In this document: in pieces, positions 1 to 41,784 of the stretch
How the letters are laid out: the number at the start of each line of letters is the position of its first letter
Position numbering within the stretch: the first letter of the stretch is position 1
From: Anaerolineae bacterium
Lineage (GTDB): Bacteria > Chloroflexota > Anaerolineae > Anaerolineales > RBG-16-64-43
Reading direction: 5' to 3'
Length of the DNA stretch: 41,784 nucleotides
NCBI GenBank assembly: GCA_003141675.1
Contig: PLND01000022.1
Coordinates: 15,057 to 56,840, forward strand
Made by a program: the position numbers and the translations under genes
Notes under the pieces: model-generated
The model's input: only the letters and a program-made list of their open reading frames with translations
The model's database searches: none
What the model was told of the DNA's origin: nothing

Positions 1-1
1 G

Positions 2-868
2 GGGGTTTCCCAACTGACCGGGTTTATCGGTCCGACGGTTGCCGGAATCATCATCGGCGGTTTTTCCGGTTCGTTCTTCGGCATCGGTTTGGCCTTCGCC
101 GTCGACGCGGCAACCTTCGGCGTTTCCGCCACTACCTTGTGGCTGATGCATGGCGGAGGACGTTCGCGCTCCGGAAATGGCCCCGAACCGGAGAGTATAT
201 GGGTGTCTATTCTGGGCGGTGTGAAATACCTATGGGACGACAAGGTTCTCCGGCTGATGTTTCTGGTGATCACGGCGGTGAATTTTCTGATTGTCGGGCC
301 GCTGTTGATTGGAATCCCGGTGCTGGCAAGCCAGCGTTTGCCCGAAGGGGCGGTGGCTTTCGGATTATTGATGTCAGCCTATGCCGGAGGAAATCTAACC
401 GGATATCTCGCCGCCGGTTCGCTTCCCCGTCCAGGCGGAAGCACCATGCGGACGTTTATCGTTCTTCTGCTGGCTGTCTTTGGATTGGTCATCGGATCGT
501 TGGGTTTTCTGCGATCGACCGCGGCGGATTTTATCTTGATGCTTCTGCTCGGAGTGGGTAACGGTTACTTGTCCATCATCCTGTTCACCTGGATGCAAAC
601 GCGTACCCCCCGTGAGATGCTTGGGCGGATGATGAGCATCCTTAGTCTTTCCAATACCGGCTTGGTGCCCATCGCCCAGGCAATTTCCGGTGCCGTCAGC
701 AGATGGAGCCCAACTGCATTGTTTGCAATGGCAGGAGCGCTGGTTCTGGTGGTGACACTCTGGACAGCCTTCCAACCGACTCTGACAGAATTCAGCGAAA
801 GTTTGACGGCGAAACCAAACGGAGAGAAGAAGGGAATTCGAACAGAAGAAAGCCAGGCTATGGGATAA
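2..868 (+). CDS. MFS-type transporter, 5' end truncated by window edge
   Basis: The frame is open from nt 2 (GVSQLTGFIGPTVAGIIIGGFSGSFFGIGLAFAVDAATF...), continuous with ORF 89..868. Multiple hydrophobic helices, MFS-like GR(M)MS loop (REMLGRMMSILSLSN). Confidence 0.8.
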   Translation, partial: GVSQLTGFIGPTVAGIIIGGFSGSFFGIGLAFAVDAATFGVSATTLWLMHGGGRSRSGNGPEPESIWVSILGGVKYLWDDKVLRLMFLVITAVNFLIVGPLLIGIPVLASQRLPEGAVAFGLLMSAYAGGNLTGYLAAGSLPRPGGSTMRTFIVLLLAVFGLVIGSLGFLRSTAADFILMLLLGVGNGYLSIILFTWMQTRTPREMLGRMMSILSLSNTGLVPIAQAISGAVSRWSPTALFAMAGALVLVVTLWTAFQPTLTEFSESLTAKPNGEKKGIRTEESQAMG

Positions 869-945
869 TCGACTAAGAATAATCCCTGTTAATTAATTAG
901 CGATTCGACCCGCACTACACTACTATGTCTTTTGAGAGGAACGAT

Positions 946-1620
946 ATGGAAATTGTTAAAAATATTTATCAAATCCCCGGGGTTTTCGCCAACTGCTATC
1001 TGATCGTCGAGCCGGAAGGATTGACCCTGATCGACGCCGGCATTCCGGGCAATGGAAAAAAAATTCTTCAATATATCGACAGCCTGGGGCGATCGCCGCA
1101 CGATCTAAAGCGCATCCTGATAACCCATGCCGACATGGACCATGTGGGGAGTGTGAGCACCGTGAAGAAGGCGACTGGAGCGCGCGTTTATTCCAGTGCC
1201 GTGGAATCCCAGGCGATGGCGGAAGGGCGCTCTTCCCGACCGGTGAAGGCAGGCGGAAATCCTCTTCGCCGGATTCTATTTTTAATGGTCGGACGCTTCT
1301 TTTCCGCCAAACCCGGACCGGCGGATGAACTTCTCACGGATGGGCAGATGCTGCCGATTATGGGAGGCCTGAAGGTCGTGGAAACCATTGGGCATACCCC
1401 AGGCCACCTTTCGTTTTACCTGTCTGCCGCGGGCGTTTTATTCACGGGCGATTCGATCGTCGCTGATGAAAAGGGTTTGCAGAGATCCCGACCGAACTTT
1501 ACCTGGGATGCCGCGAAAGTCGGCGAGGCCGTCTTGCGCCAAGCGGCGCTCGGAGCGCGGATCGTCTGTCCCGGGCACGGGCCGGTGGTCAAGGATGCTG
1601 CAGGTAAATTTCCAGCATGA
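946..1620 (+). CDS. MBL-fold (metallo-beta-lactamase superfamily) hydrolase
   Basis: HADMDHVG (HxHxDH-like motif), GHTPGHLSFY, FTGDSI, CPGHGPVV motifs. Start at 946 preferred over 925 because GAGAGGA lies 5 nt upstream. Confidence 0.85.
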   Translation: MEIVKNIYQIPGVFANCYLIVEPEGLTLIDAGIPGNGKKILQYIDSLGRSPHDLKRILITHADMDHVGSVSTVKKATGARVYSSAVESQAMAEGRSSRPVKAGGNPLRRILFLMVGRFFSAKPGPADELLTDGQMLPIMGGLKVVETIGHTPGHLSFYLSAAGVLFTGDSIVADEKGLQRSRPNFTWDAAKVGEAVLRQAALGARIVCPGHGPVVKDAAGKFPA

Positions 1621-1755
1621 GAATTAACCCCCGCCGTTATCCATAGATAGGCAATTGCAGGAAAAAAGATAGGCTATTTAGGCGGTCTCTGAAAGAGGGG
1701 AGAATCGGAATTTCTATTGAGGTGGCCAGGCCAATTGACTCTGAGAGATTACTCC

Positions 1756-2514
1756 TCAGCGTTTCTTTGTGGCTGTTATGGATTTTATCTCGGTAGCTGT
1801 CACTGTGGGTGTGAGTGTGGCCGTTGGTGTTGAAGTGGGAACCAGCGTCAAGGTTATTGTGGAAGTCGGTGTGCTTGTCCAAACGGGCGGCAACGTCGGG
1901 ACGATAACCGCTTGCGTCGTGGGGGTGGATGTCATCGACAGATGGGATATCGCCGGTCCAATCACCCCAATATATAGAATCACGCCGATAATACCCAAAA
2001 TAATGATGATCAAAATGACGGAGATGATCCAGAACCTTCTTCCGGACAGGGCGGATTTCCTTCCGAGTGAAGCTGGTGCATCGGATGCTCTGGCTGGAGC
2101 GGGACGGACCCTTACCGGTTGGGGTCGTTCGACTCGTTCTTCGGGGGCCGGCAGTACCGATAAAACGGGAGGAACCGGACTCTTCTCAACGGGGGTTTCA
2201 ACTTTTGCAGGTGGAGGGGAAGGGGGAGTATTTTTTTCCTGAAACAGCTCTTCCGTCCGTTTGCCCAGGAGATGCGCCAGCTTGGATTGCGCCACCGTAT
2301 TATTCGGGTTAATCCGCAATACCCGCTCCAGGCAATCCTTCTGTTGGGCAGCATCGGCTAAAACAAAACTCATAAGGAGCCAGCCCTGTTCGGAAGACGG
2401 ATTTTGCATAAGGTACTTTGTGAGGACTTCCTTCGCCTGATCCAAACGGCCGTTTTTCACCAATTGGGTGGCCGCAGTCAGGGGGTCGGAAGTGGAGGGG
2501 AAGGATTCGGTCAT
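1756..2514 (-). CDS. TPR-containing protein with one TM helix and Thr/Pro-rich C-terminal tail
   Basis: N-terminal TPR-like repeats (AATQLVKNGRLDQAKEVLTKYLMQNPSSEQGWLLMSFVLADAAQQKDCLERVLRINPNNTVAQSKLAHLL), TM (FWIISVILIIIILGIIGVILYIGVIG), STPTST-rich tail. Confidence 0.75.
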   Translation of the reverse strand: MTESFPSTSDPLTAATQLVKNGRLDQAKEVLTKYLMQNPSSEQGWLLMSFVLADAAQQKDCLERVLRINPNNTVAQSKLAHLLGKRTEELFQEKNTPPSPPPAKVETPVEKSPVPPVLSVLPAPEERVERPQPVRVRPAPARASDAPASLGRKSALSGRRFWIISVILIIIILGIIGVILYIGVIGPAISHLSMTSTPTTQAVIVPTLPPVWTSTPTSTITLTLVPTSTPTATLTPTVTATEIKSITATKKR

Positions 2515-2605
2515 GGATTTATCGCCAAGTCGGTTTCTTTCTTAAGTATGGCATAAGGAGGGCAATCTTGTCAAAAGCCCCCCCAGATAAAAAACTCGTA
2601 AGAAA

Positions 2606-2636
2606 TTTACGGTTTTTTGCCGAGGTTTGATATAAT
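2606..2636 (+). promoter_or_regulatory. Putative sigma70-type promoter of kinase A (TTTACG-N19-TATAAT)
   Basis: TTTACGG...TTTGATATAATC. The same block is conserved upstream of the paralogous kinase at 4946..4977, which supports function. Confidence 0.55.
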
Positions 2637-2724
2637 CGCTCCTCGAAAATGAGTCTCAATAGAAAGGCGCTCACGGGACCCTATATACAATGGACCGCGT
2701 TCGCCAGGGGTTCACGAGGATAAG

Positions 2725-4653
2725 ATGGCGTTGGAAATTGGATATTTATTATATGGACGATACCGGATCGAATCGGTCCTTGGGCGCGGCGGAATGGGAT
2801 CGGTGTATCAAGCGCTAGATGAAAATCTTGGCATCCAGGTTGCGGTCAAAGAGAACTTTTTTACCAACGAAGAATCCGCGCGGCAATTCCGCCGCGAGGC
2901 GACAATTTTGGCCACCTTGCGCCACCCCAACCTTCCGCGGGTTACCGACCACTTCGTCATCGCCGGGCAGGGCCAGTATCTCGTCATGGATTTCATTGAC
3001 GGCGAAGATCTTCAATCGAAGATCGAAAATGGAGGCCTTTCCGACGAAAAGCTCGTTGTAGCATGGGCGCGCCAAATTTGCGACGCACTCCAATACCTGC
3101 ACAACCAGCACCCACCGGTGTTGCATCGGGATGTCAAACCGGGCAACATCCGCCTTACCCCGGACGGCCGCGCGGTCCTGGTGGATTTCGGTTTGGCCCG
3201 GTTGATGGGAGGGAAGGCCACGACCACCGGAGCAAAAGCCACGACGGAAGGTTATTCTCCGCCGGAGCAATACGGATCCAGCAGCACCGACACTCGGACC
3301 GATATCTACGGCTTGGCGGCCACACTTTACACAATTTTGACCGGCAGCCAACCGCAAGACGGCTTGAAACGCGCGTTAGGAAAAGAAACGCTGACGCCCG
3401 TTCGCGCCCGGAATCCGAAAATATCGCCCGGCATCGCGGCAGCCATCGAGAAAGCCCTGGAGATTCTTCCCGAGAACCGGCAACAGACCATCGGCGAGTT
3501 CCAGAAAGCCCTCACCCTGGCCGTGCCGCCCGATGGACCATCCCGGGATGATTCCGCGCCGCCCGAGGAACCCGGAAAGATTTCCCGCACCCCTCGACGA
3601 TACGGTGGATTTCCGCTGGGATGGATTCTGACAATCGGAGCCCTGGCGTTGCTTGTTGTAGCCGGAGTTGTGATAGTTGCCCTTATTGGTTCCCAACATT
3701 TTGCGTCCCTGTTGTCATTTTCCTCCCCAACACCAACGCAAGCGAACACTGCCATATCGCTGGTCACGCCCAATACATCCGTTCCAACGGTCCTTCCGAC
3801 CGTTTTATCAACCCCTGTCGGAAATTCCGCCACGCTCGCTTTTGTCTCGGACCGGTCCGGCATTCCACAAATTTATTCCATGGATATCGACGGAAAGAAT
3901 TTACAGCAGATCACCAATCAATCGGAAGGAGCCTGTCAGCCGGATTGGTCGCCGGATGGGAAGCAATTAGTTTTTATCTCGCCTTGTGAGTCCATCGACG
4001 GACCATATTCCAAGGCGTCCATTTTCCGGATCGACGCGGACGGATCCGGACAGACCTTATTAACCAAGATGCCCGGCGGCGATTACTTTCCTGCCTGGTC
4101 GCCGGATGGCAAATTGATTGCCATGACATCGCTTCAAGACAAGCGTCAGCATATTTACGTGATGGATTCGAACGGAGATAACCGGGTCTCCATCAGCCCG
4201 ACGGGAGCGGTCGACTATCAGCCGCGATGGTCTCCGGATGGAAAACGGATTGTGTTTATTTCCGAACCCGGCGACCGGTCGGTTGTGTTTATCGAAAATA
4301 TCGATCCGGTGAATTTACATCGGATCGAGTTTTCCACCGTATCCGATCCCACCGCGAGCCCCGACTGGTCGGTCGATAATTACATTCTGTATGTCCTGAG
4401 ATCGCGCGGCCAGCTCGTCTTTTATAATGTCGACCAGCGGTTCACCCAAAACGAACTCACTCCTGCGGGTCAAGGAACCACGACCGCCAGATTCTCCCCG
4501 GATGGGAAATGGATTCTGTTTGATAAGGTAGTTAAAAATAACCGTGATATTTATCTTCTCCCAATCGTTGGAGAAAAAATACCCCGCCGGATAACTTCCG
4601 ATCTTTCGATCGAAACCGACCCTGCCTGGCGGCCGATTCCCGCCGGATCCTGA
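2725..4653 (+). CDS. Ser/Thr protein kinase (PknB-like) with TM segment and C-terminal TolB/PD40 beta-propeller-like repeats (paralog A)
   Basis: GRGGMGSVYQ glycine loop, VAVKEN Lys, HRDVKPGNIRL, DFGLAR, GYSPPEQYG. TM at LGWILTIGALALLVVAGVVIVALIG, then repeated WSPDGK blades (DWSPDGKQLVF, AWSPDGKLIAM, RWSPDGKRIVF, RFSPDGKWILF). Confidence 0.92.
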   Translation: MALEIGYLLYGRYRIESVLGRGGMGSVYQALDENLGIQVAVKENFFTNEESARQFRREATILATLRHPNLPRVTDHFVIAGQGQYLVMDFIDGEDLQSKIENGGLSDEKLVVAWARQICDALQYLHNQHPPVLHRDVKPGNIRLTPDGRAVLVDFGLARLMGGKATTTGAKATTEGYSPPEQYGSSSTDTRTDIYGLAATLYTILTGSQPQDGLKRALGKETLTPVRARNPKISPGIAAAIEKALEILPENRQQTIGEFQKALTLAVPPDGPSRDDSAPPEEPGKISRTPRRYGGFPLGWILTIGALALLVVAGVVIVALIGSQHFASLLSFSSPTPTQANTAISLVTPNTSVPTVLPTVLSTPVGNSATLAFVSDRSGIPQIYSMDIDGKNLQQITNQSEGACQPDWSPDGKQLVFISPCESIDGPYSKASIFRIDADGSGQTLLTKMPGGDYFPAWSPDGKLIAMTSLQDKRQHIYVMDSNGDNRVSISPTGAVDYQPRWSPDGKRIVFISEPGDRSVVFIENIDPVNLHRIEFSTVSDPTASPDWSVDNYILYVLRSRGQLVFYNVDQRFTQNELTPAGQGTTTARFSPDGKWILFDKVVKNNRDIYLLPIVGEKIPRRITSDLSIETDPAWRPIPAGS

Positions 4654-4704
4654 CCCTCTCCGCTTCCATTCTTCGAGGCCATCCTTCCAGTCGGAGACGG
4701 AATT

Positions 4705-4858
4705 CTAAAACCTCAATATAAATCAACCCTGATCCAAGCCTGGCTTCTGAAGAAGAAATCGCGTGAAGACATCCTTGGCTTGTTTCAAACGGCCGATATT
4801 GACCAATTGGAAACCCGCAGTCAGGGGATCGGAAATGGAAGGCAAGGAATAAATCCAT
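4705..4858 (-). pseudogene. Relic of the 5' end of the TPR gene (duplicate of the start of 1756..2514)
   Basis: Reverse-complement frame reads SLPSISDPLTAGFQLVNIGRLKQAKDVFTRFLLQKPGLDQG*, versus SFPSTSDPLTAATQLVKNGRLDQAKEVLTKYLMQNPSSEQGW in the intact gene. There is a 1-nt frame offset after the ATG, and a TGA where the intact gene has a Trp TGG codon. Confidence 0.85.
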
Positions 4859-4945
4859 GAGTTTACCGGGGGTGATTTTCCTTCTCAATATGTCAAATGG
4901 GGGGAAGATTGTAAAAAAATCCCTGGCTAAAAGATTCCTTTGCGG

Positions 4946-4977
4946 TTTACGGTTTTTCGGCCGGGATTTGATATAAT
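4946..4977 (+). promoter_or_regulatory. Putative promoter of kinase B, duplicate of the kinase A promoter
   Basis: GCGGTTTACGGTTTTTCGGCCGGGATTTGATATAATC, versus AAATTTACGGTTTTTTGCCGAGGTTTGATATAATC upstream of kinase A. Confidence 0.55.
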
Positions 4978-5070
4978 CATCGCTCCAAAACGAGGTTCCA
5001 ACTTCAAAAGCGCATCCGGGAAAGCCTGCATTCAACGCACCGGTTTCGTCGCGGGTTGGTCGAGGATAAG

Positions 5071-7116
5071 ATGGCGCTGGAAAAGGGATATTTATTATAC
5101 GGACGTTATCGGATCGAATCCGTTCTGGGACGCGGCGGAATGGGATCGGTCTATCAGGCTTTGGATGAAAACCTCGGCATCCAGGTCGCCGTCAAAGAGA
5201 ATTTATTTACCACCGAAGAATACGCGCGCCAATTCCGCCGTGAAGCGACGATTTTAGCGAGCCTGCGCCACTCAAATCTCCCTCGGGTTACGGACCATTT
5301 CGTCATTGCCGGGCAAGGTCAGTACCTAGTAATGGATTTCATCGAAGGCGAAGACCTCCGGTCGAGGATCGATAAAGGTAATCTTCCCAACGAGAGGCAA
5401 ACAGTTGACTGGGCGCGCCAAATTTGCGATGCGTTGCATTATCTGCACAACCGGCAACCCCCCGTCGTGCATCGGGATATTAAGCCGGGGAACATCCGCA
5501 TCACCCCCGATGGACGCGCGGTCCTGGTGGATTTCGGCCTGGCCCGGTTGATGGAAGGACCAACCACGACCACCGGAGCAAAAGCCATGACGCCGGGCTA
5601 TTCTCCGCCGGAACAATATGGCGCCAGCCGTACCGACGCGCGAACCGACATCTACGCTTTGGCAGCCACCATGTATACCCTGCTGACCGGAAGCATGCCG
5701 GAGGATGGTCTGGAAAGAGCGTTGGGGCAGAAATCGCTGACACCGATCCGCACCCGGAATCCGAAAGTTTCGGGTGCCGTTGCTGCAGCCATCGAGAAAG
5801 CATTGGAGGTTCTCCCGGAGAACCGCTATCAGGTTATCGGTGATTTCCAGAAGGCTCTCACACTCGCGTTGCCTCCCGCCGTGTCAACACCGGCCGTATC
5901 CGCGTTACCCAAGAAACCAGAAGTTGTTACAGCCGCCGTGCCTTCGAAACAACCGGCTCTTCCACCGAAAAAACCGGCCGCACGCGCGCCCCAACCATCC
6001 CGTAGATTTCCGCTGGGTTGTGCGCTGGTGATCGGATTCCTGGCGCTTTTGGCCGTCGCGGGAGGGTTGGCGTTTGCATTCATCGGACCGGAGAATATCC
6101 TGGCTTCCCTACGATCAATTTCCAACCCGACCCCGACCTTTTCCATCAGCGGGCGAACGGAAACGGCACTGCTTCCCACGATAACTATCGCCCCGACGCA
6201 AGCTTTGACTAGCCTACCGATTGGTAGAACGGATACTCCCATCCCGACCGTCACTCCAACCGCCGTCAACACTCCCCTCGGAAAATCCAGGATGATCGCG
6301 TTTGTCTCCGATCGAATGGGGATACCGCAAATATTTTCAATGGATCTGGAAGGAGGGGACGTCCAGCAAATCACAAACGAGGCGGAAGGAGCATGCCAGC
6401 CGGATTGGTCGCCCGACGGGGTGCAACTGGTGTTCACTTCCCCCTGCAAGTCCCTCGACGGTCCCTATATCAAAACTTCAATCTTCCGGATAAACGCCGA
6501 CGGATCCGGACGGACGTCACTCACCAAGGTCCCCGGCGGTGATTTCGATCCTGCCTGGTCGCCGGACGGCAAGTCCCTCGTTGTGACATCGTTGCAGGAC
6601 GGCCGTCAGCACATTTATTTGATGGATTCGAATGGAGATAACCGCCGCTCCCTCAGCATCTCCGGCGGAGTCGACTCTCAACCTAGATGGTCGCCGGATG
6701 GAACGCATATCGTGTTTATTTCCTCCGTCGGCGACCGCTCGATCGTCTTTCTCGAATACGCCGATCCGTCGAATTTTCTCCAGACTCGGACCGAATTCTC
6801 CACGGTGACATATACCACCGCGAGCCCCGACTGGTCGGTCGACAATTACATCCTTTACGTCCTGGCGTCCCACGGGCAGGTCGTCATTTACAAGGAAGAC
6901 TCACGGTTCAATCAAATTCCTCTCAGTTCGGCGTATCAGGGCACTACCGTCGCCAGATTCTCCCCAGATGGGCAATGGGTCATATTCGACATGACCATCA
7001 AGCAGAATCGCGACATTTACCTTCTCCCCATCGTCGGGGCGGCGGAACCCCGCCGGATCACGACCGACCGTTCGATCGAAACCGACCCCGCATGGCGGCC
7101 GATCCCCGCCGCGTGA
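5071..7116 (+). CDS. Ser/Thr protein kinase with TolB/PD40 repeats (paralog B of tandem duplication)
   Basis: Near-identical kinase domain to 2725..4653 (LEKGYLLYGRYRIESVLGRGGMGSVYQALDENLGIQVAVKEN...). ATG at 5071 preferred, being homologous to the kinase A start with the same GAGGATAAG context; the listed 5056 GTG is 5 codons upstream. Confidence 0.92.
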   Translation: MALEKGYLLYGRYRIESVLGRGGMGSVYQALDENLGIQVAVKENLFTTEEYARQFRREATILASLRHSNLPRVTDHFVIAGQGQYLVMDFIEGEDLRSRIDKGNLPNERQTVDWARQICDALHYLHNRQPPVVHRDIKPGNIRITPDGRAVLVDFGLARLMEGPTTTTGAKAMTPGYSPPEQYGASRTDARTDIYALAATMYTLLTGSMPEDGLERALGQKSLTPIRTRNPKVSGAVAAAIEKALEVLPENRYQVIGDFQKALTLALPPAVSTPAVSALPKKPEVVTAAVPSKQPALPPKKPAARAPQPSRRFPLGCALVIGFLALLAVAGGLAFAFIGPENILASLRSISNPTPTFSISGRTETALLPTITIAPTQALTSLPIGRTDTPIPTVTPTAVNTPLGKSRMIAFVSDRMGIPQIFSMDLEGGDVQQITNEAEGACQPDWSPDGVQLVFTSPCKSLDGPYIKTSIFRINADGSGRTSLTKVPGGDFDPAWSPDGKSLVVTSLQDGRQHIYLMDSNGDNRRSLSISGGVDSQPRWSPDGTHIVFISSVGDRSIVFLEYADPSNFLQTRTEFSTVTYTTASPDWSVDNYILYVLASHGQVVIYKEDSRFNQIPLSSAYQGTTVARFSPDGQWVIFDMTIKQNRDIYLLPIVGAAEPRRITTDRSIETDPAWRPIPAA

Positions 7117-7147
7117 TAATCCTCGCGCTGCTTCTTTCCAAGACCCA

Positions 7148-7702
7148 ATGCGCGTAATCGCTGGAACCGCCAAGGGAAGACGATTAAAACCGGTGCCGGG
7201 AGAAACCACCAGACCGATCACCGACCGGGTGAAGGTCGCCTTATTCGATGTCATTTCGGGGGATATGCAAGGTTCCGTCTTTCTCGATTTGTTCGCCGGA
7301 ACCGGCGGAGTGGGAATCGAGGCGCTATCCCGCGGAGCGCGGGAGGCGGTTTTTGTGGACATCGATCCCAACGCGATCCGCATCCTTCGCGAGAATCTCA
7401 AGTCGACCCAGCTGGAAGAGAAAGCCGTCGTCGTTCGATCCGATTCCTTTTCCTATCTGGAACGCAGGGAACGTCGGCCGTTTGACGCCATCTATGTCGC
7501 CCCGCCGCAATATCGGAGTTTGTGGATCCGCGCGTTGCAATCGATCGACAGCCGTCCGGACTGGCTGGCGCCTGACGGGATGGTTGTGGTCCAGATCGAT
7601 CCAAAGGAAGCGCAAGCCGTCGCGGTGGGAAATCTCTCGGAATTCGACCGGCGCCGGTACGGCAGTACGCTGCTAATTTTTTTTGAGAAACCTGGTGAAT
7701 AA
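7148..7702 (+). CDS. rsmD: 16S rRNA (guanine(966)-N(2))-methyltransferase RsmD
   Basis: MRVIAGTAKGRRLKPVPG, RPITDRVKVALFDVI, FLDLFAGTGGVGIEALSRGA; YVAPPQY in place of the usual DPPY motif. Confidence 0.9.
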   Translation: MRVIAGTAKGRRLKPVPGETTRPITDRVKVALFDVISGDMQGSVFLDLFAGTGGVGIEALSRGAREAVFVDIDPNAIRILRENLKSTQLEEKAVVVRSDSFSYLERRERRPFDAIYVAPPQYRSLWIRALQSIDSRPDWLAPDGMVVVQIDPKEAQAVAVGNLSEFDRRRYGSTLLIFFEKPGE

Positions 7703-7737
7703 AACAAAACGCCCGGCTGCCGGGCGTTTTGTTTTAT
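7699..7737. terminator. Bidirectional intrinsic terminator between convergent rsmD and aldolase-like gene
   Basis: ATAAAACAAAACGCCCGG-CTG-CCGGGCGTTTTGTTTTAT: perfect 18-bp arms with a 3-nt loop, A-rich on one side and T-rich on the other. Confidence 0.9.
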
Positions 7738-7759
7738 AGACGAAAGCCGGTTGCGCGGA

Positions 7760-9187
7760 TCAGTCCGCCAGATCTTTGGCTGCGTGGGAATCATCCACCT
7801 CCACCGAGCTGAAACTGGAAAGCGGTTTGTGGATCGCCACAGGGCGGACGAATTTTTCCAAAATATCCTTCGTATTGTCCACTCGCAGTTGGTCGAATAG
7901 GAAACCGAATTGCTTTTCCCAAGCCGCGTCCAGGGCTTGGCGGTTCTCCGCGGACATATCCCAGCATTGTTTCTTGAAGGGACCGACGGCCTTTTTCCTG
8001 GCCTTGTACAGGAACTGCTCCTCGGTGTCTTTTTCCTTGCGTTCATCCGCGCAATGAGCGCGGACCCAGACGTAAATCTCGTCGCGCAGGGCGGGGGGAA
8101 GATGATCGAACGCCATACTTTGGAAATTTGTCGCCAGATGTACTTCGCAGGTTTCATATTCCGGAAACTTGCGGAAAGCGTCTTCCGGTAAAGTCGAGGC
8201 CCCGTGCTGCACGGCCCCGCCGAGCCCGTAGGCTGTACGAGAGATGATGGAAAGTTTCTTCAGAGTGTCGAAATCCACCGCCACCTGCGCCATCTTTCCG
8301 TTGGGCAGAACCACTCCGCCGTGCGATGTTCCGGTTTGAATGCTGATTTTGCTGAGTCCGACGGCTTTCGGATCCATCTTCTTCAGTTCATCGGCATATA
8401 ATCCGAGGAACGCGCGCAGTTCCTCCTCGTTGCTGTTGTGTCCGCCCACTTCGCCGATCTCTCCGCCGACGGAAACCTGAATCCCGGCGGGTTGCTTCTG
8501 GCGGATGAACGCCGTGAAATCGGCGCAGAGTCTGCTGTTGACGGCCTGTTGTTCCGGAACCGTTTGCTTGGTGAGATCGACCATGGTGGATGTGTCGATG
8601 TCGATGTTATAGAAACCGGCCTGGATGGCTTCGCCGATAAGGTCCTGGATGGCTTTGATTTCGGACTCGGGAGAGGAGGCGTATTTCTTCGATGAAACCT
8701 GGAAATGGTCGCCTTGGACGAACACCGGCCCCTTCCAACCTTCGGCGATCGCGGCCGCGAGGATCGATGCAGTATATTCGGACGGCCGTTGGTCGGTATA
8801 GGTCATCTCCGAACGAGCGATTTCAAAAATCAACGGCCCAACCGCGCGTTTCTTGGCCGCGCGGAAAGCCGCCCGGGCGGAATCGAACGCCATGACACGC
8901 AGGTTCATGGCGGGAACGGTGAATTGCTTTGCAATGGAACCTTTCCCCCGGGCGAGGTAAAGGTCGTTGATCGACGCCGGCACAATTCCAAGCGCCAGTG
9001 CGGTTTCCCAGATTAGCCAACGGGCCTGACTGCGTTCGCTGGGCGATCCAAAGGCGGATGCGCGGGCTAGGGTTTCCGCTTGGGCCGCAATCTTCGCGGG
9101 ATCCTTTGCCGTCAGTACGCCGTCATTGCCGACTGTCGCGGCGCCTCCGTAATATTTCTCCACGATCTGTTGCTGGGTTACGGACAT
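7760..9187 (-). CDS. Class II fructose-bisphosphate/tagatose-type aldolase-like protein
   Basis: 475 aa. VFVQGDHFQ, FYNIDIDTSTMVDL, SVGGEIGEVGG, ISIQTGTSHGG, AVQHGAST resemble metal-dependent class II aldolase motifs. SD GGAGGAAGCA before ATG. Confidence 0.7.
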   Translation of the reverse strand: MSVTQQQIVEKYYGGAATVGNDGVLTAKDPAKIAAQAETLARASAFGSPSERSQARWLIWETALALGIVPASINDLYLARGKGSIAKQFTVPAMNLRVMAFDSARAAFRAAKKRAVGPLIFEIARSEMTYTDQRPSEYTASILAAAIAEGWKGPVFVQGDHFQVSSKKYASSPESEIKAIQDLIGEAIQAGFYNIDIDTSTMVDLTKQTVPEQQAVNSRLCADFTAFIRQKQPAGIQVSVGGEIGEVGGHNSNEEELRAFLGLYADELKKMDPKAVGLSKISIQTGTSHGGVVLPNGKMAQVAVDFDTLKKLSIISRTAYGLGGAVQHGASTLPEDAFRKFPEYETCEVHLATNFQSMAFDHLPPALRDEIYVWVRAHCADERKEKDTEEQFLYKARKKAVGPFKKQCWDMSAENRQALDAAWEKQFGFLFDQLRVDNTKDILEKFVRPVAIHKPLSSFSSVEVDDSHAAKDLAD

Positions 9188-9361
9188 TGCTTCCTCCGAA
9201 AAAGGGAATAAAAATCCGCGGGTTTGAACCCGCCGGAATCGGATTATACCGCGTGCCGCGCCTTGCGGACGGGACGATTTATATCATCCTGGAATTAGGA
9301 TTCCCGGATGAATACAACGGGAGAATGGTCATCGGAACGCGCGGGGCCGACCGACACGATG

Positions 9362-10222
9362 TTATCCCGCCGGATGGTTATGCTCGTGCGAGGGGGAATG
9401 AACGTGCGGATGACGGTGCTCGCTCGCGACGCCGGTATGCGGGTGGCGGTGTTCATGGATCAGGTTGCATTCCGCCAACAAGTTCTGGTTGGATAAAATT
9501 TCCGCGGGAGGCCCGTCGGCAACCAGCCTGTGCGTTTCGTTGAAAACACAGACCCGGTTGGCGACGACTTCCGCCAGCGACAGATCGTGCGTGGCCGTAA
9601 CCATCGTTTTTCCGGCGCGGACCTGGTCAATGATGAAATCCTCAAGCCAGGATTGGCTTCTCGGATCCAATCCGGCGGAGGGTTCGTCCAGAAGCCAGAC
9701 CGAAGGATCTAAACTTAAAATGGAAGCCAGTGCGACGCGCCGTTTTTCCCCGCCCGATAGCCGGTGCGGAGCGCGATCTCTCAGTTTTTCGATACGTAGT
9801 GTGCGGAGCGCGGATTCCACCCGTCGGATCACTTCCTCCCCCGTCCATTCCGTTTGCAAGGGGGCAAAGGCCACTTCGTCAAACACCGTCGGAGAAAACA
9901 ACTGCACGTCCGCGTCCTGAAACAGCAGCCCGACCCGGCGGCGAAAATCGAAGTTGAAGGATTCCTCCGCCAGCGCCTGTTCGGTCAAAGGCTTGCCAAA
10001 CGCGCGCAGTTTTCCGCTGGTTGGGAAATACAATCCATCCATGAGTTTGAGCATCGTGCTCTTGCCGGAACCGTTGGCTCCAAGAATAGCCAGCGATTCG
10101 CCTGCCTGCAAGGTCAGATTAACCAGCTCGAGGGCCGGCTGGTTTCCTTCATAGGCAAAGGAAACGTCGCAGAATTCAAACACCGGTGAGGTTGCCGACG
10201 CAGTCTCAAGATCCCGTTGCAT
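9362..10222 (-). CDS. cbiO: ECF/CbiO-type nickel/cobalt ABC transporter ATPase with His-rich C-terminus
   Basis: Walker A GANGSGKST, signature LSGGEKRRVALASIL, Walker B VWLLDEPSAGLD. C-terminal HEHRHPHTGVASEHRHPHVHSPSHEHNHPAG. Adjacent to cbiQ/cbiM-like genes. Confidence 0.9.
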   Translation of the reverse strand: MQRDLETASATSPVFEFCDVSFAYEGNQPALELVNLTLQAGESLAILGANGSGKSTMLKLMDGLYFPTSGKLRAFGKPLTEQALAEESFNFDFRRRVGLLFQDADVQLFSPTVFDEVAFAPLQTEWTGEEVIRRVESALRTLRIEKLRDRAPHRLSGGEKRRVALASILSLDPSVWLLDEPSAGLDPRSQSWLEDFIIDQVRAGKTMVTATHDLSLAEVVANRVCVFNETHRLVADGPPAEILSNQNLLAECNLIHEHRHPHTGVASEHRHPHVHSPSHEHNHPAG

Positions 10223-10225
10223 TCG

Positions 10226-11050
10226 TCACCTTCCCAACCAAACGGCAAGGGCCGCGATGAAGATTATCCCGGATCCCCAGGCCCAGTCGATGCTTCGCAT
10301 TTGAAACGCATTCACAGTCCGCGATTGGCCGCGATATCCACGCGCCTGCATGGCCAGATAAACTTCGCTGCTGAGCGACAGCGATTTGCTCAGCAGGGTT
10401 CCTGCGCTCGCCGCCAGGATCCGCCGTGCCTCGGCCGGACGCAGCCGGCCGAGGATGCGGCTTCGGCGCGAGAGGAACATGTCTTCCGCAGTCAGCAGCA
10501 AGAGAAAGATATAGCGATAGGTCATCCCCAGGATCAGGAGGAACCCTTCCGGCACCCGCAGAATGCTCAACGCCTTGAGCAGGGCCGTCCAGGGCGTGGT
10601 CAGAATGAGCAGAACGCCGAGCGAAACCGATGTGCTCACCCGTAATAGGAGGAATAGGACGGTCACGGCGCCGGTTTTTGTGATTGCCAATCCAAAGGGC
10701 AGGGAAACGAAAACGGGCCCCGGAGTGATGAACAACGCCGGAAGGGCGATCAGCCCGGTAAAGAACGGCATGAAAAGCCAAACGCGCTTGATGAAAAAAT
10801 CCAGGGGAATCGAGGATAGCCAGGCCAGGAGCAGCGCCAATCCGTATAGGCTCAGCAGCACCGGCAGGTTGTGGGAGAGGCTGACCGATAGCAGCAACGA
10901 TAAAATGGAAATGATCTTGACCCGCGGATCCAGTGCCTGGAGTAAACCCGCCTGCCGGGATATGGTTTCGGCGAAGAGGGATTGCTCCAATGCATGGGTC
11001 AGATCGGCGAGAGTCTTCTCGAAAATTCCCGTGCGGATCGGCTTGGACAT
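10226..11050 (-). CDS. cbiQ: ECF transporter transmembrane component CbiQ-like
   Basis: LDPRVKIISILSLLLSVSLSH N-terminus, multiple TM helices, C-terminal LSLSSEVYLAMQARGYRG coupling motif. 3-nt gap to cbiO. Confidence 0.88.
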   Translation of the reverse strand: MSKPIRTGIFEKTLADLTHALEQSLFAETISRQAGLLQALDPRVKIISILSLLLSVSLSHNLPVLLSLYGLALLLAWLSSIPLDFFIKRVWLFMPFFTGLIALPALFITPGPVFVSLPFGLAITKTGAVTVLFLLLRVSTSVSLGVLLILTTPWTALLKALSILRVPEGFLLILGMTYRYIFLLLLTAEDMFLSRRSRILGRLRPAEARRILAASAGTLLSKSLSLSSEVYLAMQARGYRGQSRTVNAFQMRSIDWAWGSGIIFIAALAVWLGR

Positions 11051-11055
11051 GTTTT

Positions 11056-12210
11056 TTACGAATGCGGATCGGTTGGATCGTGTCGGTTTTCCGGACGTCC
11101 AGACGTCAATACGGTAACCAGCAACCCGGTTAATACGGAGATCACAATAACTCCAACGGCGGCGGAAATTATATACCCCAGGTTGGCGTTTCCCAATGAA
11201 GTAAACTTATAACCAGCGAGCGGCGCGCCCCATAACCCTTCCAACTGCTTAATCCCTTGCGGAACAAAACTCAGACCCATCCGGGTCAATTGATTCGATC
11301 CCCACTCGCCCCAGGCGGTACCCGGCGCGAGCAAACCGAGCGGCGTGAGGAAAATCAGCACAGCCAAAACGACCCAGAATATCCGCAACCTTGCGGTATG
11401 GCCGGCTTCACCGGCGATGGCCGGATTCGCGGAGATCATCAGAATCTCATGGTTGGTTCTCTGCAAATATACGATGACCAGTGAGGTCACCAATCCTTCC
11501 ACGATTGAGGCGAGAAGCATATGCGGGATGACCATGGCCGGGATCGCCACGGAAAACGGATATGGCGAATACAGCGGAGTGCCGTCGGCGGTGTGGAATA
11601 ACAATGGCTGGATCCCGAATTCAATTCCAGCAAAGAATGCCGCGATGGTCAAACCGATATAACCCCCCGCGAAAGCGCCCACTGTGCGCCGGGCTGACTC
11701 GACCGGATGTTTACCGGCGATCGCCTGATAGACGGCATAGCTGACGTAGGGCAGCACAACCGCCATATTGAAGCAATTTGCGCCGATGGCAAGAATGCCG
11801 CCGTCGCCGAAGAAGAATGCTTGGATGATGAGGGCAATCGAAACGGCGATGACGGCAACTTCCGGGCCCAGGATGATGGCGATCAACGCACCCCCGACGG
11901 CGTGCCCGGTCGTTCCTCCCGGCAGCGGCACGTTGAACATCATGATGATAAAAGAGAAGGCCGCCAGCAAGGCGACCAGCGGAGCGCTGCGCGCGTTGAT
12001 TTTCTCCCGCAGTTTCTTCAATCCGAAATACCAGAAGGGGATCATGGCGGCAAACATCACCACGCAGGTGGCGGGGCTGAGATAGCCGTCGGGAATATGC
12101 ATGGCGGTGGTCGAGAGCCAAAGGCCCAGTACGGCGTAGTACACGCGCACGCCGCGAGGAGCGCTCCGAACACAAGTGCCGACTCTTTGAAGCGCCGAGG
12201 AGAATGACAT
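11056..12210 (-). CDS. cbiM: CbiM/NikM substrate-capture component with C-terminal CbiN/PDGLE-like extension
   Basis: MHIPDGYLSPATCVVMFAAMIPFWYFGLKKL, PGGTTGHAVGGALIAIILGP, FFFGDGGILAIGANCFNMA, APGTAWGEWG, PQGIKQLEGLWGAPLAGYKF. ATG 12210 has AAGGAGGT upstream; the MHIPDG Met is at 12102. Confidence 0.92.
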   Translation of the reverse strand: MSFSSALQRVGTCVRSAPRGVRVYYAVLGLWLSTTAMHIPDGYLSPATCVVMFAAMIPFWYFGLKKLREKINARSAPLVALLAAFSFIIMMFNVPLPGGTTGHAVGGALIAIILGPEVAVIAVSIALIIQAFFFGDGGILAIGANCFNMAVVLPYVSYAVYQAIAGKHPVESARRTVGAFAGGYIGLTIAAFFAGIEFGIQPLLFHTADGTPLYSPYPFSVAIPAMVIPHMLLASIVEGLVTSLVIVYLQRTNHEILMISANPAIAGEAGHTARLRIFWVVLAVLIFLTPLGLLAPGTAWGEWGSNQLTRMGLSFVPQGIKQLEGLWGAPLAGYKFTSLGNANLGYIISAAVGVIVISVLTGLLVTVLTSGRPENRHDPTDPHS

Positions 12211-12228
12211 TGGGGACCTCCTTGGTAG

Positions 12229-12672
12229 TTAGGATTTGTTCTTTGTCCGTTTCCGCTGACAAGCCGGGCACAAACCGGGAATGACGACGGACGAAAGCTG
12301 CACGTCATATCCGTTCGTCCGACCGGCATTCGCGACGGCGTTCTTGAAGCCGGTCTGCGCAATCTCGGAAGTCTTTCCGCATTGGCGGCAGATCAGGTGC
12401 GGAGATCCATCGCCTCCGTTGTGCTCGAACCTCCGGCTGGCATTGCCCGCGCCGTACGCGGAGATCAGCCCGAATCCTTCTAGGAAATTCAGCGTTCTGT
12501 AAACGGTGGTGATGTCGGCGCGGGGATCGGAAGCGCACACCGAATGAAGAATTTCCGCCGCGGTCGCCGGGTGGCGGAACTTGTGCATGGCATCCAGGAC
12601 CAATCGGCGCTGGCGGGTCATCCGGAATCCACGCTCCCGCATCGCAGTTTGGAGCAATTTATGGCAAGACAT
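12229..12672 (-). CDS. Fur-family transcriptional regulator, candidate nickel/cobalt (Nur-like) regulator
   Basis: TRQRRLVLDAM, PATAAEILHSV, ADITTVYRTLNFLEGFGLI, HLICRQCG and CPAC Cys pairs. Start at 12672 (MSCHKLLQ) preceded by AAGGAG. First gene of the cbiMQO cluster. Confidence 0.88.
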   Translation of the reverse strand: MSCHKLLQTAMRERGFRMTRQRRLVLDAMHKFRHPATAAEILHSVCASDPRADITTVYRTLNFLEGFGLISAYGAGNASRRFEHNGGDGSPHLICRQCGKTSEIAQTGFKNAVANAGRTNGYDVQLSSVVIPGLCPACQRKRTKNKS

Positions 12673-12676
12673 ATTT

Positions 12677-12706
12677 CTCCTTATTGCAATATATTGCAAT
12701 AAGGAG
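12677..12706. promoter_or_regulatory. 30-bp perfect palindrome, candidate Fur-family operator
   Basis: CTCCTTATTGCAATATATTGCAATAAGGAG is its own reverse complement. It lies immediately upstream of the Fur-like start codon and includes its SD. Confidence 0.85.
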
Positions 12707-12761
12707 TTTAGCATATTCTCGTTTGGATATGAAGGGGGATTAAATGATGCGGAGGAAGGAA

Positions 12762-12796
12762 AGAAAAAAGGGCGGGCTTTTGACAGAGCCGCCCTT
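12762..12796 (-). terminator. Intrinsic terminator downstream of zinc-ribbon gene (minus strand)
   Basis: Minus-strand reading AAGGGCGGCTCTGTCAAAAGCCCGCCCTTTTTTCTTT: GC-rich stem followed by a T run. Confidence 0.7.
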
Positions 12797-12805
12797 GGTA
12801 TGCTC

Positions 12806-13393
12806 TCAAGCTAGATTAGCGTGACAGTTGGGACAGACGGTTGCTCCCGCCGGGGGAACAAAACCGCAATGCAGACAGGCTTTGGGTTGAATTGCCCCCA
12901 GCGGCGCCCCGCACATCGGGCAGGTGGGTTCGCCCACCGGCACTGCGGATCCGCAATAGGAACATTCCAATCTTCGCAATCGTTCGGAAATTTGCATTCC
13001 TGCTCCGGCAACATATACAGCCCTTTGGATCGTTTGCCAGATCGTTTCCGAAAGCTGCAATGCGGTGATGTCCTGGGCCAAATCGTCCAGCCGGCCGATC
13101 AGCGTCAAGGGATTTCGCAACGCGAAAAGTGCCGTGGCTCCGAGATTGGCGGCCACGCCCAGCCATTGCTGATCGCCGAGTTGTACCAAAACACCGTCCT
13201 CGACTTTTTCCAATGTGACTGTAACCGCAGTCTGGCCGCCGGAGGTTCGAAACGTCCGGCTGGCGATTTGCACCACCACTCGTTCCGGACTTCCAATCAT
13301 CTGAGCCTGGAGGTTGCCATGGTCGAACTCGGCTACGAGCGCGCGCCCGATATCCTCCGCGGTGATTTTGCCATGATAGGTTTTGGATTCCAT
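12806..13393 (-). CDS. Zinc-ribbon domain protein
   Basis: C-terminal paired Cys motifs: CSYCG...CPMCG and CLHCG...CPNCH. Confidence 0.7.
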   Translation of the reverse strand: MESKTYHGKITAEDIGRALVAEFDHGNLQAQMIGSPERVVVQIASRTFRTSGGQTAVTVTLEKVEDGVLVQLGDQQWLGVAANLGATALFALRNPLTLIGRLDDLAQDITALQLSETIWQTIQRAVYVAGAGMQISERLRRLECSYCGSAVPVGEPTCPMCGAPLGAIQPKACLHCGFVPPAGATVCPNCHANLA

Positions 13394-13411
13394 GGCGGAT
13401 TGCTCCTTCCG

Positions 13412-14335
13412 CTATTTTAAAATCTGGCCCGGGAAATCCTTTGCGCCGCGAAGAAATTCATCGCCTGCCATGGGCCGCTTCCCGGCCGGTTGCACTTTGC
13501 GCAAAACCAGCAGCCCATCGGCGGTATGTATCGCCGGGAAATGCGACCTTTCCATGGTTAGTCCGGCGGCAGCGCCTGGTTCACCGGTCACCGCCTTGCC
13601 TTCGAGAATTCGCAGCGGTTGCTCTCTCCACAATATGTATACTCCGGGCCAGGGATGGAATGCTCGGACTTTCCTCTCCAAGATCGCGGCAGGCTGTTGG
13701 AAATCCAGCCGCCCATCTTCTTTGCGAAGCTGGGGAGCGTAGGTCGCGAGCGATTCCTCCTGAGATTGGGGAAAGATCTTTCCTTGTAGATATACGGGAA
13801 GGAACTGGGTCAGGGTTTCACCCGCCAAAAGGGAGAGCTTTCGTCCCAGGCTTTCCGCCGTATCGGATGGGTCGATCGGCAGCCGGCTTTGGCCGAGGAT
13901 CGGCCCCGTATCCAATCCGGGATCCATTTTCATCAGCGTGATTCCCGTTTCCGTGTCGCCCGATAGAATGGCCGCCGCGATCGGAGACGCTCCGCGATGG
14001 CGGGGTAGTAACGAGGCGTGTAAATTTAAACACCCATATTCAGGTAAAGACAGCATCTCGGGGCGGAGGATCTGTCCGAAAGCGGCCACCACGACGATTT
14101 CCGGCCGCCAGGCGCGCAACTGATTCATGGCTTCCGGGGCGCGCAATTTTTCGGGTTGGATTACGGGCAGTCCCAGTCGATCCGCAAGAATCTTAACCGG
14201 AGGTGAAGAAACTTCCCGCCCGCGGCCTGCCGGGCGGTCCGGCTGTGTCACCACCCCAACGATTTGTGTTTGGTTTTTTAGTGATTCCAACGCCGGCAAG
14301 GCGAATTCGGGGGACCCCATAAATACCGAGCGCAT
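13412..14335 (-). CDS. fmt: Methionyl-tRNA formyltransferase
   Basis: MRSVFMGSPEFALPALESL, VVTQPDRPAGRGRE, NLHASLLPRHRGASPIAAAILSGDTETGITLMKMDPGLDTG. Start set to 14335 (Met18 of the listed ORF). Confidence 0.95.
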   Translation of the reverse strand: MRSVFMGSPEFALPALESLKNQTQIVGVVTQPDRPAGRGREVSSPPVKILADRLGLPVIQPEKLRAPEAMNQLRAWRPEIVVVAAFGQILRPEMLSLPEYGCLNLHASLLPRHRGASPIAAAILSGDTETGITLMKMDPGLDTGPILGQSRLPIDPSDTAESLGRKLSLLAGETLTQFLPVYLQGKIFPQSQEESLATYAPQLRKEDGRLDFQQPAAILERKVRAFHPWPGVYILWREQPLRILEGKAVTGEPGAAAGLTMERSHFPAIHTADGLLVLRKVQPAGKRPMAGDEFLRGAKDFPGQILK

Positions 14336-14380
14336 GGTCGCAATTCTATCATTGTTGATATTCCTTTTTTCCCAAGCATA

Positions 14381-14409
14381 TTGCATTCGCTTGGATATCC
14401 CTTTATAAT
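14381..14409 (+). promoter_or_regulatory. Putative sigma70 promoter TTGCAT-N17-TATAAT
   Basis: Located about 60 nt upstream of the small membrane protein gene. Confidence 0.6.
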
Positions 14410-14468
14410 CTGATTATTCATGGCTCATAGAAAGAGCCCTACAAGCGAAAATCTCACAGGAGGAACCC

Positions 14469-14798
14469 ATGACAGGACAGTCAGGCTCGGAAATCACAAG
14501 TGACGACAAACTTTGGGTTTTGCTGACTTATGTTTTGACCCCGATCGTTCCGGTAATTGTTCTGCTGATGGAAGATAAAAAGAAACGCCCGTTCATCCGC
14601 GCGCACAACGCCCAAGCTCTCGTCTTGGGCATCATCAACCTGCTCATTGGCGTACTCCTGGGTTGGACGATTATTCTGGCCTGTCTGCCGTTGATCATCT
14701 GGATTTACTGTATCTACCTTGGTATTCAAGGCTACGGTGGCAAATATAATGACATCCCCGTCATCACGAACTTTGTTAAAGGTCAGGGTTGGGCGTAA
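14469..14798 (+). CDS. Small membrane protein, DUF4870-like
   Basis: SDDKLWVLLTYVLTPIVPVIVLLMEDKKKRPFIRAHNAQALVLGI: DUF4870-like layout with RPF(I/V)R.H..QAL. SD AGGAGG upstream. Confidence 0.7.
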   Translation: MTGQSGSEITSDDKLWVLLTYVLTPIVPVIVLLMEDKKKRPFIRAHNAQALVLGIINLLIGVLLGWTIILACLPLIIWIYCIYLGIQGYGGKYNDIPVITNFVKGQGWA

Positions 14799-14812
14799 GC
14801 GATTCCGTTCTC

Positions 14813-14847
14813 AAAAGAAGCCCGCTACAAAGCGGGCTTCTTTTTTT
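14813..14847 (+). terminator. Intrinsic terminator
   Basis: AAAAGAAGCCCGCT-ACAA-AGCGGGCTTCTTTT followed by TTT. Confidence 0.9.
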
Positions 14848-14920
14848 CATTTGGACAATTTACTTTGGTTTGCAGGCATGGTTTCACCGGTTTGGAAATA
14901 TTTCACAGGGGGAAAATGTT

Positions 14921-16642
14921 ATGAAACCCATTAAACATTGGGAGGTTGGGCCGGAACCGGACGCTGGAATCTTTCAAACCCTAAAAGCTTTTCCCAAACC
15001 CATTGTGCGCGCGTTGTTTCACCGGGGCATTCAAGACCCGGAAACGGCGCGCGTTTTTTTACAAGCCGACCCGCGGCTGCCAAAGGATCCGTTTCTTATG
15101 GCCGACATGGATCGGGCGACGGAACGGATTCTGCGGGCGATCCAAGCCCGCGAACCGATGGTCGTGTATGGCGATTACGACACCGACGGGGTGACAGCTA
15201 CCGCGATGCTGGTGGATTTTCTAAAATCCATAGGCGCCGATGTGTCAGCCTACATCCCAAACCGGTTTGAAGAAGGCTACGGCTTGAATTGCCCGGCGCT
15301 AAAAGTGATTTCCGAACAGGGAGCACGAGTGGTGATCACGGTGGATTGCGGCGCCCGATCAGCGCCCGAGGCAGAGTATGCCAGGCAAATAAAATTGGAT
15401 TTGATCGTTACGGACCACCATGCACCGGGAGCGGTAGAACCGGATTGTTACGCTTTTCTCGACCCCAAGCGGAAGGCCTGCCTGTATCCAGATAAAAATT
15501 TAGCAGGTGTCGGAGTCGCCTATCGGATGGTCCAGGCGATCGCATTACGCATGCCTCCGAACATATCGGCCAACCCCGAGCAGTACCTGGACCTCGTGGC
15601 AATCGGAACCGTTGCGGATATGGTTCCCCTGCTGGGCGAGAACCGCCTTTTGGTGAGGGCGGGGTTAAATGCGATCAATGATTCTCCGCAAACGGTACTC
15701 CGCACCGGCGTGGACCAATTGTTAAAAATCGCCGGAGTAAGCCGGGGCCGGGTGGATGCACATACGATCGGGTTTATTCTAGGGCCCAGGCTGAACGCTT
15801 CCGGCCGGATGGATACTGCCACCGACGCTCTGGAATTGCTGCTTGCCTCGGACCCGGGGGATGCCCGGGGTCGCGCGGCCGCTTTGGATTCTCAAAATCG
15901 GGAGCGGCAGGAGTTAACTCGGGAAATCTTTCTGGAAGCTAAAAAAATTCTTCTGCAGTCGGAGGGGTTTAATTCCGACCAACCCCCATGGTTTCTCATG
16001 GCCGAAAAAGATGGATTCAATTCCGGCGTGATCGGGTTGGCTGCTTCCAGGCTCCTGGGCGAATATTACCGTCCCAGCGCGGTGGTGGCCATTGAAGGGA
16101 ATCTTGCGCACGGATCAATACGCAGCGTGCCCGGTTTCCATATCACCGAAGCGCTGGATTCCTGCTCGGACCTATTGGAACGGTTTGGAGGGCATGCGGC
16201 GGCGGCCGGTTTCACCATCCGGACGAATCGTTTGCCGGAATTGCGGCAACGGCTGGAACGCCTGGCGGGTGATTCCCTTTCGGGAAGCGATCCGCATCCC
16301 ATCCTGGCGATCGATTCGGAAATCGCTCTGCCGGAATTGTCCTGGGACATGCTGGATTGGATTCATCAATTGGAACCCTGCGGGCAGGGGAATCCCTCAC
16401 CCTTGTTCTTCTCCCGCGGACTCTCCGTAGCGTTTAAGCGTACAGTGGGCAAGGAAAACGCTCATCTAAAAATGACTCTCTCCGACGGACGCACGGATAT
16501 CGATGCGATTGCGTTTGGCTTCGGCCCGCTGGAGAAATCGCTCCCTTCCCGGTTGGACGCGGTGTTCCATCTTGAGGAGAATAATTATTCCGGGAGACAA
16601 TTGCAATTACGGATTGTGGATCTTCACGGTGAGGGTTTATAG
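14921..16642 (+). CDS. recJ: Single-stranded-DNA-specific exonuclease RecJ
   Basis: VYGDYDTDGVTATAML, VITVDCG, LIVTDHHAPG, FILGPRLNASGRM, FGGHAAAAGF. Start at 14921 (MKPIKHWEV) preferred over 14789, which overlaps the terminator. Confidence 0.95.
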   Translation: MKPIKHWEVGPEPDAGIFQTLKAFPKPIVRALFHRGIQDPETARVFLQADPRLPKDPFLMADMDRATERILRAIQAREPMVVYGDYDTDGVTATAMLVDFLKSIGADVSAYIPNRFEEGYGLNCPALKVISEQGARVVITVDCGARSAPEAEYARQIKLDLIVTDHHAPGAVEPDCYAFLDPKRKACLYPDKNLAGVGVAYRMVQAIALRMPPNISANPEQYLDLVAIGTVADMVPLLGENRLLVRAGLNAINDSPQTVLRTGVDQLLKIAGVSRGRVDAHTIGFILGPRLNASGRMDTATDALELLLASDPGDARGRAAALDSQNRERQELTREIFLEAKKILLQSEGFNSDQPPWFLMAEKDGFNSGVIGLAASRLLGEYYRPSAVVAIEGNLAHGSIRSVPGFHITEALDSCSDLLERFGGHAAAAGFTIRTNRLPELRQRLERLAGDSLSGSDPHPILAIDSEIALPELSWDMLDWIHQLEPCGQGNPSPLFFSRGLSVAFKRTVGKENAHLKMTLSDGRTDIDAIAFGFGPLEKSLPSRLDAVFHLEENNYSGRQLQLRIVDLHGEGL

Positions 16643-16655
16643 GGCGGGGGGAAAA

Positions 16656-17339
16656 TCAATCCCAAAAGCGATATTTTAATAATGCCCAGATAGCGGTAAA
16701 GGCGTCGCCCAGGCTGATTTTCTTTCCTTGGGAGTACTCTCTCGGATTAAACGAGATAGGCACCTCGAAGAGACGAGCCTTGCGCTTGAGCATTTTGGCG
16801 GTGATCTCCGGTTCAAAATCGAACCGGTTGGCCCGTAATCGAACCCCACGGAGAACATCCGCCCGAAAAACCTTATACCCTGTCTCCATATCGGAAAGAA
16901 TGCTGTTATAGAGAATATTGGTCGCCAAGGTGAGAAGCTGATTGGCAACCATGTGCCAGAACATCGTCACCCGGTGCTTGGAACCGAGAAACCGGGAACC
17001 ATAGACTATATCGGCCTGTCCGCATTCGATTGGTTCCAGCAGCGTGGAATATTCCGCTGGGTTATATTCCAAATCCGCGTCCTGAATTAAAATAACATCA
17101 CCGCTGGCTTTTTGGAAACCCGACCGCAAGGCGGCACCCTTGCCCTGGTTTTTTTCATGATACAACACGGTGAGTTCCGGAGACGGTTCGAGAGATTGGA
17201 GAATCTCACGCGTTCCGTCCGTCGAGCCGTCGTCGACCAGGATGATTTCGGACGCGAGTCGGGTGGCTTGAACCCTGCGTACTATTTCCGCAATCGTATA
17301 TTTTTCGTTAAATACAGGGATGACAACGCTCAGTTTCAT
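16656..17339 (-). CDS. Family 2 glycosyltransferase (dolichol-phosphate mannosyltransferase-like)
   Basis: MKLSVVIPVFNEKYTIAEIV, EIILVDDGSTDGT, LIQDADLEYNPAEY, SFNPREYSQGKKISLGDAF. Confidence 0.9.
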   Translation of the reverse strand: MKLSVVIPVFNEKYTIAEIVRRVQATRLASEIILVDDGSTDGTREILQSLEPSPELTVLYHEKNQGKGAALRSGFQKASGDVILIQDADLEYNPAEYSTLLEPIECGQADIVYGSRFLGSKHRVTMFWHMVANQLLTLATNILYNSILSDMETGYKVFRADVLRGVRLRANRFDFEPEITAKMLKRKARLFEVPISFNPREYSQGKKISLGDAFTAIWALLKYRFWD

Positions 17340-17367
17340 TGAGGACAGTATAACGGCTCTAGCGGGG

Positions 17368-17397
17368 TTGGGCAACCGGTGATCCCCATGCTATAAT
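17368..17397 (+). promoter_or_regulatory. Putative promoter (TTGGGC-N18-TATAAT)
   Basis: Upstream of the AAA ATPase ORF at 17448. Confidence 0.4.
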
Positions 17398-17447
17398 CTT
17401 AACGATATTCGTAATCCACACTCGGCTCCTGCGCTCGGAGGTGAAAC

Positions 17448-18782
17448 TTGGCTAATCCAGTGTCCGCAGCTCGAACCACCGAGACGGGGCCCCGTTTCTC
17501 TCCGACCGTTGTCACCCGGGTTGAAGACACCGGACTCTCCTCGTTATGGCTGCAGGATCTGGCCCTAAAGATTTTCTATTTCCGCGGCTATCTCACCGGG
17601 TTCCGGGTGGCCGAGTTGATGGCGCTATCCTTCACGGGGATCGTGGACCTGATTCTGGAAGCCCTCAAGAGGGACAAGTTGATCGAGGTGAAATCCCAGA
17701 CCGGGATCGGCGACGGCGCCTACCAATACGCTATCACCGGACAGGGAATGATACGCGCCCGGGAAGCGTTGGATCGCAGTCAATATGCCGGCCCCGCGCC
17801 GGTTCCCCTCAGCGACTACAACGCGGCGATCCGCAAGCAGGCCCGCGCGCGCCCGACGGTGAATTCCCGCGTAATGCACACCTGCCTGCAGGCATTGACG
17901 CTTTCGGAAACAACCTTTTCGAGAATCGGCCCGGCCGTCAATTCCGGCACGTCAATTTTTCTCTACGGCCCTCCGGGAAACGGCAAGACAACGATTGCGA
18001 GGTCTATCGGCGATTTGATTCTCCAGGAAGAAATGTACATCCCCTACGCTCTGGATGTGGAAGGGCATGTTGTCAAACTTTATGATTCGGTTAATCACGC
18101 CCTGGTGCCTGAGGAGGATGCTTCCAGCTCCCAATCCACAAGCAACGTCCAGAAAAGCAGCAGCAAACGCGACCCCCGTTGGGTACGCATCCGCCGCCCG
18201 TTCATAATGGTGGGCGGTGAATTAACCCTGGCCGGTTTAGACCTCGTTTTCAACGATGTCCAGAAATATTATGAAGCCCCGTTCCAGGTCAAAGCCAACG
18301 GAGGAATTCTGCTGATCGATGATTTCGGCCGGCAGCAGGTGCGCCCCCGGGACCTCCTCAACCGCTGGATCGTCCCCTTGGAAAATAGAATCGATTATCT
18401 GACCTTGCATACCGGGCAGAAGATTGAAGTTCCCTTCGACGTGATGGTGGTCTTCTCCACCAACCTCCCGCCCAAAGACCTTGTCGACGAAGCCTTCCTG
18501 CGCCGGCTGCGGCATAAAATCGAAGTGGTGGATCCAACATTCGACGAATACCGTGAGATTTTCAAACGGGTTGCCGAATCGAAGGGCGTCACCTACAACG
18601 ATCAAGGCCTGGCGTATCTGATCCAGGAGTATTACATCAAAACCAACCGCAAGCCCCGGGCGTCGCATCCGCGCGATCTTTGCGATCAAATCATCGACAT
18701 CGGACGGTATATGGGCACGGAACCCACTATGACGAAGGACCTTATCGATCGCGCGACGCAATCCTATTTCGTTGAATTGTAG
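17448..18782 (+). CDS. AAA-family ATPase of unassigned function with N-terminal winged-helix-like region
   Basis: Walker A LYGPPGNGKTT, Walker B GGILLIDDFGR, sensor-like VVFSTN. N-terminal 110 aa resembles a helix-turn-helix/winged-helix segment (by eye only). Confidence 0.75.
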   Translation: MANPVSAARTTETGPRFSPTVVTRVEDTGLSSLWLQDLALKIFYFRGYLTGFRVAELMALSFTGIVDLILEALKRDKLIEVKSQTGIGDGAYQYAITGQGMIRAREALDRSQYAGPAPVPLSDYNAAIRKQARARPTVNSRVMHTCLQALTLSETTFSRIGPAVNSGTSIFLYGPPGNGKTTIARSIGDLILQEEMYIPYALDVEGHVVKLYDSVNHALVPEEDASSSQSTSNVQKSSSKRDPRWVRIRRPFIMVGGELTLAGLDLVFNDVQKYYEAPFQVKANGGILLIDDFGRQQVRPRDLLNRWIVPLENRIDYLTLHTGQKIEVPFDVMVVFSTNLPPKDLVDEAFLRRLRHKIEVVDPTFDEYREIFKRVAESKGVTYNDQGLAYLIQEYYIKTNRKPRASHPRDLCDQIIDIGRYMGTEPTMTKDLIDRATQSYFVEL

Positions 18783-18969
18783 GGATCCATTTCTTCGGGG
18801 ATCACTGTTTTTCACATACCAAAAGCACTCGCTCATTAATCATGCATTCTCCTCCCTCAGGATTCCACTGACGAAGGAACACGGCACGCCAAACCACCGC
18901 CGGTATCGAATAATGCCTCCCTCGCGGAAATCCGGATCCAGGGCAGGGGTTCCCGGTAGCGCGCTTTTC

Positions 18970-18998
18970 TTGAATACAAATTGGTAATTCCTTATAAT
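18970..18998 (+). promoter_or_regulatory. Putative sigma70 promoter TTGAAT-N17-TATAAT
   Basis: About 40 nt upstream of the GT39-like gene at 19040. Confidence 0.65.
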
Positions 18999-19039
18999 GC
19001 TAGCTGTTCTTATCTTTCCATAGGAAGGCTTCCCAGACC

Positions 19040-20677
19040 ATGAATCCCTCGATTGGATCGTCCGGAAAATGGGCTGTCATCGTCGGTGTTATGACCGCCC
19101 TCCTGTTATTGCTTACCGAAGCTAATATCGGATTGACCTGGGATGAACCGGCCTATATCGCCGCCTCGGGATCCTACAATGGATGGTTTCACCGTCTGAT
19201 TTTTGGTCCACACGGGGTCCTGAACCAGAGCGTGGTCGACCCCGCCTGGAGCGTCGGTAATGAACATCCACCATTGGATAAGATGGTCTCTGGATTGGTT
19301 TGGGAGGCCGCGCACAATGTAGTCGACGATCTCCTGGCCCATCGGCTGGCGAATATCCTGCTAGTCAGTCTGACGGTTGCCCTGCTCTTCCATATGATGG
19401 CGCTGGAATTGGGACAAATTGCCGGATGGGCCACGGCCGCCGCCCTTCTAACCATGCCGCGATTCTTCTTCCATGCGCATTTGGCGGCGCTGGATGTCCC
19501 CGCCGCCTGCATGATCGTGATCGTCACGTATATCTTCTGGCGCACCAAGGAGAGCGCCCGATTCCGCCACACGCTGCTTTTGGGAATCGTTTTCGGGTTG
19601 GCTATTGCAACCAAAGTGAATGCGGTATTCATCCTGCCGACGCTTTTTCTATGGGCGTTAATCTTCCGGCGAAAATCCTATATTCTGATCCGACTGGTGC
19701 TGGCTGCCTTGATCGGAGTTCTCCTGTTCGTCGGTATCTGGCCGTGGTTATATTACGATACGGTAAACAGGCTCCGCGACTATCTCACGTTCTTCACGGT
19801 CTCTCACGAGAGGATCGCCCAATATTTTCTGGGGCGGACGCTTACTCCTCCCCCATGGAATTTCCCCTTCGTCATGATTTGGGCGGTCATTCCACTAGGA
19901 ACGACGCTACTTTATTTTCTCGGCATCCTAAGAGCTTTTTTCAGGCGCAGAGATCGCGCCTTCTGTGCGATGCTGGCATTAAACGCCCTTGTCCCATTGA
20001 TCATACTGGCCACAGGGAAAAGCCTAGCATACGATGATGATCGGTTGTTCATGCCGGCCTTTCCATTCCTGGCGGCTTTGGCGGGCGTCGGATTCTCATG
20101 GTTGGTGTACCTTCTGAAATTGTTTTTCCAACGCATCCATCGTCCGATGTTTGCGGCGTTGCTCTCCGCCGCCGCGGCCGTTCTCTTTCTGATAACCCCC
20201 ATTCTCGGAATCATCACGTTCTATCCGCACCTGTTGTCGTATTATTCGGAGTCCGTCGGGGGTCTTTCCGGAGCCGCAAAACTCGGTTTGGAGACAACCT
20301 ATTGGTCCGAAAGTTACCGCGAAGCGGTGGATTATATTAACCAGAACGCCCATGGGGGAGATTCCGTATGGGTGGAGCCTGCAACCTACGACATCCTGGT
20401 GTATGACCAGTTGCACGGCATCCTGCGCGACGATGTGTTCATCGCCATCACGTACGATACGAACCCCCAGACGGTCTTTGGAACGAGCGTGCCGTTTCAC
20501 GAGGTTGCTGTGTCCTACACTCAAGCGACCTTCGTGATCATTCAATATCACCAAAGTTATTTGTATGATAGCAACGGCCAACCCATCGATGTCACGAAAT
20601 GGATGGCCAACCAGACCCCCGCCTACCGGATAGAGCGCCAGGGAGTTCCCATCATGGATATCTATCGGAATCCTTGA
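19040..20677 (+). CDS. GT-C / family 39-like glycosyltransferase (integral membrane)
   Basis: NIGLTWDEPAYIAASGSY (WDEP acidic motif in the first loop), many TM helices. Confidence 0.75.
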   Translation: MNPSIGSSGKWAVIVGVMTALLLLLTEANIGLTWDEPAYIAASGSYNGWFHRLIFGPHGVLNQSVVDPAWSVGNEHPPLDKMVSGLVWEAAHNVVDDLLAHRLANILLVSLTVALLFHMMALELGQIAGWATAAALLTMPRFFFHAHLAALDVPAACMIVIVTYIFWRTKESARFRHTLLLGIVFGLAIATKVNAVFILPTLFLWALIFRRKSYILIRLVLAALIGVLLFVGIWPWLYYDTVNRLRDYLTFFTVSHERIAQYFLGRTLTPPPWNFPFVMIWAVIPLGTTLLYFLGILRAFFRRRDRAFCAMLALNALVPLIILATGKSLAYDDDRLFMPAFPFLAALAGVGFSWLVYLLKLFFQRIHRPMFAALLSAAAAVLFLITPILGIITFYPHLLSYYSESVGGLSGAAKLGLETTYWSESYREAVDYINQNAHGGDSVWVEPATYDILVYDQLHGILRDDVFIAITYDTNPQTVFGTSVPFHEVAVSYTQATFVIIQYHQSYLYDSNGQPIDVTKWMANQTPAYRIERQGVPIMDIYRNP

Positions 20678-20812
20678 GTGAGTCTCGGGGTAGGGGGGGC
20701 AGTAAAGGAACACCAGAGGTTCGCCCGGATGGGAAATAAAAAAGAGGCAAAAAATTCGCATCGGGTTGCGATTTCTTAAAAGATGATGCATACTTAGTTT
20801 GTGGGATAACCT

Positions 20813-23800
20813 ATGACGGAGATTGCCCTTCGCACCTATAACCAGGAAATCAAAGACCTCATCGATCACGGCCATTTTGATGAGGCGATTGCGCATTGCC
20901 AGCACGTTCTGGAGACGTTCCCGCGCCATATCGAGACCTACCGGCTTCTGGGAAAGGCCTTCCTGGAGCAGGGCCGGCACGGAGATGCGGCGGATGTTTT
21001 TCAACGGGTGCTGTCAGCCATTCCCGAAGACTGGCTGTCCCACGTGGCGATGGCTATCGTCCGGGAAGATGAAAGTAACCTCGATATGGCCATCTGGCAC
21101 ATGGAGCGGGCGTACGAAGTCAACCCATCCAATACGACAGTGCAACAGGAAGTACGAAGGCTGCGCGGACGCCGCGACGGCGTGGAGCCCCCGAAGCTTC
21201 GGCTGACCCGCTCCGCGTTGGCGCGCATGTATATCAAAGGTGGGTTATTCGGCCAGGCGATCGCGGAGATTCGAAGCGCCCTGGTGGAAGATCCTGAACG
21301 ACCCGACCTGCAGACTCTTCTGGCTTCCGCGCTCTTTGATTCGGGCGCGGTTCAGGAAGCGACAGAGATTTGCAGCACAATATTGCAAAAACTTCCGTAT
21401 TGCCTGGAAGCCAACCGGATTCTGGGTTTGGCGCTATGGGCGTCCGACAAGAAAGAGGACGCGGAAAAGCTGTTTCAAAGATTGGAATCCCTTAACCCGT
21501 ATATTGATATCGACGCCCTCAAGAAAGATAAAAGGATTCAAGAACATCCCGGGCAATCCATCACCTTGACGAGAATCGAGTGGGAGCAGCAGGAAAAAAC
21601 GGTTAGTTCAAAACAACCCGCCTGGGCTTCCTCTCTCGGTTTGAAAATTGAAGAACCCCAAAAAGGGCGCCAGGCGATTCCGGATTGGCTGGCAACCGCG
21701 TCACACCCTGCCGCCCCCGCGGCGCCCGCAACCCCGGAGGCGTCACCATTTGGCGGGCCAACCCCCTCCTGGTTCAATGATGCTGCCAACGCGATGGGAA
21801 CCGGGAAGCCTGCAGGGCTAAACCTGATTGAACCACAGAACGCACCTGCCGAGCCCGCTGCAGCACCCGCGGTGAAAACCGGCACAGGCGAATTACCGGA
21901 TTGGATCAAGACGCAAACCAACGCCGTTGAACCATCACAGGCGGAAAAACCATCGAGTCCCCTCCCAGACTGGCTGGCAGCGCCGTTGATGCCTTCGGCG
22001 CCGACTCCCGAATCGATCACTCCGACAGTGGAAAGCACCCTGCCGGATTGGATCAGAACCGTCGCTCCCGCCTCCACCACTCCTGCGGAAGAGATTTCCG
22101 GAATACCAGATTGGCTTTCACCCCCTGCATCCATAGAAGGGCTCCCGTCCTCCTCCCTTCCGGAATGGACCAAACCGGAGACAAAGACCGGACCTCTGGA
22201 GGCCGAGCCAGGAAATATTCCCGACTGGCTAAGTACTTCGAAACCGGCAAGTGTAGACGTCGGTTCGGAACCGGAATGGTTAAAACCGCCTCCGGCCGGC
22301 TCTACGTCGGATTTGATCCCGGAATGGATGAAAGGGGTTTCTCCTTCCGATTCATCCGCTTCGGCTTCACCTTCGATGGAAAGAGTTCCCGATTGGTTGC
22401 AGGAAAATCCGGCATCACAATCCAAACCGGTAGAAATCATTCCGGAATGGATGAGGGGCGAAAGCACTTCCACTCCTGACACTGGCAGAGAAAAACCGTC
22501 GACGCTTTTCGCTCCGGAAACGGACATTCCGGAATGGATGAAACCCGAACCCATGGAATCCCCCGCGGCAATCCAACCGCCGACTATTCAACCAGCAGAA
22601 TCTACATCCGCTGAACCGATTGCACCTCCGCAGACCTTTCAACCTTCAAACGATCAAGCGTACGTATCCGAGATCAGTCTTCCGGATTGGATGACTTCAC
22701 CCACACCATCGGCGCCAGTCGCACCCGCTCCAATTGCTCCGACGCCGGCTGCAGTGCCGGTTCAATCCATGGAAAGCGCTCCGGAGGCCGTACCTGATGT
22801 TACTTTGCCGGATTGGTTAAATGCTTCCCCTTCGCCGGCTCCTGCTGCCCCTGCGCCTATCCCTGCAACACCACCGCCAACTCCGCCATCGCCTGCACAA
22901 CCCATTGAGAACGCTCCGGAAGCAACTCCCGAAATCACCTTGCCGGATTGGTTGACAGCTATTTCTGCGCCGGCTCCCACAATATTTGCACCCTTACCTC
23001 CGACTCCGGCGCCGATACTGCCCCCACCTGTACAACCGGTTGAGGCCGCTCCGAAAGAAGCTTCTGAAGTTATCTTGCCGGATTGGCTGACAGCAGTCAA
23101 TCCACCGACTCCTTCAACGGTTGGGCCGACGCCTTTGACACCGGCGCCAATTCCGGCAGCTGTAGAGAGTGTTGAAACTCCGGCGGAGGCAATTCCCGAA
23201 ATTGCGTTGCCGGATTGGTTGAAGGCAGCCGCTCCATCGGCTCCAACCATTCCAACGCTAAAACCTGCTGCACCCGTTTCACCTCCGATTTCGACACAAC
23301 CTGCTTCGGCTCTATCGGCCGTTCAGCCTGCAGAAGAAATTCCTGCGGCTATTCCCGAGGTCAACCTACCGGATTGGATTAAATCGGCCACTCCGTCGGT
23401 CCCAGCCGCACCCACACCGGTTCCTTCTGTGCCGGTTGCTCTTCCAATCGCATCCAAACCCGTAAATGCCCCGGTCGCAGTGCAACCCGCGCCGGTATTA
23501 CCAACGTCCGCGGCTATCGAAGAACCTAAAAAGACAACGCCTCCCCCGGGACCCACCGCACCAACACCGATCAGTGAAGGAATCGATTTACCGGATTGGC
23601 TCATCGCACAACTTCATGGAAAACCTGTGGAGCCCGCACCGCCGCCAGCGGCCGCAAAACCCGCGGTACCGCTGCCCGATTGGCTAAAGCCGGCAACACA
23701 GAGTCCGGCATCTTCTCCGGTTGTTGATTGGGAAAAAGCCGCCGACCAAACGGTGCCTTCGTTACCGGCGGACGCAACGCGTCCAGCGACGGGTGCAGTT

Positions 23801-24994
23801 CCTCCGGCGGAAAAACCGGCAACTGGAGCTGGAGAGATCCCGGCCTGGTTGGATAAATCTAAACCGAGCGGAAATGAAACCGTAGCCCGCTGGCTCGATC
23901 GCAGACTGAAAACGTCGACCTTAAGCTCGTTGGAAGATGCTGTTTCAAAACCTGGATCCAAACCGCCGACGCAAACGCCTCCAGCGCGAGCCGCCCAAAG
24001 CTCGACCCAATTGCCCACTTGGTTGGACTCACAAAAACCGGGCGGGTCCGATACCGTGGTGCGATGGATGGATAAACGCGAAACAGGCTCTTTGCATCGA
24101 GAGCCGCAATCGGCGTTCGCTGATGCCGGAAAAGGGGCCTTCCCCACTGCTGAAGGAGCAACACCTGCAAAACCGGATACTCCTCCGGCTGTCGCTCCCG
24201 TTAAGGCACTCGTTCCTGCTCCCAGAACGGAAGATACGGGTGCTGCCAGGAAATCTACCATCCAAGACGTCACTCCAGTCCCTCAGCCTGGAATTGAATC
24301 GGCTCGCCCTTTGCAACCTGCGGCAGGGCCCGTTTCCTTCGCAAAGCCGGCCGAGCCGTTGATGCAGCCTCAACGTCCGGTTGCTCTCCCGCCGGCCCCA
24401 GTCGATGCCTCTCCAGAGGAGGAAGAAGAGGAGGGGGCTTTCGTGCCACCTCCGGAATGGCTGCAGAAGGCATTGGGAAACGCGGTGACGGACGTGCCAC
24501 CAAATCCCAAGGAACTGTTCCCCGTACCGGAACCGAGTAAATCGCAATCCTCACAGCCAATTCCGGCCGCGGAAAAAACCGCTGATATCCGATGGCAGAT
24601 TCAACCGGCTGAAGAGCCGGCTCCCATTTCGACCGCAAAGCCCACGGCATGGGTGCCGATTTCTCTCCCGCAGACAGTATCGGAGACACCCGTCAAACCG
24701 GTGAAGAAAGCTGTTAAGAAAAAAACGCGGAAATTAACGGATATCGAATCCGAAGCGTTAATCCGGGAAGCACGGGTTTATCTGGAAACCGATCTGAAGA
24801 AAGCTTGCGAAGTCTATCAACAAGTGATCGGGAATCCTGCAAACGCCGAAGTGGTAGCCAATGATCTCACATCCTACCTGGAACAGGATCCGGCTTCTCC
24901 GCAGCTCTGGAACCTTCTGGGTGATGCCTGCGGCCGCGCCGGCCGGTTCCAGGATGCCTACGGGGCTTATGCGGAAGCCTTGCGGAGAATGTAA
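20813..24994 (+). CDS. Giant TPR protein with Pro/Ala-rich [LIV]P[DE]W[LIM] repeat region and C-terminal TPR-like segment
   Basis: N-terminal TPR repeats (DHGHFDEAIAHCQHVLETFPRHIETYRLLGKAFLEQGRHGDAADVFQRVL...), about 23 P[DE]W-type motifs, C-terminal SEALIREARVYLETDLKKACEVYQQVIGNPANAEVVANDLTSYLEQDPASPQLWNLLGDACGRAGRFQDAYGAYAEALRRM. Confidence 0.85.
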   Translation: MTEIALRTYNQEIKDLIDHGHFDEAIAHCQHVLETFPRHIETYRLLGKAFLEQGRHGDAADVFQRVLSAIPEDWLSHVAMAIVREDESNLDMAIWHMERAYEVNPSNTTVQQEVRRLRGRRDGVEPPKLRLTRSALARMYIKGGLFGQAIAEIRSALVEDPERPDLQTLLASALFDSGAVQEATEICSTILQKLPYCLEANRILGLALWASDKKEDAEKLFQRLESLNPYIDIDALKKDKRIQEHPGQSITLTRIEWEQQEKTVSSKQPAWASSLGLKIEEPQKGRQAIPDWLATASHPAAPAAPATPEASPFGGPTPSWFNDAANAMGTGKPAGLNLIEPQNAPAEPAAAPAVKTGTGELPDWIKTQTNAVEPSQAEKPSSPLPDWLAAPLMPSAPTPESITPTVESTLPDWIRTVAPASTTPAEEISGIPDWLSPPASIEGLPSSSLPEWTKPETKTGPLEAEPGNIPDWLSTSKPASVDVGSEPEWLKPPPAGSTSDLIPEWMKGVSPSDSSASASPSMERVPDWLQENPASQSKPVEIIPEWMRGESTSTPDTGREKPSTLFAPETDIPEWMKPEPMESPAAIQPPTIQPAESTSAEPIAPPQTFQPSNDQAYVSEISLPDWMTSPTPSAPVAPAPIAPTPAAVPVQSMESAPEAVPDVTLPDWLNASPSPAPAAPAPIPATPPPTPPSPAQPIENAPEATPEITLPDWLTAISAPAPTIFAPLPPTPAPILPPPVQPVEAAPKEASEVILPDWLTAVNPPTPSTVGPTPLTPAPIPAAVESVETPAEAIPEIALPDWLKAAAPSAPTIPTLKPAAPVSPPISTQPASALSAVQPAEEIPAAIPEVNLPDWIKSATPSVPAAPTPVPSVPVALPIASKPVNAPVAVQPAPVLPTSAAIEEPKKTTPPPGPTAPTPISEGIDLPDWLIAQLHGKPVEPAPPPAAAKPAVPLPDWLKPATQSPASSPVVDWEKAADQTVPSLPADATRPATGAVPPAEKPATGAGEIPAWLDKSKPSGNETVARWLDRRLKTSTLSSLEDAVSKPGSKPPTQTPPARAAQSSTQLPTWLDSQKPGGSDTVVRWMDKRETGSLHREPQSAFADAGKGAFPTAEGATPAKPDTPPAVAPVKALVPAPRTEDTGAARKSTIQDVTPVPQPGIESARPLQPAAGPVSFAKPAEPLMQPQRPVALPPAPVDASPEEEEEEGAFVPPPEWLQKALGNAVTDVPPNPKELFPVPEPSKSQSSQPIPAAEKTADIRWQIQPAEEPAPISTAKPTAWVPISLPQTVSETPVKPVKKAVKKKTRKLTDIESEALIREARVYLETDLKKACEVYQQVIGNPANAEVVANDLTSYLEQDPASPQLWNLLGDACGRAGRFQDAYGAYAEALRRM
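22680..23400 (+). repeat. Degenerate in-frame tandem repeat, about 130 bp (~44 aa) per unit, six units
   Basis: LPDW occurrences near nt 22681, 22807, 22940, 23076, 23208, 23368. Unit approximates PEAxPEIxLPDWLxAxxPxAPxxxAPxPxTPxPxxxxVQPVE. Confidence 0.75.
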
Positions 24995-25060
24995 ACCACA
25001 TTCGTCCACGCGCCCCCAGTCCGATCGATTCCACCTCCCAAGTTTCACTTGACAAGAGGA

Positions 25061-26524
25061 ATGATGACCGCTCGTCGTCTGGTGATCGCCATTGCGTTTT
25101 TGGGCATCGTATTCATGGCAAGCCGGCCCATGATCGATACCGACACCTGGTGGCATCTGCGGACCGGCCAATGGATTTTGGACAATCACGCGCTGCCCGA
25201 AGTGGACCGGTTTTCCTTCACCCGATCGGGAGCCGCGTGGTACTACCCGGCATGGCTGTCGGAAATCCTTATGGTGAAAGTGTTTTCGATCGCTGGTCTG
25301 CCGGGTTTGAACCTGTTGTTTACCTGCCTGATTGTATTGACGTGTACTGTAATATTCCTGACGATGCGGGGCGATCCGTATCTGCGGGCGGTTATCCTGG
25401 TTTTCGCGGCGGGAGCATCGGAGATTTACTGGAGCGCTCGGCCGCAGATATTTACCTTCCTGTTCAGCGCCTGCTTTTTTTATTGTCTCAGGGAATTCCT
25501 TCAAGGAAGAAGGAATATTTTATGGATTCTACCGATCCTGATGGTACTGTGGGTTAATACCCATGCCGGGTTTTTCATGGGATTTGTATTCCTCCTGCTT
25601 GCCGTGGTGAAACAGGGGTTGCATTTCTTGTCCTCGCACGATGAACGTTCTCCGGATCGGATCCGAAAATTTCTTTGGGTCTCCGGAACCGGGGTGGCGT
25701 GTTTCGTCACTTGCGGAATCAATCCATCCGGATGGAAGATTATCGCCTATCCTTTTCAGACGGTATCCGTTCAATTCCTTCAAAAATTTATCCAGGAATG
25801 GCAAACTCCGAATTTCCATTATTGGAACGCCCAGTTATTTTTAATCCTGTTCTTCGTCACCTGGGCTGTCATCGCATTCTCCCCGAAGCGGTTAGACGGG
25901 GGTGATTTCTTCCTTCTGGCGATCATCGGTTATATGGGATTCCTCGCGGGCCGGAATACTTATTTTCTTTCCATCATCGCGCCGGCCTTGATTATGGAGT
26001 ACGGCCAACCCATTTTGGAGGCGAAGCTTCCGGGCTGGTCGCCCAGCAAGGTAACCTCCAAAATTCTGGGTGTTGTCAATAGTTTGATCCTTGCCGCCGC
26101 AACGATCGGGGTTGCGGTTCTGGTCGTTCAAAACAACTCGTCGACCGCCATCGATGCGGTCATCCGCCGCGCGATCCCGGTCGATGCTGTAGAATTTCTT
26201 TCCAAGAATCCAGGGTGGGGGAGGATGTTCAATTCCTATAATTGGGGTTCCTATCTATTGTGGAATTTACCTTCCTACCCCGTATTTGTGGACGGCCGCA
26301 CGGACCTGTATGATGATGAAATATTAAATCAATACATTGACGTGGTGGATGCCCGAGCTGGCTGGCAGGATATTTTACAGACATGGGATATCCATGTTGT
26401 ATTTCTGGATCCTTCCGCGCCGATATTACAGGTTCTGATCGCCGAAGACTGGCAGGTACGCTATCAAGACGAGCAGTCCGTTATCCTTCTGCGGCCACTC
26501 CAAAATGCCGTTCCGACAAAATGA
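25061..26524 (+). CDS. Polytopic membrane protein, GT-C-like
   Basis: IDTDTWWHLRTGQWIL early loop, about 10 hydrophobic segments, C-terminal soluble domain (NSYNWGSYLLWNLPSYPVFVDGRTDLY). Confidence 0.7.
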   Translation: MMTARRLVIAIAFLGIVFMASRPMIDTDTWWHLRTGQWILDNHALPEVDRFSFTRSGAAWYYPAWLSEILMVKVFSIAGLPGLNLLFTCLIVLTCTVIFLTMRGDPYLRAVILVFAAGASEIYWSARPQIFTFLFSACFFYCLREFLQGRRNILWILPILMVLWVNTHAGFFMGFVFLLLAVVKQGLHFLSSHDERSPDRIRKFLWVSGTGVACFVTCGINPSGWKIIAYPFQTVSVQFLQKFIQEWQTPNFHYWNAQLFLILFFVTWAVIAFSPKRLDGGDFFLLAIIGYMGFLAGRNTYFLSIIAPALIMEYGQPILEAKLPGWSPSKVTSKILGVVNSLILAAATIGVAVLVVQNNSSTAIDAVIRRAIPVDAVEFLSKNPGWGRMFNSYNWGSYLLWNLPSYPVFVDGRTDLYDDEILNQYIDVVDARAGWQDILQTWDIHVVFLDPSAPILQVLIAEDWQVRYQDEQSVILLRPLQNAVPTK

Positions 26525-28122
26525 ACTTCCCCCGATGGTCTCTCCCTTCCCATAAGACTCGATGGTTGATCGCAATCTTTATCACCGCGCTCATCGTTTC
26601 CCTCCTGGAGGCCTTTTTTATCGAACAACCCGGAACCATGGATGCCTGCTACTATTACAGTGGCGGGTTAAATATTTTCCGGGGCCGGGGGATGAATGAA
26701 TATTTTTACTGGAACTACCTGGAGGGTTCCGTTTCACTTCCCCATCCGGGTTTTCTTTATTGGATGCCTCTACCGTCGATCGTTGCGGCCTCGGGGATGT
26801 TTCTTCTCCAAAACGGTTTTCGACAAGCACAAATTCCATTCCTGTTGCTCTCGGTGGCCTTTCCTTTCTGGGGATATTGGCTGGCGTTCAAATTGACCTC
26901 CTCCCTCCGAATGGGAATTGTGGCGGCATTCCTTTCCATTTTTTCCGGGTTTTATGCTGTATATTGGCTCAATACAGAAAGTTTTTTGCTCTTCGCTTGG
27001 ACCGGCAGTCTAGCCTTTTACAGCCTCTCGGTTTTGCTGGAAAAACCACGCTGGTATTTGTCCATTCTAACGGGGTTGCTCTGCGGTCTGGCGCATTTAA
27101 CCCGAGCGGATGGCATTTTACTGCTTCCTTTTGCCGGGCTGGCGATCCTCATTGCTTGCCCCGGGAAACTGTTTCAACGGATAAAACATCTTCTCTTGGC
27201 GATCGCGGGGTACTTTCTGACCAGCGGTTTTTGGTACCTGCGCAACCTTCGCGATCTAGGAAGTTTGTTTACTCCCGCCACCGGAAATGCACTATGGTTG
27301 ACCGCATACAATGATTTGTTTCATTTTCCCGCATCCGACCTTACCCCTGAACGTTTTTTCTCCAGCGGCCTGCAACCCCTCATCCACGCCCGATGGATAG
27401 CCGTCCTGTGGAATACCGAGACGGCCATTTTTGTCCTGGGAATGGTTTTTCTTTTTCCGTTCATATGCCGGGGTGCATACCTCCTGCGCAAACAACCGGT
27501 AATGGCCATCGGCATCGGATATTTCTTCCTATTGTTCTTCGTCATGAGCATTGTGTATCCGTTTCAGGGCTCCCGGGGCGGGTTCTTCCATTCTTCGGCA
27601 GCCTTGCTTCCTCTGGCGGTCGTTTCCGCCGCGCTGGGATTGGACGATTTCATTGCCCGGTTGAGCCATTTTCGCCATTGGCTTGTTGAATCGGCGCAAT
27701 CTTTCTTCGGGGTTGGTTTTGTTCTGTTGGCTTTGGTCTCCACCGGGGTCATTTATTATCAACGGGTGATCGGAAGCGATCCAACCCGGACATACTGGTC
27801 TGGATTGAATGCGGAGTATTCATCGGGAGTCCGACATTTGGGAAACGCGGCAACGAACAGTCGTTTTATGGTGAATGATCCACCGTGTTTCTACGCATTG
27901 ACTGGATTGGAAGCGGTGCCCGTTCCAGACGGCGACCCAGCGACGCTCCTGGCGGTGGCGAATCAGTTCGACGTCCAATTTATCATTCTGGACTCCGACG
28001 TTCCAGACGGCCTGCTTCCGTTCTACAATGGGACGGTATCCCTCTCGCGGCTTCCTCTGGTATGGGAAGACCGGGAAGGGAATACGGTCTATCGATGGTT
28101 CGCAGTCGAGCCGCCGCCATAG
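26521..28122 (+). CDS. Polytopic membrane glycosyltransferase-like protein
   Basis: Start at ATG 26521 (MNFPRWSLPSHKTRW) overlaps the previous stop (ATGA). Multiple TM helices; related layout to neighbours. Confidence 0.7.
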   Translation: MNFPRWSLPSHKTRWLIAIFITALIVSLLEAFFIEQPGTMDACYYYSGGLNIFRGRGMNEYFYWNYLEGSVSLPHPGFLYWMPLPSIVAASGMFLLQNGFRQAQIPFLLLSVAFPFWGYWLAFKLTSSLRMGIVAAFLSIFSGFYAVYWLNTESFLLFAWTGSLAFYSLSVLLEKPRWYLSILTGLLCGLAHLTRADGILLLPFAGLAILIACPGKLFQRIKHLLLAIAGYFLTSGFWYLRNLRDLGSLFTPATGNALWLTAYNDLFHFPASDLTPERFFSSGLQPLIHARWIAVLWNTETAIFVLGMVFLFPFICRGAYLLRKQPVMAIGIGYFFLLFFVMSIVYPFQGSRGGFFHSSAALLPLAVVSAALGLDDFIARLSHFRHWLVESAQSFFGVGFVLLALVSTGVIYYQRVIGSDPTRTYWSGLNAEYSSGVRHLGNAATNSRFMVNDPPCFYALTGLEAVPVPDGDPATLLAVANQFDVQFIILDSDVPDGLLPFYNGTVSLSRLPLVWEDREGNTVYRWFAVEPPP

Positions 28123-28133
28123 TCCAGGTTGCG

Positions 28134-29621
28134 ATGAAAAAGATCCTAGCCTACCTCGGTATCTTTTTTGCCGGATCGATCGGCCCTTTGATTTTCCTTT
28201 TCCTGGAGAAAAAAAACGGGCTCTGGGGCTATCCTTTGGACGACGCGTGGATTCATCAGACTTATGCGCGAGCCTTAGCCGACGGTCTCGGATGGAGTTA
28301 TGCGGGCTCTCCGCCATCTACAGGATCGACCTCGCCTCTCTGGACTCTCCTTCAAATTCCGTCATTTTGGCTTCATCTACCCGCTATCGCCTGGGGTTAC
28401 GGATTGGGAATTTTATTATTATCGCTGAATGCGATTCTTCTCATGCTTTGGGTTAGAAAATTACAGGTTAAACATTATTACATCGTCCTGATTTTTGCCT
28501 TGGGGGAATGGCACCTTGTTTGGGCCGGACTCTCCGGGATGGAGACCCTTTTATTCTGCTGCTGGGTTTCTTTGATGATCTATCTTTTTTTTCCGTTAAC
28601 GCTTCCGCCCGATGGAAGCGCCGTGTCTGCGGGATCGCTCCTTCTTATGGGGATCCTCTCCGGAGCGGGAATCTGGATTCGTCCCGAAGCGCTCTTACTC
28701 CTACTCTATGTCTGCGGTTCCATCATGATTCAACTTTATATCCCCATGAAGCGAAAGCTGTGGCTTTTCTTCCTGGGCTGTTTCCTACCCACGGTTTTAT
28801 ATTTTTGGTTCAACTTCGGATTCGATGGGCGCCTATTTCCGAATACCTTTTATGTTAAAAGCGCCGAGTATTCTATCTGGACCACCCAGAATATCTTCCT
28901 TCGGTTTTTTCAATCGTGGGTTCCCCTTCTGGCCGGTCCCGTCGTCGCCCTGATTCCATTCTTGGTCGCCGCCGTCATCCTTCTCATCCGTTACCGGAAG
29001 TTTCCCGCCGTGTTGCCGTTTGCGTGGGCACTCAGCCATATATTGCTCTACGCCATCCGGTTGCCGGCCACGTACCAGCACGGGAGATATTTTCTTCCCG
29101 TCCTTCCCGTATTGATCGGTTACGGTGTTTACGGTTATTTCGCCTTGAAGGAAAAAGCGCTGCATTGGTTTATTCCCAGGGTTGCCATCCGCGCACTCTG
29201 GGGCAGTGCCTTGCTCCTGACGGGAATATTCTTGTTCATCGGAGCCGCCCAATTTACCGCAGACGTCCGGTTTATCCAGACCAACATGGTGGAAATGTCA
29301 CTTTGGATTCGCGAAAACACGCCCGCCGGCTCCGTCATTGCGGCGCACGATATCGGTGCGCTTGGTTTTTGGAGCAATCGCCGTATCGTCGACCTGGGGG
29401 GCGTCACCGATCTGGATGCTTTGGCGTTGCTTTCGGGGAAAACCGACCTTCAAAATTATTTATCCATGAAGCAGACGGATCTTCTAATGACCTTCGAGGA
29501 CACTTACCCTCACGAATTGGAAGGTTGTATCCCTTTGCATGCCGCGGACGAGATCCCGCCCCTCCTGGCCGAAAGAATGATGCTCTTCGATTGGCGTCTG
29601 GGTTGTTCCAACCAACGTTGA
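28134..29621 (+). CDS. Polytopic membrane glycosyltransferase-like protein
   Basis: MKKILAYLGIFFAGSIGPL start, YPLDDAWIHQTYARALADGLGWSYAG early loop with an acidic DDAW motif, TM helices, C-terminal domain. Confidence 0.7.
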   Translation: MKKILAYLGIFFAGSIGPLIFLFLEKKNGLWGYPLDDAWIHQTYARALADGLGWSYAGSPPSTGSTSPLWTLLQIPSFWLHLPAIAWGYGLGILLLSLNAILLMLWVRKLQVKHYYIVLIFALGEWHLVWAGLSGMETLLFCCWVSLMIYLFFPLTLPPDGSAVSAGSLLLMGILSGAGIWIRPEALLLLLYVCGSIMIQLYIPMKRKLWLFFLGCFLPTVLYFWFNFGFDGRLFPNTFYVKSAEYSIWTTQNIFLRFFQSWVPLLAGPVVALIPFLVAAVILLIRYRKFPAVLPFAWALSHILLYAIRLPATYQHGRYFLPVLPVLIGYGVYGYFALKEKALHWFIPRVAIRALWGSALLLTGIFLFIGAAQFTADVRFIQTNMVEMSLWIRENTPAGSVIAAHDIGALGFWSNRRIVDLGGVTDLDALALLSGKTDLQNYLSMKQTDLLMTFEDTYPHELEGCIPLHAADEIPPLLAERMMLFDWRLGCSNQR

Positions 29622-29649
29622 TATAAAAATAGGATATTGCTCCTCCAAT

Positions 29650-29678
29650 TTGCCAAGGCTCACCGGGAATGCTATACT
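29650..29678 (+). promoter_or_regulatory. Putative sigma70 promoter TTGCCA-N17-TATACT
   Basis: 17-nt spacing; 17 nt upstream of the NarL-type regulator start at 29695. The ORF track TTG start at 29650 coincides with the -35. Confidence 0.65.
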
Positions 29679-29694
29679 ACGTGCGAGGATTCTC

Positions 29695-30420
29695 ATGGCC
29701 GGAATCAATATTGTATTAATTGATGATCACCCTTTGTATCGCGAGGGGGTTAAGAAAGCTCTCACCTCATTCCCGGATTTGACCATCGTGGGCGAGGCGG
29801 GAAACGGACACGCCGGCATGGATCTTTTAAGAAGCCTTAACCCCGACGTCGCCATTGTAGACGTCAATCTTCCGGATGAAAACGGATTACAGGTCACCAA
29901 GCGGATTCTTTCCGAAATTCCAAACGTCAAAGTAATATTACTTACTGGATATACGGATTCCGAGCAACCGATACACGCTCTCCGATCGGGTGCGCATGCC
30001 TACTGTTCTAAGGATATCGAACATGAACAGCTGGCTGAAATCATCCGAATTGTCGCTTCCGGGAAATGGGTTTTCGAAGGCCGCGTGATGGAAGCCGGCG
30101 AAAGGCAAGCCTGGCTCGACGAGCAAATGGCCGGAATTAAATCGGAAGGATCGTCCGAAGATCTTTTCGCCCCCTTGACCCAGAGAGAATCCGAGATCCT
30201 CAACCTGGTGGCGCGTGGTCTCACCAACAAACAAATCGGCTACCTTCTCGGAATCAGCGAACAGACCGTAAAAAACCATTTGACCTCCCTCCTGCGTAAA
30301 ATCGGAGCTAGTGATCGGACACAGGCGGTGGTCTACGCTTTGAAGCACGGCTGGATCCGGTTGCCGGAAGGTAACGACTCGATCGAATCGCCGCCGGTAC
30401 CAACTCCTAAAGAGGATTAA
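29695..30420 (+). CDS. NarL/FixJ-type response regulator (REC + LuxR HTH)
   Basis: NIVLIDDHPLYREGV, DVAIVDVNLPDENG, LTGYTD, HTH LTQRESEILNLVARGLTNKQIGYLLGISEQTVKNHLTSLLRKIG. Confidence 0.95.
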   Translation: MAGINIVLIDDHPLYREGVKKALTSFPDLTIVGEAGNGHAGMDLLRSLNPDVAIVDVNLPDENGLQVTKRILSEIPNVKVILLTGYTDSEQPIHALRSGAHAYCSKDIEHEQLAEIIRIVASGKWVFEGRVMEAGERQAWLDEQMAGIKSEGSSEDLFAPLTQRESEILNLVARGLTNKQIGYLLGISEQTVKNHLTSLLRKIGASDRTQAVVYALKHGWIRLPEGNDSIESPPVPTPKED

Positions 30421-30434
30421 GCCAGGAACCCCCT

Positions 30435-31493
30435 ATGTCGAATGCCCCGATTCCCGAAAAAGCTGTGGATTTGGAGAAGGATTCCTTATCGATAGTCGAA
30501 CTCATCGATTCCATTGGATCCCAGTTGGAGGAGATCAAACAACAATCGAAAGAAGTCCGATCGCTCATAGACCAAAGCCGGAGTGAAGTGGACAAAATGA
30601 AACAACGGCAGACGGCGGAAGCGATGCGGCTGAAGCAAATCCAATCCTCGTTCGATTCCGTCCCACGGGAGGATATCCGCAAGGCGTTTGAATCCACGAT
30701 GGACGCCCAACAACGATTATTTTCGGGGAGCGGTCAACTGGAGAAGTTACAAGCGCAATTGGGTGTTCTGGACCAATTTTCGAAATTTCTCGAGAAGGTG
30801 AATTACTCCCTGAGGCTCAGTCAGCCGGACGTCAAAGCCGGTCCGGCTCCGAAATCCGTGGTCATCCGCGTCGTGGAAGCCCAGGAAACAGAACGTCTCC
30901 GGTTGTCACGCCTAATGCACGACGGTCCGGCGCAGGTGCTGTCCAATTTCATCCTCCAGGTGGAAATTGCAGCGAGACTGTTTGAGATCGATCCGGTACG
31001 GGCCAAGGAAGAACTCACTTCGCTCAAGGCCGCCGCCAATTCCGCCTTTCAACGGATCCGGAATTTCATCTTCGACTTGCGTCCGATGATGTTGGACGAT
31101 TTGGGGTTGATCCCGACCATTCGAAGATATCTGGATGCGTTTAAGGAGCAGGGGCAGCAGGAGATTACCTTCACCTTTACCGGGACTGAGCGGCGGATGC
31201 CCAACCACATCGAAGTGGTCCTGTTCCGCGCTTTACAGCAATTGGTGGGCATAGCGCGGGAGCAGAGCGAAGCTTCCAAAATCAAAGTTGCTTTCGACAT
31301 CGACGAGACAACCGTAAAGGCGGTAATGGAGCACGACGGAAAATTATTGGACGAAAAGGCCGGTGGCCAGGAAGACCCCTACGGTCTCGCATCCCTCCGC
31401 GAACGCGTGGAAATGCTTGGGGGAACTTTCGAATATACCGCGCAAGCGGGCCAAGGGACGTACATTCTCTTGCAACTCCCGATCGGCGATTGA
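30435..31493 (+). CDS. DegS-like cytoplasmic sensor histidine kinase (HisKA_3) with degenerate ATP-binding domain
   Basis: H-box ETERLRLSRLMHDGPAQVLSNFILQVEIA; RNFIFDLRPMMLDDLGLIPTIRRYL; C-terminal YGLASLRERVEMLGG. N-box is degenerate. Confidence 0.88.
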   Translation: MSNAPIPEKAVDLEKDSLSIVELIDSIGSQLEEIKQQSKEVRSLIDQSRSEVDKMKQRQTAEAMRLKQIQSSFDSVPREDIRKAFESTMDAQQRLFSGSGQLEKLQAQLGVLDQFSKFLEKVNYSLRLSQPDVKAGPAPKSVVIRVVEAQETERLRLSRLMHDGPAQVLSNFILQVEIAARLFEIDPVRAKEELTSLKAAANSAFQRIRNFIFDLRPMMLDDLGLIPTIRRYLDAFKEQGQQEITFTFTGTERRMPNHIEVVLFRALQQLVGIAREQSEASKIKVAFDIDETTVKAVMEHDGKLLDEKAGGQEDPYGLASLRERVEMLGGTFEYTAQAGQGTYILLQLPIGD

Positions 31494-31754
31494 TCGATTA
31501 CGCGATTACCATCAAAGCCGTCAGCCCACTCCGGAAAATTAATCACTTTTTTATCATCCTTGGACCAATCCTAAATTACTATTAACTCAATACCCAGCCT
31601 TGGCCTGGAAAGACGCAGCCGAAGCCGATAATTCTTTTATAATTTGCGGTAGATGTTTCATGGGAGAAAAGTGTGGTGGTGAGGGGAACACCGTATCAAT
31701 CGCCGTAGGACTAATGGAAGTTTTGATGAAGTGTTATTGCAAGGTTTTCGCAAT

Positions 31755-31782
31755 TTGCATTTGGTCTTGTTACGGATATAAT
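31755..31782 (+). promoter_or_regulatory. Putative promoter of flp pilin (TTGCAT-N16-TATAAT)
   Basis: TTGCATTTGGTCTTGTTACGGATATAAT, about 38 nt upstream of the pilin ATG. Confidence 0.6.
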
Positions 31783-31819
31783 CAAATTTGGTAACCTTTA
31801 GCGAAAGGAGGTGAACCAT

Positions 31820-31966
31820 ATGTTTAAAAAGATGCAACAGAAAGGCCAAGGCCTCGTAGAATATGCTTTGATCCTTGTTTTGGTCGCTATCGTGATTATT
31901 GTGATCCTCTCCGTCCTTGGTCCCGCCATTGGCAACGTATTCAGCCAAATCGTTAAAAGCATCTAG
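31820..31966 (+). CDS. flp: Flp/Fap family type IVb pilin, 48 aa (not in the supplied ORF track)
   Basis: Manual translation MFKKMQQKGQGLVEYALILVLVAIVIIVILSVLGPAIGNVFSQIVKSI*. G^QGLVEYALIL Flp motif plus hydrophobic helix. SD AAAGGAGGTGA. Next to tad genes. Confidence 0.93.
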   Translation: MFKKMQQKGQGLVEYALILVLVAIVIIVILSVLGPAIGNVFSQIVKSI

Positions 31967-31990
31967 ATTGGACCAGCAAACGAATAACGG

Positions 31991-32030
31991 ATAAATGGAG
32001 CCCCGAAACCATCAGGGCTCCATTTATATT
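31991..32030 (+). terminator. Hairpin terminator downstream of flp
   Basis: ATAAATGGAGCCC-N11-GGGCTCCATTTAT (13-bp perfect arms), followed by ATT; weak T tract. Confidence 0.65.
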
Positions 32031-32083
32031 TAGACAATTATTATCCTAATAGGTTTGGAGCGGTTATAGCTCAACTCCTCTCC

Positions 32084-32113
32084 TTGACTTTTATCATATT
32101 ATTAGTATGATAA
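32084..32113 (+). promoter_or_regulatory. Putative cpaB promoter (TTGACT-N16-TATGAT) overlapped by an inverted repeat
   Basis: TTATCATA (32091-32098) / TATGATAA (32106-32113) inverted repeat spans the spacer and -10. Confidence 0.65.
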
Positions 32114-32149
32114 CCTGCAATTAGGCGTTTTTTTCACTGGGAGGCTAAC

Positions 32150-33223
32150 ATGCGACGCAGAATGATTTTGATTTTGGCCCTTTTAATCTTTGTTGTTGCC
32201 GGAGTTATTTATATCGTTTTCCAATACTTACCCTCGATTTCTTCCGGTGGAAATGCTGGAAAGACACCAACGCCAGCCGTGACAACTATGAATATCGTTT
32301 TCATCGCCCAAGACATACCCGCGGGCACATTGATCACGGAGGATAGTATCACTACGGGACCTTGGCCCAGCACCTATCCGCTGCCGGGTCTGGTGACGGA
32401 TAAGACACAGGTTGTTGGCAAGCGGGCGAGGATTGACCTTCGCCGCGGCGAACCGGTGTTCTCATCGCAATTAGTCGAAAGCGGGGCGAACGTTTCCGAC
32501 ACGGCCTCGGTAATGGCACTTAAAATCCATTCCGGCAAGGTGGCAATCGCGGTGCCCTTGAGCAGGCTTTCGGGGGTCGCTTACGGCATCGGAAATGGCG
32601 ACCATATTATGGTCGTCGCATCGTTTATGTTCATCAACCTAGATGCGAATTTCCAGACGGATATACCGAACCATATGCTCCTGTGCGGGCTTGACAAGGA
32701 CAATAAATTGACATGTGATGAGGTCAACGGCGGTCGGATATTCAAAGAATCCCCGCTCAGCGACGTTCTTCTGGCCACATACTTTGTCCCGGTTGAAGCC
32801 CAACGTCCGCGGATGACCAGCACAATTCTGGTTCAGGACGCCCGTGTTCTGAGCGTTGGGAACGCTAATTCGTCCGGCAGCGCGTCGGCTCCTGCAGCGG
32901 CGGCAACTCCCGCCGCAACCGGATCGCAAGCGTCCACCACGCCGGCGCAAACGTTATCAACGCCCGATATCCTCGTGATAGAAGTCTCCCCGGAAGAAGC
33001 CGTGGCGATTAACTTCCTGATCCGCATGCGCGCGGACCTTACATATGCTCTGCGTTCCGCTGGCGACACAACGGTATTCAGCATCCCCTCGATGGATCTG
33101 AAACGGCTGATGGACGATTTCAAGATCGACCTCCCGCCCAACCTTGCGTACGGCAGCGGCCAACGCGTGGACACTCCATTTATTCCCGTTCTGGGCAACG
33201 ATGTCGTCGTTCAGGTGAGGTAG
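32150..33223 (+). CDS. cpaB: Flp pilus assembly protein CpaB/RcpC
   Basis: N-terminal TM, SAF-like domain (VFIAQDIPAGTLITEDSITTGPWP...VVGKRARIDLRRGEPVFSSQLV), VAVPLSRLSGVAYGIGNGDHIMVV. Followed by cpaE/cpaF/tadBC. Confidence 0.9.
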   Translation: MRRRMILILALLIFVVAGVIYIVFQYLPSISSGGNAGKTPTPAVTTMNIVFIAQDIPAGTLITEDSITTGPWPSTYPLPGLVTDKTQVVGKRARIDLRRGEPVFSSQLVESGANVSDTASVMALKIHSGKVAIAVPLSRLSGVAYGIGNGDHIMVVASFMFINLDANFQTDIPNHMLLCGLDKDNKLTCDEVNGGRIFKESPLSDVLLATYFVPVEAQRPRMTSTILVQDARVLSVGNANSSGSASAPAAAATPAATGSQASTTPAQTLSTPDILVIEVSPEEAVAINFLIRMRADLTYALRSAGDTTVFSIPSMDLKRLMDDFKIDLPPNLAYGSGQRVDTPFIPVLGNDVVVQVR

Positions 33224-33230
33224 CGGGATC

Positions 33231-34469
33231 GTGGCTGATAAGATTCGCGTATTGATCGTTGACGATATTGCCGAAACCCGAGAGAACATTCGGCGACTGT
33301 TGCAATTCGAACGCGACATGGAAGTCGTGGGAGGCGCCCGCACCGGTAAGGAAGCCATTACCATGGCGCGGGATACTCAGCCGCATGTCGTCATCATGGA
33401 CATCAATATGCCGGACATGGACGGTATCACCGCGACAGAAGCCGTCCTGAAGGAACTTCCCAACACCCAAATCATCATCCTGTCCGTACAAAACGAACCC
33501 GATTATATGCGGCGCGCCATGCTGGCCGGTGCGAGGGATTTTTTGCCCAAACCACCTTCGGCCGACGAGTTGGTCAGCACAATTCGTAAAGTCGGTCAAC
33601 GGGCTCTGACGCAGGCGGCTATTGCGCCGAGCGTTCAAGGACCAGGAGCTCCCGTCAGCGCATCACCGGCGCATGGTGTTCACGGTAAAATCATCGTCGT
33701 ATACAGTCCCCGAGGCGGCGTCGGCAGGACCATGGTCTCCACAAATCTGGCGCTCGCCCTGCAAACCGAAGATACTCCTACGATCATCGTCGATGCTGCA
33801 CTTCAATTCGGCGATGTTGCGGCGTGTCTAAATCTGCAAACTCGGAACAGTCTCATCGACCTGGTGGATCAGGTGGGGGAACTGGACACCGAATTGGTGG
33901 ACCGCATCTCGGTTCATCATCCCTCCGGCTTGAAAGTCATCGCCGCGCCGGCAAGACCTGAGCAGGCCGAGGCCGTCCAGGGCCCGCAAGTGAGCAAAGT
34001 CCTCCGTTTTCTCGCCACGATGTTCCACTATGTGGTGGTCGACACCTCTTCCGCACTCAATGAATCCACGATCGGCGCGATCGATTCCAGCGATATTGTG
34101 GTCCTCATCGGTGCTCCGGACCTGCCGACGATAAAGAACTTGCGCATATTCTTCGAGTTGAGCGAAGCGCTGAATCTGACACCGCAAAAGATCGTTCTCA
34201 TCATGAACCGCATGGATAAACGCTATGGGATCTCGGCCGAAAAGGTGGCGGATTTATTGAAGCAGCCCATTCTGGCTCAGATTCCCCTCGACGATCGGGT
34301 AGTGCCACTCTCCACCAACAACGGTGAACCATTGATTCTACAGGATCGAACCAAACCAGTGGCTCGTGCCATTCTGGAGATGGCCCAGGCAATAAAAACC
34401 CGCTTGGCGGAAATCGCGCATTCCAATCAAGAGGAGAAGAAACCGGCTGCGGTCGCTAAGGTCCGTTGA
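33231..34469 (+). CDS. cpaE: CpaE/TadZ-type pilus assembly protein: REC domain + ParA/MinD-like ATPase
   Basis: VLIVDDIAETRENIRRLL, VVIMDINMPDMDG, then IIVVYSPRGGVGRTMVSTNLAL and VVVDTSSALNESTIGAIDSSDIVVLI. Confidence 0.9.
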   Translation: MADKIRVLIVDDIAETRENIRRLLQFERDMEVVGGARTGKEAITMARDTQPHVVIMDINMPDMDGITATEAVLKELPNTQIIILSVQNEPDYMRRAMLAGARDFLPKPPSADELVSTIRKVGQRALTQAAIAPSVQGPGAPVSASPAHGVHGKIIVVYSPRGGVGRTMVSTNLALALQTEDTPTIIVDAALQFGDVAACLNLQTRNSLIDLVDQVGELDTELVDRISVHHPSGLKVIAAPARPEQAEAVQGPQVSKVLRFLATMFHYVVVDTSSALNESTIGAIDSSDIVVLIGAPDLPTIKNLRIFFELSEALNLTPQKIVLIMNRMDKRYGISAEKVADLLKQPILAQIPLDDRVVPLSTNNGEPLILQDRTKPVARAILEMAQAIKTRLAEIAHSNQEEKKPAAVAKVR

Positions 34470-34499
34470 CACACCTTGCTACAGAAAGGAAGATAAACC

Positions 34500-35900
34500 G
34501 TGTCACTCCTTAAGAGAATTGAGCAAGGACAATCTCAGACGCCTCAACAGGAAGACCTCAGCGCGTCTCGGCTTGCCGAATTGCGATCCCGCCGCCCGGC
34601 ATCCCAATCTCCCGCCCAAGCCGGAACGCGCGATGCGTATTTCGATTTAAAAACCCGGGTCCAGAACAAATTATTGGGGGAACTGGATCCCTCGATGGAC
34701 GTCAACCGAACCGCGGAAGTTCGCCGCACAATCGAAGAACTTTTCGAGAACATCCTCGCCGAAGAAAGCATCGCCCTCTCCCGCGCCGAAAAGAAAAGGC
34801 TCTTTGAGGCGATTGTCGCAGAGATCCTCGGTTTTGGCCCCCTGGAACCCCTTTTGGCGGAGGAGGGGATTACTGAAATCATGGTCAACGGCTGCAAGAA
34901 CGTCTATATTGAGCGGAAGGGTAAAGTTGAGCGGGTCCCGGTAAGCTTCGAGAGCGACGAACACGTTATGCGTATTATCGACCGGATCGTCTCGCCTTTG
35001 GGCCGCCGGATCGACGAGTCAAGCCCATATGTCGACGCCCGCCTCCCGGACGGATCCCGCGTCAACGCGGTCATTCCGCCAATTTCACTTGTTGGCCCGG
35101 TACTGACAATCCGTAAATTCGCCAAAATCCCCATCACCGTCGACGATCTGATCCGATTTGGGAGTATCACCGCAGAGGCCATCGAATTCCTTAAGGCGTG
35201 TGTATCATCCCGGCTGAACGTAGTGATCTCCGGAGGTACCGGCTCGGGAAAAACTACCCTGCTGAACATCCTCTCCCAGTTCATTCCCGCTGACGAACGG
35301 ATCATTACCATCGAGAACGCGGCGGAATTACAGCTCCGCCAGGATCACGTCGTCTCCCTGGAATCCCGGCCTCCCAATATCGAAGGGCGGGGGGAAGTGA
35401 CCATTCGTGATCTCGTGGTCAATGCGTTGCGGATGCGCCCTGAAAGAATCGTGGTGGGAGAGGTGCGCGATGACGCCGCCTTGGACATGCTGCAGGCGAT
35501 GAACACCGGCCACGACGGTTCGATGACCACTTTGCACTCCAACAGCCCTCGCGATACGCTCTCCCGTCTGGAGACCATGGTCATGATGGCAGGAATGGAC
35601 CTTCCCTCAAGGGCCATCCGCGAGCAAATCGCCTCCGCCATCAATCTCATCGTTCATCAGGAAAGACTCCGGGACGGCACCCGACATATCACCTACATCA
35701 CCGAAGTGCAGGGTATGGAAGGCGATGTGATCACCATGACGGATTTATTCGTGTTTGAACAAACCGGCATTGAATCGGGGCGGGTCGTCGGACGCCTCCG
35801 GCCGACCGGTTTACGCCCGAAATTTATGGATCGAATCGAAGCTTCCGGGATTCACCTGCCCGCATCGGTGTTCGGCATCGGCGAGCGGTTGCGCTATTAA
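34500..35900 (+). CDS. cpaF: Tad secretion/pilus ATPase CpaF/TadA
   Basis: [105 protein letters not shown]. Confidence 0.97.
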
Positions 35901-35917
35901 ATCCGGAGAATAAAACT

Positions 35918-36883
35918 ATGTCTGTTTCGTTGATTTCCATTATCTTCGTCGCCGTCGCCGTCGGCCTGCTCCTGTTTGCCTTCCTCGGCTCGGGGGAATC
36001 CTCCGTCGAAGAGAGGCTAAGCCGCTATACGGAACTCTCCGCCCCGGTCGATACGGAATCCCCCAAGGAAGAAAAAGCCAAATCCTCCCCGATCACGGAT
36101 TATCTGGATCGATCCTTTTCCCAATCGGACTGGTTCGAGGGCATCTCCAAGGATCTGGCGCAGGCCGATCTGAAATTGCGTCCCACGGAATATATTTTTC
36201 TGATCGTGATCGCCAGCCTGGGAACCGGAGTGCTGGCGGGATTTCTTTTCGGTAGCATCATTTTTGGAGTGATCGGAGCGGTCGGAGGGATTTTTATTCC
36301 AGGGTTTTACGTCTCGCGAAAAAAAAATGGGCGCCTGCACCAATTCGAAGCCCAATTGGCGGACATGCTGAACTTGAGCGTGAACAGCCTGCGGGCCGGC
36401 TATTCGGTCATCCAGGCCCTTGAGTCGGTCTCCAAGGAAATGCCGAACCCCACCAATGTGGAAATTCGCCGCGTGGTACAGGAAGTCCAGATTGGCCTGA
36501 CGTTGGACACGGCTTTGGAAAATCTCCTCCGCCGGATGAGCAGCCCGGATTTAAAGCTCATCGTAACCGCAATTAATATTCAGCGCGAGGTCGGCGGCAA
36601 TCTGGCCGAAATTCTGGATACGATTTCCCACACCATCCGGGAACGGGTGAGGATCAAAGGCGAAATCCGGGTGCTAACCTCCCAACAGACCGTCACGGGT
36701 TATCTAATCGGTTTTTTGCCCTTCGCCCTGGCCGGCTTTTTGTATCTCGATAACCGGAAATATATTATGAGATTCTTTGATCCCGACACGCGCACCTGTG
36801 GCATTCCGATGGTCGTTTGCGGGTTGTTGCTGATCGTTTCCGGTTTCTTCATCATCAGCAAAATTGTGTCAATCGAAGTATAA
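35918..36883 (+). CDS. tadB: Tad membrane platform protein TadB
   Basis: T2SF-like: AQLADMLNLSVNSLRAGYSVIQALESVSKEMPNPTNVEIRRVVQEVQIGLTLDTALENLLRRM, ILDTISHTIRERVRIKGEIRVLTSQ. Confidence 0.93.
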   Translation: MSVSLISIIFVAVAVGLLLFAFLGSGESSVEERLSRYTELSAPVDTESPKEEKAKSSPITDYLDRSFSQSDWFEGISKDLAQADLKLRPTEYIFLIVIASLGTGVLAGFLFGSIIFGVIGAVGGIFIPGFYVSRKKNGRLHQFEAQLADMLNLSVNSLRAGYSVIQALESVSKEMPNPTNVEIRRVVQEVQIGLTLDTALENLLRRMSSPDLKLIVTAINIQREVGGNLAEILDTISHTIRERVRIKGEIRVLTSQQTVTGYLIGFLPFALAGFLYLDNRKYIMRFFDPDTRTCGIPMVVCGLLLIVSGFFIISKIVSIEV

Positions 36884-36892
36884 AGGGCAACC

Positions 36893-37846
36893 ATGTTGAT
36901 TTTCATCATTATTGGCGTCGTCATTCTGGGAGCAGCGCTTCTGGTCTATGCAGCCATTCGGATGCCGAAGGATGAGACCCCGCTGGATTCCCGGCTTTCC
37001 GAGTATGCAGGCCGCGATGTTCCAATCAGCCTGGAAGAGATCGAATTGCAGCAGCCATTCGCCGAACGGGTGATCCTCCCGCTGCTAAAAGGTGTCAGCG
37101 ATTTCGTCGTCCGGTTTACACCCGCCGCCAATATCCAGACGATCCAGGAAAAACTTAACATGGCGGGAAACCCCTGGGGAATGCAAGCCCCGGTATATTG
37201 GTCGCTGCAAATCATCTTTGCCGTTTTTTTCGGCGGGCTGTTGCTTTTCCTTTTCGTTTTCGGATCGATGAAGCTTCAGTGGTGGATGTCTCTAGGGCTG
37301 GTATTGCTGGGCGTGGTATTCGGTTACTTTTTTCCGCGATTATATTTGGACAGCCGGATCAGCAGACGGCAGAATAACATCCGCAAGGCGATGCCGGACG
37401 CCCTGGATCTGCTCACCATTTGCGTAGAAGCAGGCTTGGGATTCGATTCCGCCATGTCGAAAGTGAACGAAGAATGGGAAAATGAATTAAGCGCCGCGTT
37501 CGGGAGGGTGATCCAGGAAATCCGGCTCGGCAAGCTGCGACGCGACGCGTTAAAGGACATGGCCGAACGGGTTGGTCTTTCCGAAATGACGAGTTTCGTC
37601 GCGGCCGTAGTGCAATCGGAGCAATTGGGCGTCAGCATGTCCCGGGTATTGCGCATCCAGGCTGATCAAATGCGTCTGCGCCGGCGGCAACGGGCCGAAG
37701 AAAAAGCCCGTCAGGCGCCGGTAATCATGATGCTTCCACTGGTGTTTCTGATCTTTCCTTCGATCCTCATCGTGCTCCTCGGCCCCGCGGGGTTGATTCT
37801 CTTCACCTCCCCTGTCGGGAAGATGTTCTTTGGTGGTGGAATATAG
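36893..37846 (+). CDS. tadC: Tad membrane platform protein TadC
   Basis: MPDALDLLTICVEAGLGFDSAMSKV, GRVIQEIRLGKLRRDALKDMAERVGLSEMTSFVAAVVQSEQLGVSMSRVLRIQADQMRLRRRQRAEEKA. Confidence 0.93.
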   Translation: MLIFIIIGVVILGAALLVYAAIRMPKDETPLDSRLSEYAGRDVPISLEEIELQQPFAERVILPLLKGVSDFVVRFTPAANIQTIQEKLNMAGNPWGMQAPVYWSLQIIFAVFFGGLLLFLFVFGSMKLQWWMSLGLVLLGVVFGYFFPRLYLDSRISRRQNNIRKAMPDALDLLTICVEAGLGFDSAMSKVNEEWENELSAAFGRVIQEIRLGKLRRDALKDMAERVGLSEMTSFVAAVVQSEQLGVSMSRVLRIQADQMRLRRRQRAEEKARQAPVIMMLPLVFLIFPSILIVLLGPAGLILFTSPVGKMFFGGGI

Positions 37847-38631
37847 TGCGCGTTCTTCCATCCCAGCGCCGAGGAACCGTCGATTCTCAATCCCTCCACT
37901 TTCTTTATCAGTATTTTCTCGATCTTCTTTTCCCACCGCGTTGCGTAGAATGCCATTCCGTCGGCCGCTCGATTTGCGGGAAATGCTTACCGCTCATCGA
38001 ATGGATAGGAGTTCCGATTTGCGGCGTTTGCGGCCAGCCGCTTAGAAAATCCGTACGTCATACGTGCGTCGACCCCCGTTTGCTCCAGTGGGTTCGATCA
38101 GCAGCCGTTTTTTCCGGACCAATGCGGCGCGCTATCCACGCGCTCAAATATTCTTCCGATCGTAACCTAGCTTCGTTTCTTGTGGATATTTCCTATGCTC
38201 ATTTTGCCACGGTGACTATGGAGTTCGACCGCATTATTCCGGTCCCCTTAGGGCGGATTCGGGAGCGGAAACGAGGCTATAATCAATCTGTGCTGCTTGC
38301 CGAAGCGTTATCTCTGAAGACGCGAATCCCGGTTGACCCGAAATGTTTGATCCGATCACGCGAAACAAAATCCCAGGTTGGTTTATCCCATGACGAACGA
38401 AAACAAAATGTGGATCAGGCCTTTTCTGCAACGTCCGTTGCAGATCGAAAAATCATTCTCGTGGACGACGTTTGCACAACGGGAGCTACCCTGCAGAGCT
38501 GCGCCGCCGCCCTGATCGAGGCAGGGGCCCGATCGGTTTCCGGCTGGACGCTTGCCCGGGCGATTCTTCCCGGGATGGATCTGCATTCCCAACTTGTCGG
38601 AGGTAAAGATGACCATCAGGATTCTTATTAA
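37846..38631 (+). CDS. ComF family phosphoribosyltransferase-like protein
   Basis: CVECHSVGRSICGKCL...CGVCGQPL zinc-finger-like N-terminus; ALKYSSDRNLASFLV, VPLGRIRERKRGYNQSVLLAEAL, IILVDDVCTTGATLQSCAAALIEAGA. Confidence 0.9.
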   Translation: MRVLPSQRRGTVDSQSLHFLYQYFLDLLFPPRCVECHSVGRSICGKCLPLIEWIGVPICGVCGQPLRKSVRHTCVDPRLLQWVRSAAVFSGPMRRAIHALKYSSDRNLASFLVDISYAHFATVTMEFDRIIPVPLGRIRERKRGYNQSVLLAEALSLKTRIPVDPKCLIRSRETKSQVGLSHDERKQNVDQAFSATSVADRKIILVDDVCTTGATLQSCAAALIEAGARSVSGWTLARAILPGMDLHSQLVGGKDDHQDSY

Positions 38632-39169
38632 CACTTCGGAAATGGAAATGACACCCCATTTAAAGGAGTATGTGGAGAAGAAACTTCTTAAATTAAACCG
38701 TTTGCTGGATAATCTGGATGAGGCCAGGGTGGAATTAAAGTTCAACTCCTCGGTACGCAGCGCTTCCGACAAACACGTGGCGCAGCTGACGGTCCGCGGA
38801 AAAAACCTTCTCCTGCGGGCTGAAGAGCGCAGCGAGGATATTTATACGTCCATCGACGTGGCTTTGGATAAATTACACCGCCAACTGGAAAAATTCAAGG
38901 GGAAGCAAATGCATTTGCGCGAAGAGCATGCGGCGCTTGAAGCGGATGCCGATATTTCCCAACCGAAGGAGGAATCTTCCGGCGCCCCCATCGTCCGCAG
39001 GAAATCCTTCCTGGTGGAGCCGATGAACGAAAAAGATGCCATGGAACAGATGCAAATGCTGGGCCATGAGGAGTTCTTTTTATTCCAGAATATGCAAAGC
39101 GGAAGAATTAACGTCATCTACAAGCGAAGGGACGGATCCTATGGATTGCTGGAACCGGAAATTCGGTAG
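38609..39169 (+). CDS. hpf: Ribosome hibernation promoting factor / RaiA, long form
   Basis: MTIRILINTSEMEMTPHLKEYVEKKLLKLNRLLDN; C-terminal IVRRKSFLVEPMNEKDAMEQMQMLGHEEFFLFQNMQSGRINVIYKRRDGSYGLLEPE. Start within the comF 3' end. Confidence 0.93.
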   Translation: MTIRILINTSEMEMTPHLKEYVEKKLLKLNRLLDNLDEARVELKFNSSVRSASDKHVAQLTVRGKNLLLRAEERSEDIYTSIDVALDKLHRQLEKFKGKQMHLREEHAALEADADISQPKEESSGAPIVRRKSFLVEPMNEKDAMEQMQMLGHEEFFLFQNMQSGRINVIYKRRDGSYGLLEPEIR

Positions 39170-39187
39170 GACGGACCGAACCGGGTG

Positions 39188-39949
39188 CTAGCGGGCCGTT
39201 TGCAATCCCCAGCGTTCGCGGATGGCCCTCTCGATGGGGGCGAAGATCAAAAAATCCACCGTTAATCCAATCAAGACGATGATAAGCATCACGGCGATCA
39301 CCTGGCTCATGTCATTGAGTTCCCTCCCCATGGTCAGCAAATAACCGATACCCAACCCGGCGTACAATAATTCGCCGGCCATCAGGGAACGCCAGGCAAA
39401 CGACCAACCGAGTTTCATTCCTGAAATAATGGATGGCAAGGCCGCGGGCAAAATGACCCGGAAATATAATTGGAATCCGGCGGCGCCCATTGTTTTCGCC
39501 GCATGAAGAAACAGGGGGGGCGTATTGCGGATTCCATCCGCGGTAGCCAAGGATATCGATAGAACCGCCCCCATGATCACAACAAAGATGATGGCCTTAT
39601 CCGATAACCCAAACCATAAAAGCGCCAAAGGCAACCAGCAAACGCTGGGAAGAGCCTGCAAACCCAAGAGGAGCGAGCCGAGCGTTTTTTGGATGAGTTG
39701 AATTCTGCCCAAGAGCACGCCGAGGGTAATCCCAAGCAGGAGGGATATTCCATACCCGATGGCAATCCGGCGGAGGCTGATGGAAATGGCCAACGGGTAA
39801 CTGCCGTCGGCGAATCCATTCCAGATCGAAAGAATCACTTTCCCGGGGGAGGGGAAAATATACGAAGGCCAGATTTGCACAAGGGCCAGTATCTCCCAGG
39901 CCGCCAACAGCAGGAGATAGAACCCGATTCTAAGCAGCCAGTTTTTCAT
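39188..39949 (-). CDS. ABC transporter permease, SsuC/TauC-like
   Basis: MKNWLLRIGFYLLLLAAWEILALVQIWPSYIFPSPGKV, LLLGLQALPSVCWLPLALLWFGLSDKAIIFVV, ELLYAGLGIGYLLTMGREL. Confidence 0.88.
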   Translation of the reverse strand: MKNWLLRIGFYLLLLAAWEILALVQIWPSYIFPSPGKVILSIWNGFADGSYPLAISISLRRIAIGYGISLLLGITLGVLLGRIQLIQKTLGSLLLGLQALPSVCWLPLALLWFGLSDKAIIFVVIMGAVLSISLATADGIRNTPPLFLHAAKTMGAAGFQLYFRVILPAALPSIISGMKLGWSFAWRSLMAGELLYAGLGIGYLLTMGRELNDMSQVIAVMLIIVLIGLTVDFLIFAPIERAIRERWGLQTAR

Positions 39950-40724
39950 GCTCGAGTTCCTTCTGTTGGGCGGCGAGAACCTCTTCGCGCAAATCGGAAA
40001 GCAATTCACGCACCGCTTCAATCAGCGCAAAGTCCTCGATATGGCGTGGGCGCGGTAACTCGCATCGAAAATCTCTTTTCAACCTTCCGGGTCTGGCGGA
40101 CAGCAAGAGGACCCGATCCCCCAACACCAGAGCCTCGCGCACATTATGCGTGACAAACAAAATGGTCTTTCCGGTCTTCGCCCAGATTTCCTGCAACTCC
40201 GCATGGAGCATGTCCCGGGTTTGCGCGTCGAGCGCCGCAAATGGTTCGTCCATAAGCAGAATATCCGGCTCGATCGCCAAAGCGCGGGCTAGCGCAACGC
40301 GTTGTTTCATTCCTCCGGACAATTCATGCATGTAGGCTTTTCGAAAACTGCTCAAACCGACCATGCGAAGATATTGCCCTAGCTTCGGAGCCTGCTTTTT
40401 CCTTGGCATCCCGATGCAATCCAATCCAAAGGCGACATTATCCAGAACGTTGAGCCAAGGGAACAAAGCGGGTTCCTGAAAGATTTCCACACGGTCCCGT
40501 CCGGGCCCTGTTATTTCCTTACCGTCCATAAGAACCGTCCCAGAATCCGGTTTGTCCAACCCGGCGATAATGTTTAATAGGGTGGTTTTTCCGCACCCCG
40601 ACGGACCGAGGAGGCAAATGAATTCCCCCGCCTGAACGTCAAAGGATAAATCCTCCAGCGCAATGGTGGATTCGCGGTGGCTATGATGAAATGTCTTGTA
40701 AACAGACCTGACCGAGAGTTTCAA
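39930..40724 (-). CDS. ABC transporter ATP-binding protein, SsuB/TauB-like
   Basis: [62 protein letters not shown] start with AAGGGAG upstream. Overlaps the permease start. Confidence 0.9.
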   Translation of the reverse strand: MKLSVRSVYKTFHHSHRESTIALEDLSFDVQAGEFICLLGPSGCGKTTLLNIIAGLDKPDSGTVLMDGKEITGPGRDRVEIFQEPALFPWLNVLDNVAFGLDCIGMPRKKQAPKLGQYLRMVGLSSFRKAYMHELSGGMKQRVALARALAIEPDILLMDEPFAALDAQTRDMLHAELQEIWAKTGKTILFVTHNVREALVLGDRVLLLSARPGRLKRDFRCELPRPRHIEDFALIEAVRELLSDLREEVLAAQQKELEHEKLAA

Positions 40725-40759
40725 AATATCTCCCTTACGGTTGGTCGAGAGTGTTTATT

Positions 40760-40988
40760 TTATTTTGTTATTGAGTTTGAATAAGCTGCAATTGCCTGGA
40801 AACCCAGTAGTATTTGGATGGGACCGGTGAAAGGAATCCATTCCATCCATTCTGCAAACGACGATAAGACAGTCGGTATAACCGAAGCCGCTTCCCACGC
40901 CGGCGGATCGGATCCATATGTTCCAAGCCAGGAATCCCGCCAGGGAGAACATTGTCAGGAAATACGAAACTCCCAAATGATAAGCCAT
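40760..40988 (-). pseudogene. Possible frameshifted/decayed small membrane-protein fragment
   Basis: Frame 1 starts MAYHLGVSYFLTMFSLAGFLAWNIW, then turns low-quality. The next frame reads GSDPPAWEAASVIPTVLSSFAEWMEWIPFTGPIQILLGFQAIAAYSNSITK*. The pattern suggests one indel near 40910. Confidence 0.3.
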
Positions 40989-41085
40989 CTCGATGTCTTC
41001 CGGCCTATTTTCCCTTTTATTTCATGTATAATTATACCGCGAGGCACGGATTTTAATATACCTCACGGGATAAACGCTTTATTCG

Positions 41086-41784
41086 ATGAATTCGCAAGCC
41101 ACTCTCCAGCGAATGAAGAAATTAAGGGCGGAAATTTTATATCACAGCCACCGATATTACGTTTTGGATTCCCCGGTCATTAGCGATTTGGAATATGACG
41201 CGCTCTTCCAGGAGCTCCAGAAGCTGGAGGAAGAATATCCCCAATACCAATCCACCGATTCCCCAACCCAGCGCATCGGCGGATTCGTATCCGAGAAATT
41301 CCAACGCGTCGCCCATCCTCAGCCAATTCTCAGCCTGGCAAATGCTTTTTCCGCCGAGGATCTCCTTGCCTGGTATGAGCGGATTTCCCGTTTGAATCCC
41401 AAAGTAGGCCAATCCGCCTTTGTCGTCGAGCCGAAAATCGACGGGTTGACCGTGATTTTGCAGTATCGGAACGGCGTTTTCGAACTTGGCGCCACGCGCG
41501 GGGACGGCGCGCAAGGGGAAGATATCACTCCCAATCTCCGGACCGTGCGAACCCTGCCGCTCCGGATTCCCGTCGATCGTTCCTATTCCGGAATAATTCC
41601 TAATCGATTGGTTGTGCGGGGAGAGGCTTTCATCCGATTAAAACCGTTCGAAACGTTGAACGCCGAATTGGCGGGCAGGGGGGAGAAAATTTACGTCAAC
41701 CCGCGGAATGCCGCCGCGGGCGCGCTGCACCAGTTGGATTCACGCCTCACCGCCCAGCGGCCGATCGATTTGCTGTGCTATGCA
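41086..41784 (+). CDS. ligA: NAD-dependent DNA ligase LigA, 3' truncated by window edge
   Basis: Manual translation MNSQATLQRMKKLRAEILYHSHRYYVLDSPVISDLEYDALFQELQKLEEEYP...HPQPILSLANAFS...FVVEPKIDGLTVILQYRNGVFELGATRGDGAQGEDITPNLRT..., with the KxDG adenylation motif. Open to the window end. Confidence 0.96.
   Translation, partial: MNSQATLQRMKKLRAEILYHSHRYYVLDSPVISDLEYDALFQELQKLEEEYPQYQSTDSPTQRIGGFVSEKFQRVAHPQPILSLANAFSAEDLLAWYERISRLNPKVGQSAFVVEPKIDGLTVILQYRNGVFELGATRGDGAQGEDITPNLRTVRTLPLRIPVDRSYSGIIPNRLVVRGEAFIRLKPFETLNAELAGRGEKIYVNPRNAAAGALHQLDSRLTAQRPIDLLCYA

Follow-up and report, generated by a model that had tools for sequence, protein, structure and literature searches.

A conserved array of PDWL-type tryptophan motifs common to a bacterial TPR protein and an unrelated membrane protein of the Chloroflexota

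Why should a bacterial protein carry 23 copies of one short tryptophan motif along the linker between two TPR domains, and what might such an array bind? Arrays of short docking motifs are familiar from eukaryotes and, to our knowledge, little described in bacteria. The gene that raises this question lies in a 41,784-nucleotide stretch of DNA from an Anaerolineae bacterium (hereafter the window, whose numbering we use), where positions 20813-24994 of the forward strand form an uninterrupted, ATG-initiated open reading frame of 1393 codons for amino acids, the translated product of which we call T. Its features are as follows.

20813-24994, + strand: T protein, comprising an N-terminal TPR domain, a disordered box array and a C-terminal TPR domain (translation, Pfam, orthologs).
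20813-21586, + strand: N-terminal TPR domain, residues 1-258, ending with a conserved TRIEW (AlphaFold, secondary structure, ortholog alignment).
21617-21643, + strand: conserved, box-like QPxWAxSLG element immediately following the TPR domain, residues 269-277 (ortholog listing; Trp 271 near-invariant in the alignment).
21677-24469, + strand: 23 PxW[LIMT] boxes in a Pro/Ala-rich disordered linker, residues 289-1219 (translation, shuffling, box-versus-linker identity).
24710-24991, + strand: C-terminal TPR domain, residues 1300-1393 (Pfam, orthologs, AlphaFold model of the ortholog L130).

A sequence-only reading of this DNA had proposed TPR domains at both ends, a disordered spacer between them and no transmembrane segment, and each of these proposals held up. 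Pfam searches placed T among the TPR proteins, with TPR_16 scoring 77.5 bits against a cut-off of 32.7 and matches to this and other TPR models at both ends. AlphaFold models of T residues 1-410 (79 aligned sequences) and of the full-length, 831-residue ortholog L130 predicted TPR-like helical hairpins, with pLDDT of 92-98 over T residues 1-260 and mostly below 60 over the remainder of the modelled part, while in L130 both TPR domains were confident (about 97 for the C-terminal one) and nearly all of the region between them fell below 60. In T, the corresponding region is a Pro/Ala-rich disordered stretch of about 1000 residues. Because strands were predicted at residues 3-5 and 251-253, the TRIEW element is probably part of the N-terminal domain, the two strands presumably pairing with each other. 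The C-terminal TPR domain was present in 61 of the 64 complete orthologs, and the highest 19-residue Kyte-Doolittle mean in T was 1.11, which revealed no transmembrane segment. The closest solved structures to the TPR domains were designed TPRs and OGT, whereas no named family spanned the entire protein (NCBIfam matches were all far under cut-off) and a literature search found no published account of T or of a PDWL-type motif.

All 23 boxes listed from the sequence were found in T, with tryptophans at residues 292, 364, 387, 413, 434, 452, 472, 489, 505, 528, 546, 575, 626, 668, 713, 758, 802, 855, 929, 957, 1012, 1070 and 1216, and related elements occur beyond these (TPSWF at 320, QPAWASSLG at 271). 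A 1050-residue stretch of T contains 21 matches to P[DE]W[LIMT], whereas 20,000 shuffles of that stretch averaged 0.14 matches and never exceeded 3. The boxes had been described as regularly spaced, but their spacing is irregular, ranging from 16 to 146 residues, and no DNA tandem repeats were found across the gene. T has one mark of a multivalent short-motif scaffold, a repeated conserved motif carried by a disordered region. One sub-repeat is unlike the rest of the array, namely a pair of PxWLDxxKPxxxxTVxRW[LM]D elements at residues 1010-1030 and 1068-1088 (window 23840-24076), in which the Trp-Trp spacing is fixed at 15 residues.

Across the 64 complete orthologs, 1381 tryptophans gave the consensus [DE][DE](L/I/V)P(D/E)WL[KR]x(L/I/M), with acidic residues at -5 and -4, L/I/V at -3, P (63%) at -2, D/E (62%) at -1, L (63%) at +1, K/R enriched about 6-fold at +2 and L/I/M enriched at +4 (45%). 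In these same orthologs P[DEA]W[LIM] was observed 611 times against 8 expected, compared with 21 against 3.7 for its Phe counterpart. The motif matched 657 times in 87,550 residues of T versus 8 times in 307,165 residues of neighbouring genes. Between the window's T and a same-family ortholog (L063), the five-residue boxes were 87% identical and ungapped, close to the 91% identity of the N-terminal TPR domain, whereas the linkers were 44% identical and 15% gapped, a contrast slightly flattered by a possible preference of the aligner for pairing tryptophans. In the L130 AlphaFold model box positions were 68% helical versus 11% for the remaining linker, so that short helices are the predicted form of the boxes. 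One might suppose that the boxes have no reader of their own and are weak stickers of an aromatic kind, such that T (together with a second box-bearing protein, Z, described below) condenses via box-box contacts, and the numerous aromatic motifs along a long low-complexity linker, as well as the shortness of the predicted helices, would suit this. We consider it unlikely, however, because the Trp context is too specific, with P, D/E, L and a hydrophobic +4 residue conserved and Phe or Tyr seldom substituting, and because the five-residue boxes are conserved nearly like a folded domain.

When the window's own genome was searched with a strict DNA pattern, an 885-residue open reading frame, Z, came to light on another contig; it consists of a zinc ribbon, a low-complexity, box-bearing disordered region and a transmembrane domain. 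No further multi-box frames besides T and Z were seen among the matches listed for that pattern, though more box-bearing proteins may exist. A search of the same genome with Z as query did not recover T, yet Z carries T's boxes nonetheless, and the logo built from 301 tryptophans in 30 Z loci from the order was the same as T's. At the level of sequence we therefore show that the PDWL-type motif recurs in two non-homologous, unlinked proteins. Because the box region of Z follows the zinc ribbon and precedes the first of two hydrophobic stretches, which lie around residues 612-626 and 860-869, it is probably cytoplasmic. Z belongs to a conserved operon of six genes (L143:5617-13365 on contig C53 of the window's own genome) in the order DUF6754, membrane protein, Z, membrane protein, MutL/GlmL-like ATPase (PF13941) and a KOW-like protein, the last so named from a weak match. 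We take the ATPase to have an actin-like fold. The operon was seen in every class lineage read and is retained where Z is without boxes, so the boxes are dispensable for its basic role.

Evaluating T and Z together across 199 genomes of the class, we found that 89 have both, 18 have T without Z, 31 (including some in families f55 and f59) have Z without T and 61 have neither, for a co-occurrence odds ratio of 9.7 when relatedness is ignored. Box counts in the two proteins were correlated before any correction for phylogeny (Spearman 0.74 over 46 genomes and 0.70 over 26 families, leaving out G176, in which the T sequence is masked). By independent contrasts, however, the correlation was not significant (r=0.22, p=0.15), with just 1-2 independent pairs, and so we do not claim that T and Z lost their arrays in concert; one genome, G082, has boxes in Z and none in T. 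The case for a common reader consequently rests mainly on the shared motif.

What this evidence describes is a real, conserved array that a TPR scaffold of the cytoplasm has in common with a membrane protein. That so specific a motif occurs in two proteins unrelated to each other implies that a folded reader exists, and T and Z probably dock onto a common partner. We therefore favour, with moderate confidence, a reading in which T and Z both use their boxes to dock onto one shared type of folded reader, so that T acts as a multivalent scaffold able to be connected to a membrane protein. T would then be a cytoplasmic scaffold bearing an array of hydrophobic-P-[DE]-W-L-x-x-L docking boxes, each of which would fold into a one-to-two-turn helix upon its reader; the cytoplasmic boxes of Z would engage the same reader, and T, Z and reader would come together in a multivalent assembly capable of being kept at the membrane. 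That T is a scaffold is likely, while its membrane link and any condensate, like a single common reader that binds the helical form of the box, are steps that we infer. It had been suggested from the sequence that the array is a strand onto which many copies of a single partner dock, and the constraint on boxes over linkers agrees with this, but the motif is not private to T; its presence in Z makes it a shared motif rather than the property of one protein. Condensate formation, likewise suggested from the sequence, drew no support from our analyses.

The most likely candidate for the reader is T's own N-terminal TPR domain, though we put this forward only tentatively, and as a reader it would tie T molecules to one another and to Z. 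It comes first because it is well conserved, because a kinesin light chain TPR offers a precedent, and because R44, D73 and H96 go with the array: members with an array conserve them and most members without one, which are also more distant, do not, so that this contrast is confounded with phylogeny. In the models of T residues 1-410 and of L130, AlphaFold did not confidently dock most boxes in cis on either TPR domain; an IPDFLRQAGW element of L130 averaged 79. Otherwise the reader would be some other protein, such as the actin-fold MutL-like ATPase of the Z operon, and FtsA or SepF are further candidates.

These last candidates connect to another possibility, namely that the boxes imitate the C-terminal peptide of FtsZ, bind an FtsA- or SepF-type receptor and act in cell division. 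The peptide does resemble a box in its acidic lead-in, its L/I/V-P-x-aromatic-L core and its following basic residue, such that the FtsZ tails here read [DE]..[IVL]P[AT]FLR beside the L/I/V-P-[DE]-W-L-[KR] of the boxes; many T orthologs, moreover, have an IP[DE]FLR or IP[DE]WMRxAGW sequence early in the array, and an FtsA gene adjoins an FtsZ gene in the window's genome. Yet FtsZ tails have Phe and in no case Trp, whereas boxes almost always have Trp, the hydrophobic +4 residue of the boxes is missing from FtsZ, and the box -3 residue does not covary with its FtsZ counterpart between genomes. T also lacks a tubulin domain, and its boxes are internal and number in the tens, as opposed to the single [ILV]PxFLR that ends an FtsZ, which together make such mimicry improbable. 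The window's genome itself encodes two FtsZ proteins (L149 and L150, on contigs C34 and C12), both with FtsZ-type C-terminal peptides, and most relatives in the order likewise have two.

For a TPR domain that reads tryptophan beside acidic residues, the precedent is kinesin light chain, which recognises W-acidic cargo motifs in this way (PMC6214655, PMC5450233). T has a different consensus and no kinesin, and no kinesin light chain appeared among 36 sequence matches to solved structures. By analogy, the nearest working counterpart of T is the PEX5-PEX14 pair, in which PEX5, a TPR receptor, has a disordered part with eight WF-type motifs, some of them pre-helical, that are read by the membrane protein PEX14 (PMC8086558). 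PEX5 and T thus both have repeated, partly helical Trp motifs in a disordered region beside a TPR domain. They differ in that the PEX5 motif is WxxxF/Y, as opposed to hydrophobic-P-[DE]-W-L-x-x-L, and in that T is bacterial, has a TPR domain at both ends and shares its motif with Z, whereas PEX14 reads that of PEX5. Because the +4 residue of the boxes is rarely aromatic (F 2% and Y 1%, with L/I/M at 45%, over the 1381 tryptophans), T is not a PEX5, and the sequence relationship between them is that of generic TPRs, PEX5 structures having appeared solely among generic TPR matches. Carrying the analogy further, T might itself read the PDWL boxes of Z and of other T molecules and so build, in some of the Chloroflexota, a network that assembles itself and is tethered to the membrane, PEX5-PEX14-like in its workings and unrelated by descent, a proposal that we regard as doubtful.

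The same comparison invites the thought that the boxes are amphipathic membrane anchors, given that PEX5 WF motifs likewise contact membranes (PMC8086558), that the predicted Trp-containing helices are short and amphipathic, and that Z is a membrane protein. The acidic box flanks and an array net charge of -53 would nevertheless be unfavourable on anionic membranes, and insertion does not need a conserved Pro at -2 or Asp at -1, leaving us with little expectation that this is their role. One peptide becomes a concrete, testable handle on two uncharacterised gene families, as the product of a conserved gene found class-wide, mostly in single copy, repeats the motif tens of times and an unrelated, operon-borne membrane protein has it again; for a phylum whose cell biology is little known, a subcellular organiser could come to light.

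A profile of the N-terminal TPR domain matched 76 of 131 good genomes of the class, mostly with one copy each, and also matched other classes of the phylum at lower scores. The best 80 orthologs of T in a collection of named genomes were all from Chloroflexi, mostly Anaerolineae, and across the order the N-terminal domain was 51-71% identical to that of the window. Few or no boxes were found in a minority of class lineages (families f50, f56 and f32, and one f22 genome), and outside the class the 20 relatives examined had 0-2 strict boxes, with up to 7 loose boxes in a few. Array presence and absence required 9 changes on the TPR-domain tree. As array-less T proteins retain the N-terminal TPR domain, and several also the C-terminal one, the TPR domains have a role independent of an array in cis. 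Copy number ranges from 0 to about 30 boxes per T across genomes, as functionless drift or expansion of a low-complexity linker might produce, but conservation of the boxes, absence of DNA tandem repeats and recurrence of the motif in non-homologous Z render that explanation very hard to credit.

Arrays and linkers of relatives hold other elements as well. A 36-residue element, D(D/A)AFAWLESLAAKQGAxEETLLTKPEERxExPPEWV, was found in the arrays of 28 of the 64 complete orthologs (for example L125, L094 and L090) and was not seen in the window's T. The relatives L337-L344 from outside the class have frames of up to about 2100 residues with long linkers and no or few boxes, and several of them have PAWDExxW and SWQQP elements in common.

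Gene neighbourhood was uninformative as a clue to the function of T, for in other genomes its neighbours, named by eye, are housekeeping genes, with ndk downstream and an H+-pyrophosphatase, an RpoD-like sigma factor or a nucleoside phosphorylase upstream. Those in the window differ from these common ones and include an AAA ATPase and membrane glycosyltransferases. The AAA ATPase (17448-18782) is without a clear family, its weak best match, CdvC, falling far under cut-off. Elsewhere in the window, a Tad/Flp pilus-like set at 32150-37846 comprises RcpC/CpaB, a ParA-type protein with a receiver domain, T2SSE and two T2SSF, and two nearly adjacent serine/threonine kinases (2725-4653 and 5056-7116) both carry PD40 beta-propeller repeats.
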